This document shows positions 1 through 64,000 of a stretch of DNA of 64,000 nucleotides, piece after piece. Under the pieces are notes generated by a model. The model saw only the letters and a list, made by a program, of their open reading frames with translations. It did no database searches and was not told where the DNA came from. The DNA is from Adineta ricciae (lineage: Eukaryota; Rotifera; Eurotatoria; Adinetida; Adinetidae): the NCBI GenBank assembly GCA_905250025.1, contig CAJNOJ010000032.1, positions 233,501 to 297,500 of the forward strand, given 5' to 3'. A program made the position numbers and the translations under genes. Every line of letters begins with the position of its first letter. Position 1 is the first letter of the stretch.

Positions 1-2
1 CG

Positions 3-520
3 GTTGGTAGTAGGTAGACGTCATGAGATATGAAAAACCTCAAAAGGATTCGTGCCTTTGTTCCTAAGTTATGATCGTTTTACTCGTTTTTTTTGGTTAT
101 TGCAAGGTGCTTCGATGAAATACCAATGACTTATTTTCGACCTGAAATTTTGCCTATAGATAGGTGTTATCTGTGCTAGATTGGTCTATAAATATCCGCT
201 CGAACGAATATTTCCTTCAGCTGATAACAAATTTCCAAGACAGATCAGTCTTTTTCAAATGATTGATGAAACACAGGATTTTTCTAAATTCGATTATCTG
301 AAGAAGAAGACGTTCGCTCGGGCTGATATCTACAGAACAATCTAATACAGATAACACCTATCTATAGGCAAAATTTTAAGTCGAAAATAAGTCATTGGTA
401 TTTCATCAAAGCGCCTTGCAATAGCCAAAAAAAAACGAGTAAAACAATCATAACTCAGGAACAAAGGCACGAATCCTTTTGAGGTTTTTCATATCTCATT
501 GACGTCTACTTACTACTAAT
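3..520. repeat. Long foldback (inverted repeat), MITE-like
   Basis: The left part (about 3-190) reads as the reverse complement of the right part (about 332-520) with only scattered mismatches. Landmarks are GTAGACGTCA near 16 against its complement near 510, and TGCCTATAGATAGGTGTTAT near 153 against its complement near 350. Weaker complementarity continues inward to about 235 and 285, leaving a small loop. There is no coding potential inside. This is the form of a foldback or MITE-type non-autonomous DNA transposon. The outer end may be cut by the window edge, so no target duplication can be assigned. Confidence 0.85.
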
Positions 521-1141
521 AGATGGGATTTAAACTGTTTGAACACCTAAATATGCTCCCTCGTCAGTAGTGAATCTTGTTAACTTGAATCATTTAGATA
601 ATTCCATCCAGATTGACAACGCATACCGGTTAATGTCAAAAAATGAGATTTTTCTGAAAAATTTTTGTACTCGAAAAAGACTTACAGAAACATTTCTTGA
701 GTATATTACATATTAATGATAACAATGATCATCTGCTTGTGTTAACAATAAACCGAAGAGATGAGTTAACCATATGCTACTCGATTTTGTCACTTCAGCG
801 CGTCCTCCATCCTTCTCTGTTAGTTTTCATTTTCTATAGAAGACTTCTCTTGCTTTTGTAAGATACTTTCGTGTTTCATTTTCTTTCTTTATCGCGATGC
901 AATGTGTATGTCACAGGTACATATCAATCGAAATCTATTCAGTTCTTGAAATGGAATAATTTAATCTTTAGAGATGAACTCGAATTATCTAGAGAACAAG
1001 CTCTTTGTCATGTCAATGTAATGAAAAGAAAAATGCATGTTCTATGAAAATCTACAAGGATTTTTCTCCTGTGAAAATATTAGAATAATGAATATATTCT
1101 CCGAAGTTGATTAATTTAATATTCGACACTGTCAAACATCT
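521..1141. other. Intergenic, no gene seen
   Basis: AT-rich sequence between the foldback and the first GPCR. No convincing ORF or RNA gene was seen; it presumably holds the promoter and 5' UTR of the receptor gene. Confidence 0.5.
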
Positions 1142-2194
1142 ATGGGTTTGACGAACAATGCAACGGCAACCGTCGAATTCAAATGGTGGTTCATTGCTAT
1201 CGATGTATTAATGATCTTATCATCAATTTTATCAATTCTACTTGCTCTTATCTTTCTACTCATTGTTTTATTCAACAAAACATGTCACACAGTACCGATC
1301 ATGTTAACTACTAATTCGTGTTTCACGCAAATTCTCTACGGTTCAGTGATACTAAGCTTGGCGACATTTTCATTGGAAAACGATCGACAACAGAAAGTCT
1401 ATCAAGATTCGTTTTGCACACTTCGTGGCTATCTCGGCTATGTCGGAACTGGTTTACTTCTGTATTCCTTAGTTTTGGAAGCTATTTATCGATACATTGT
1501 TATCGTTTATCCAACTTATCTTTCCTGGCAATCAACATGGACTCAACTGTTTTTAATATGTTTCATCTGGATGTTTTCTTTCATATCAACTTTACCATCT
1601 TTGCTTATGAATGTGATTCAATACAGTTTTGATGATCAAATCTGCTTAGTATTCCTTCGATTGTCTTTTCCTGTTATATACAACATGTTGATTACCTATT
1701 TAATTCCGATTTCCATCATCATATCAATATACTTAAAACTGGTTCTATATGTTCATTTCATAGACAGTCGCCCAACATCTATTGCAAGAATGTACAGAGT
1801 TCGTCGTAATCTATTCGTCGTACGTCGTATAATCACGAAAATCCTTATTCTGCTAGTCCTTGGCGTGCCTTACACAATCTTTATTATCATTTCGTTTTTT
1901 ACAACTCCGCCAAAATATCATTTGCGCATCGCTACTTGTCTGCTCGTTTTATCTCAAACACTGATTATGGTTGCGATTATCTTCTTTTGTCGGCCAGTAT
2001 CGAATATTCTCATGAAATTCTTACATATGACTTCGAATTATCGAAAGTGTTGGGAAACTGTTAACCACAATGAACGCGTGTGTTTCTCCCGCGATAAAAA
2101 CGATACATCTCGTTTGGAAACGTGCGTGGTCAATACAAACGTTTGTACTTCCAACGAGAGAGACAGTTTTGTCTTGAAAATCTCCGATGCATAG
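1142..2194 (+). CDS. Orphan rhodopsin-like GPCR, intronless
   Basis: A single uninterrupted 350-residue frame with seven hydrophobic segments. TM1 is about residues 17-45; TM3 ends in EAIYRYIVIVYP around residues 113-124, where the usual DRY is replaced by YRY; TM6 is about 235-257 and TM7 about 265-285 with a short cytoplasmic tail. The N-terminus has a glycosylation site (NNAT) and no signal peptide. Cysteines in the TM2-TM3 loop (FCTLRGYL) and in extracellular loop 2 (QICLVF) could form the conserved disulfide. The ligand is unknown. Such intron-poor orphan receptors of FMRFamide/peptide-receptor type are common in rotifers. An AATAAA-like run follows the stop codon. Confidence that it is a GPCR is high; the subfamily is unresolved. 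Confidence 0.85.
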   Translation: MGLTNNATATVEFKWWFIAIDVLMILSSILSILLALIFLLIVLFNKTCHTVPIMLTTNSCFTQILYGSVILSLATFSLENDRQQKVYQDSFCTLRGYLGYVGTGLLLYSLVLEAIYRYIVIVYPTYLSWQSTWTQLFLICFIWMFSFISTLPSLLMNVIQYSFDDQICLVFLRLSFPVIYNMLITYLIPISIIISIYLKLVLYVHFIDSRPTSIARMYRVRRNLFVVRRIITKILILLVLGVPYTIFIIISFFTTPPKYHLRIATCLLVLSQTLIMVAIIFFCRPVSNILMKFLHMTSNYRKCWETVNHNERVCFSRDKNDTSRLETCVVNTNVCTSNERDSFVLKISDA

Positions 2195-2683
2195 TTCGTT
2201 CGTTGAAAATAAAAATAAAAAGAATAGAATTTCTATGATCAATCATATATTATGCCGTTTTGTTTTTTTCTCTCCTCTATATCGTTTCTCTTACAAAGTA
2301 TCATTTTCTCGCAAAACAGTTCACTTCCAAGTAAAAACAATAACGATATAACAAGAAGAAGAAGAAGAAGACGAACAAAGAAGAAAATGACAGAACATTG
2401 AATATCCATAGGCATACAAATGGTAACTAGAAACTACGAAACAACATTATCAATCTGTTTGAAGACCAATCCGAATGTTCTTTTATCTTTCTCATTCAAT
2501 CGTTTCAAGGCGAAGAAAACAAACAAACAAAACAAAACAAAAGAAGTTTTATAATCTCCATCATCTCTGTTGTTGAGATAACATACACAAATACACAACA
2601 TAAATAAGACTAAGAGAAGAAAACAAAAGAAAAACGAATGTAGCGACAAATAAGTATTAAAAAGAAATTTTCTTTTCTCTATC
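2195..2683. other. Convergent 3' intergenic region
   Basis: Lies between the 3' ends of the first GPCR (+) and the Sec61 alpha gene (-). It contains AT-rich polyadenylation-type runs on both strands and a short GAA microsatellite near 2356. No gene is supported. Confidence 0.5.
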
Positions 2684-4266
<1,583 letters not shown>

Positions 4267-4782
4267 TTTGATAGTGATAAGATTTCTACTCGATTCTAAG
4301 GATTGTTGAAAAGAAAAACTAAGAAAAAGCAACTAACGAGATCGATTGTTCGCTGATTTTATTCTACGCAGACACAACGGCCAGTCGTCTTCCAATAAAT
4401 ACCATTCAAAGATTAACGCAACGTTGCAATCGCACAGGAAACAGTTATGGCTACTGACAACGTCGCACTGCATAAACGTGCAAGACGTCAAATAGATGTC
4501 GCACCTTGTCGACAATGAAATTCAAGCAAAGAATAATTTATTTCATTTCATAAAGAGGAAAAGAAAATTCTCGTAATTATCTCAGACACAATCACTACAA
4601 AAAATAGAAAACACTGAAGAAGTATGAAGAGAAATACTGACGCATAAATATATTAACATATGGTTGAATCTCAAGACTCACTATCTCTGCTACGACCGGG
4701 TTACCTAAATCAAACTACGAAATTTAGACGAAAAAGAACAGAACGAAGATAAAAATAATCTTATTATTTTGCTTTGCACTAA
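4267..4782. other. Intergenic, no gene seen
   Basis: Between the start of the Sec61 alpha gene and the stop of the CEP164-like gene, both on the minus strand. It should contain the Sec61 promoter and the 3' UTR of the neighbour. The 60-codon frame at 4333-4515 has no recognisable features. Confidence 0.5.
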
Positions 4783-7483
4783 TTAATGTGTTGATGTTAA
4801 ATGATCAATAACACCAGGAGGAAGAACATCACGTGCAGCTTTCAAAACAGCTTCTCTTGTTATAAGACTTGGTTGCGATTGCCAATAGGTTGTCTTTGAC
4901 ATTGACGGAGAGTTTGGTAACGCTTGTACTCCAATCGGATATGTATTGTTGTTGGTTTTTGTCGGCATTGTGCTCGACCATCGACCGGAGTCGATAAAAG
5001 AGGAATTAGGTGTTCGTTCGAATGGAATATTTCGAGTAATCGGACTGGTGTCTTGTTTGGTTATTGTCGTAAAGTTGATTGTTGAGGATTTCGGGCGTGG
5101 TTTATCGTGGTTTGGGTCAGTGGGAGTTGGAAGAAATGACATATGCTTCAGAGCGTTCAATGTTTGTTTCATTTCGATAATATCACTATCAGTGTCGCTT
5201 AGTCCTTCGTCGTCATCATCATCGTGCTCTTCTTCGTTGTGGAGAGAAGCGCTGGGAATATGACTGAAAGTTTGTTCGGTTTTAGAATTCTCGTCGTTGT
5301 CTACGCGGCTGGAGGTTGATTTTTGCTTTTGACGATGAATACTGTCGATGGTTTTGAGTTCGAACTCGGCGTCGTGAAGTTGTCGTTCTAGAGAAAATTT
5401 TTCGCCACGTAATTGATCCAGAGTTCGTTGGATAGTCAAACAAAATTGATTTTTCTGAAGGAAGATGAAAATATTCGTCCTTAGATGACCGAATATAAAA
5501 TCCAGAAATTTACTTCTTTCAGACGTTTTTCAACAGTATCTTTTTCGCTTTTCACTTTTTCAAATCGTCGAGTTAAATCTTCGATTTCATTCTTGTATCG
5601 ATTTTCTGCATTACGCAATTTCTAAAAGTCAATCGAATCAAAACGTCAATTATGCAATGGAGAATCCAACAAACCTCTTCAAATTCATGTTTGACTTGTA
5701 ATAAACGTATTTGCATATTAACATTATCTTGTTGTTCAAGATTCAGATCTGATAGCATATCAGCTCTAAATATCCAGATGCATTTATCGATTTAAATCGA
5801 AGAAAATTAAAGCACAAACCTTAATTTCTTCTGTAGATCTTGTTTTTCTTTTTCAATACTTTGTTTCAGTACAATCAGATCGTTTTGGTGGCGACTAATG
5901 AGCAGTTTCTTCTCTTGTTCGAGCTTTTCCCGAAGAGTCTTCTCTGTTAATCTAACGAAACAGTTCGCCTAGAGATATTCCATCGTTTTGTATGGTTTTC
6001 TTACGTTAATTCTGATTTCATTTGATCGCGCAATGCTCGTTCTTGTTGTTGTTTGGTTGATTCCAATTCAGCTTTGACCTTTTCCATCTGTATGCGATTT
6101 TCTTCGAGTAATTCTAATTTCTCTTCATTTATCGATCTGAAATTAACACAATCGAATGAACTTTTCACATTAGCAAAATATTCTTCATACTGTTCAAGTC
6201 GAGTTCGTAGTTTTGTTATTTCTAAATCTTCACGCGGTGTGATGAAAGTACTTTCCTACGAGAATCAAAACTCAGATTTTCATCGAAACTAATTTCACAT
6301 TACTTCAACTGGAGCTTTATTCGTTTCCCGACGGCGTTCAGCAGCTTCAGCAGCTAAATTAGCAACTCTTGCACGTTCAGTACTATCTTTGTTGTTTTCT
6401 ACAAAATGTGAACTTTGTCATTGAAAAGTGAGTTGAGAGTATTTTACCATGGACACCAATAACATCGGAGATCGTAGGTAATTCGGATGCTTCGTTTTGT
6501 TCATGATCGATACACGCTGATATTTGTCGGTCGATCCCTATAAAAATTAGAACATGAGTTGATTCGAACAAAAAAATCTGTTATTCATCTAAACATCTTG
6601 AAATTCAGCCCACTTATACAAAAAAACTGTTTCTATTGCCTTTCAAGTGCTTCTCATACAACGTCTTTTGCTATGAGTTATAAACGATTTTACAATAACC
6701 TTCATTGTCTATGTAAATAAAACTGACAGTTTGTCGACATGAATTTCATATATTTACCGAAATCGTTACTATTATGTTCTGGACCATTGTCGCTATGGTT
6801 CAATTCCATTTCCGATTCACTATTATGAATATTTTCCGAATCTAAAGTGTAAAGATTGAATGCAATATTGTCTCTTCGAATGATTCACCATCATGATGAT
6901 CACTTGTTTCATTTTTGACGTTATATACATGTTTTTCACTTGATAATTCGCTGATACTCAACGTATTCTTCCCTATTGAACAACGAAACAGTTCATAAAC
7001 ATTTGATTAAGTCAAGAACGATTACCTCTCGAATGAGAGTCGATCATAACGGTTGCTAGAGATTTCTTTTCCCTAATCAGTGACAAAATAAATCGTGTGC
7101 AATTTCATCCGAACTCTCTCTTGTTACCGTGCTTGAATAACGCGCGCTTTGTAAATCTCATCGTACGGATGATCCCAAGAAGATTTTCCAGTATCAAAAT
7201 TGAAATAATACAATTCACCATTCTCCTCTTGACAAGCTTTCCAACCCGAGGGCAACGGTTTCATAAAACCTTCTTTCGCCAGCCAGAGAAGATCCGATTC
7301 CTAATCATGCAAAGAATATCTCAAGAAAAACTTCCGTCCGTTTGTCGTTACTTTTTCGATATCAATTCCGATGTATGTGGCATACTCATGAAGTTCTTCA
7401 TCAGTTGGTTCGTAGTTGTCATCGATATGGTCTTCTAAAATTGTTTGATTATTGATTTTATATTGAGTATGTGTTTTCAACAT
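4783..7483 (-). CDS. CEP164-like WW-domain coiled-coil protein
   Basis: Minus-strand gene of many short exons. The first is 7352-7483, then 7300-7128, 7072-7026 and further exons down to the last, which ends in a stop at 4783. Joining the first two exons gives YIGIDIEKESDLLWLAKEGF, followed by a WW domain (W-KACQEENGELYYFNFDTGKSSWDHPYDE). This is the arrangement at the N-terminus of CEP164, the distal-appendage protein needed for cilium formation. The middle is acidic and disordered, then Glu/Gln/Arg-rich coiled coil; the last exon has a Ser/Thr-rich tail ending VIDHLTSTH. At roughly 700 residues it is about half the length of vertebrate CEP164. The N-terminal assignment is firm; the C-terminus is not recognisable and some middle exon limits are approximate. 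Confidence 0.8.
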
Positions 7484-7691
7484 GTTTTAGCAATATTCAT
7501 GAAGAATCAATCGATCCGTCTATTCAATTCTCTTTTCTTCTTCCTGTCGTTGCCAGAGGAAACGAAGAGAAAACGGTTTGAAATCAGCCGATAGATGTCG
7601 TTAGTCGTTCACAAGAGATTTTTATTAAAATATTCATTTCATATAGGAATCAAATGTTTTTATTTAGAAAAAATTGGTAAGCATATCGTAT

Positions 7692-8211
7692 TTAACCGTG
7701 AACAAAGCGTTTGCCATGAACAAAACGTTTGCCGTGAACAAATCTTTTACCATGAACGAAACGTTTTTCGAGATCATCACTGGTATCTTCGACTTCACTG
7801 TCTTCATCAGTCGAGCGCCCATGAACGAAGCCTTTCAAATAAGCACTGAAAGGAACAAGAAGAAAGTTCATCGTGTACATCGAAAAGCTTAGAGTTTTAC
7901 CGTTTTGTAAATGCTTGATGATTGGAACAGAAATCGGCACAGTACTTCACGAGTTCTTCATCGGAGTCGCTAAATGTTGATCGAGCTACTCGAGCATTAG
8001 ATCTAAAATGATTAATGGATGGTTCCTCCAGATGAGAAAGTCTTTTGACATACTCTGAGTTTGACTTGGATGACTAAAAAGGAGCAAAACGTGTGAAAAT
8101 CATGTTCAGGTGTAGAGAATAACTTACACTAGGTGTGGAGAGAACAGCAGTGATGAAGAGCGAAAGTAGGCACACGGCCATTGAGAGTCGGACAATGAAT
8201 GTGGGTTGCAT
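7692..8211 (-). CDS. Neuropeptide-like precursor with repeated FVHG-KR units
   Basis: Three exons (8128-8211, 7901-8073, 7692-7845) with GT..AG introns encode 136 residues. The first exon is exactly 28 codons and looks like a signal peptide (MQPTFIVRLSMAVCLLSLFI, then TAVLSTPS). A linker carries YVKR and a CADFC pair ending in TKR. Then follow AYLKGFVHGR, an acidic spacer ending in EKR, and four tandem copies of FVHG separated by KR, the last followed directly by the stop. Dibasic sites plus C-terminal Gly are the classic layout of a precursor processed by prohormone convertase, carboxypeptidase and amidation, here giving FVH-amide and perhaps AYLKGFVH-amide. I do not recognise this peptide family. 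A TATATA box lies about 70 nt upstream of the start. Confidence 0.75.
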
Positions 8212-8279
8212 GTTGATGTTGGAAATGATCGAATGAGTATCTTTTTGAAGTCGAGCGTCGTATTCATAAAAAAACACAT

Positions 8280-8285
8280 ATATAT
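8280..8285 (-). promoter_or_regulatory. Possible TATA box of the peptide-precursor gene
   Basis: TATATA on the minus strand about 70 nt upstream of the precursor start codon. Position and sequence fit a core promoter, but AT-rich runs are common in this window. Confidence 0.3.
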
Positions 8286-8750
8286 CAGTATGAGATCGAA
8301 GAGAGAAAATCGATCAATACGCGTGGGATGGAAGACGCTGAGAACAAATTGAATCTCTCTCTCTCCTTTTGTCATATCAAAGAAACTCCGAGAAATTGTC
8401 GATCGACCTTTTTCCTATTAAATTTAATTCTATTTCCCAGTTTTCGTGTATCCATATCGCAATTACAACGTTAATTAGTGTCTCTTGCTCGAAATAGCAC
8501 AAGTTAATTCATATTTCGATCTCCTAGATATTCAATTACGAAGGAATAGAATCGATTAGTGAGTAACTACGTTGGTACATTTCATTTAGGTCAACTTAAC
8601 ATCTGCTCTAACAAGTCAATTTACAAAAAGCACTGTAAACAAAATTTATTCGATTAGAAAAAAAAGACATGAAATGCTTGAATAGTATCAATATATAAAC
8701 TGACAAAATAAATTGAAAATATTTGCTTGATTATTGCTGTAGAAGAAATT
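8286..8750. other. Intergenic, no gene seen
   Basis: AT-rich spacer between the peptide-precursor promoter and the stop codon of the PNPOx-like gene. No gene or structured element was seen. Confidence 0.45.
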
Positions 8751-9514
8751 TTAATTTAAAATAAGTTTTTTATTTTCACCAGCCAAAGCGGTGTGATCAC
8801 CTAGGATCGTTGCTTTGGCTAATCCGTATAATTTCTGCATTACTGTTGATGACGAATCCCAATACTCAGCTTCGCCAATGGTAATACTAAACAAAACGGT
8901 CTGTCGAATGAAAATATCAAAGATTTTTCGCCTTACCGAAGTAGTGTTAGATCAGGATCATCGAGACCTTTTGGAAACCTATACACACACATTTCGAAAC
9001 TGATTATGGGTTTACGGAACGTCTTACCAGGCTTTGAGAGATTCGCTCCATAAATCTCGTTTTTTGGTATTATCATCCACTAGATCTGCTCGACCGCTGA
9101 TCGAAACATCTGCAAACAAGAATCAAATTCGTTCTATAGAATCCACAGTGAATAATTCCGTACATGATTGATTTTCCGGATCAGCATAGGAAATATTGAC
9201 TTCTTCGGAGCCTTTTTTCACTTCGGTTACTTTGTGTGCTATTCCAAGATTAATGAGAAAAGTAAATTATTCAAGGAAGTCTTACCACTTCGTTGAGTAA
9301 AAAACCAAAGTTCACCATGAAACGAATCGGCTTGTTTATTCACCATTGGCCTTCAATAAAACCGTCAAACAAACGTCACTCAACGGATATCACCTTACCG
9401 ACTATGAAGTGTTCCATCTTCATTAACTGTTGTTAGCATGGCATATTTCACATTGTGGATAATCTTAAAGAGCTTCTCAAGATCTTTTTCTCGTTCATTA
9501 CTTGTCGCAGTCAT
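8751..9514 (-). CDS. PNPOx-like / general stress protein 26-type FMN-binding split-barrel protein
   Basis: Six or so short exons on the minus strand with introns near 50 nt. The start ATG at 9514 gives MTATSNEREKDLEKLFKII, then VKYAMLTTVNEDGTLHSR and PMVNKQADSFHGELWFFT. This is the entry to the flavin-binding split barrel of the pyridoxamine-phosphate-oxidase-like (general stress protein 26) family. Later exons give EVNISYADPENQS, the VSISGRADLVDD strand with KKRDLWSESLKAWFPKGLDDPDL, and the C-terminal ITIGEAEYWDSSSTVMQ. Length and order match the family, about 170 residues. A 3' splice acceptor lies 12 nt before the ATG, so a 5' exon or a spliced leader is likely. The family is widespread in bacteria, fungi and plants and uncommon in animals; the substrate is unknown. 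Confidence 0.8.
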
Positions 9515-9608
9515 TTCTCTTTGAATCTGAAAGAAAATTTTCTATTAATTTATGCAGGTAAAAACGAGCAGCTTGAATAAATCTATCTGAATTGAAATAA
9601 TTTGTTTT

Positions 9609-10049
9609 TCACTTTTCAATCGCATTGACTTTTTTCAATCGTTTCTCCAAATCACCATTCTGGTCTAATCGTTCCGTATCATCACCGCCGCCAATGCACT
9701 CCCCAGCGATGAATACCCGCGGAACCGATCGAGCGTTAGTCAGTTTACCTAACACGTTCTGATACTCATTTCCATGATCGATTTCATCGAGTTCGATCAC
9801 TTTGTAATCCTTTAATTTATATTTACTAAGAATTTGTTTAGCTTTGATGCAGTAAGGACCTAAATGAAGAAGAAACCTTCGAACACGATTGCAAATTTGA
9901 TGAAAAACGGACAAGTAGTTTTAGAGAAAACAATCACTTTGTGACCGGTGATTAATTGCTGGACTTTGTCAGCTATGCCAGTGTCACCGGAACCACCGGC
10001 TGATGTTAAACGACGAAAGATTTGTCGGAATATGGTTGAAGACAAATAT
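9609..10049 (-). CDS. Glutaredoxin (CPYC active site), probably mitochondrial; first exon not located
   Basis: Two exons are clear: 9913-10049 and 9609-9859. Joined, they restore the dithiol active site: ...VIVFSKTT then CPYC then IKAKQILSKYKLKDYKVIELDE. The glutathione-binding TVP-loop equivalent (SVPRVFIAGECIGGGDD) follows, as in Grx2-type glutaredoxins that reduce protein or glutathione mixed disulfides. The residues before the domain (LSSTIFRQIFRRLTSAGG) are Arg/Ser-rich with few acids, consistent with a mitochondrial targeting signal. There is no ATG in this exon; it begins just after a TTTTCAG acceptor, so the start codon lies in an upstream exon that I could not place with confidence. 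The intron inside the active-site codon has the less usual donor GTCCGT. Confidence 0.88.
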
Positions 10050-10195
10050 CTGAAAAGAAATTCAATGTATTAATATAACAAAACACAAATCTCTCTGAGA
10101 TAATCGAAAAATGACTTTTCATTTAGTAAAATCTGCTTAGAAAGTACTAAGTCAAAGTCTGAAATCATTTTCTTTTATCAACAAAACAATAACAA

Positions 10196-10690
10196 TTAGG
10201 TTAACATAGCTTCGGCTTTGTTCTTTGTTTGAGTTTTCTTGCGTTTTGTGACCTTGCCTGCGTTTTTCTTCATCTTCTTTTGTTTTTCGTTTCGTTTTTG
10301 TACTGCTTGCTTAGCTTGAAGGTGTTTTCGTTGACGACCGCTTAACCATGAAGGATATTGACCATCTTTGTTCTTCAACGTTCGACTGTTGAACTCCGAT
10401 GTGCCACTACCGCCGACTTGCATCTCTACTCATATTGATGGAAAAGTTGTCGGCAGGTGAAAAAAGAAATTCCATTTACCTTCGTCGTTTGCTGTACGCT
10501 CTGGAATTGGCACAGTTGATGCTTGAAAAAAAAAGTGAATTAGTGGCACATTAGTGATAGAAGTGAACTTACGAATTAGATTGTCTTGTTTTAAAGATGC
10601 GAGTCGTTTCACTTCATCTTTTTTGGCTAATTTTTCTCGAAGAATCTTGCGCATTGCACGCATATGTTTACTTCGTTTGCTTTTAGCCAT
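10196..10690 (-). CDS. LLPH: LLP homologue (LLPH), ribosome-biogenesis associated nucleolar protein
   Basis: Three exons (10573-10690, 10480-10521, 10196-10425) give 129 residues, the same length as human LLPH. The N-terminus MAKSKRSKHMRAMRKILR and the conserved C-terminal box DGQYPSWLSGRQRKHLQAK match the family, with a Lys-rich tail. It is a small, very basic protein expected in the nucleolus, where the family associates with pre-60S particles. It is divergent from RPS8, so the two ribosome-related genes share the 0.8-kb region between them. Confidence 0.9.
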
Positions 10691-11461
10691 GACCAGACTG
10701 AACTTCAATGAATGTTGAAGAAATGAATTTGCTGATCTATTTTAAATAGAAAACGTTTAGTTCGAGATAAGACACTTTCGATCAATGCTGTACTCATTGG
10801 CTCGCCATTACTATAAGCATGTGATCTGGCTTTCATGTAGAGGATCTACGAAAAGGGGGCGCTCGGTAACGAAATTTCACTTTCACATTCTCCCGAAATT
10901 CCGCAACGCTTCTCAGTCATAATCCAATGCACGAGACTAGACCAAATATCTTCATATATGGACAGAGAAGAAACCCGTACACGTCCTTTAGGAAGTTAGA
11001 ACAGATCATGTGTTATCCTACACGAAAGAGAGTATTCTTCGTTTGATAAAGAGTGGGAAGTGATGTGGACAAGCGTATGGTTTTTCTGTCGGGAGTTTTT
11101 AGACAAGAATCGGACTCTCTAACTTTCGAACTCAGAATGTTTTGACTGCTGAGTGTATATAAGTACCATTCGATAGATGTCGCTTGAAAACTCCGACTCT
11201 AAAAAATGTGATTTTTTCTCTAAAATTCATTTCCATGAATGTGTATAAAAATTGCCAGGGAGTTTTCCTCGTCGAAAATATTTTTATTTATTTTATCTGT
11301 CCTCCTCACACCGATTTCTCACTGGTCAGTTGTCTTTACTAAAGATGGATTCTCGAAAAATGATTATTTTCGTAATTTTACATGTAAAAATTGCGATTTG
11401 ATCAAACTTGTTGGAATTTGCTTTTAGATCATCTTTTATTGAACCATCCTCGTAGAAAAAG
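10691..11461. promoter_or_regulatory. Shared intergenic region of divergent LLPH and RPS8
   Basis: A 0.77-kb head-to-head spacer between two genes of ribosome biogenesis; it must hold both promoters. No clear TATA box or motif stands out. A 3' splice acceptor (TTTTAG, about 11430) lies some 30 nt upstream of the RPS8 ATG, pointing to a 5' UTR intron or a spliced-leader site. Confidence 0.4.
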
Positions 11462-12147
11462 ATGGGTATTAGTCGTGATCATTGGCATAAACGACGAAAG
11501 ACCGGCGGTAAACGACCACAACCACACAAGAAGCGAAAATTCGAATTAGGCCGACCAGCTGCTCTAACCAAACTAGGTGCCAAACGTATCCACACTGTAC
11601 GTACACGAGGTGGAAATAAAAAATATCGTGCTTTACGTCTGGATATCGGTAACTTCTCCTGGGGTTCAGAAGGAATTGCCAAAAAGACACGTGTCATCGA
11701 TGTTATGTATCATCCATCTAATAACGTTCGTATTTCCATCGAATACTTCTCTTAAATCCAGCCTGTCGTCTTGTTTTCTTTCAGGAATTAGTACGTACAA
11801 AAACATTAACGAAATCAACTATCGTACAAATCGATGCTGTTCCCTTTCGACAATGGTATGAATCACATTATGGTCTACCACTTGGTCGTAAGAAAGGTGT
11901 GAAATTGACTGAAGCCGAAGAAGCTGTTCTCAACCGTAAACGTTCAGCTAAATCGCAAAAGAAACTTGCAGTTAAACAACGCCGTGCTAAAGTTGAACAA
12001 GGACTCGAAGAACAATTTCAAGCTGGTCGTGTTCTCGCTTGCGTTGCTTCTCGACCTGGTCAATGCGGCCGTTGCGATGGTTATGTTCTCGAAGGCAAAG
12101 AACTCGATTTTTACATGAAAAAAATCAAACAAAAGAAATCCAAATAA
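11462..12147 (+). CDS. RPS8: 40S ribosomal protein S8 (eS8)
   Basis: Two exons, 11462-11725 and 11785-12147, with a 59-nt intron between SNN and ELVRTKTL. The product is 208 residues, identical in length to human RPS8. It starts [19 protein letters not shown] and ends in a Lys-rich tail after [20 protein letters not shown]. The S8e signature ([29 protein letters not shown]) is complete. AATAAA-type polyadenylation signals follow at about 12190-12230. The intron is too short to house a snoRNA, unlike several vertebrate RPS8 introns. Confidence 0.98.
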
Positions 12148-13719
12148 ACATCATCATCATCATCCTCATCACCGTTTATTGTTAAAAACAAATTTAACAA
12201 CGTTTTGAAAAATAAAATAAGAATAAACAAAAACCATCAATCACCAAATTCAATCTTCTTTGTCGAAAAATACATGTTTTTCTCCTCACACATCTTTCAT
12301 TCTCAGTTCCGAGCTTTCGAAATCAGCGGAAACGTGCATATCCGTTCTTTCGAATGCCTTGCATATCAATCTACAATTTCAAGTCAGATGAATTATTCAT
12401 AGTTACCATTCTCTTCGACGAAACCGACCATGCACAAAACTATAATCATTCGAGAAACATTTCATTCTGTCGATTTGTTAATTATAGTCATGTCAAATGC
12501 ATCAACAACTACAACTTCTCTTTACTCGCAGTAAAACTAATGACATAGAAAATAAACAAATGAATGCTTAGATATGACAGCGTGTGTCTCTCATTAGACA
12601 ACAAACTCGAACGGCGACATATTTTCATGTCTTCAGGTGTATTATAACCGAATTTCAGTAAACTATTGACTAGACAGTCGCTCCCTGTTATCATTCACCT
12701 TGCATACCGGCAGATCGAATCGGAATCTGAGATAATTAGTTGCTTTTATTCACTTTCTAATCAGATGATCGTTTAGAACTGATTACTGTATATATTTTTT
12801 ATCGGGTGTCGGAATTTCAGCCCTAGCTTTTTTTATTAAACGTAACTAATTAGTTATTAATTATCAACTGCATAGTTTTGAGCAGTATGAATTTTCAAAA
12901 CGTCAATCTCCCGAGTAGTGTGACACGGCGTCGAACGATATGAATATCGAAAGGTCGCATTTACAAAAATGGATGTAGTATTGGGAACATTTTTCTTCTT
13001 TGCTATACTTCAAACGGCTGTTTGAAATGCTAATGCAGTGTTCGTAATTATTAATGAAAAGATATACTTCACTTCAATATCTAGCTGTTTAAAAACAATG
13101 CAAAGGTGACTAATATCTTGCAATCTATTGTGATTTATGCAGTGATTAAAGTTAATTTACGTTCATTGCTTTATTTTAATTTTCACGAATATCTTTGAGT
13201 AAATAAACAAATGACTGAATTAAGTTCAGACAAGTTGACTCGTGAAGAAAAATGAGGTAGAAGAAGAAAATCTGTTTTGTACTCAATCGATTGTTCTCTA
13301 AGTCTTAATGATTTCTGTAGCTTTTAGTTTCTCTCGCTGCATTGTCGCAGATATGCACCATGTCACACTGCTCTACAAGACGGAAGTTCTCATCATTCAT
13401 ACCGCTCAGCATCAAGTCACACTACTCAGCAGGTTGACATTTTGAAGATTCCTACGGCTCAGCAATATGCAACCGATAATTAATAACTAATGAGCTACGT
13501 TTAATAGTAAATTAGGGCCGACGTTTTTATAACCCTTTTCCTGTCGCATACGTCGTTCCTTTAAGAGTAAAAAGTATAGATAAGGCTGTCATACAAAGAA
13601 ACTTCTAAGCTTGGAATTATTTCTATCCGATACCGCTAGAAATTCACTAACATATGAATTCTTGAAGAAAGACTCTTTATTTCACTAGAATATGAGTGCT
13701 TTTTTATTTTTGCAAAGGT
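12148..13719. other. Intergenic, no gene seen
   Basis: About 1.6 kb downstream of RPS8. It contains AT-rich 3' UTR-like sequence and short scattered frames with no recognisable domain, no tRNA and no clear repeat. Confidence 0.5.
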
Positions 13720-14829
13720 TTATAATGACTCTAATGGTTCTTGTCGACGCGAACATTGACAATGACAAATATACTTTTGCAAACGTTTCTTCGACGATCG
13801 TTTTCTTTGAATTTTCATGCCAATTGACTGATGAATGTACGAATAAATTCGTTTATCAAAGAAAACGTATGGAACAAATCGAATGGTTAAACAAAACAAA
13901 TGCGCTACTTGTTGAACGATTTGTAAAACAAATATTTGTCGATCGGATAAGATTGTTTTATACCGATAAGTCAATTCCAAAGTCACGAATTTACTAATAA
14001 TAATCGGCAGATATAGAGTAATTGACATGAACCCAATAACAAGAATAATTACTGAAATATCACGATGACGTTCTTTGCTGGTCAATCGTTCATCAGTGTT
14101 AACAAGTAAAGTCTCCTGCCGCGTGGATTTCGTGATTAAAAACTTCACTGATTGGATCGTTTTCCGTTGCGATGAACTTTTCGAAGAAAACAAATAAATT
14201 ACCAATAGGACGATCCAACCGAGATAAACGAGAATGTCTGTAACCTCAGCGAAGATGTGATTTATATTTTGGATTCTTGTCACCAATTCGTTTGTGTTGA
14301 TGTCGATGATGCAGTTGTGAACGTTGGGGCTTTGTGCATCAGCTACTAAATTGATTGAGGTCGAGCCCAAAACACTACGAATGATAATAAAAGCAAAGAT
14401 AAACACCACAGATAAACGTCCACCGATTTGTCCTAAGACACTATCATAATGCCGAGCGTAGTTTGTAATTAAATGTAATAGACAAACGAATAACAAGAGT
14501 GTCGAACCGGTGAAAGTAAATGGCGTAAGAAAAAATGATAATGGGCAAAGAATCTGATGGTTAATTATATTTACGTAGGATTCGATTGTTAATAAAATAC
14601 TCGCGTAGACGACGCAGTAGAGACAATCACATAACGTCATGATGATCAAGAGGAAATATGTGGTACATTGATGACGTCGAAGTAGTAAAAGAACAATTAA
14701 TAAAATAGAATTGGTCAACACACCGATGCAGGAAACACACAAGTTTATCAAACGAATGTAATGATTTAGAGAATTAGCATTCTCAACCGGGGGTTCTACT
14801 GTGGTGAAGTTCAGATCCATCACTTCCAT
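13720..14829 (-). CDS. Divergent orphan rhodopsin-like GPCR
   Basis: One uninterrupted 369-residue frame with seven hydrophobic stretches. TM1 begins near residue 25 and contains GVLTNSILLIVLLLL (the GN of TM1 is replaced by TN). TM3 ends at LLHLITNYARHYD, with no DRY. There is a basic third loop (KSSSQRKTIQSVKFLITKSTRQE), then TM6 around ISVIILVIGFMSITLYLP, and TM7 ends at IRFVPYVFFD where NPxxY would be. A Lys/Arg- and Cys-rich tail (KYICHCQCSRR) could be palmitoylated. An acceptor CTACAG immediately precedes the ATG, so the 5' end is probably trans-spliced or follows a 5' UTR intron. Ligand unknown. It resembles the lineage-specific orphan receptor expansions of rotifers. Confidence 0.75.
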   Translation of the reverse strand: MEVMDLNFTTVEPPVENANSLNHYIRLINLCVSCIGVLTNSILLIVLLLLRRHQCTTYFLLIIMTLCDCLYCVVYASILLTIESYVNIINHQILCPLSFFLTPFTFTGSTLLLFVCLLHLITNYARHYDSVLGQIGGRLSVVFIFAFIIIRSVLGSTSINLVADAQSPNVHNCIIDINTNELVTRIQNINHIFAEVTDILVYLGWIVLLVIYLFSSKSSSQRKTIQSVKFLITKSTRQETLLVNTDERLTSKERHRDISVIILVIGFMSITLYLPIIISKFVTLELTYRYKTILSDRQIFVLQIVQQVAHLFCLTIRFVPYVFFDKRIYSYIHQSIGMKIQRKRSSKKRLQKYICHCQCSRRQEPLESL

Positions 14830-17204
14830 CTGTAGGTCAATGTGTTATCTGTAAAAAAAAGAAAGCAAGTCGGTTTCCACATGACAGCCAAACAATTAAA
14901 TATTAATATTCCACTTGAAGAGAAAACTATGAGATAATTATCAATAAAATGGAAACATATGACATAGATAGAAATTACATTATCCATTCTCGAAAGAGAA
15001 ATAAATAAGAATTTTGATGAAGTAACGATTTTTCTAGTTCTGCACATCTTACTTGTTGAATCATATTAACCGATAATAAGCAGATCTGTGAATGTTTCAT
15101 TTTCTCAGAGGTTCTTGTCTATAAATGTTGTTGCGCCTGACTTTCTCCGTGTCTTTCCCTGAAGAGAGAAGTAGCATGTGCATCCGTTTTCTATCATCTT
15201 CATGTCGAGCGCAGAAGAAAGAACACAATAGTTCTTTTCCTTTCCTCGCTGACAGACTTTGCTCTGAATTCTTATTCGTGGAAAATAATTTTTAATGAAC
15301 TAGAAATCAATATATAATTACATACTGGAATCGTACTAAGACTGTAATTGTCGTAATTAAATAAGTTTCTACTTGAAATGACTTTTTTTTCATGAACCGT
15401 CATGTGAACTTGGAGTATTAATGGACTAATTAATGAGAATTCTACCTCAATTCATTCTGTTTCCTCTAGGTTAAACCCTGATAGGGGACATGATTTTGAC
15501 GAAAAGAAAAGAAATCTGAAGTTTCACGTTCGATAGAGTATGTGGAGCAAAGAAGAAAAGCAGATCTTCTCAGAGAAGGGATGATAATCCGATAGTTCGT
15601 TGTTTTCTGAAGAATGGTGCTGTGCTTGGTATTTCAAATGTTCTCAGTTGTACGTGCCACATAGATTCGTCTGATTGTGATAATAATAATCAGATCAGCA
15701 AATTTAAAGAAGCATATACTCATTTCAGCAGAATAAGAATTGACTAAAGCCTATGTAATTATATGACAGGCGAACAAAACTTTCGGCCCCCCTCCCTCCC
15801 TCCTCTCTGTCTTCCTTTCTTTCCTACGTTTTCTTCATAGTCTACTGGAAAACGTCGAGTATCTTAGAGAAATAGGAAGATATTTCTAACATCATTAAAA
15901 AGAAGATGGGAAATGTTGTTCTCGCCATCGTCACTACACTATTATTTTCCTTTTTTTTCTTTTGTATATTAGTGCTATTCATCTATATGTGAATGTATCT
16001 TGTATCTATATATGAAATAAGTCGTTCTCGCTTATTAAATACACTGATTAGATTTCATTATTATATGCACCATTGTTTGTTACTCAATGATTTTTCAAGA
16101 AGGCAGAAAATGGCTTGCAGTTCTTTGTGAATAGAACTAAATGAAGAAGAATTGAATTAGACTGAAATAAGTTCAAAGTGAATTACTTTTCTACGTCTGC
16201 GATATTTTTTGTGATGAATTAGTTGGAAAAAGAGATGTGATTGATGAATATTGATGGTGATCGATCGATGAAATTCGTAGTCGAAAACAGAAAACTATGA
16301 TGATTTATAATAATTGAACATGACAATCAAGTGAATTTTTGAAGTTGTATTATAATATGAAAATGACATTGCTCTCTTAAGACGTGAAATGAATGGAAAA
16401 TTTTAATCACATCTCTTAACATGCGAACGGCTGTACTCGCCAAAGAAGAATTAATCAACAATAGGCAAATCTTTTCTTTCTCACTTGCTTTTAGTTTGAT
16501 ATTAATAAGATGTAAATGATTCTCGTTCGTCGTCTGAAAAACTCCCAACAAATACTTTGAAAAGATTCTGAAAACTTAACTCTCAAGCTGTGCCGTCACT
16601 TATGACATCTTGCAGACATCGAAGTAAAGTAATTTCTTCGGTAAATATTTACGTTATACTTCAGGGAGATGACAAAAGCATCTTTGATGTAGTTCTTTTG
16701 CAGAAAAAGAAATACTCGTTGCCCGACGTTTGTTAACGTGTAGAGAGTTGTACTGATGTGGAGTTATTTCAACCATCGAATAGTTTAATAATGCTTCATG
16801 GTAAACAAATAGGAATACTAATTGAGTTCGCGATCTCTTGTTTAGAATATGAACAGCTTAAGGACTCTTCTTATTCGAATCAAGATCGACGGGAAGTTAG
16901 AGTTCATGCTTGTCGGATCTATTGTCCGATTGTTTACCATGTCAATCAGTCTCGAGTTCGTGTTTTTTGTTCTCCGAAAAACTTTCATCGATAGGTACGT
17001 ACTTAATCATCAGAACAGATCTGACGGAGATCGATTGAACTTGTCCCCGAAGGATATGAGTTATTTGCCAAATAAATCCCAATGGAATCTCACGTTAACT
17101 CAAACGATTCAGTGTAAGATGTGTGTTTTGCTCAAGTAATTCTCTTATCGCTTGGAAAGTTTGGCGTTCCTAAACGCTACGATCGTTTATTAGAAAAATA
17201 GTAT
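14830..17204. other. Intergenic, no gene seen
   Basis: About 2.4 kb without a convincing gene. It includes a polypyrimidine tract (C/T run near 15785-15830). The frames at 16327-16551 and 16758-17139 have no family features and no splice logic linking them. Confidence 0.45.
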
Positions 17205-19375
17205 TTACAATCGGATTGTGATCATTTCAGGTTCTTGTTCAAAACTAGGATTGATTTTTGGCTTCTTTTTTTCGTATTTGTAGATGAGTTCTTCTCGTGT
17301 ACGGTGCAGTAGATCAGATGCACTGTGCTCAATCGCTTCTTGATCTTTCATTGACGCCAGGAGACCACGATGTCGGCCCATGAGCATTGTCATAACTAAA
17401 ATTGTCTTGCTCGCAGGCGAAAGAACAGTCGCGAAACTGGATGAAACATTTGGATATCCCAGTGTTAAACCAACAGCACCGAAAGCCGATATGATCTCGA
17501 AGATGATTTTGAATAGTGTTATTTCGGGATCAACAGGTGCAATTCGACGATATTCGATCGCACAGATAAGAAATATGAAGAAAAATAACCATGTTCGTGT
17601 GAGAACAACAAAACTAAATGTATGTTTCATCAGAGCACGAATAAAATAGATTAAAAACAATCGAATACGTATTATTCTTAAACTTCGAGAATTTTCTTGA
17701 TTTTCATCAGATCCTACTGTGTTGGCAAAATGTTGTCGAGCACGATCTTTGGTTACAAAACTCTGCCGACGTAAGAACTGTTTCATATGTCGGATAGGTA
17801 AAGCTCCGGAGGCTGACGAAGAAATCGATCCGACTCGACTTCGTCCAGCTATACTCAATCTTTCCGGAGCAAGTGCAGTTGGATTAGTTTGTGCATCAAC
17901 CTCTTCCCTTGCTTGTAAAGCTAACCATGATAATTCAAAAGGCGTTTCATCTAACGCACACAACATTTGCGGCTTCGTTGCCATTAACATCAAGTAAACA
18001 ACCAACGTCGCTGTTGCAAACGAATTCATGTCAACTGTGTTAAAACCCGCGAAACGTGTGTTGACTGTGTGAAAACAGAATATCAGCACACGTGTGCCCG
18101 GCGGATACATAGCAAATGTACTGCGATTCAAATCAAGTATTAACGAGATACCGACACCTAAGATGTATAATAGTGCGGTGATCAAAAGATAAATACGAGT
18201 TTGCACAGCTGGAAAGAGTAAAGTGGACAGACGATGGTTGTTCATAAGAATGTAATCGAAAATAACTTTGTGCCGCCATGGAGCTAGACGACGGATTAAG
18301 ATGACACAATTACGAAATAAGAATGGGAAAAGCGATGTGCCGCTAACTACGATCTAGAAGAACGTGTTTAGTTCCAAATAGAAATGCCAATGAAATCACT
18401 TACAAGCATGACAGCTATATTGAGAAAAACATCGTAAACGAAACGTGAAAATCCATCGGAGAATGGTGTCAAACCATTTTGATTGAAACCTGTTACTGTT
18501 ACGATGAAAGAAATATAAAATGGGTTAATACTCGAGTTTCCTTGGATTAATTGTTCGGATGTATATTGTGAGTATAACCAAGTACCGATCGCAATGAATG
18601 TTAATGAATAAATAGTAAAACAAGTGATGAGAATCAGAACGATACATAATATATAAGCGCGATAACGAAGCTGCGCGGCCGTTGGTAATGAAGCCAATTG
18701 ATCACGAATTTCCTGCGGCAGATGTCTTCGTCGACGAGTATTAATCGTTGGCAGCTCATCGTCATTCTCATCTTCTACATCGTCATCAACATTTATACCT
18801 TGAACATTTTTATGTGAACGAGCTTTAACAACCAAAGCTGGCAATGTACTAATCGTGATGCCGGAAAGAAACGTAAAAACCATTAGAACAGTTTGAGAAG
18901 CTTTAGAAAGTTTAGCGAAATCCATGGTTGTCAGTCCACAATTGTACACACATGAACTAGCAACGAACCAAGCGTCGACATATGCGACTTCCATTAATTG
19001 ATTGCGAACTGAAGAATGATTCTCAATTAACCAAATGACTAATCCACAAAAGAATCCATTGAGAATGAAGAAAGTAATATGAACATAAAAGTAGTGACTC
19101 ATCTTCCATCGATATCCCTTCTTCGGAGAAGATTTTTTTTGTGTCGTATCGTTTGCTACTGCTGTTTCTTCATCGATACTTACGATGGCCGATGCCGGTT
19201 GTGTTCCAGATTGAGCTGGGAATAAAATACTCGGCACACGATTTTCCGAGGTCCCATCTCCTTGAAAACTGGTATTGTCAGTCCCAGCAAAACTTAACCG
19301 ATCCGCGACAGCATCTGCTGCTAAGGCCTGAGACAAACGTCTTTCAAGCTGAGCATCACGAGTAGATAGAAGCAT
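17205..19375 (-). CDS. Trk/Ktr/HKT-type potassium transporter, fungal-like
   Basis: Two exons (18404-19375 and 17205-18353, one 50-nt intron) encode 706 residues. The four M1-P-M2 units of the TrkH/KtrB/HKT superfamily are all present, each with its filter glycine: VASSCVYNCGLTTMDF, FIVTVTGFNQNGLTPF, FHTVNTRFAGFNTVD and ISAFGAVGLTLGYP. The last unit is followed by MLMGRHRGL, typical of fungal Trk and plant HKT proteins. A long hydrophilic insert lies after the first unit (acidic, near residue 205) and another before the fourth. These transporters take up K+ (or Na+) across the plasma membrane in bacteria, fungi and plants. Animals are not known to use them generally, so this is a candidate horizontally acquired gene. 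The intron and the flanking animal genes argue against contamination. Confidence 0.9.
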
Positions 19376-19840
19376 TTTTCGATTTCTAGGCTCGTTTCTG
19401 TAAGTGCATAATTTGTTTTTTCGTCATCAAGCGAACCATAACGTATGCTGATTCATATTACATTCGAAAGCAACGTTCGAATGTAATGAGAAATATTTAT
19501 ATGGTTCGTACAAGGTATTCATTAAACAGAAAAATCCTGATCAGTGTCGATAACAAATTACTCATTATAATTTTCTATTTTCTTCGAGCGAAAAAACACG
19601 TGAATTGCAATCAACAACGAACAGCTTGAGAAGTAAATAAACGAAGCATTTCATTTGTATAGGTTAGACTAATGTAATTTTCTTCAGTATAATTAACGAA
19701 AGTTATATTAGCACTTGCACTGTTTCTTCCCACAGAAAAAAAAAACATATTAGTATGTACTATATGAGAATTTTATTGACTCTGACTTCGGAGTTCAGCT
19801 GTGCGCTTTCTAGTACAACAGTTTCTGTTCGTGACCTTAT
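19376..19840. other. Intergenic, no gene seen
   Basis: Spacer between the Trk-type gene start and the stop codon of the RCC1-repeat gene, both on the minus strand. No gene seen. Confidence 0.45.
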
Positions 19841-20989
19841 TTACGAGCCGGTAATTGCTGCCATGTGATAATAAGAAGTAGCAACGTACAGGACTTGTTT
19901 ACTTAATGATTCGATCGGTCGGGGTTCGCTTTCTTTGTATAAATATCGATGACCCTGTGCTTCGGAATGTCCTAATCGACCGTCGGAACCACAACCCCAT
20001 GTAAAAACACGTCCGTCGACGGCTAGAGCACTTGAGTGTATTCCACCAGTAGCGATCATTTTGAACGGACATGTACGAGTCAGTTCGATTAACGTCCATT
20101 GGCCGGTAAAGGGCACGTCAGCATCAACTCCTAATTTGACTTTATAATTCGAACCCATTGCATAGATACAGCCTTGATCTGTAAGTAGTAAAACATGCGC
20201 ATGAAATTGTCCACGACTGCATGAGATCTGAACGGGACGACCATTGTTGTCGTTCGGCAAATCATGCTGTAATGGCTCATTGATTGAGACATTTCGATAA
20301 TTTTCATCTTTGGAAACTTTTCCGACGGGAACTGTCGATCCCCAAAGGTAAACATGACCTTGTTCAGTAATGAATCCATTTACGGATGCACCCATGTCAA
20401 TATGTCGAATGGTATCATTCATATCATTCAATTCATAAATACAAATCCATTCGGTAGTAAATCCATCGCGGTTAAAACGTCTTTCTCTTATCTGACGATT
20501 GTTCAGAACAACAATCACAGAATTTTCACCACAAGTACAATGAGTAATCAGTTCTTCGGATACGAGAATCGGTTGTGCAACATGTCCTATACCTTTTCCA
20601 AAGCCCCACAATTCTCTTCGATCGGTGGTTAATAGAATACTTGTCGATGGTCCAGATGCGATAAACTCAATCGGCGGAACTTTTCCTTTGATTGGAGTTA
20701 ACGTAGGGACGATCGTTTTATCATCGCCTTGACCGAGTCGACCATATTTTGGCTCGTCGCCTATGACATATACTCGATGGTTCGAATCGAGAACAAGTGT
20801 AAGATTCGTTCCGCATGTAACCTGAACGAACTGACTTTCAATTCGTTGACCCATGGTCATTTTCACTGGTACGTTACATTTAATTCGCTTACTTGTTTGA
20901 CAATCATGTATAATTCCCCATTGATAAAGATACGTTGCCATCGTTGGGTGATTCGTGACGAAAATAATGTTTTTCTGTCGTTTTGACAC
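19841..20989 (-). CDS. RCC1-repeat beta-propeller protein
   Basis: A single exon of 382 residues. Repeated blades carry the RCC1 pattern: VTCGTNLTLVLDSNHRVYVIGD, KYGRLGQGDD, GHVYLWGS, DQGCIYAMGSNYKVKLG, IATGGIHSSALAVDGRVFTWG and GSDGRLGHSEAQG. It contains no other domain, so it is an RCC1-like protein of unknown partner rather than clearly the Ran exchange factor. The true start may be the second Met (MATYLYQWG, residue 17), which begins the first blade. A TATATATA motif lies about 60 nt upstream of the annotated start. It is absent of introns, unlike most neighbours. Confidence 0.85.
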   Translation of the reverse strand: MSKRQKNIIFVTNHPTMATYLYQWGIIHDCQTSKRIKCNVPVKMTMGQRIESQFVQVTCGTNLTLVLDSNHRVYVIGDEPKYGRLGQGDDKTIVPTLTPIKGKVPPIEFIASGPSTSILLTTDRRELWGFGKGIGHVAQPILVSEELITHCTCGENSVIVVLNNRQIRERRFNRDGFTTEWICIYELNDMNDTIRHIDMGASVNGFITEQGHVYLWGSTVPVGKVSKDENYRNVSINEPLQHDLPNDNNGRPVQISCSRGQFHAHVLLLTDQGCIYAMGSNYKVKLGVDADVPFTGQWTLIELTRTCPFKMIATGGIHSSALAVDGRVFTWGCGSDGRLGHSEAQGHRYLYKESEPRPIESLSKQVLYVATSYYHMAAITGS

Positions 20990-21193
20990 AAAGAAAGAAA
21001 AACATGAACTACTTTTATCGATGACTCATCGGAATGTTTGCCTAACAACAGTATATATACATTTGTTGTGCAACAAGTCTATGAGTCAACACATGGTAAA
21101 TTCAATCAGAGAATCTCTTCGACCGTGAAGATAATGAGAAAAATAAGATACGATTTCCACTCTCCTTACTGATTATTTGACAAAACAACAAAA

Positions 21194-21544
21194 CTAATCA
21201 ACTACTGCAAAAGCATCGCGTACAAAATCTTTAAAATCCAATACGAATGTCAATAATAAGAATAAGACCACAGATAACACAATCAGAATTAACTGATCAG
21301 TCACAGCAACTTGTAAACGTTGACTAAAACGATAAAACCGAAGCAAAAGGTTCATAAAATATCGCGAGCATTTCCACATAATGAGAACATGTATCACACA
21401 AAATACTAGACGTAGAACAGCTGTAAATCGACCAAAATCAAACCGATATTGCTCCGAAAGCCACCAACAGTATGATAACCACAGAAGAAGACAGATCATC
21501 GCAAAATAAACATGATTTCGCGTATGAAAGTCCTTGTTTTCCAT
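21194..21544 (-). CDS. Small multi-pass membrane protein, unrecognised
   Basis: A 116-residue single-exon frame with three hydrophobic segments: YFAMICLLLWLSYCWWL (about residues 13-29), VLRLVFCVIHVLIMWK (about 43-58) and LILIVLSVVLFLLLTFVL (about 85-102). A basic stretch (RFYRFSQRLQ) lies between the second and third. The sequence is compositionally unlike random AT-rich frames and ends in a clean stop. I do not recognise a family. It lies 200 bp upstream of the RCC1-repeat gene on the same strand. Confidence 0.5.
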   Translation of the reverse strand: MENKDFHTRNHVYFAMICLLLWLSYCWWLSEQYRFDFGRFTAVLRLVFCVIHVLIMWKCSRYFMNLLLRFYRFSQRLQVAVTDQLILIVLSVVLFLLLTFVLDFKDFVRDAFAVVD

Positions 21545-23967
21545 GCTGAAATGAGAAGAACTACAGAAGAGTCCTCTTTCTAGTTTCTGTCATAAATGTA
21601 GAAAATCATATTAGAGTTAACGCAAATAAGCAGCTCACTATGCTCGTCTGAACATGAGGATGGAAAATACGAGATCGATATCATTTTCGATGTTCTCTTT
21701 CTTTCATTCCCAAAACACAACGCCTCTCAAGGCTCTTTTCTTTTATTTATTGATTAAATAACTCTTCGTACATGCATGGAGAATGTCAACAAACAAATTT
21801 CAGATCATTGTTGTACTTCGTTTGCACGTCAACTCAGAATCGAATTGAATAGATTCGAGATAATTCGATTATATCAGTGATTGTGTTCTCATTCAATCGG
21901 TGAAAAAACTGACTTTTTTGGAAGTAATGCTTGAAATTTCGATAGGAAATCCAGTCAGTCTGTGTTACACAATAATTTCACGATAACACCCGCTGTATTC
22001 TGTTCTGTTATTGTGAGATAATTATATTACATCTATTTTTTGTCTAAATGTACATAAAATAAACTAATGGAACCATTTAGATAGTCGATGTTCGGCACCA
22101 GCCGTTATTCTACAATTGTGCCTAGTCGAATGATTTGATTTGTATGAAAAGAAGTATTGTAGAGCATGTGGCTCGATAATAACAATGAAAACATCATTGA
22201 TATTCACTGAAATTGTTGGTAAGTCGAATTTGAAAATGATCAAAGCTGCTTCCATTGTATTGACACACACTTCGACGAAAAATTCGATGATATGCTCTGA
22301 GCCCTAAGTATCGAATGTCATTTATCAATGTAAGGAAGTGGTAGAAGTTGATTGTTAATTCGATGACAACCTTCAAGCATCCGTTGATATTTACATAAGT
22401 ACTTCCGATAATCGGAGGAGTTGAATAACTTTCCTCAGGAAAATTTTCGTTGCATATTCTACGAAAACCACGTTTCGAAGGGATTTCGTTGGCGAAAATT
22501 TTCAACTGCGAGTATCTTTTGAGTCGGTTAATTGACAAGAATTATATGATTTTCTTCGATAATTGATAGGAGAAGAACATCGGACAATAATGAAGATTGA
22601 CAATGATTAATGCGCGTACTAACGATAAAGACCTAGCAGAGGTCAATTAGTATCTTGAAAGATAGACAAACAAGTAAAGAGACAACATGATCAAGTTTTA
22701 TTTCGCCATCAGCTGGAAAACTTTCCATTAATCGACTATTTTCTTTGTGTGTGTAGAAACCTGCTGCGTAGAATCGACTAGATAGATTCAGCGCATTACG
22801 CGTTCGTTTTTCTTTTCCCTTCATTAATTTGTAAATGTTGTCGACAGATGAAATGTTTATTTTTATTGATCAGCCAGACGTTTTCACCTCGGACGACGAG
22901 CCGAACACCGTCAAATTTGACAACACTGTTCTCAAGAGCGTTCCTTTCGTTCGCAATTATATTATCTAACCATTCCACGCTGTTGTTTCACATGGAGACA
23001 ATCGCTTGATCAACACTCGTCTTTCCTCTTCAGTGATCAGTCAATAAATGTCTCTTTCTAATGACTGAACATCGGATGAGAATGTTATTGTTTCCCAACT
23101 CGACTGACGAGTCCAAGGAATGTTGATCTTCTCAATCCTCGAAAAGAAAAAGTAATTTCCTCTATACTTTTAGTGTCACTTAACAGAAGTAACCGGTAAT
23201 GTTTTTTCTTTGACGAAGTTTGTCACGAACAAAAGAGAGACTTTTCTTCTCTATTCGACTATTTTCATGAATAAAGAGTTGCCTTTCTGACAAGTCACAT
23301 TCAAAGAAAGTCATTCGTCTTTCACCTTATATGCTGAGTCCCTTGCTTGCAGACAAAATGCATTTTCTTCAATTATTTGACAATAGAACTACAAAAAAAG
23401 GAAATCCGATTTCATCACACGCAATAAATTCACGCAGGTAAAAAGGAAAAAGCACTAAAACAACGTCTAGGAATCGGTTGCACGTTTAAGCAAAGCAACA
23501 TCACGAATTTTCGAGTTTTTTCTCTCGAATAAACTTAAACCGACGTCCATCTCTTTAATAGTTGATCATCTTCTTTTCTAAACGACAGTTTCACTTACAA
23601 AGGACCGCAACTTTGTCCTTTTCTCTATTTAAATCTTTTCGTTAAGTCAAATTATTTAACACAACTCAACTAACAGATTAATCGTCCGGCACACACCATC
23701 CAGGATCCCTTATGTCTATCGAATCGAGATACATCTGTGCGAGAATGCCGCCGTTTTCCTCCGTTCTCCTCGTCTGTATCGCATCTATCTTCATAATTTG
23801 TCGAAGCTTAGTACGGAAAGACATGAATATGTGTAAGAAGTGAGACTTTTCCTTTGTTCCCCGATGCATACTTAATCTTAATTTAGCTCATGTCAGATGA
23901 AATTAAAGGTGAGAAACGTTGACTGATGATGATCAGTTGATTTCGCAAATTCTCGTTTCAGTCGCGA
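21545..23967. other. Intergenic, no firm gene
   Basis: About 2.4 kb. Minus-strand frames at 22194-22538 and 22064-22270 overlap in different frames and might be remains of one gene, but no family could be assigned. The rest is AT-rich and featureless. Confidence 0.4.
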
Positions 23968-25792
23968 ATGAAAACATTAACTCACTTTTTAGATTTTCAC
24001 CAAATTATGAACGAAACTCTAATAAGAAATTCATTTTCGGCCTCCTCGATCGATGTCTTAGTACGCAAAGTTCTCCTAGGATGTTTATTATTTAGTCTAT
24101 CGATCTTTACTATCATGGGAAATTTATTAGTATTATATGCAATACGAACAGAAAAGCGCCTGCGAACCGTATCGAATTTATTTATTCTCAGTCTGGCATT
24201 CGCTGACCTAATTGTCGGAGTTTCCGTTATGCCGCTGAGTGCCGCAAATATTATCGTTGGTCGGTGGCCATTTTCATCAGTTCTATGTCAGATGTGGTTG
24301 TCGGTAGATTACGTTGCCAGGTACGTAAGGAAAACTTCTTGAGACAGATATACGAGTCTAAAAGATTCACTTTTAGTACGGCTAGTATCTTTAATCTCGT
24401 TCTTCTCAGTCTGGATCGTTACTGGGCGGTTGTTTATCCTATACGGCATTTTCAGAATCGATCACGTAAACGAGCAACTAATTTTATTATTATTATCTGG
24501 TTTATCTCGTTCTTATGGGCGCCAGTCGTTATCTTTTGGTCATATCTTATTCCTCAACATAGTCATGTGAATAAACCAACTGAATGTGATACATCGTTTC
24601 GTTCGAATAAACTGTTCAAGACAGTCGCCGCGCTGTTCAATTTCTATTTACCGTTATTGTCAATGATCGTTATTTCGTATCGTATCATGCGTGCTGTGCG
24701 TTCACGTTCGACAATGGAATTTGGCCGACGGATATCTTCGGCAACGCAACGGCAGATGAAACAAGAACGAGCTTATCAAAATCAAATGAAAATCGCAGCC
24801 TGTTTATCCTTAGATGAAAACGAGAATCCTCCTACGTCGGATTCGGTTCGGATCGATGATAATGTCGATTTAACCAATGCAAATAATAATCCGGATGACG
24901 ACACAGAAAGTCTTAGTCAACTTGAGTTGAACAGATCATCTTTAAATCATGATTCTCCTTTTTGTTTTCCTTCGATAAATCCAATAAAAAATCTCTTTCC
25001 ATCTTTATCATCCATCCGAGAACAACAACGAAAAAGTGTTCAGTCGTCAATTAACTCGTCCAGTTTTAAATCGATTAAAAATTCGTTAAGTGTTCATCAC
25101 GACATGAAATATCCTGAACAAAAAGCAAATCAAATCTCAATTAGTTTAAATAACATCCCTCGCGCCGCGTCAATATCAAGTCTTTCAGACGACTCTCCTC
25201 AACCAATGTTTACCTATTCGGACAAACAACAACAAGGAAGATCAAACGAGAAAATCACTATGTAAACTCTCTATCAGATTCAATTCATTCGATTTTCTTC
25301 TACCTTTCTTTTTTCTTCAGACAAATTACTTCAACATCATCATCATCATCGCCAACTCATGTTGATAATCCAACAGATACCTCGAATAATCAATATCTCC
25401 CGATCCCAACACCATCCGGACCGATCAATCCACCTCTCAAAATGAATATTCTCACCTTCTTCGAATACATTCTTAATCCCAGTCTTTCGAGTTCATTGCA
25501 AAAAGAAATCAAAGCTGCGAGACAATTAACATTACTCGTCGGCGTTTTTACTTTCTCACTCTTACCGTACTTCATTCTCTTCTTAGTTGTTGCCTGGTGT
25601 CAACATTGTGTATCAGATACAGTTTACACTACAGCGATCTGGCTTGGTTATTTGAATTCAACTGTCAATCCGTTGATTTATCCATTATGTAATTTACATT
25701 TTCGTCGTGCATTTAAGAATATTCTGTATTGTCATCCTGCGAAAAGTAAATTACCTAATCTAGGCACATTTCGTTCGATCCGTCAATCGTAA
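23968..25792 (+). CDS. Aminergic GPCR, histamine H1 / muscarinic-like
   Basis: Three exons (23968-24320, 24377-25261, 25321-25792) give 569 residues. TM1 has GNLLVLYAI, TM2 has SLAFADLIVGVSVMPL, and TM3 has the amine-binding Asp in SVDYVASTASIFN followed by LDRYWAVVYPIRH. The motif DYVASTASIF across the first intron is characteristic of histamine H1 receptors. TM5 is LFNFYLPLLSMIVIS. A very long, Ser/Asn-rich third intracellular loop follows, then TM6 VGVFTFSLLPYFILFLV, where the CWxP tryptophan position reads LLPY, and TM7 GYLNSTVNPLIYP with an intact NPLIY. A biogenic-amine ligand is likely. The first exon may start at Met14 (MNETLIRNS). A TTTCAG acceptor lies 8 nt before the ATG. Confidence 0.88.
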
Positions 25793-26552
25793 ATGAGACA
25801 GTCGTCTTTTTATGTTTTCTGCTTCTTTACGGAAACCAATCAATTCTGATGGTTCTTCTGAGAATACTACAACAAATGATTGAAGACGTTATTTTCATCT
25901 CCCACCTAATCAAAATGTCTTCAAGTGCAACGATTAGGACCGAACAAATCTTTCTCTCGTTGTCTACACTTGAAAACGACGGTCTTTTTTTTTCTATTTT
26001 TCTACTGATGAAATAAATTATTTTCAAGATGACAATTTAATAAGCTCAGATAGTAATTTCATAAGAAAAAAACTTATTGAGAATTCATCACGATTAGCAG
26101 ACTAGAGATCTGCGCTGTTGAATAATTCAACGAAACGGATTGATGAATCTTTTGAAAAAATGATGGTGAAAAGCTTCGTTTGCTATTCCTTTGTCTTTGT
26201 CTTCTGTGAAAAGAATCGTCGATAAAATAATAATTATTTTCGTCGTGCGAAGATTAACATTCATCGAAGTGCTCGAAAGTGATTTGAACAACTAGCACAC
26301 TATTCACTCAGGAAAATCTTCAACAGAATATCATCTTTCATGTCACATTTATTGAGTTAATTTCAAATTCATGTCGCATTGTCTATTCAGTTTTGCATCG
26401 CCAACAAGGTAAGAATGTGGGTAGATGACGCCCACGCATACTCTTAAGACAAAATAGCGCTCCGACACTCTCAAAAGTGGCTGATTTGTTAAGCGAGGAC
26501 GAGAAAGTTTTGTTCTTTATTGTTTGTACATATAAATAAAACAAATTAATTA
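25793..26552. other. Convergent 3' intergenic region
   Basis: Between the 3' ends of the aminergic receptor (+) and the MATH-BTB gene (-). AT-rich, no gene supported. Confidence 0.45.
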
Positions 26553-28101
26553 TTATGATGAACACGCACATGATGCTGCGTGTTCTGCTGAATATACAAA
26601 TGCTTCCGTAGCTAAAACTGGATGCTGTTCGACTAATAATCGCCAATCGTCTGTTTCGACCACTTGGAGAATATTTCGCATGATGAAGTTTAGAATACGT
26701 TTCTTCAATTCGTGAGCGTTGTGCAGGTCGGCGACAATGAAAAGCATTGTGCAATTCGATATGGAGAGCGAATTGGTCATGATTATTTCGGCTTTTTGTT
26801 TGAGAAATTCTAATTGATATTTATCGGCTGCTTTGAAGATCTCTATAGCGTTGTGTTCGTTAATATCTTCAACATTGGAAGTGTACATATATTCGAGTAA
26901 ACATTGCACTGTTTCCGGTTGTAGATCGGTTATTTCAATCGTGGAATTTTGATCTTCCAACATTGAATGAGAAAACATTGCAGCGAATACTGGACTACGA
27001 GCCTAAAAGAGAGAACAGTAGTTTATAAATCGAAATGATCAGAGTAAGACAAAGGAATTGATATTGGTCATTTGAAAACGAATCGCGTTTTACGATCGTG
27101 AATGTGAACTTACACTTAATATACTTCGATGAACGTAGAAGGTGATTGCTGTAGAAGTTGATGGGAGAGCTATTGCTGATGATGTAGTTTCGTCTGATGA
27201 TTCGCCTGCTCCATTACTTCCACCTGAATTTGTGCTGTATCTTTTTCTTTTTATTCGATTGTTGTTTCTTTTCGGTACTGATGTTGATGATGATGATGAT
27301 GGTACGTCAGATGATTTTGATTCGTAGATCAAGTTGTTGAACTGTTCTGGTCGGACGATGATCGTCACATCATAGCAATTGTCTTTTCTCGATGTTAACA
27401 GTGAACCAAAGTGTGTGGATAATGACATTAAACTTTCGTAAGTATTCTTTTTTTCTTCATGAATGATCGACGATGAAGATTCTCCAACGATTATAACTCG
27501 AGCGAATATTTTCAAGCTTTGGTCGGAATTCAACAGTTCAGATTTGCGTTGTGTTGTTAGAACCATACGCATTAAATATTCGGAATAACCCCAATCGCCA
27601 CCTGTCGGAAATACATGGTAAGGCGTTTTTCGCACAATATGAAATTCGCCACGACTGTTAATCAATGAGAACTCAGCTTTAGCTAGTAGATCGGAACGAC
27701 CGCGAACGTATTTAACAAATAGACTGATGTATTCAACTGATTTTTCATTTACACCTTTCGGATATAGCTTCAGACACCAACTAAAAACAAACATTCGAGT
27801 TGGATACGAAGGAAAGCTTCCAATTTACCTTGTGTCAGTGTGAGGACCAAATGTAGGTGAAAAATATGAACTGAATAGAACGCGAGGTGATTGAGGGTCA
27901 TCTAAATTATACAGAACGAATTATTAGAAAATAAATAATAAACATTGATGATAAACCTAAATATGATTGAAAATGATCAATCGTCCATAGATGTGTAAAC
28001 GAAACGACTTTGCGATCGGTTAAACAGATTGAATGCGGTGGATTGGCAGAAAGTGGTCGATTTCCACGAAAATTTGAACGTTCAGTATTGCTGTTCGACA
28101 T
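26553..28101 (-). CDS. MATH-BTB protein, SPOP-like
   Basis: Four exons (27957-28101, 27829-27901, 27114-27780, 26553-27002) give 444 residues. The N-terminal part (VSFTHLWTIDHFQSYLG, then WCLKLYPKGVNEKSVEYISLFV) is a MATH/TRAF-like substrate-binding fold. It is followed by a BTB domain with DVTIIV, FYVHRSILS, ARSPVFAAMFSHSM and ITDLQPETVQCLLEYMYT, and then a helical BACK-like tail (AADKYQLEFLKQKAEIIM). This is the SPOP/roadkill arrangement, a substrate adaptor for cullin-3 ubiquitin ligases. An unusual Ser/Asn/Lys-rich insert of about 60 residues interrupts the start of the BTB domain between DVTIIV and FYVHRSILS. The start is 182 bp from a divergent gene. Confidence 0.88.
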
Positions 28102-28283
28102 TGACTAAATGATGAATGACAGATAGACAAATAACGAGTAAACACATTATTTCCTATTGGCTGAAAACAATCAGCCAATCACCGCGAGATGCCTATTTCA
28201 TATATACACACGAATACGTAAACGATCTGCTGTTTTTTTTTCTATAAGTATTTTTTCAAATGTGAAATACAACAGAAAAAACG
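28102..28283. promoter_or_regulatory. Short bidirectional promoter region
   Basis: Only 182 bp separate the start codons of the MATH-BTB gene (-) and the PY-motif membrane-protein gene (+), so both promoters must overlap here. A TATATA motif is present near 28200 with no clear preference for either side. Confidence 0.4.
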
Positions 28284-29118
28284 ATGGATGCAATTCACAT
28301 CATAATGGCAACATCAGCATCGGCCAATCCTCATAATATTCCAAATGAACGGATTGAAAATATTGTGAGAAAGAGAAAAATATCGGCAATTACATTTCTA
28401 AGTTGGTTCTCAAACAAATATTGAATGGATTCTTCATTGCATATGATTTTGCGCTTCTAGTTTTCGGAATTCTCCTGATCGTCGCCGGATCGCTATTAGC
28501 CTCATTCGAAAGTCAACGATTTTCAGTGTCGTTTATTGTTTTCGGGTATGACTTTCATCAAACGATATCAAATCAATCTTTTTCTCCTTTGCTTTGCTAG
28601 TATCATTGGAATCGTATTCGCTTTTATGTATTGGATATCAGCAGAGAAAATTCTCATTGCAGCAAGAAAATATAATACAGATAGAATGAGAGTAAGAATC
28701 GTTTTAAAACACACTATCTGTTAAACGCACGCCTATGCTAGGAAATACAATTACAAGCTCAAAATCCCAGTGTTTTTCTGTTCCAAAATGCAGATAATAG
28801 GTAGACCATTCCTGAAGAATGACTCATCGCTTTTCACAAAGCTTTTCTCTTCAGAAATCTTGCACAAACAACGCGTACTGGTTTACCAAGTTATGAACAA
28901 AGTGTCTCACCTCACGCCGGTAAACGCATTTCCACGTTGACAAAAAATGTATGTCTTTGTTTTCAGAAATCCCACCTCCCTATGAGGAAGCAATCAAAGC
29001 CAAACCTTCTGATCAAGAATCTAGTCAATTATCTTCATCACCAATCCCAATTCGCTCCATATCATTATCAGTTGATCAAGCTGCAAATGTCTCTTCTACA
29101 CCAAGTCACGTTCAATAA
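28284..29118 (+). CDS. Small multi-pass membrane protein with PY-motif tail
   Basis: Exons 28284-28364, 28403-28545 and 28601-28691 join cleanly, through a very short 38-nt first intron. They encode two or three TM segments (FFIAYDFALLVFGILLIVAG, VSFIVFGIIGIVFAFMYWIS). Further exons about 28855-28919 and 28968-29118 encode a cytoplasmic tail with GLPSYEQSVS and IPPPYEEAIKAK, a PPxY motif that binds WW domains, for example of Nedd4 ligases. The product ends SSTPSHVQ. With the splice sites I can see, the third-to-fourth exon junction does not keep the frame; either a microexon or a base error lies there. The family is not recognised, though the layout resembles small 4-TM proteins with PY tails. 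Confidence 0.6.
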
Positions 29119-29337
29119 CATCTCAAGAGTTCTCTTTCCTACTTACATCTCTTCTCACGATTGCCTATTTTTCTATTCGAATGATCTACGTTCTCGCTTC
29201 TTTGTGTCTTCAAAATTCAGCTCAATAATTGTTTTCTTTTCTTTTGTATACGAATGGTGAACTGAATGTTCGGTTGAAATAAAACATGTGTAGCAATTGT
29301 GTGAATATCTAGTCAATATCTGACTTTTTCTTCAGAA

Positions 29338-30444
29338 ATGAAAAGACATGTCAGCAGTTCACCAGAACAACCACAATTACTTTGGCTAAGGCACTTTTTC
29401 GCTGGTGTCTGCGCCGGTGGTGTTGGTCGAACATGCACAGCGCCGATCGATCGCCTACGAACTTTCTTCCAAGGTAACGGAATGCTTCATATCTCTTGTC
29501 AAACTCTTTTTCTTTCGTAGTTTATGGACTGGATTCACACGGGCGAATGACAATCAAAGATACGTTTATTTTGATGATTAGGGAAGGTGGTGTTCGGTCA
29601 TTGTGGCGCGGAAACTTAATGAATGTGATTAAAGTTTCACCCGAAACTGGACTAAGATTAATGTCATACGAAACATTCAAACGATTACTCGGACAAACGA
29701 CAACACACGAAATCGATGTTTTTCAAAAATTTCTCTGTGGATCAGCAGCTGGTTTCACTGCTAGTGCATTGATATATCCGATGAAGACAATCAAAGTAAA
29801 CTTTTCTTGTTTGCATTGTCGAAGAATAGCTTCTGCCGTCTATTTAGACGCGTTTGACTATACGTAAAACAAATGAATATAGATCAATTGCCGATTGTAT
29901 TTTAAAAATCTATCGAGGAGAAGGTCTACGAGCGTTTTATAAAGGTTAGTTATTCATATCATAACAGAGATCGAATTACATCATTCATCATCATCGAACA
30001 GGAATGTTTAGAATATCGCAGAAGTTCTCAAAACAGTAAAACTCGATTGTTGTTTGCGTTTTTCTAGGCTTACTGCCAAGCGCATTAGCTATTCTTCCGG
30101 CGAGTGGCATTGATCTTGCGTTATACGAAACGTTAAAGCGACGTTTAGAAGCTTATCATGAACATCCGACAAATCCGATCGAAAAACTCATCATTGGTAA
30201 TGTATCAAATGGCATTAGTCAATTTTTTATTTATCCACTGCTAAACGTTCGCACGCGACTTCAATCTAATGTTGACCGAAGCGATACGATGACACAAATC
30301 CTTAAACGTCTATGGACACATCATGGAATCCGAGGTCTTTATAATGGATTTTCTTTACATATGTTACGTTTAGCACCATCAAGTGGAATATCATTTCTAA
30401 CTTTTGAATATGTCAGCAAACTGTTAGGTGCAAAAGCTTTGTAG
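29338..30444 (+). CDS. Mitochondrial carrier, SLC25A24-like (short form)
   Basis: Four exons (29338-29473, 29521-29795, 29848-29944, 30068-30444) give 294 residues, with three tandem carrier repeats. The signature PxDxxR appears as PIDRLR in repeat 1 (FAGVCAGGVGRTCTAPIDRLR), PMKTIK in repeat 2 (CGSAAGFTASALIYPMKTIK) and PLLNVRTRLQ in repeat 3. Sequence features (RSLWRGNLMNVIKVSPETGLR, EGLRAFYKGLLPS, ASGIDLALYETLKRR) resemble the ATP-Mg/phosphate carriers. The N-terminal EF-hand calcium domain of those proteins is absent, making it a short, calcium-independent type. It acts in the inner mitochondrial membrane. An acceptor (TTCTTCAG) directly precedes the start codon region, 220 bp downstream of the preceding gene on the same strand. 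Confidence 0.88.
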
Positions 30445-30831
30445 TAAACCAAAAGTCAGTGTAACAGTGTGTGTGCGTTTAGGTTAATATTACAGTTGTG
30501 TCTTTTTCTGTTCTCACACATTTTCGTCAGGCTGAAGATACGTTGTACTTTGTTTTATATCTCGTCTTCCATGACTATAAACAGGAATATTAACAAATAA
30601 AAATGAAGTCTTGTGATATAAAATCATCTCGTTCGCATCGAGAAAATAGAACATATGAAAAAAAAAGGATTTTCTTTTCGTAGACAAATTACTTTCAAAG
30701 ATGGAAACACACATCAATCAACATGTGTAGATAACTAAACATCTCGTATTCTTTACATCTGTTATTAACTATATCCAACTTTCAACATGTCTAGAAAACG
30801 TCAATGTTAACCACAAGATTATTAAAACCAA
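30445..30831. other. Intergenic, no gene seen
   Basis: 3' UTR of the carrier and promoter of the next small gene; no other feature seen. Confidence 0.45.
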
Positions 30832-31378
30832 ATGATTTCATCATCAGCGACGATTCTTCTGATTATCATTGATGTCATATTGCCAATGGGTGAGAATTTC
30901 AAATGACCATTTCCTCAATAAAACTATCTCTTTAGTGATTCCATTCTCAATCCATCCAAGCTCGACGCATTTGCTACACATCCGCGTGCGTAACACATCG
31001 ATCGAAACTATTGTAAATGACAAACAACTGAATTTTATCGAAAAACAGCTACGGCAGAAGCAAATTCCTTACAAACGAGTTGAAACCAATCCAGTTAACG
31101 TCGTGATCATCGTCGGACCCTTTCCTAAACTCGCTCACACGTCGCTTAATCTAACTAAACCAGCTACACTGAAAAGCGATTTGAACCAAGGTCGTCCTAC
31201 ATTGGATCAAGGTAGTTGTTTTTTGCTATTCGACTCGCTGTGTTCAGATGTTTCATTTTCAGAATCGTATAACTTTCGTCATTGTCTCGAAACGTGTGAA
31301 ATCTATCAAGACGCAGAATTCAAACCCGATCATAATTGTATTCGAAACAGATGTTTACAAGAGATAACGGGAATTTAA
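30832..31378 (+). CDS. Putative secreted four-cysteine protein, unrecognised
   Basis: Three exons (30832-30889, 30936-31211, 31263-31378) give 149 residues. The first exon encodes a hydrophobic leader, MISSSATILLIIIDVILPM, that could be a signal peptide. The middle is a mixed region (HLLHIRVRNTSIETIVNDKQ, VNVVIIVGPFPKL). The last exon carries four cysteines in a C-x3-C...C-x4-C pattern (HCLETCEIYQD, then HNCIRNRCLQ). The splice sites are canonical and keep the frame, which supports a real gene. I do not recognise the family; the domain order suggests a small extracellular protein. Confidence 0.6.
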
Positions 31379-31887
31379 TGAACGATTTCTTGATGTTTGA
31401 AGTGAATTTTCTAAGTAAATAATTCGACTGTTTTCTTCTGAAATCTATTCCACATGTTGTCGCTTGTTTTTCAATAACTAAACTGACTTGAAACAAATCT
31501 TACTAAGTAACACAATGATTTTCTATTGTGTACAGTTGTTAAAAAACACCATCATCCTCAAGGCGTGTCATCGTCAAAACAAAATTTCTCTTTTGCTTTT
31601 TTCAACGGCGTAAAAGAGAAATGTCATTATACTGCGGAAATTCGTTCGAAACGGTATTTCTTGAGCTACTTGATTTCGATTGACTAGTGTTCAGTTGAGT
31701 ATTCGAAACCATGATGTACGAATTGACACGACAAGAGAGATTTTCTTTTTTTTCTCGATCGCTTTTCGTTCACTCGTTGCCTTTTGAAAAGACGTATTTG
31801 TTTATTTTTGCAAAAAGCATCTATAAAGGCACTTGACAATTCTGTTAAATACAAACACTTTCCTTCCAATTTTCAGTTCGCTCAATT
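31379..31887. other. Intergenic, no gene seen
   Basis: No convincing gene. AT-rich spacer upstream of the next single-exon gene. Confidence 0.45.
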
Positions 31888-32511
31888 ATGGTAACAAATC
31901 CTCATGTCCAAAGTCGTGTGAAACATTACGAAATCTTATTATCGCGCGAAGTTGTCCTCCTTGAACGGCAGCGCGAACAAAACTTAACGACGCTCAAAAA
32001 ACTCGAGCAAACCATTCGCCATGAGAGTAAGAAAATTCCAATTTGTAGTCGAAGAAAAGATCTCGTTCCGTTAGAGGAGCGTCATAGCGCCAAAAATCAA
32101 CAAAACCGAAATGCTCACGCTTTGGAAAGATCGCAGAATATTCGAACGCAAGGATCAAACGAAAAGGCATCCCCGTTCGTCCCGAAGTTTCGTCGTCTAT
32201 GTACGAAAGCTCATCGTTTACCTCCGATCACAAAATCATGTATTCCGTCGACGGAACAACGCATAACAAACGAACGAGTTCGCCGCTTGGACAATGAAAC
32301 CATCGACAAAGAAAACGAAGATCTTCATGATCTACTCCTCACGATAACGAATCAATTAGCGAAGTACAGTGCGTCAGAAACAACAAAAGTCGATAAACAA
32401 GTGCATTCATTTATCGAAGCATTACCCGAATACAAAGGTGTTCAGCAAGGCTTTGATAGTTTCGCTCCATCGTCACTCTATTCGACTCACGCGACCGTGG
32501 CGATGAGATGA
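31888..32511 (+). CDS. Basic, probably helical protein, unrecognised
   Basis: A single 207-residue frame. The N-terminal 45 residues (VKHYEILLSREVVLLERQRE, then LTTLKKLEQTIRHE) have a heptad-like coiled-coil pattern. The middle is basic and Arg/Lys/Ser-rich with low complexity, and a second helical stretch (NEDLHDLLLTITNQLAKYSA equivalent) precedes the end at THATVAMR. The clean, long frame in an AT-rich background supports a gene, as does a TTTTCAG acceptor just upstream. No family recognised. Confidence 0.5.
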   Translation: MVTNPHVQSRVKHYEILLSREVVLLERQREQNLTTLKKLEQTIRHESKKIPICSRRKDLVPLEERHSAKNQQNRNAHALERSQNIRTQGSNEKASPFVPKFRRLCTKAHRLPPITKSCIPSTEQRITNERVRRLDNETIDKENEDLHDLLLTITNQLAKYSASETTKVDKQVHSFIEALPEYKGVQQGFDSFAPSSLYSTHATVAMR

Positions 32512-32721
32512 AGACTTCGCAAACATACCCGAAACGTTGCATCTAGTCAGCCGGTGAATTTCTTCTTTTCCTTTTCTATTACCTGTCATCTTCCTTTTTT
32601 CTTAAAATCAAATGGATCTATTAACTCATGAGCAACAGTCTATACTTGAATGAAACTGACACCCTTAATCGATGTTTATTACATTGAAACAAATAAAAAT
32701 TAACATTCGACAAATTTTTGT

Positions 32722-35235
32722 CTAACATTGCCGAGCGAGATAGACACGTTTTTGGCACTCGTAGATACGCCGAATATCATTCCGAAAGTTGATATTAAAG
32801 AAAGAGTAGATCAATGGATTGCACTAGAATGTCAAAACATGTCATCGGTTCTGGCTTCGGGACAAATCCGCGTCGAACTTACCGCACTGTTGATGTAGTA
32901 AAGTAAAAACAGAGGTTCTCGAAATAAATTCGGTTTAATATTGAATAGAGTGATGATTATCGATGGTAAATAGATCAGAATAAACGTCGCTGTGACGATA
33001 AACAATGTTAATGTCGTTCGAATGTTTGCCGAACGTTCTTGTTTTTGCTGTCGTTCGAAAATTTCTTTGCAATTCAAATCAAACGTCGAACCGTGACGAA
33101 TCGACGTGTTCGACTGCCGTCGTAGGTCAGGTGATACGGAATGGTGGTTATTGAAGTGTACGCTTAATTGGTGGTGTGATGGTGAACCTAATGATTGATT
33201 CACACTCGGAAGATCTTCAATAATAGAACGATCCGTTGTGCCGCTTGAAGTTACTGAAAAGCAAAATTTATTAATATCCGGTTTGTTTAGTGGTATTCGT
33301 AATGAAAAGAAGAGAGCGAAGAAAATGAACTCAGTCGTATCTGAGTGTCGAGGAACTAAGTGGGGGAGTTCGAGAAATCACAGTTTAGTAAACACACAAA
33401 TCAAATACGTACGAAATGAAACCTTTCGTGGAATCACTGAAGAATCCGATGGGTGTTCATGTTGAGAACGAATTGACGGAGAATGACTTGATTTTCTCGT
33501 TACTGTTGGATGAAGTAAACTCACTGACGGTGAAATGTTTCCACTAGATTTGTTTTCATTCATGTGGTCGTCTTTATTGCTCGTTTCATTAGCATATACC
33601 AGTGGTATCATCGGTTTTCCGGGTACAGTTAAATATGTCGAATGTGCAAGTCGTAATTGCGAAGGTTTTGCTGTGTGATCGAGTGAATCTTCTGTGACAG
33701 CTAACGATCGATCAGTCAATGAGTGTTCAGTTCCGCAGTATGTGTTCGCAGCTATGGAATTGACTCTTGAACGGACAAGATTGGCCGATGACGCGTCATC
33801 CCAGATTCCACTAGTCAAATAGGTCATCGACGTCATGGAAACGGCGGAATAACGTTTTCCCCGTGCACCATGAATTTCTAAAATGATGTGTTCGGGATTT
33901 TTTCTCATTAGAGACTGTGTACGTAACGAGTGGTTCGTTCTATGTTCCTCATCGTCCTCGTCGAACGATCGATTTACAGTCTGTAAATGAACGTCTTGAC
34001 AACAACAACAGAGACAAGCCAGAAACGAATGTCGATGGGTGTGCGACCGATTTTGCCTGTTATTTATAAAATACGACTGCAGGATTTTCTGGTAAGTCGA
34101 GATCTTCTTCGTACGTGTTCGACGACGCTGATAAATGGCATTGTAAATGAACAAATAAAGAATAACAACAATAATAATACATATAGCAAACAGCGTACTA
34201 TGAAATATTCGGTAAATGGTAAAAAACTTCGATAGATTCAGATCTATTTCACAAAATAACAACAAAATGCTTATCAAAATATTGAAACAAAACATACGCA
34301 AACTAAATTTTGGACTACATTTGACATGGGTCAAATTTCCAATTGTAAATGGCAACTTATCAACATTGGTATTAATATGTTCAACATGAGCGTAAACAGT
34401 CGAGAGATCTTCATGAGAGTTGCCAACAAACAATTCATTCGAATGGTTACTATGTAAATGTAAGATATGTTCAGTCGTTGAATATTCACTCATGGGTATC
34501 AATGCTAAAACGTCAACGAAGAAAACTCGACGTTTACTTCAATTGCGAACGCCTACCTAATAAAGATGAGAGAAAGCCACATAACAGAACGATGATACGC
34601 GCACGACGAATCGTGATGATTTTGTACAATGGCCAACAAATGCAGAAATATCGATCGAATGCAATCGTAGTAATGAGAAATGTTGAATAGAGAACATGTG
34701 TATGAAGAAATCCATAAAATTTGCATAGAAACTCATTGCGGATACCTGAAAATAAAGCAATTATGAAATAACCTTAAGTGCCCTCGTGAGTCGAGGTTTC
34801 TCTAATTAACTTGATGTTTTTCTCTCTAATCTTTGAAGACACGAAAAGTGACACTTCACATTCCATACCTGTCGTCGTTTGATATAATTCCAACGGCACG
34901 AGCACTGAACAGATGATAAAATCCACAACGGCTAACATTTTGATAAAAAATGAACAGGTTTTATTATCATTTCGGTTGATATATACATAAAGTACAAGGA
35001 GATTTCCAATCGAGCCGCATACGATTGTACCGATTAAAATAAACCAAACGATGGCAAAGATAAACAGATTTAAAGAGGAATTGTTAATAGAGTAATCCTG
35101 TTCATCCATGGAGGTTTGATTCGTTAATTGAAGGAATGACGAGGGATAATAAAGCATTGTACCCATTTTTGAAATGGAGAAAATGGTTTTCTGAAACTCG
35201 AAATCTAGAGATAAATTATGAGAGAAGCTGTGCAA
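32722..35235 (-). CDS. Large peptide-type GPCR with very long third intracellular loop
   Basis: Five exons (34869-35235, 34557-34745, 33413-34504, 32883-33253, 32722-32823) join in frame to 706 residues. TM1 has GSIGNLLVLYVYI, TM2 has IKMLAVVDFIICSVLVPLE, TM3-ICL2 has ITTIAFDRYFCICWPLYK (DRY intact), and TM5 is FHSTLFAICIIIVVILYLF. The third intracellular loop is over 300 residues, Ser/His/Arg-rich with a Cys cluster (ACLCCCC). TM6 is LTLFIVTATFILIYLPSIII and TM7 ends NPLIYSFFN, an intact NPxxY. The N-terminus has several N-glycosylation sites. The ligand is not inferable; the architecture is like CCK/orexin-type or other peptide receptors. The upstream Met at 35235 is preferred only because the frame is open; Met24 (MGTMLYYP) is possible. 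Confidence 0.82.
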
Positions 35236-37318
35236 AACTATGAAGTCTATATCTGTTTTACTTCAGTATGAATATAAAAAAAAGATCTATTTATTATATA
35301 CATGTTTTATTTCTTCCATCTGTCCTTGTATTTCCTACACAATATATATAGTTTTCTCTCTTTCACTATTGACTACCAAATGTAACTAAACTAACACATA
35401 AAGGTAAGCACGTATGAGAGGCTTGTTATCTCTAACGGTTCATTTAATTAAAGCTATAACACTAAAACCAGTTGTTTTCCAGAAGTCAGCCCTCCATTAT
35501 AGATAAGAAACAAAAAGAAAAATGTAATAAAAGTCATACGATGCACTTTCTTGGTTTTCTTTGTCGTAGAACAAAGTCAATTAAGATAATAGTTTAATAA
35601 AGGAAAGAAAGAAAAAGTACTGTCGACGTTCACGCATGTCTTCTTTGTATAGATTAATTTTTCTCTGTGTACATATTCATATGCACGTACTCTGCCGCTT
35701 GGGAAACGAGGAGAACTAAGTTGTTCGAATGACGAGCAAGTCTCGATCTTGAATATATCATTGAACAAAAGTCTTTTAGCATCCATGTGAGATGTGTGAA
35801 AGAGAAGAGAGAAAGAGAGAAAACCTTATTCGGAAATTCAATTATTCTCTTTTTTTTCCATCTCGAAGACGTTTCTATTCATGTAAATATAATCTTTATT
35901 CACACATATCTAAATGGTAGAAGCTTATCAGACAATGACAAGCAGTCACCAACAGGAAAAAGAGAGATAATCTGCTGTTGACAGAACAGTTTCAGTTGAA
36001 AGATTCGCCTACAACTATCTCTGAGAACAAAAAGTTCATTCAGTGTCGATTTTGGGAACATACGTGAAAGTTCTAAACGTTCATGTATTTACCACAGAAA
36101 TCAGAAAGGAAGAAGAATCTCCGGAGAGTTGTTGTCTTCATTTTTTTCCTGCTCGTACTCGTACATCATATTGTTGACACTGTCTACTCGACGTGTCTTT
36201 TCGGTAGAAAACTCGAACTGATCTCAATGACACACACCAGATAGATTAAGCAATAAGCACATAGAGAATGAGCTGGGCTGTGCTCTTCGAAGCCGAGTCG
36301 TCTTTTCTTCTAAACTAATCGTGCTGAGTAAAATCGCGTGTACCTATTCGGTTTGCCTGATCCCTGATGAAAAACATGTTAGTCGAAGGTAATAAACTCA
36401 TCTATATGAATAAGTATTCGACGATTATAAGTCGGAGATTGAACACGTTTTTTCAGTTACTCGCGAACATACTTGAATAAGTTAATAAACTGATACAAAG
36501 AAGGAGAAATGAATAGAAAACAACTTGTTCTCAGATGAATTTTCTTACGGAGAGTGTATATCATCAATACGTCGACATGTCTATTCGTAATTTGAAGTTT
36601 ATAGACGACTGAAAATGGAAATTTCTATTTAAAGATTTGACCTGTAAATGAAATATTCCAACGACGCCATAAGTATTCAAATGTTAAAGAAAAAGAGATT
36701 ATCTATTCATGCTATTCTTCGGAAGAAAAGAAAACTATCTTATCTATTCTTTTTATAATCAACAGAAAACCTTATCTCGGCGAATCTTGTTTTTCCTTTA
36801 GTGATCGGTTGAAGTTAATCTTGATAAAACCATGGATATACGGATGTCAACATGTTACCTGAAAAAGTAGATTTTTTTCTGACGAGAAACCATCAGTGCC
36901 TTGATCAGAAGTGCAGTTTTTATATCAAGGCTCGCCTTTTTTCTTTTTTAGAGAAGTTCAACGATACGACACATGATTTTTCTACATGTTTGAATAACGA
37001 AACAAAAGAATCACGATATTGAATAACAAAATTCAACTGCGTGTGACAATCAATAAACATATTCAATGAATCGATGAATAGATGAGTTCTTTTCATTGAA
37101 TTGATCGAATTCAGAAATTAACTATCAGTACGAATGCGTTTCATCATCAATCATAGACAAACAAGCCGACTTTGTCGGGTATTTTCTGTTAACGTTTGTT
37201 TTGTTTGAATAAAACCATGATAAAAAATGACAATTTTTTAACAAAAAAAGAAAACAAATGAAAATATCGATCTCCTAGTTCGTTGCACAAGAAAGTGTAA
37301 ACAATTTAAAGCAAAACT
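35236..37318. other. Intergenic, no gene seen
   Basis: About 2.1 kb of AT-rich sequence; short frames at 35577-35981 lack any family or splice support. Confidence 0.45.
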
Positions 37319-38780
37319 TTAAATTTTTGTTGATGTTTCATGTAACTAAAATAATCATCAAAGGAAATTTAGCAAATATTCATCAGAACACCGACAAATA
37401 CTTACTTCAGGTTCAAATAGACCTTCTTCATCGAACTTTCCTTCTTCCTTAGAATCTACAATTCACATCACACGTTCGGAAGCATTTCAACAACAGAACT
37501 TTTTCTTACTTGATGGTTCTTCAGTTGCGTCAACTACTGTATGATGCTCTCCATGAGTATGTTCGCGTTTCATCGTTTCAGTGACGTTTTGAGACATAGC
37601 TGATGGAAGATCCAAATCTATTTCCAAAAAAAATATTTTTGTCATTGAATGTTCACAAAGCAAATGTTCACATACTGATAGTACGAACGATGTAGGTGAA
37701 GATGGTTGTTTCGGTATCCGAGGCACCATCGATGACACATGAGTATACACGTTCCGGAATACTACGATTGACTGTTAATTCAACTGAAAAGTCAAAAATT
37801 GAACGAGGAAAAACTCGTCGAAGATGGTCGCCTTTGTAGTGGTTCATAGTTAAATGATGATTGATGACAAGTTGATTTTCGATGGCATCACCGATAACCC
37901 AGAAGACATTTGTTGGACCTAAAAGATGTTTTTTAGTACACTTTGATTATGGTGAGAATAAGATGTCCGTACGATTGTATGTTTTGATAACACATTGAAG
38001 AAATGCTGTTTGGTAGGCATCAAGGATTGTCGGTGAACTAGTTCGCATAGCTGTGAAACAAGGTAATGTGCCAGGATTTGATTGGCAAAGGCGTGCACCT
38101 ACAACACGAGGAAAGGTTTGAAAATTTTCACAACTAAGGAACACACAAACCGGTCAATTCAACATTGTACGTAAGTGCTGATTTTTTCAGATTATCGTTA
38201 ATAACTAAAAGTTCCATTTGTTCGACTGGATCGACTGGTAATGAACGGACAATACAATAGTAAGTACCACTATCATCAACATTGATATAGGGTAATAAAA
38301 TTGAGGCATCGATGATGTCTGTTTCGTTCAAATTCTTCGAATATGGTGTTAAACTTGTGACGAAACGAAGAACTGTTGGACGAGCTGGTGGATAGACTGG
38401 ATAGATTTTTGTGTCAACTCCTCTTCGGTTATCGGTGTACCACCATTCGACGAGCGAGTCTAGAAACATTCGAGAAAATCCGGTCTGAGTTTCATAAACG
38501 GAGATCTTACGTTTTGAACGAGCGACATGGCAAGGCAAAACTAGACTATTGGTTGATGTACGTAAAGTAATTGGATTTGTGTTTGATGGTGCAAGAAAAC
38601 ATGGTGTATTCAAGTCATCAGTTGATGTTAAGTCATTACAAAATAAAGCAGCTGATGATAAAAACTAGAAATAGACGCTTTTTTCGTTGATATTCTATCT
38701 CGCAAAAAAACGCGAAATCTTACTGTGATTAGAAAAACGAGAGAGCAAAGGTTAAAATGTTGGTTGTAAGTTCCGAACAT
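37319..38780 (-). CDS. Secreted protein with two immunoglobulin-like domains
   Basis: Seven exons (38724-38780, 38151-38664, 37973-38098, 37676-37918, 37510-37617, 37406-37455, 37319-37345) join in frame to 374 residues. A signal peptide spans the first junction (FNLCSLVFLIT then FLSSAALFC). Ig domain 1 has NSLVLPCHVARS, the core Trp in LVEWWY, and DVDDSGTYYCIV-type spacing (VDDSGTYYC). Ig domain 2 has AYQTAFLQCVIK, NVFWVIGD and RVYSCVIDG. The tail is acidic and Glu/His-rich with no TM segment or obvious GPI signal, so it is probably secreted. The role could be adhesion or immunity; nothing in the sequence decides. Confidence 0.72.
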
Positions 38781-39956
38781 TTTTTAATTTTTCGTCTAAG
38801 CTGTACGTTCGACTAGAGAGAAGTGAAAACGAACGAAAAGAAAATTACGTGAAGCGAACAAAGACCGATTAGATATACTTTCATATCTATCCTGAACAAA
38901 GAAGATATATCGATGCGGACTAGATGCATATCATTCGATCTCCGAAATCCAGGGTTCGTTCGTTTTCTATATATACATGGCATCTCTCAATAAAAAAAAT
39001 CTTTTGCGTGTGAAATAATCGTCAAACACGATGGAATCTTTCTTTATATGAATATTTACTTGAAAAGGTATAAGACTTTAATCGACATGTGATAAATTAT
39101 CAAACTAATCGTTTCTTATACATGAAATTTGACTGATACGAAATGATTCATTCAATGTGAATTCGAATCAGCACAGCACTTTATTAGTTTCTTATGCAAA
39201 TCAAACGAGCTCATGTGCATTTCATTGTAATTTATTGGTAGGCATCTCTCATTTTCGTTTGTAAACAGAATTCCATATGTTTCAACGAATGAAAGAAATG
39301 TCTCTCGACTCATTTGAAATACTTGAATAAGTTTTCTTTTCACAACTACGCTTGGTCACTTCAGCACACTCCGCCGTTTGTACTTGAAGAGCAATAATGA
39401 TTAATCGATGCATTTTGTGCCATCTGGCAACAATGAATGTTTGTTGTTTGATAGAACTGCATGCAATCAACGATATTTGAACACTCTGCTAGTCAAACTT
39501 CAAGTGACGAGTTGAAAAAGTTCTTTTTTTCCTCCCTTCGTTATCCAATCGATTGCTCTTTTCTTTTTCTTGCTCTTGAAATAACCTATCGAAGCCTTAT
39601 AACAGCTTTGCTTTTCTTTCGCGTATACGTACGTGTTCGTTAGCCTAAAGAAATCATTAATTGTATACATTTATTTGTCCATTCAGTTAGAAAGTAAAAC
39701 GTTTTGATTAATTGAACATGATCCTCATCGTTGCTCAAGAAATACATTCGAAGGCTGGTGCCAATCCATTATTGAATGTCTCTTTTTCTCTCATTAACAT
39801 CGAATTCACTGCTTCATCTCTTTTCTTTCTTTCCTCCTGCGTCTTCTTTAGTCAAACAAAAACGAGTGACATTTTTCTTCTAATATTAGAGAGAGCAAAA
39901 GAAAAAAAAAGGTTGAATACTTACTATTTTTTTTTCGGCATAGGTTGAAATCAGTC
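38781..39956. other. Intergenic, no gene seen
   Basis: About 1.2 kb between divergent genes (Ig protein on minus, claudin-like on plus). Short frames have no support. A TATATATA motif near 38968 could belong to the Ig gene. Confidence 0.4.
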
Positions 39957-40688
39957 ATGTTTTTTCTTATTGCATTCGCTTGGCATGTCGCAGCTAGTTT
40001 CGCATTTGTACTTGCAATCTTAACATACAATTGGATCACCGTTCAAATTTTACCCGTCTCGGCGAACCTTTTCCTGCAACAAGGTGTTTTCTATGTTTGT
40101 ACCTTAACGGGAAAGAATAGTACATATACGAACACGCAATGTGCGTCGATCATCGGCATCGATCCGGCGATCAATTCGACAGGTCGATGGGACTATAGTA
40201 AGTAGACGAAGATTTCGTTGCGCTGTTGGGCGAAAAGCATTTTTTTTGTATAGATATCGGAACTGCATCGGCATCCGTTGCTATCGCGTGTGCAGGGCTT
40301 AGTGTGATTATTTTTTGGTTATGTGGTATTTACTTCAACATTCACCGAAAAAGAAAATGTAGATTATGTCTTCTCGTTTTCATTTCAATTCTATTATTCA
40401 TTACTTGTAAGACGATGATTTGTAAAGAACTTTTCACAAATGAAATTCATGTTTTTAGTTTGTGCATCGTTTGTTGTTTGGATTTTGGAGATTTCAGAGA
40501 CGCTCGTCATCGGATATAAAGTTGATCGATCGGTTATCAACTGGCCATTGTGGTTAGCTGTGGGCTCGACAGGTGGTTACTTAATGGCGTTCGTAACGAC
40601 ATTAATTCACTTATGTTCGATAATGTGTCGTCGACGTGATCGAGAAGTTCTCTATAAACAATCAGAATTCACGAGAAATCAGTTTTAA
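39957..40688 (+). CDS. Claudin/PMP22-like four-TM protein, copy 1
   Basis: Three exons (39957-40197, 40254-40406, 40459-40688) give 207 residues with four TM segments: FFLIAFAWHVAASFAFVLAI, ASVAIACAGLSVIIFWLCGI, CLLVFISILLFITFCASFVV and LAVGSTGGYLMAFVTTLIHL. The first extracellular loop has NWITV near its start (claudins have a W there) and a pair of cysteines (VCTLTG...QCAS). This is the fold of claudins, PMP22 and calcium-channel gamma subunits. The start is the ATG after a CATAG acceptor. Copies 2 and 3 nearby share the same two intron positions and phases and the motif VAIACAGLS, so the three are tandem paralogues. Confidence 0.75.
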
Positions 40689-40808
40689 TGATTCATCGCC
40701 GCTGTTCTTTTGCTGCTTTTTTTTCTTCATTCATATTTTTATTTCATTACAATCAAATAGAAATACACGGACGGATTTGATTATATCGATACAAAAAAAA
40801 TTTTACTT

Positions 40809-41451
40809 TCAACAACTTTTACAAATGGCGATGAGATAAATGAAAAATACATAAAAATATGTGCTTGACGCACCTATACTAATCCAAATTGAAAAGCCGA
40901 AATCTTGTAATCGAATCTCTTTCGTGTTGGTATCGTTCTGATACAGATTTGTTGTTAACATAAGTACCCAAACAAGACATGAAAGAATGACTAAAGTACA
41001 AAATAATACGGAGGTTATTTCGCGAAAAACAAGACCGAGATATAACTTACAACTGAATAGAACTGCTACGATCGTGAGAACAAGTAACCATTTCGAGCCA
41101 ATGTCGCCAGAAAACCGTTGAATGTACCATGAACCAAGAAGTAAACTTATCAGACTTAATCCGGCACATGCGATTGATGCTACAGCAGCGACTAATGGTA
41201 AAACTAAACAGAAAAACATATGGGATTCTCTTTTAATCGACATAGTTTATCTTACTTTTAGTAACAGAATTGAGCTGCGATCTCGGGAGGAGTGTCCATT
41301 CGCATGTCGATGCAGTTGTGTTGCAAACTTGAAAAACAGTTCGTGTTGTTTGTAAATTCGGTGATGTATACCAACATGGTACGAGAACACCTATAATAAA
41401 GGCGAGCGTTGCGACCAACAAAATCTGATGTGCATGTAAGGCCAACGACAT
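40809..41451 (-). CDS. Claudin/PMP22-like four-TM protein, copy 2
   Basis: Three exons (41256-41451, 41051-41203, 40809-40990) give 176 residues. TM1 is HQILLVATLAFIIGVLVPCW; the first loop carries Cys pairs (FQVCNTTASTCEW). TM2 is AAVASIACAGLSLISLLLGS, TM3 SKWLLVLTIVAVLFSFILSC and TM4 SIWISIGASSTYFYVFFIYL. The second exon has the same length (153 nt) and boundaries as in copy 1. The loop is shorter than in copies 1 and 3. It is convergent with copy 1, with 120 bp between the stop codons. Confidence 0.72.
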
Positions 41452-41925
41452 ATTCGTTTGTTGCTTTGCAGCTGGCAGAAAGCTATGTTCTTCAATGTTT
41501 TTTTGTCACAAATGTTATTTGAATGTCATCAAGCGAGTAAAACTTTCTCTTCTATAATCTAGTTACGACATTTTATCTCTTCTCTTTGTGTCACTTTCCA
41601 ACGATGAGATTGGTCTAGGTAAAGTCAGCGAGAGAAGAAGAATCTAAGCCGAAGCTTGTCTACGGGAGCATTCTTTTCTTCTTCTCGAGTTTCTTTTTTC
41701 TTTGACGGATTTACAATACCCGTGTTCAGTGATGAGAGTAATTTTTCTCGCGGAATTTCAAAATGAAAGAAATGTTCGCGTCCGTGCTCAAAGATCTTCT
41801 AAGTCTAAAAAAACTCTTCCGACTAAATGAGTAATGTGAGTTCGTCTACGGTGCGTTTCCGTTGGAAACGACACGTAAATGGGACTAATTATGCTATGAA
41901 TCATCCGTTGAGTGAAACACATGAC
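41452..41925. other. Intergenic, no gene seen
   Basis: Spacer between claudin-like copy 2 and the FMO gene. No gene seen. Confidence 0.45.
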
Positions 41926-44011
41926 TCAAACATGATCTTTTATTGGTTGAAAAACAGTTTTTGACACATAATCTTTAGCTGGACCTTTGACTGTATATGT
42001 TATTTCGAATTCGGAGAGATTAACTCCGTTGAGTGCAAATAAGTATGAAGTAGAATAATGATCCTGACTGCATAGATGTTCACCGTTCGCTACCCAGCCG
42101 TTTGATGAGTTTTCTTTGGGTTGAAAGTGAATTGTGTGAAAAAGGGAACCGAGTTGGTTGTTTTCATTGACGAAATATACGGTTAGCAAATCTTTTTCTT
42201 CATCATAAGAATAAATATACTTTTGGGTTATGTCTAAAGGGATCTGCGATGATAATGTTAGCTTTCCTTGTTCTTTATAAAGCAATTCGTTTGGTGAGGA
42301 AAACAGAAATTCAGCTTGGCCACGAACTGTTCCGTCAGATGGTTTTCCCACTAGAGTTCGTTCGAAGGCCCATTTGGTATTGTGGAGAGCTCGAAACACA
42401 GTGCCAGCAATAAACCGACCAGAATTAGCTTCTTCACATAAGTTATTCATTTCATCAATGACAGATTGATCAGGGCGAGTCGGACAGTATTGTGCTGGAA
42501 TGACAATATCACCGGAATTCGTAAGAAGAATTTCTTTGGCTAGATCGTTAATCAAACCGACGTAATCACTATGTGGAAACTGTGGTCGAGGATGTTGAGC
42601 ACGCACGGTTCGTTCTACTTCAAGTCCGATTTGTTGTGCAGCTATCGAAGGAGACGGTAAAAGACCAGCAAATATCGACGCAACCCACCGAGCTTGTAAT
42701 TCAGCGACAGCCCAATAGACACCACGATACATACCAATAAAAGCAAGATTCGGTAGTGTCGGATGAAACACACTACGATGGAGAATTAACGGACAAAACG
42801 GATCGTCTGGTCTGTACGATAAATTTTCAAGAATATCTTCAGAGAAATAATCCAAGCACGGTCGATAACCTGTGCATAAAACAAGAACGTCATCGCACGT
42901 TGTTGGGAATATTTTTCCATTGTTTAATTTTAATGAAGATATCCAATCAGGATGTTCGCTGATCGGCGGCGCTGTGTGAATGGGAGCAACTTAAGAAATT
43001 CATTCGAATATTCTTTACGACTGTTCCCTATGTTCCATCGCCATCTACTTCAACCAACCGTCCTTCTTGTAGAACGATTCGATTCGTACGAGTCCATGGA
43101 GTATACATGTCTGAAATCGTAGTAAACGCTGGATTTTCGTCGTTTGCATCGCTCAACATCGAAGATGTTTGGACATGTCCAGTAATTAATCGTAATTTTT
43201 CATTGACGATTCGATTTTGATCCTTTGTTCGGATGACAGTTTCTTCATTGGATGTTCGTATTGATCGACGGTTAGAAACCAAATCAATTGGAAGAAAAGG
43301 CGAAACACGATCTGAAGGTTTTATTGGAATCACACGTGGTAACACCCAAAAACTATGTGGAGATATATGAATAATATGTTTGGCATTCGTTGCCATATCA
43401 GCAGCGATATCTACGGCGCTCATTGATCCTCCCACGACAAATACACGTTTGTCTCGAACTTGATCTGATGAACGATAATCCGAACTGTGCATTATTGTGC
43501 CGGGAAATGATGATAAATTCGAGATTTTCGCTAATGTATATGGCAAATCGAAGAAGCCTGAAGCAATAATAACAAAATCGAATTGTTCCGATGAAATGTA
43601 ACCATCTTCAGTAGAAGATTGAACTATCCACGTATTATCAGAGCGAGTAATCTTATTTACTTTGGTATTAAAACGAAAAATATCCTCGGGTAACGATTGT
43701 TTAGCATAATCCAATAAATATGAATAGACCTCTGGTTGACTGGGAAATAATGAAGTATTTCTTGGCCAAGAATGATCTGATAATGCTGTAGTAAATTTCG
43801 AAATATTCGTTCGCATTGATTTCCAACATGGTCTTTCGTCCGAATTCCACATTCCGCCAACATTCGATGCTTTTTCGAATATCACCGGTTGAATCCCAAC
43901 TCGATGCATTTGAACAGCCGAAACAAGACCTGAAACACCAGCACCAATAACGGCAACAGTTTTTTTCGTCGTATTCGACATTAGTCTTTTATTTTCGAAA
44001 ATGTATATCAA
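41926..44011 (-). pseudogene. Flavin-containing monooxygenase (FMO), frame broken in the middle
   Basis: Two long open blocks on the minus strand together make a full FMO. Block 1 (43031-44011) has the FAD motif GAGVSGLVSAV, the FMO motif FPGTIMHSSDYR (FxGxxxHxxxY) and the NADPH site VVGGSMSAVDIAAD. Block 2 (41926-42990) continues with VAPIHTAPPISEHPDW, CDDVLVLCTGYRP and HPTLPNLAFIGMYRG, then a C-terminal extension. Between them, 43028-43030 is an in-frame TAG and the downstream frame opens only after a TAA at 42991. No GT..AG intron I tried rejoins DGDGT to VAPIH. Either a noncanonical intron of about 40 nt, an insertion or an assembly error is present. The full enzyme would oxidise N, S or C substrates with NADPH. 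The first ATG may be Met11 (MSNTTKKT). Confidence 0.7.
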
Positions 44012-44373
44012 GTGATTCTTCTTGATTATCTATTCGCTCTCACGTTATCTCGGTCAACTTTTGATTCATGACTCATCGATGAGTAATTCCAACTTGTCGT
44101 TATATCTATCGCTGGAATATGTTCATTTATTTGAATAAAGCAATTATATACAAAAGAGGAAAAAGTTCAATCTTGTTTGTTTTTCATAAAAAGCTGAATA
44201 TTGAATCAACTCGATAAAATACAAGGACAAAAACATCAGTATGCTAATATAAAAGAGAAGAAATGACTTGCAATTTCAATAGTTTAAGATTTAGCTTGTG
44301 ACTGACATTGAATAGACGAATGAGATAGTTGCGTATCACATGACTGAACAGTGTGCTACACAGAATACGAAAG
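44012..44373. other. Intergenic, no gene seen
   Basis: Spacer between the FMO start and the stop codon of claudin-like copy 3. No gene seen. Confidence 0.45.
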
Positions 44374-45077
44374 TTAAAATCGACGAGAGTTCGGATCAGT
44401 TCCTTTAACCAACTTTCGACGACTAACTTGAACCCGATAGAGGACGAAGAAGAAAAATGCGAATAAATAGCCGCCACTCGCGCCAACTGCGATCCAAGTA
44501 GAAAAACCGATGTTTTCGCGACGAATTTTTAAGTTCTCATCCCGATTCATCGTGATCATCACAATCCATATGATCGCGCTTATCCAAACTGAAAAAGAAA
44601 ATGGTTTCAACTGTGACAGAAATCATTAATCAATCTTACAGATCAATAAAGTAAAAAGAGCGATGAATAGGACGAAATTCGGTGCGAGTCGTCGTCGACG
44701 AATGTACAGATAAGCACCCGCAAGCCAAAGTAGAATAATCGATAACGACGAACCCGCAACAGCTAATGAAGCACACGCAATCGCATAAGCTAAAAAGATT
44801 TCAATTCCGACAAGAGCGCAGTTCGTTTCCTACACATACGTGGTCGACAAGTTGAAACCGAGTCTTTATAAAGGAAAATCCAATCTCGACATGTTGTATT
44901 CGCATATCCTGCATCGACGTAGAATATTCCTCGATAGTTCGTAGAGACTGGAGATGAGATACTGCTATTAGTTACTGGTAACGTATTCGGATAGATCCAT
45001 CTGGGCGTTAGAATAGCAACAATAAATGCAACTGTACTTGTCACACTTATCAAATAGCCAATAAAGAAGAGTGCCAT
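44374..45077 (-). CDS. Claudin/PMP22-like four-TM protein, copy 3
   Basis: Three exons (44840-45077, 44640-44789, 44374-44588) give 200 residues. TM1 is FIGYLISVTSTVAFIVAILT followed by PRWIY; the first loop ends with TCRDWIFLYKDSVSTCRP. TM2 is AIACASLAVAGSSLSIILLW, TM3 NFVLFIALFTLLI onward, and TM4 STWIAVGASGGYLFAFFFFV, closely like copy 1 (WLAVGSTGGYLMAF). The C-terminal tail is basic (RKLVKGTDPNSRRF). Intron positions match those of copies 1 and 2. It is separated from them by the FMO gene. Confidence 0.72.
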
Positions 45078-47572
45078 TGCTTATCTGGAAACAAAGAAGA
45101 AATTTGGATGAAAATGCTTCTCTTTGAAGAATGTGAGTGTTCTACGCCATTTTTCCTCTTTTTTTTATGAACACACTTTGACGCGTAATGAGGAACAGCA
45201 TTTGTCCTTCTCGGTTCCGTTCAAACACGTTAAGTAAAATAAAGAAGTGAGGAAAAAAGAAGGAGAAAAAGAATATATCCAACTACCTTAGAATAAGAGT
45301 TCAACCGTAGAGTGAGGAAAAAATGATAAAAAGTTCTCTTCCTTCTCTCCCTCTCTCTCTCTGTCTCTCCATCGCGATTCTCTTCTGTTTCTTTTTGACA
45401 TTATTAAAAGAAGAAAATCCAACTCATTCCTGCGAATAATATTTCTAACAAATGTCAATTAAGCATTGAAACGATCAACAATAATCCTATACAAATAAGG
45501 GTGACTCATTTCAATCGTGTTGTTTGATGTCGACGTTACTATGGCATTTACATCATTTATTCATGTCAGGAAAAGGAATCTATTGAGTTTTTACTTCTCT
45601 CCTCTACTAGAGCCAGCTTGTTAGCAAGGAATAAACGTTTCATCGACGTACATTTGAGTCACAGCTGTTGTTTGATCAAGTGCTGGAAAAGAGATGAACT
45701 GGAAAAAGATTTGACAATGTAAGAAGAGCACATCTTCAACAAAAGCAGAAGAAATACGAATGAATGGAAGGCAATGAGTGAACAGAAGACTTTGAAGAGA
45801 TAAAATATAAACATCAAGGTCAAGGATACTTTGTAGAACATTATCTTTCAAATATAAATAGAACTTCGCTGAATCGGTCAGTTTCGACCGACGAAATGAA
45901 TTCAGCGAGATGATCAAACGGTATAAAAACACTTTTCTTATCAATTAATTGAACTTCGACTTTAGATTAGTAATTCAAAGTGAATGAATTTTCAAATTGA
46001 GTGTTGCATCATCGGATAGCTTTTGTTGTTATTCATTGAAAATATCATTGAAATGCACGAAGAAATGAATGAATGTACTTCACTTCGAAGAAGCGGCTTT
46101 TGTACGGCATGTAAAGTGTGTCATTGTTCTTGTTCACTTCATTGTATTGACGAATTTCGTGCAGACTATGTACGACCTTCGATATTGACAAATTTATTGG
46201 TTCAATAATGAGAAGCTTAGTTCATTTTCTCTCTTCATAAGACTAATGAGTGTATTACATAAGTTTTGGAGGAAAGGAAATAAGATTGTCTTGTATATTT
46301 AATTAAAATCATTAGAGAGATGGATTTGAAAATAAATCTCAACTGGCAATTTTTGAACTGTTCAGAAATTACTGAATATGTTTCAATTCTCGAGCTCAAC
46401 TCATTCTTCCAACTTTTTCATTAACATTGATTAGTGAATGACATATTCCAATACTTTTCTTCTCACCACTTATCATCGATTCTCTTCACATATGTATTTG
46501 TGTTATTTCTTCGTCTCGAGACAATATCTTCAGATTTCTTTTCAACTTCACCCATCATTCTTACTTTTCTCTTCTCTGACAAGCATCTTTTTAGATGTCC
46601 GATAGGCAAACAAATTTCATTATTACTCAACAATCTCGCTCTCCCCTCTCTCTTTCTTTATCAAACATATGCACTTGCATTATGAAATTTTACTATGTCT
46701 AACATCACTGTTACCTAAGGGTATCAAAGAAAGAAAGGAAAAAAAAAGAAGGAGAGAAAGAGAGAGAGGGAGTTAGGAGTGTTCTTCTTGTTCAAACATT
46801 TTATCGTTCTCTTTCTCTGCTTACTCCAATTCTGTCATATCACAAAGAATCAGTTTCTATTTAACAAATTCTAAATTTTTGCAAGAAAATTCGTTGTTGG
46901 TAGTAAAGTAAACTGATACTCTCAATAATATTACCGTATATCCTGTCCTTTCAGCTTATATTACCTAAGAATGCGAAAGGTGATTTGTATAAGAGTTGTG
47001 CTTCTGACAAGCAGATCATTCTTTTTTTCTTCTTTTTACTTTATATTGACTTATGCGATTTTAGATTGAAGTATGTTGTTATATAAGCCATTCGATTTTC
47101 CGTAGATCCATGGCGAAATCATTCCGTCCACCATATTGAACATGACTGAAGATTGATTTGGAAGTGTTTCTTCTTGTTTATTCATTCTTATTATTCAACT
47201 ACGAGCAAAAGCCATCAAAGCAGCATAATCCTGTGATATGCATTGTACAGGAACTCTATCGATGTATACGTTTTGTTTCATTGCCCTCTGTTCTCTGTGA
47301 ATAAACTTTTCTAAGTGTTTACGAATAGAATCAGAATTGATTTATTTGTTATCTAACTGCAAGCAAGAAAATTTTATCCCGAGGAATCTAATCATAGATA
47401 CGAAATAGAAGGACATTGAAAGAAAAATATAGACGCGACTTTTTCGTCATATTTACAAACATGTAACAACAAAGAAATTGGACTTGTTATTTGCCGAGAT
47501 TGGTTTTAGATGTTGTAGCATTTTGGAATAAAGAAAAACTAAACAAATGAAGAGAAAATGAATTGAGAAGGA
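45078..47572. other. Intergenic with C/T and G/A tracts, no gene seen
   Basis: About 2.5 kb. It contains a polypyrimidine tract with CTCTCT runs near 45335-45372 and a polypurine tract near 46728-46772 of opposite sense. The frames at 45621-45944, 46023-46208 and 46434-46685 show no family or splice support. Confidence 0.45.
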
Positions 47573-50500
47573 TTACTTTTGAGGTACGTACGAGTCGAAA
47601 TCGAGTTTTTGTTTCGATATTCCACTTAGAATGAATTCTTCACTGACAATGGAAATTCCTTTTCGAAATAGATCTTCATATTCATTCTTATGAGCTTGTG
47701 CAACGATACAAATGATATCTTTACTAGGCTTATTCATATTAATCTTTTCGAGTAGCTTTCCTCCGGCAGCTTCGATTATATCTTTGAGATCATCGTAGGG
47801 TGGTGAGGTGTCTTTTGTACAGAAGAATTTGTGATTTTGAAAGATTGGACCTTGTTTAGCGCGACGAACACTTTCGCGTAATTGGAAACCGTAACGTGTT
47901 TCAGCGTTGGTATCTTCGAGGAAATATTTTTCGTATGGAATATACTGATTCTCTTTGACCATTGCTTCGATCCAAGAAGGTGATAGGATTAGTGCACCGC
48001 GGGCAAGACACATGAAGAATTTCTTGGTGCGGCGAATGCGATCAACAACGAGCGCGTCAACATGACAAGATTCATCCATAATTTCGAAGTCAAGTTTACG
48101 TAATGCTTCGAAATGATTTTGATCAAAATTCTACATGATACATTGGAAAAGATGAATTGAGTGTAAAGATCTACTTACCAAATGACTACTGAGGGCGATA
48201 CGAACAGGTCGATCAGCTGTTTTGCTTGATTTATCAGGCGATGCTTGCATTGGTGTAACTTGTTTCGCAGATTTTCGACCACGTTTCGGGGTGACACTTG
48301 TAGTTGTTGTAGAAGGAGGAGGTGGTGGTGGCGAGACAGCAGCAGGAGGAGGGGCTTGCTTTTGTCCACCAGTTGTACGTCGATTTGATCGAGCAACTGT
48401 TGGAGAAACTTCAACGGAAGTCGTTTGTTTACGACGGGTGTTTGCCGTTGGCAAGGTTTGAGGTGTTGCTGCACGGCTAGAAAAGAGAAATATATATACA
48501 TGTCGATGTTGAGGAGCGAGCGAATCGAAGGTGTAAATTGAATTCTAACCTTCTCTTTGAAGCAACAGCTGCAACTGGTGTTGTACTTTTCCGTTTTCGA
48601 CCGGCAGCTTTTGGTGTAGGCTCTTTTGTTTCCGCAGTGGTGTCCATTTGTTCGTAAACATCTGTTTCAGTTTCTTGTTTGCCATTATCAACTGCATCAA
48701 TAGGTTGTTGACGAAGACTAACTCGCTTTTGTGGCGAAGCGGATGCACGACCACGTTTTGATGGACGACCAGGCGACTTTGTTGTTGTTAGCGGTGATGG
48801 TGCTGTTGTTGCAGCAGGAGCAGCAGGTGGTACATTTGCATTTGCTTTTGATCGCTTCTCAATGTCGTCTAAGTCAACATAATCATTGGCGTATGGAAAT
48901 TGCCGGTTTCGGCCACTTGAAGCACGTTCTTTGATTCGAGCTATGGTAACAATGAATAATAAAAATGACATTTTCCATCCATTCGAATAGTTCTTTACCT
49001 GAAACTCGGACATTTGAGCTCGTATCAGCAGATGCAGCTTCTGCGCTAGGAGTAACTGGCTCATCTTTCTTTCTGGATCGTCGTTCTTTAACTTCGGGTG
49101 TTTCAACTGTTTTGCTTGGTGATTCTTCCGGTTCTGTGCTAACTGTTTCTTCTAATGTGGTATTATTTTCTTCCGTTTTGGTCGCCGGCGTTGGGATTGG
49201 ATTGCGACGTCCACTGTGTAAACGTGTACTTATAACACGAGCTCGACCGCCTGCACCGCGTCGACCTCTCGCACGTCGAGCAGTTTTTCGCGGAAAGCCG
49301 CGACCGGAAACAGCTGCTGCTCCTTCGGTCTCCTCCTCATTCTCTTCGTCTCCTGCTTCTTCTTCTTCGTGGTCTTCTTTCTTGATTATTGATGCGGATT
49401 CTGTTTCATCTACAGCTGTAAAATAAGAAATGAAAATTATGGAGTAAATCGAAAGAATATAATTAATTTGCGACAGACAACACTTACGAGCCGAGTCATC
49501 CATTGGTTTTACAGGTTCTGTCGACGATGCTGGAAGTGTTTGATCGCCATCTGATGTCGATTCTTGTTCCTACAAATTACGAATTCGCTCAGAAGTAAAT
49601 GTGTTCCATAGGAAAAATGTTACCATTGTAGTTGATGGAATCTCTGCTTGTTGCACTCTATCTATTTCATCGACAGTCATAGCATCAGCACTGGTCACCG
49701 GTGCAGCAGTTTCAGCTTCCATATCATTCACATTCTCTTGTGCTTTATCATCAACAACCATTGCTGGAGATTCTATACACAATCATCATGTTTAATCACA
49801 ATTTCTGTCAAAATCTTCTTTACCGCTAGTTTCATCGGTATCCATTTGTTTTTCTGATAGCTTTTCTTTTTCGACCGGTGTGTCATCTGTAATATTGTCT
49901 GGTTCAACTACTTGTTCTACTGCTTCGGCTGGTGAATTCTCCATTTTTTCTTCGAGGTTGACTATTGGCTTAGTGGCAGCCGCTAGTGTTTCCATATCGG
50001 TTTCCGAAGTATTTTCGTTTCCTGTTGGCGCATCGGATGGAGGAGGTGTATCTTCCATTTTCGCAGGTGATTTCGATTCATTCGTGAAGTTCTTCTTTGC
50101 CTGTGGTGATGATATGATTTCCAGTTGATCATTGTGATTCAGTTGTTTTGGTTCAATCACTGATGTCGATGTTGAGCCAATGATTTGATTATCGTCATCA
50201 GTATTCATGTTTGCTGACGATGAAAATGGCGTAAACAACGATGATTTACTAGGAGAATTATTAGTGCCATTGTGCTTCGATCCAGTATTGCCCTGACCTG
50301 TAAAATGAAGGTCGCTTAGACCATCGAAGATCCATTCGATCGATATACTCCTAACTTACCATGGGAATCCTCTTTATTTGCACTCCAGACTTTGATTGGT
50401 TGAGCAGGCTCCTGATCGTCGTAGGAATTTGTGATGGTTTGTGTTGGTGCTGAAAGTATACCGTATTTTGTTTTATCATCATTTTTCGTTCAAATCTCTC

Positions 50501-51149
50501 TTACGATTATTATTGACTTCAGGCTCCATTTCATTTTTCAAATTCGCTTGTTCTTGTTCTTGAAAACAGCATACAATATCACCGAATTTCAATTCATCAC
50601 CATTATGCAATGCATAGCAAACATTCGATTGAAGCTGCACCTATAGGTACCAAAATTTCCTTGTCTGCCATTTATTGAAATAATTGTAAATCAATACTCA
50701 CTTTGTTGTGAAATGTTTTATTACTACTACCAAGATCAGTAATAAAATACTGTCCATTACTTATTGTTATTTTCGCATGTTGTTTCGAAAGTGACTAAAA
50801 GTATATGTTTATGATCAACTCAAGTGAGAGAGAAAATTGTCTTACCGGTGCAGAAATGATCAAATCAGATGGATTTCCGCGACCAATAGTTGTCTCTTCT
50901 GAAAACGAGAAAAAAAACAGAATGATTCTACATATCAGAGATTTTCTTGGATAATACATACTGTTTATATCAAACGTCCGAGGATCGATGCCACTTAGCA
51001 CTTTTAGTGAAGCATTCTAAATATGTTTCGAAGTGATTGAATTTTCAAACAGAGGCAAACGTCAAATTACATACAGGAACAGTTGTAGATGAATTCTCCG
51101 TCAGACTTTCATCGGCTGATATAATTTCTGTACTATCAAGGTCTGTCAT
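47573..51149 (-). CDS. FHA plus tandem BRCT protein, MDC1-like DNA-damage mediator
   Basis: About 13 exons. The first (51075-51149) starts MTDLDSTEIISADESLTENS. The next exons give an FHA domain with TIGRGNPSDLIIS, SLSKQHAKI-type spacing, FITDLGSSNKTFHN and LHNGDELKFGDIV. A long disordered region follows, first acidic, then Lys/Arg/Pro-rich with AT-hook-like RGR and GRP motifs. The last exons encode tandem BRCT repeats: LVVDRIRRTKKFFMCLARGA, LSPSWIEAMVKENQYIPYE, YGFQLRESVRRAKQG, and the C-terminal FILSGISKQKLDFDSYVPQK. FHA at the N-terminus with BRCT pair at the C-terminus is the MDC1 arrangement, in which the BRCT pair binds gamma-H2AX at double-strand breaks. PTIP-type BRCT proteins are the main alternative, but they lack FHA. 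Middle exon limits are approximate. Confidence 0.82.
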
Positions 51150-51955
51150 TTCGATTCGATCTAAAAATGAAATAATAATTATTCTACAGTTGACGAAACA
51201 AAATCGGCGACTTGAAATTGAAAGGATAGCGAGAGGAAAAGGACACAAACAAAGACATTTAGCGTCTTTCTTCGTACATTGCATCCTGCCAACTGTATGA
51301 TTAGTTTTCTTCGATGAGAGAATTTATGTGAATCGTTCCGATTTTCCTGGAATTTCATTAGATTGTGAGTTATTAATGTGCGGATATACGCAAATGAAAG
51401 TTTATTTCTTTGTCAACGGCGATAAAAGCGACATCTTTTTATTGCCAACATAGATCATCCATCTGCACTTTACATTCGATGGATGAGAAAGTTTTCGTCG
51501 ATATCAATCATACGATTACAGTGAGAAAATCTATGCGTGTGCATAGTTATAGTACCGCTTGTTTCAACAACTAAACTTTGATTTCTAAATACGTGATTGA
51601 AGTGTTCTCAACAAGATATTTCAATTCTTATTGAATTTGCCATATTTGTCCATCTTTAACTGAGATTGTTGATCTTTTAGTCAGCTTGTACCGTGCAGAA
51701 GTTTTATCGTTATGTATTAATTCTAAACGATTTTCACTAGTTGAATGTGTTTTTGATCTATTTTCATTCGTTTTTCAAGAATGTAAGATAGTATCTTCTG
51801 AAAGTATTTGTAGAGTTTGCTCATCTTATCAAAATTTATTGACAAACATCTTTTTGTGTTGGAAAAATAGTACAAGGTTAAAGGGTTGAACACATAGGTT
51901 AAATATGAAACTACAAAGAAAAATTTGACGTAAGCGAATGATTTGTCTTTTTTGG
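51150..51955. other. Intergenic, no gene seen
   Basis: Upstream of the MDC1-like gene. A 3' acceptor (TTTTTAG, about 51161) lies 11 nt before its ATG. No gene seen in the remainder. Confidence 0.45.
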
Positions 51956-52372
51956 TCAATCAGTTGATAACAGAATAGGATCATCATCATCATCGCTGAG
52001 GTCTTCTCCAAACGCCTTTGGGCTTGATTTCGTTGCTCTCAGCTTTTTATTTGTCAATGGTGTATAATCAATCGGGCTTGCATCATCCAAACGTCTCAAA
52101 TCGAGATTGACAAATTGACTTATCCATGAAGAAGCGGCGACACCGTTTGGCTTTTGCTCTATTAATAAAATTTCCTTGATAATATATGCATCTCCATCCT
52201 TTTCCCCCAACGTGTCGATAACAGATCCAAAAAGTAATCTAAAACGAAAGAGAAAATGACATATATACTACTTAACGGAATGTCATTTTGTGTACCTTTC
52301 AACAGCATTACCAGCTTCTATAGATAATGCGTGGGTTGCAGGAGTGTTAAAACATATATTTACATGGCCAGT
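51956..52372 (-). pseudogene. Unrecognised gene, 5' part interrupted by a GC-rich element
   Basis: Two exons are visible on the minus strand. The upstream one (about 52297-52372) reads VNICFNTPATHALSIEAGNA-VER; the downstream one (51956-52239) reads LLFGSVIDTLGEKDGDAYII, then a mixed region and the acidic end DLSDDDDDPILLSTD. A canonical intron separates them. Immediately 5' of the first exon lies a 290-bp GC-rich element. On its other side a short frame starts MASIKRITTNIFDCLTSDYP, which might be the original N-terminus. No family recognised. It may be a functional gene with the element in its 5' region, or a disrupted one. Confidence 0.4.
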
Positions 52373-52660
52373 TCCAGGTCGATCATTCCGGCGACTGGAT
52401 CCATTGAAATCTGAGTCGGTTCCGGTACAGCTCTTCTCGATTCCGGCACAGTTTTCGACGATTCCAGCAGGTTCCTTGCCGCCGGATTCCAGTCGGAATT
52501 GCACAGGAAATATCCGATTAGTTCCTGACCGTTTCCAGCCCGAAGTTTACAGGGAACGGCCGGGAAATGACTGGAACCTACGTTTGAACTTTCTGCGGCA
52601 AGGAAATGGTCGGAAAACGAACCTAACCAGCCGGAACAAACCGTGTCACAATAACATGGG
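52373..52660 (-). mobile_element. Short GC-rich CCCAGGT element, copy 1
   Basis: This block is GC-rich against AT-rich flanks and is nearly the reverse complement of 57574-57882 over its whole length. Its ends are degenerate forms of the terminal CCCAGGT (TTCCAGGTC on the left, ATGGG on the right). The inside is full of CCGGAA/TTCCGG motifs. No convincing target duplication was seen. Non-coding; frames through it are by-products of its base composition. Confidence 0.8.
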
Positions 52661-53467
52661 TAGTCGGAAGTCAGGCAATCGAAAATGTTTGTTGTTATTC
52701 TTTTAATACTCGCCATATTCGTCTGAAGCTGATCGTTTCATCGAAGACATAAACTAACGAATGAATAAGGAAACGCGTGCACAACTGAAATGAAAATTTA
52801 AGACGATGAGATAAACTGAAATTTGTTCTGAGTGTGTTATACATTCTAGACTCATTTGATTTAGTTTCACATGGTGCCGAATGAAAATGACAGTAATGAT
52901 GACGGATTCCATCAACATAACAAAAGAATCAAATTCAGATAAAAGTATGACAATACGCTTCTTTCGGTATCTTCTTATTTCTTGTGAACTGGTTATCGTT
53001 GGTTGACCGCTTCAGATTCCACACAATTAGATATGTACTGAAGATTATAAGGAGCGGTAGTTATCGACGCTCGATCTTTTTTAGTTCGATCAAACAGTTA
53101 TGAACACAGATATGAAAACAAGATGCGTTTAATGGTTTCTGAGCATAGAATGAGCGCTTCCCTATATTTTACAAGCCAAAATCGTATCTCCTTCATTCCT
53201 TACTATCTCTCAATGACAGTTGTGCCTTGTGTGTAGCACAGACCATGTTCATTACAGATTATTACAATAGCTTAATCCATCTCCGAACCGTCTATCCACT
53301 TGACTTGAGAATCACATTCTGACGTAGAGTTATGAAAAAAAAGTAATAGATTCATCAAAGTATTTATTTGAGAAGCATCGTGTTTTGTTGATTTATCTTT
53401 ATTACATTTCAATTACAAAGCTTAATCAAGTATATATTTATTTTATGATGGTAGTTCACCATGAATA
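52661..53467. other. Intergenic, no gene seen
   Basis: AT-rich sequence between the first GC-rich element and the start of duplicated unit A. No gene seen. Confidence 0.45.
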
Positions 53468-53834
53468 GTCTGAATTTATATGTAGTTTGTTGTTATGTAT
53501 ATGATAGCGATTCAGGTAACATGATATTCATTGAATCACGTGTCTTGTGTAATGCAATATTGAAATCAATTGGTAGAATTTGCACCATTGTAAGAAATCA
53601 TGTATGTAAAAAAGAAGATGATTCCAATCCTCAATGAAATGGGCGAAGAGTAGAGTACTAATACCGTTAAGAATTTCATTGACGAATATCAGAATTTTCT
53701 GTTAAAATCGATCTTAGTGAAACATGAAATATAAATTCATCCCTTGAGCATTCATTTTCTGAAAATAATGTAAATAGAAACGATTATCTCACAATTTAGA
53801 TCAATTAAAAATCTCAAATCGATTTTCCTACGTA

Positions 53835-55095
53835 CAACGCGCGCCATGCGAAACAATTCTCTGATCATGACTGGTTATCTTCAGATACAGTCAAATGATT
53901 TCTTCATGCATCATGTTGATACAGGAAAACCATCTCATATCAGGCTGTCAGCTGTGTACACATAGAGCACATTAAAAGATTTCTCAGTCTTTTCCTAGAC
54001 TCTTGACTGAACTATTAAACGAGTTAATTTACTTGCATATCGTTGTGGAAAATGAAAAGAACATCACCGAAAGTTCGCATACTTTTGTCTTTTAATGTTC
54101 TTAGATATGATGAACAAGGTCAGCATCTTATCGGAGGCGATAACCATACAAAATATTTCAAACTACTGACACCGCGTAGTTGATATCTATTCGTACATTG
54201 CCAAAGCTGCTGTTGTGAGATAAAGTCAGATAGACAATTACCATAAGACGTAAGAGGCAGTGAAAGGCATTTTTGTAAAACTTAGTCTTAAGAGAAAAAT
54301 ACTCTTGAAACTTAACTGGAAGAATCGACGGTTAGATTGTATGTTCATGCACGTATGTATATATCATTCAGAAAATGCAGCATCGCCGTTCTATTTATTG
54401 AAAGAATTACAATAGTTCGTTTTTCTATCCGATCCGCACTTTCTTCTTAGTTGCATACGGTACAGAATTGATACAGTTATTTGATAATAAACTCCCTGGT
54501 GCAACTGTTCTCAATACTTCACAATATAATTGAATTAACTGACGACGAGATGTTTTATATCTCGATGTGATTGAAACTGTTGGCAAAAAAAGGATCGCAA
54601 CGTCGTTCTAAGCTTCATTCGAGCTCGATGTACACATTTACAGGCACTCCCGATTCTCATTTGGAAATATTATCAATCAACCTTACCCTTCTCGTCTATT
54701 TTCTCTCTTCGCTATCTTCCACTTGAAAATTACTACGTTAATATTCGACCTACACTCGTGATCGCCAACCAATTACTCAACCCTTATCGAGTTTGATCAC
54801 TATCCACACCTTTCTCTCAATCAGAGAAGCAAACTCGTACTGATTTTCTTCCCTACGATTCTTGCTGTTTCGCGAATGTCTCCTATTCAAATATCTTTCT
54901 ATGAAGCTGGTGATACAGAATGCTACCCTCACCACAGCGAAGTCATAAATTTTCACAAACGCTCAATCCTACCTATAAACCGCCACACCCATTCACAGTA
55001 CAAAACTCCAAAGACGACTATCACATTCATCTGAGCCTTTATCCGATAAAAGCGAGCAGTTATCTACAGCAACGGCCTTTCATTCTCAGGACTCA
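53835..55095. other. Block present only in unit A, no gene seen
   Basis: About 1.26 kb that has no counterpart in unit B, where the flanking sequences are almost adjacent around the N at 60306. No coding features; the 69-codon frame at 54920 is unsupported. Either an insertion in A, a deletion in B, or sequence lost at an assembly join. Confidence 0.6.
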
Positions 55096-55189
55096 GTTCA
55101 GTCTATTCTCTTTTCCAATGAGAAAATAGTGCGTTTCTTTCTCTATTTACAAATAATTTATTTTTAAAAATAAAATAACAACAGAAAAG

Positions 55190-55884
55190 TCAAACGAAAT
55201 TCGCGGGCATATTTGAATACGAAGAGATCATCGGCAATTCGCTATTCCATAGTTCAATTGAATCGACCATTTCACGTACACGGTCAAGATGAATGGCACC
55301 AAATATGTCTTCGGGATTTTTATCGTTGTAGTAGATTTGATTTATGATTGCCAATTGTAATTGACTCTCTAAAGAGACAAAGAGAGTCATCGAATCGATC
55401 AGCAATAGCTTTCGAGATCTTACTTCGAGCCCAGCGAGGAACTTTCTTCGATTCACGGTGAGATAGAGCCACGTCTGTATCATCAAGTTCGTCGGCATGA
55501 AATACAGTCATGTCATAATTACTGATCAGATCCATCATTTGATTTTTTTCACAAATAACTTCACGAATAAGATTTGATCTATAAAACGAACGAAACAATT
55601 TTCAAATTTAGTTCAATTATGATCACAATTTACCCTTTAATTCGTTGAAATTTACGAGACGATTGTTGTTTTTGGATAGGACGACGAATAGGTGTTTGGC
55701 ATTTGGTGACAGCACATGATTTTTTGCACAATTGACGACGGAGAAGAGTTTTGAGAGATTTAGATGGATGCTTATGAAACGCAAGCATAGATGAATCAGC
55801 AGGGCGGATGCACTAAATGTAAAATACATGATATCCTGAGTGGGTATGATCGAAATAATCACTTACTGGATTACAAAAAGCCAT
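55190..55884 (-). CDS. Mini-INCENP (IN-box protein), copy A
   Basis: Four exons (55867-55884, 55634-55812, 55424-55578, 55190-55368) with introns of about 50 nt give 176 residues, starting MAFCNP. The N-terminal half is very basic (KSLKTLLRRQLCKK, then IRRPIQKQQSSRKFQRIKG). The C-terminal half contains KKVPRWARKSQLQLAIINQI and YYNDKNPEDIFGAIHLD, a good match to the INCENP IN-box (PxWA...L..AI..Q...P...FG). That is the segment which binds and activates Aurora B kinase in the chromosomal passenger complex. The N-terminal survivin/borealin-binding helix and the long coiled coil of standard INCENP (over 600 residues) are missing. All splice sites are canonical and the frame is intact. Confidence 0.78.
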
Positions 55885-57319
55885 TGATAATGTGAAGGTG
55901 TATATTGAAAAATTGTGATCGAGGAAATATGTGATTCAACTCGTTCAGTGTTGTCTTTATACAAAGAAAATCTTATTTAGATAAAATGGCTCAAATTGTC
56001 CCGACTGTGCATGCTATCAAAGAAATGTTCTGATAAGTAAGATCAATCAATTAACTTTTCAAGCTAATCAAACGGGCAATGTCTGAACTAATCAATCACA
56101 TTCGTTCTGTTTCTTCGCGACAAAGAATGGAAAACGAAATAGATGATAAAGATACGAACAAATATGTGATAGCTATTGAGTATTGGTTAGGAATCGATCA
56201 TGTCAAAGACTTTCGTTCAACCATAGCTATGAAGTTTTCAATGGTCGACTAATAATGAATAAATCACAATCACAACGATGTGCGTTTATGCTGAAAGATA
56301 CAGAAAACACTGATTTTGTATGGTGTATCGAGACGAGAAGGTGGATTACGATCAATGAGTGTTTTGTCATCTTCATCGCTGAATATTGTTTGAGAGCCGT
56401 AGACAGTAAACAACGAGAAGGTCAATGTTTAGTTTTTATTTTCATATTCACATGATTCGTACATATGCTTAACTTTGTCCTTGTACTAGGGATTGAGAAA
56501 AGAACGAAAGAAATATATACTCCAGTAATGATATTTATAAACGATGGACGAATAAGTTCCTTAGAGAAATCAGCTTGTATTTTTATCAAAGAATAACCTT
56601 CACCTTTGTTCTGTTAGTTTCTATTGAAAGCGAGAGAAATTTATGATCAGTAGCAAATGCTTCATACAAAAGAAGGTAATAAATTCGAAGAAATTTTCCT
56701 TTCGAATGAATATCTTTGCTATTATTGGCCAATAATATGTACTTTTTCCGAGTACATCACATGCAATACTCATGAGAATAGGATTTGATCAAGGTAAAAA
56801 AAGGTGATTTCACTTGATGGCTGCATGCCAATCAAATATATCGTTGTGTTCATTAATTTTGTTTGAAGAAGAGATCGATTGAAACGCTTTATAGCTAAAA
56901 GAAACTCTTGTCGAAAATCATTCAGCAATACATTGACGGAATTCTAGTTTTTTTCCGTACATAATATTGATAATCTTATAAACGATACTGAACATTCTTA
57001 TTTTTCTAGGTTAATCAACAAAAGAAGCTCACATGAATGTGTTTCTTTTTATTCACTTAGAGAGATCTGTTTAGTACAAATTTTAATGAATAAATTTATT
57101 GATATCTGACAAATGTGAAACCGAAAGTAAAAGCTTTTTGAGATGAGCATCGATGGCAATCTTCAGGAAAAACGTCAACACAGCAAATGACAAGAATATC
57201 TGCGACGTCAATGTCCTAAAAGCCACTTGTAATAAAATCATTCTGTTCCAAAAATTGATGATAACAGTGATTCATTGTTTAGCAAAATATCATTCTAAAT
57301 TAGCGGAAAAATTACATCA

Positions 57320-58440
57320 TGATTTATATGAATATAAACTTACTTCACTGTCGTCCGATGAAATTATATCACGATGAATGGAATTAGCATCCGGTGCAGC
57401 TATAAATGGAGAATATAAAAGAATGATTGTCATACATGCGTTTTACTTACCATCGTTGATCCATTTTTGAATGAAAAAATTTTTATCTGAATAGTTTTCG
57501 TTCCACCCAATTGCTCCCGTACATGATAAAGATGAACCCAAAGAAGATTTATCATCTTTATCAATATCATCATCCCAGGTTATTATGGCACGGTCGGTTC
57601 CGGCCGGTTAGGTTCGTTTTCCGACCATTTCCTTGCCACCGGATTCCGGCCGGAAGTTCAAACGTAGGTTCCAGTCATTTCCCGGCCGTTCCCTGCAAAC
57701 TTCGAGCTGGAAACGGTCAGGAGCTGATCGGATATTTCCTGTGCAATTCCGGCCGGAATCCGGCGGCAAGGAACCTGCCGGCACTTGCTGGAATCGGCGA
57801 AAACTGTGCCGGAATCGAGAAGAGCTGTACCGGAACTGACTCAGATTTCAACGGATCCAGTCACCGGAATGATCGACCTGGGATCATCATTATTGTTAGA
57901 AACTGGCACGGGGGGTAATTGATTGAGGATTTTTGTATATTCGTTTCTTTCTTCGATTTCTATTTGAAGCAGGATTGTATGAATATATCGTAATTCTTCA
58001 ACTGGGAAGTATTCAAACGAAGTTTTGTAGTCGCTGCAATCATCATCATATGTCGGTATCAATATCAAATATGTTCCAAAAGTAGATATTTGATGCTTGT
58101 GGCTTCTTTGTTGCGGCGCGTATTGTTCTTCTGTCACCTAATGGTTTCTTGTCATGCACTGATAGAAGACGCTTAATTATGTACTGACGTGGCAGATGCT
58201 TCATGAAATCATTTCCATCGTCAGTTACGTCCATGCCTCCGAATCGGGCCATCACTAGCACTTGTACTAGCGGGTGTGTTTTCCAAATAAGACAGGGTCT
58301 TGGTTTCGCTCTGTCGTTCGATGCTTTTGACGATGCTGATGATGATTTCGAGGATCTAGAGCCGTCTTTGACACCAAATAATTTTGCAACACTTATATGC
58401 CTTGGATGGATTCCTCCAATAGCTGGACATATTATTTTCG
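57320..58440 (-). pseudogene. Unrecognised duplicated gene, copy A, disrupted by an element
   Basis: Minus-strand coding blocks recur in unit B. Block one: LVQVLVMARFGGMDVTDDGN then FMKHLPRQYIIKRLLSVHDK. Block two: FGTYLILIPTYDDDCSDYKT then FEYFPVEELRYIHTILLQIE. Block three: GWNENYSDKNFFIQKWINDG. The GC-rich element at 57574-57882 sits between blocks two and three with an 8-bp direct repeat, which inserts about 317 bp. The junction between blocks one and two also needs a frame change that I could not explain by a normal intron. The 5' side runs into another element at 58452. Function unknown. Confidence 0.5.
57574..57882 (+). mobile_element. Short GC-rich CCCAGGT element, copy 2, with 8-bp target duplication
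   Basis: A 309-bp element beginning CCCAGGTTATTATGG and ending GATCGACCTGGG, so the outer 7 bp are perfect inverted repeats. It is flanked on both sides by ATCATCAT (57566-57573 and 57883-57890). The inside is GC-rich with many CCGGAA motifs and has no transposase. The paralogous site in unit B (near 62810-62820) lacks it. An 8-bp duplication is expected of hAT- or P-type transposases, so this looks like a non-autonomous MITE; the repeat is low-complexity, which weakens the duplication call. Confidence 0.82.
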
Positions 58441-58451
58441 AACCTGAAATA

Positions 58452-58793
58452 CCCAGGTCGAACAATCCCATACTCGGACCCCATCGGATCCAATACAGAA
58501 TTTTATCGGATCCTACAGGAATTCGACGGATCCGATGAAATCCTGGTGACGGAATCGCATTGGATTCCGACAGTCTCGGATCCGATCGGATCCGAAACAT
58601 GGATTTCCTGGATTTTCTAAGGGTCATGATAGAACATAGCTAGAAAGATCGCTCATAAAATTTGCAACAACCGATGGGATTTTTCTAGTCGGATTCCAAT
58701 GCAATTCCGTTTCCAGGAATCCGATCGGATTTTGTCAGATGGTCGGATCCGGTAAGATCCGATCGGATCCAGCATCGGATTTGTTGACCTGGG
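58452..58793. mobile_element. Element with CGGATCC-rich interior and CCCAGGTC ends
   Basis: A 342-bp segment starting CCCAGGTCGAACAA and ending TTGTTGACCTGGG, inverted ends of about 13 bp with one indel. The inside is a dense array of degenerate ATCGGATCC/GGATCCGAT motifs in both orientations. The ends resemble those of the CCCAGGT elements at 52373 and 57574 although the interior is different. Flanks give only TA on both sides, with no clear longer duplication. Non-coding. Confidence 0.72.
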
Positions 58794-59096
58794 TACACGT
58801 AACTGCGCCGCAATCGTTCAAAAATAGGCACCATGAGAAGTATTATATAAAAACTCTCACGTAGATCTCACTCTAGTCGGCTTCAAATTGAAGCCACTTT
58901 TATACAAATTCTCTTCTTTTTTAATCCTGTTCTATTTATTCATATCAAACTACTTTCAATTGATTTGTCCAAACATGTCAGCAAAACGAACACTGTCCCG
59001 AAACATTTATCCATCGACTCGCTTCCGACTATTCAAAATCAAAAAAGAATTTACTTCCACTTATTTTATCTCTTCTAAGCAACTCAAGTAAGCGCC

Positions 59097-59160
59097 TAGT
59101 CGTTCGTCGGCCTCCCTCCGGTCGGCCACTCACGGCTAGCCGTTCCCATGTGTACATATT
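59097..59160 (+). repeat. GC-rich direct repeat, first copy
   Basis: Contains CGGTCGGCCACTCACGGCTAG and recurs with few changes at 59403-59460 in the same orientation. It is more GC-rich than its surroundings. Origin unknown. Confidence 0.7.
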
Positions 59161-59402
59161 TTATTATTTTGACTTCATTCAGACGAAGATCTTATCCGAA
59201 GATCACAACAGAAAACTTAGCAACTCTACATAGGCATACGATTCTCTGCAAACCATTTCGTTCTTTTCTTCACAACGGCGAACTTTAAAAAGCTGCTGGA
59301 TACGTTCTTGCGGATCAGCAATTAAGCTCTGCCCAAGAAGTCTTAAGATTATATGAAAATCACTATAACCTTTTCTTTAAAATATTACTCTTCCAATCGA
59401 CA

Positions 59403-59460
59403 TCTAGTCGCTCGTCGGCCTCTCTCCGATCGGCCACTCGCGGCTAGCGTTACATGTACA
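59403..59460 (+). repeat. GC-rich direct repeat, second copy
   Basis: Second copy of the 59097 repeat, with CGATCGGCCACTCGCGGCTA at its core and the shared lead CTAGTCG.TCGTCGGCCTC. Confidence 0.7.
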
Positions 59461-59569
59461 TTTTCACTCTTTCATCTAGTCAAGAATCACTTTCGTAGCG
59501 AATCAATCCATTTCCTTCTATTCCTTCTTTCAAAATCACCATCTCTGTTACTGTGACTGAAAATTTTTT

Positions 59570-59660
59570 CGCTCCTTAATTAGTGATTAACTAATTAACG
59601 AATTGAAATCTCGAAAAACTAAACTCGAATTCGAGATCGTCGACCCCGATTACCCTTCGG
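59570..59660 (+). repeat. Direct repeat with CTCGAAAAACTAA core, first copy
   Basis: Shares TTAATTAG.GATTA, TCGAAAAACTAA and the palindromic TTCGAGATC followed by CGACC.CGATTACC with the copy at 59693-59778. Confidence 0.65.
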
Positions 59661-59692
59661 TCGACCCTTACTTGACAACCAAACAAATTTTC

Positions 59693-59778
59693 ATTTCTTA
59701 ATTAGCAATTAGCTAGTTAGCTGAGTGAGATTTCGAAAAACTAACCTCGGATTCGAGATCCTCGACCTCGATTACCTA
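59693..59778 (+). repeat. Direct repeat with CTCGAAAAACTAA core, second copy
   Basis: Second copy of the 59570 repeat, about 123 bp further on, same orientation, diverged at scattered positions. Confidence 0.65.
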
Positions 59779-60305
59779 AGAGGTATTCGGTTTCTGGTTG
59801 ATATCGGTGAGTTTCATTGATTTATCAAATGCTGCAATTTGATTGGCTTGGACAAACAAACTTTTTCGAGTTTTAACATGGCTATAACCCTTTCTTTCAG
59901 AAAAGGGAATATTCTATACAAATATTCATCGTCTGATTTTATATGTAGTTGTTGTTACCTATGTGACAGTGATTCAGGTAACGTGATATCCGTTGAATCA
60001 CATGTTTTATGTATTGCAATATTAAAATCAATTAGTAGAATTTGTATCATTTTAAGTAATCATGTATGTAAAAAAGAAGATGATTCCATTTCACAATCAA
60101 ATGGGCGAAGAGTACTCATATAGTTAAAAGTTTCACTGACAAATTCTGCGGCGAATAACAGAATTTTCTGCTAAAATCGATCTTAGTGAAACATGAAATA
60201 GATATTCGTTTCTTAAGCATTCGTTTTCTAAAAATAATGAAAATAGAAAAGATTATCTCATAATTTAGGTGAAATAAAAATCTCAAATCGATTATAACTA
60301 ATCAG

Positions 60306-60306
60306 N
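60306..60306. other. Single ambiguous base (N)
   Basis: The only N in the window. It lies near the point where units A and B lose colinearity, so it may mark an assembly join or a masked conflict rather than a simple base-call failure. Confidence 0.95.
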
Positions 60307-60421
60307 AACTCAAACAAAATTCACTCATATTCCTCCTATTTTCTTTTCTAATGGAAAGATACTGTGTTTCTTTCTCTATTTACAAATAATTTATTATTAA
60401 AAATAAAATACAACAGAAAAG

Positions 60422-61110
60422 TTAAACGAAGTTCGCGGGCATGTTTGAATATGAACAGATCATCGGCAATTCGCTATTCCATAGTTCAATTGAATCGACC
60501 ATTTCACGTACACGGTCAAGATGAACACTGCCAAATATGTCTTCGGGATTTTTGTCGTTGTAGTAGATTTGATTTATGATTGCCAATTGCAACTGACTCT
60601 CTAAACAGAAAAATCATCATATTGAGTAAGAAGAAATTTCTTGATCTTACTTCGAGCCCAGCGAGGAACTTTCTTCGATTCACGGTGAGATAGAGCTACT
60701 TCTGTATCATCAAGTTCGTCGTCATGAAATACAGTCATGTCATAATTACTGATCAGTTCCGTTGTTAGATTTTGTTCACAAATAACTTCACGAATAAGGT
60801 TTGATCTATGAAAGAGAGAAAAGGATGTTGAAATTTAGTTCAATATGATCACAACTCACCCTTTTATTCGTTGAAATTTACGACTAGATTGTTGTTTTTG
60901 TATCGGACGACGAATGGGCGTTTGGCATTTGGTGACAGCAGTTGACTTCTTGCACAATTGACGACGGAGAAGAGTTTTGAGCGATTTAGATGGATGCTTA
61001 TGAAACGCAAGCATAGATGAATCAGCAGGACGCATGCACTAAATGGAAAATACATGATATCGTTATTCGGTATGATCAAAATAATCACTTACTGGATTAC
61101 AAAAAGCCAT
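60422..61110 (-). CDS. Mini-INCENP (IN-box protein), copy B
   Basis: Paralogue of the 55190-55884 gene with the same four-exon structure and start MAFCNP. The IN-box is preserved (KKVPRWARKSQLQLAIINQI, NPEDIFGSVHLD). Substitutions are scattered and mostly mild (for example EVICEQNLTTEL against EVICEKNQMMDL; CKKSTAV against CKKSCAV). No frameshift or stop was found. The intron before the last exon has diverged strongly between copies while the exons have not, which suggests selection on the protein. Same missing INCENP regions as copy A. Confidence 0.76.
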
Positions 61111-62589
61111 TGATAGTGTGAAGGTGTGTGTTGGATAATCGTGATCGAGGAAATATGTGATTCAACTCGTTCAGTGTTGTCTTTATATGAAGAAAATCTT
61201 ATTTAGATAAAATGGCTCAAATTGTCCCAACTATGCATTCTATCAAAGAGATGTTCTGATAAGTATGATCAATCAATTAACTTTTCAAGCTAATCAAACG
61301 GTCAACGTCTGAACTAATCATTCACATTCGTCCTGTTCCTTCGCAACAAAGAATGGAAAGCGGAGTAGATGGTAAAGAGAGCGATTGAGTACGAATTTGA
61401 TCATAACAAAGACTTTTGTTCAACGAAAGCTAGAAATCAATTGAGGTGGTAATGTTATTTCCAATCGTTGGTTAAGAATGAATGAATCACAACGATGTGC
61501 GTCTATGTTGAATATCGAGAACACGGTGTTTTGGAATGGCATATGGATACGAGAAGGTGAAGTACGGGCAATGAAGTAACTTGGCTGCTTGTTTTTGTTA
61601 TCGTTATCGCGGAGTACTTTTGCACATTGTCTAAGAACAACAGACAATAAAGAATGAGAAGGTCAATGTTTAATTATTATTTGCATATTTATATGATTTG
61701 TACATATGCTTAACTTTGTCCTTGTGCTAGGGATTGAAAAAAGAACGAAAGAAACATACTCAAATAATGATATTTATAAACGATGGACGAATAAGTGCCT
61801 TACAGAAATCAAGTTGTACTTTTATCGAAGAATAACCTTCACCTTCGTTTTATTATTTTCTATTGAAAGCGAGAGAAATAGACTTTCATATTGAGAGTCA
61901 AATAGAAATTGATGATCTGTAGCAAACGCTTTGTACAAAAGTACGATAGAAGACATTATAAGGTAATAAATTAGGAGAAAATTTTCTTCCAGATGAATAC
62001 CTTTGCTATTATTGGTCAATAATATGTACTTTTTGTCGAGTACATTACATGCAATACTCATGAGAATAGAAAGTGATCAATGTGAAAAAAGTGATTTCAT
62101 TTTATGGCTGCATACCAATGAGATACATCATTTCGTCCATTAATTTTGTTTCAAGAAGAGATTAATTGAGTAAATTGAAAATTTTCTTCACTATTAGTTC
62201 TCATGAATTGGAATGGTTCACAGGTAAAAGAAGATCATCGAAGATCATTCGTGAGTATGTTGACGGGATTCGATGTTTTTCCAGTTCAATCAGAAATAGA
62301 AACAGAGAGATCTGCTTCAGCATAAATTTTGATGAATAAATTTATTCTTATCTGACCGGTGTGTAACCCAAAGTAGAACAAAACTTTCGAGATGAGTATC
62401 GACGATAACAATGAAAATCTTCAAGAGAAAAATCTATCGTAACCAATGAAACAAAGATCTGCGAAATCAATGCCATATAAACCATTTTGATAACAATGAT
62501 TCATTGTTTAGCAAAAGATCATTTCTAAATTAGGATAAACATTAGGTAATGAGTTTATATGAATATACTTTACTTCACTATTGTTCGAT

Positions 62590-63210
62590 GATGTGTTTGT
62601 CTAAGATTTCCTCATCTCAAATGGCGTTATTATCGAATGCAACTATAAACTGAAAATATAAAAGAATGATTGTTTTACGTTCGTTTTACTCGCCATCGTT
62701 TATCCATTTTTGGATAAAATAACTGTTATTCGAATAATTTTCATTCCCGCTAATCGCTCTGAATTTTGGTAAAGGCGCATTGGAAGAAGCTCTATCGTCT
62801 TCTTTATCCTCATTGTTTGTTGTTAAACAATGGTACAGACAGTAATTATATCGAACATTTTTCATGTTCTTCTCTTTCTTCCGTATCGATTTGGAACAGG
62901 AGTGTGCTCATGTATCGGAGTTCTTCAACCGGAAAGTATTCATGAGATTTCTTGTACTCGCGTGGGTCATCATTGATGATCGATTTCAATACCAAACATG
63001 TTCCAACGATGGATATTGATGCTTGCTGTTTATTCGACACGACGCATATGGCTCCTTGTCATAAACCGATAAAAGACGTTTCAGGACGTACTTTCGCGGT
63101 AAACCGTTCATGAAGTTACTGTTGATATCGGTAACATCAATACTCTCAAATCGAACAATCACTAATATTTGAACCAGTGGCTGCAGTCGCCAAATGTGTC
63201 GTGAGTAGAT
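62590..63210 (-). pseudogene. Unrecognised duplicated gene, copy B, frameshifted
   Basis: Contains the counterparts of copy A: PLVQILVIVRFESIDVTDIN then NFMNGLPRKYVLKRLLSVYD, SIVGTCLVLKSIINDDPREY then HEYFPVEELRYMSTLLFQID, and GNENYSNNSYFIQKWINDG. Between the first and second blocks one A appears missing relative to copy A (near 63018), shifting the frame, and a stop follows EEHEKCSI. It therefore looks like a decaying copy. Function unknown. Confidence 0.5.
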
Positions 63211-64000
63211 TTCACCGATCAGTGGACGTACTACACCAGAGGATGAAATAATGAAGCATAGTATATTCGGTTAAATCAATATATTGCGTACTACTGCTAT
63301 TCTACATGATCATTAGTTAATGTTGAATATTCCTTCAATGTCTTTTGGAGTCGTTAGCAAAGTATCCTGGGATCCTCTGACTTTTTCGCCAGCAGTTCAT
63401 AAGATATCCTAAGTAAAGGATATAACCGTGATCATCTGATCCTATGATCTCAAACAAAAGTTCATTAAATCAGCAGGTGATACAGTTGTGCACACGAAAT
63501 GTGTTTTTCTAAGTTTTATTTTTATTTCTTTCTCTCAAGTCTCGGATTTTAATTTAATTTTCGATTGAATGCTAATATCAAGAAGAAAAATATTCGTTTC
63601 AACGAATATTGATTGATCACAAGGCGCCTGTCTGATATTATGGAAAACATCCTATGTGTACGCAATTCGTATTATAAATATACATACGACAACGCACAAA
63701 TTATTTTCCTAGAGTATCTTCGTGATACTTTCGGCAGGGTGTTAATCAGAAGTACAAATTTAAAAAGCAGCGTATCATTGATCCTTTGATTACACGGGGG
63801 ATACCATGTATTAAAAATACTGCCTATCAAACAAAGCAATGGTCTAAGATTCATTGATGACTCATCAATGTTGTATTCTTGACGAATGGATAAGCAGCGC
63901 CACAATCTTCGTTGAGTCAATCTGTTGGGAAAAAATTCTAAATCTTTTTTTATCTATGAAAATCATTCTCTGTCGATAATATGTAGATTTATATAAAAAC
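63206..64000. other. Terminal region, no gene seen
   Basis: AT-rich sequence to the window end; the 82-codon minus frame at 63672-63920 has no features. Confidence 0.45.

Follow-up and report, generated by a model that had tools for sequence, protein, structure and literature searches.

Gene structure at the FVHG locus

A small gene lies near one end of the window, by which we mean the whole 64,000-nucleotide stretch of DNA analysed here. It runs along the minus strand, in frame, from an ATG at 8211 to a stop codon at 7692, the same coordinates and strand as in the original prediction. Read in this direction, it encodes a signal-peptide-like start, then AYLKGFVHG-R and finally four FVHG units with KR between them. 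The three coding blocks first proposed (84, 173 and 154 nt) do join in frame, and all borders are GT-AG. Their number had to be revised: two paralogous genes of the same genome, on contigs C149 and C236, indicate that there are most likely four exons, and the three-exon model was dropped after this comparison.

The 173-nt middle block most likely holds a further intron of 51 bp (8053-8003, GTATGT...TTTTAG). This stretch is in frame and stop-free in the window, and keeping it would give a protein of 136 residues; we consider it a likely intron because its paralog counterpart, 55 bp long, could not be retained in frame. With the 51 bp removed, the proteins of the window copy (C32) and the paralogs align without gaps from residue 1 to the acidic spacer. 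The corrected model has exons of 84, 20, 102 and 154 nt and encodes a protein of 119 residues, MQPTFIVRLSMAVCLLSLFITAVLSTPSSSKSNSESNARVARSTFSDSDEELVKYCADFCSNHQAFTKRAYLKGFVHGRSTDEDSEVEDTSDDLEKRFVHGKRFVHGKRFVHGKRFVHG, laid out as follows.

8128..8211, minus strand: exon 1 (84 nt), start codon and signal-peptide-like residues 1-28
8074..8127, minus strand: intron 1 (54 bp, GT-AG), at the same position as the 58-bp intron of both paralogs
8054..8073, minus strand: putative exon 2 (20 nt), proposed because both paralogs have a 20-nt exon 2
8003..8053, minus strand: putative intron 2 (51 bp, in frame), against 55 bp for the corresponding intron of each paralog
7901..8002, minus strand: exon 3 (102 nt in all three copies), linker and conserved C-x3-C peptide
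7901..7962, minus strand: DEELVKYCADFCSNHQAFTKR, main coding part, the last codon being completed at 7845
7846..7900, minus strand: intron 3 (55 bp, GT-AG), from the window and the paralog comparison
7692..7845, minus strand: exon 4, from the reading frame: AYLKGFVHGR, acidic spacer, four FVHG units and stop codon
7815..7844, minus strand: AYLKGFVHGR, predicted source of AYLKGFVH-amide, 9/10 residues shared with C149
7692..7766, minus strand: (KR-FVHG)x4 array and stop codon, predicted source of FVH-amide, 24/24 residues shared with C149

The strongest 15-residue mean hydropathy of the protein is 2.44, from residue 11, and the hydrophobic stretch covers residues 11-25 (6-20 in C149). Signal cleavage could follow residue 25, where the residues at -3 (V) and -1 (S, or A in C236) fit the usual rule for such sites. 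The C-x3-C peptide ends in FT-KR, with no glycine ahead of the KR.

Three copies in one genome

The genome that contains the window comprises 130.46 Mb in 1033 contigs. With the two paralogs, it holds three copies of the gene, a single one of which is of the C32 type. Genome searches with protein sequence were run exon by exon, a procedure that could miss a diverged relative: the whole 136-aa protein gave eight matches, seven of them in the three loci, and the middle part of the protein alone gave six, all in these loci. The eighth match to the whole protein, on C131 (E 5.05), was taken as chance.

Both paralogous genes have four exons, of 84, 20 and 102 nt followed by 148 nt (C149) or 130 nt (C236). 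Each copy carries one KR-AxLKGFVHG-R and a run of KR-FVHG units, four in C32, four in C149 and three in C236. Within this genome, neither paralog has lost the repeats or shifted them out of frame, and both keep the signal-peptide-like start, the dibasic sites and the amidation glycines, which supports the neuropeptide-precursor layout claimed in the original prediction. The C149 and C236 copies are near-identical (dS 0.07 outside the array) and differ in unit number. It had been suggested that unit number may vary between alleles; what stands of this suggestion is the four-versus-three difference between near-identical copies, not their status as alleles. A near-identical pair accompanied by a diverged copy would be in keeping with degenerate tetraploidy of the kind seen in bdelloid rotifers. 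The telomere repeat TGTGGG is no guide to bdelloid affinity: it had 38 matches against 44 for its reversed control, which is merely another phase of the repeat.

Six neighbours of the gene have translated matches on C149, in unchanged order and relative direction; neighbouring frames with no match, such as 10196-10741, were left out of this count. The six collinear neighbours are listed here.

14844-13720, minus strand: seven-helix-like frame
Ribosomal protein S8
Glutaredoxin
8951-8754: short frame
WW-domain gene, directly downstream of the FVHG gene
4332-4072: frame adjoining the one that matches SecY

Three of the six (the short frame, glutaredoxin and the WW gene) are also present in the C236 stretch 132001-158609. 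That stretch yielded no S8 gene, seven-helix-like frame or SecY neighbour; these may sit beyond it, its upper limit being the contig end. Gene order thus supports the common descent of the loci.

Some other features of these neighbourhoods can be recorded. On C236, the distance between the gene and the glutaredoxin match is about 8.5 kb greater than on C149. Frames at 58049-59230 of the window have out-of-order matches on both contigs, at about 160.7-161.0 kb of C149 and 135.5-135.7 kb of C236, and perhaps belong to a dispersed repeat. Two long frames, 1115-2194 (plus strand) and 13720-14844 (minus strand), resemble seven-helix receptors by eye, but neither matches a Pfam family at E<=0.001; C149 carries a copy of the second with 51% identity.

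The repeat array and the role of chance

Is the FVHG array simply an 18-bp tandem repeat that arose by chance in a spurious or decaying gene? The array is indeed a tandem repeat at the DNA level: Tandem Repeats Finder (TRF) reports the 18-bp period of the original prediction (7699-7766, score 94), and two of its four rows for the window describe this array. The difference in unit number between the near-identical C149 and C236 copies also accords with such an origin. The frequency of the motif in the genome does not. A degenerate pattern for FVHGKRFVHG, searched exactly over 130.46 Mb, has eight overlapping matches, all in the three paralogous loci, and none in the reversed control, while base composition predicts about 1e-5 matches to this two-unit pattern on both strands of the 130.46 Mb. 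A degenerate search for KRF[V/L/I/M/F]HGKR likewise gave eight matches, all in the same three loci, and none for the reversed control. A looser search with 20 bases and three mismatches was near chance overall (56 matches versus 53 in the control), yet the clusters on C149 and C236 showed in it. Within the window, a six-frame scan for at least three successive G[KR][KR] sites spaced 3-12 residues apart found the FVHG locus alone.

Comparison of the paralogs argues strongly against the chance repeat as well: frame, splice sites and residues are retained across diverged copies, and the units differ only silently. Successive array units differ by nine nucleotides in C32, three in C149 and three in C236, and 15/15 of these differences are silent; homogenisation among units could inflate this likeness within an array. 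On these grounds, we regard a chance repeat as extremely improbable.

A second TRF row describes the array with a 36-bp period (7696-7766, score 114). This period outscores the 18-bp one, perhaps as a result of the duplication of a two-unit block.

Selection on the peptide units

Conservation is unevenly distributed along the precursor. Between C32 and C149, the repeated units are conserved above the rest: identity reaches 24/24 residues in the array and 9/10 in AxLKGFVHGR, against 6/23 in the linker. Values for the signal peptide (13/25) and the Cys peptide (12/21, with both Cys of C-x3-C kept) amount to half identity only, which counts against the precursor reading.

Over 116 aligned codons of this pair, pS is 0.55, dS about 1.0 and dN 0.29. 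In the array, pS is 0.57 and pN 0.018, and the lone non-silent step must come from the averaging of two-step codon paths at arginine, because no array residue differs. AxLKGFVHGR has a dN of 0.10 against a dS of 0.84, while the two are about equal in the linker (dN 0.57, dS 0.52). Substitutions in this one diverged pair (C32 and C149), within one genome, indicate that selection preserves the peptide units. From the sequence comparisons, we judge the gene to be real and under selection; its most likely product is the precursor of a multicopy amidated neuropeptide not yet described.

Flanking elements

Two short elements flank the gene.

8312..8328, minus strand: TCCCACGCGTATTGATC, conserved 17-bp element, 117 nt upstream of the ATG
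7659..7664, minus strand: AATAAA, possible polyadenylation signal, 27 nt past the stop codon (14 nt in both paralogs)

Across the copies, the upstream element reads TCCCACGCGTAT(T/C)GATC, and it lies 121 nt upstream of the ATG in both paralogs. An exact genome search with the 17-mer found the three gene loci only (reversed control: none). In 500 shuffles each, the best local match of the upstream regions was equalled once and that of the 3' flanks 11 times. The element holds ATTGAT or ATCGAT, which we take to resemble Onecut/Cut homeodomain sites.

A predicted precursor of FVH-amide

We interpret the gene as the precursor of an orphan multicopy amidated neuropeptide that would yield FVH-amide and A(Y/P)LKGFVH-amide, a reading to which we assign a probability of roughly 85%. 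The signal peptide would direct the product to the secretory path, where the KR pairs, and also the lone R that follows the first FVHG, would be cleaved by proprotein convertases. A carboxypeptidase would then remove the basic residues and an amidating enzyme would convert each terminal glycine to an amide; in the last unit, with its glycine directly ahead of the stop codon, amidation alone would be required. On this scheme, drawn from the sites present, the window copy would give four FVH-amide and one AYLKGFVH-amide, and the paralogs APLKGFVH-amide as the longer peptide. The C-x3-C peptide ahead of the first unit might serve as a co-peptide or as a granule-sorting loop. The released peptides would be secreted signals, most likely acting via a G-protein-coupled receptor.

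Part of the required machinery can be sought in the genome. A search for the convertase P-domain gave 13 matches; it was also positive in 1 of 14 control genomes, and the domain alone is not animal-specific. The two copper monooxygenase domains gave 24 and 16 matches, with none in the 14 controls for either. The best Cu2_monooxygen match, on C18, reads to us like a tyramine/dopamine hydroxylase, and a further one lies on C61. Exons of a gene on C94 (C94:257500-259500), with FRVHAHKLG and DDEMCNFYMMY, are in our judgement like those of PHM (peptidylglycine hydroxylating monooxygenase), and they carry HAH where HTH is usual. Because this PHM-like gene is among the copper monooxygenase matches, amidation seems plausible in this animal. 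When the genome was searched for the amidating enzyme's HTH motif, three matches stood against two in the control, too small a difference to be informative. The same two copper monooxygenase domains are also matched at C98:195073-196042.

The predicted tripeptide amide is unusually short, which counts against our interpretation, and the products may lengthen where KR sites are skipped. One may then ask whether the main active product is instead the single A(Y/P)LKGFVH-amide, or GFVH-amide released by a cut at the inner K, the array units being lesser, redundant or partly uncut. The longer unit is retained in all three copies, with 9/10 residues the same in C32 and C149, and a tripeptide would presumably offer little room for receptor recognition. 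Against this stand the array, which is the best conserved part of the protein (24/24 residues), and the KR that precedes each of its units. We hold this alternative to be possible but doubtful.

The sequence argues for secretion and cleavage, not for neurons, and the gene might encode the precursor of a secreted, non-neuronal peptide that serves in defence, glands or reproduction, or that binds metal. Against this, the multicopy glycine/KR layout with acidic spacers is typical of neuropeptide precursors; we consider such a role distinctly improbable. The letters FVHG do occur in papers on clavanin, a tunicate antimicrobial peptide, and are presumably found inside the clavanin peptide itself; this is probably chance. 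As for metal binding, FVH matches the X-X-His copper motif (PMC8389909).

A more specific proposal along this line concerns copper: the units may be minimal N-terminal Cu(II)-binding tripeptides, a secreted signal that acts or travels as a Cu(II) complex, in a lineage-specific family with its own receptor or metal-handling role. FVH-amide would be an X-X-His peptide with a free N-terminus, as would FVHG and FVHGKR if trimming or amidation were incomplete. As a precedent, Jones et al. (2016) reportedly described a neuropeptide precursor whose products are a cocktail of peptides that bind Cu(II). The ATCUN motif has also been described for other neuropeptides, among them neurokinin B and neuromedin C (PMC8389909). 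The fit of FVH to this motif is a matter of chemistry, not functional evidence, and we consider the copper proposal unlikely.

Relation to known peptide families

While the kind of precursor is known, the family itself seems new. For the 119-aa protein, Pfam gave no family at E<=0.1; the 136-aa and 117-aa proteins had two and four families at E<=1, none above the cut-off (best E 0.013). There was no match at E<=1 in a PDB sequence search, and none in Rfam for the window. In the papers listed by our literature searches, we found no FVH-amide family. By their titles and the beginnings of their abstracts, none of the literature matches listed, which were to the FVHG string alone, concerned a rotifer neuropeptide. 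A paper on a starfish pedal-peptide-type precursor has FVHG within a longer peptide (PMC5656890).

Several known families share part of this design. Thyrotropin-releasing hormone (TRH) is itself a tripeptide amide, and the precursors of TRH and of the EFLGamides, like the present one, contain tandem runs of very short amidated peptides bordered by glycine and dibasic sites. The EFLGamides of lophotrochozoans have been proposed as TRH orthologs (PMC4772807). The units of our gene are FVHG in all three copies, unlike pQHP-amide or EFLG-amide, and do not match the motif of that family. To our knowledge, no conserved C-x3-C peptide occurs in TRH or EFLGamide precursors.

Molluscan NdWFamide and APGWamide, amidated peptides of three and four residues, are also short, but their sequences are unrelated to FVH-amide. 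In the rotifer Brachionus plicatilis, an APGW/AKH precursor carries APGWamide copies and its gene is described as intronless (PMC10730642), whereas the FVHG gene has three introns. De Oliveira et al. (2019) describe FCAP-related precursors in three species of the bdelloid genus Rotaria; these are multicopy like the FVHG precursor, but their eight or nine copies are of fixed 11-residue peptides, and neither FVHG nor KRFVH occurs in that paper's main text (PMC6425005). EP/CCHamide, a two-Cys peptide in a secreted precursor, is reported from rotifers (PMC6617912). There the two Cys lie inside a single-copy amidated peptide, whereas the C-x3-C peptide of the FVHG precursor ends in FTKR, without an amidation glycine.

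Significance

Peptide signalling in rotifers, and in gnathiferans generally, is little charted. Thiel et al. (2021) present an in-depth gnathiferan survey as the next frontier, these animals being without deep sampling, and mention a study with three bdelloid species that identified very few precursors (PMC8557429). If our interpretation is true, the repeated product of this orphan family, a tripeptide amide, would rank with the shortest neuropeptides known; it would be inexpensive to make and open to direct test. In the near-identical pair with four and three units, one would moreover see the gain or loss of a unit in progress.
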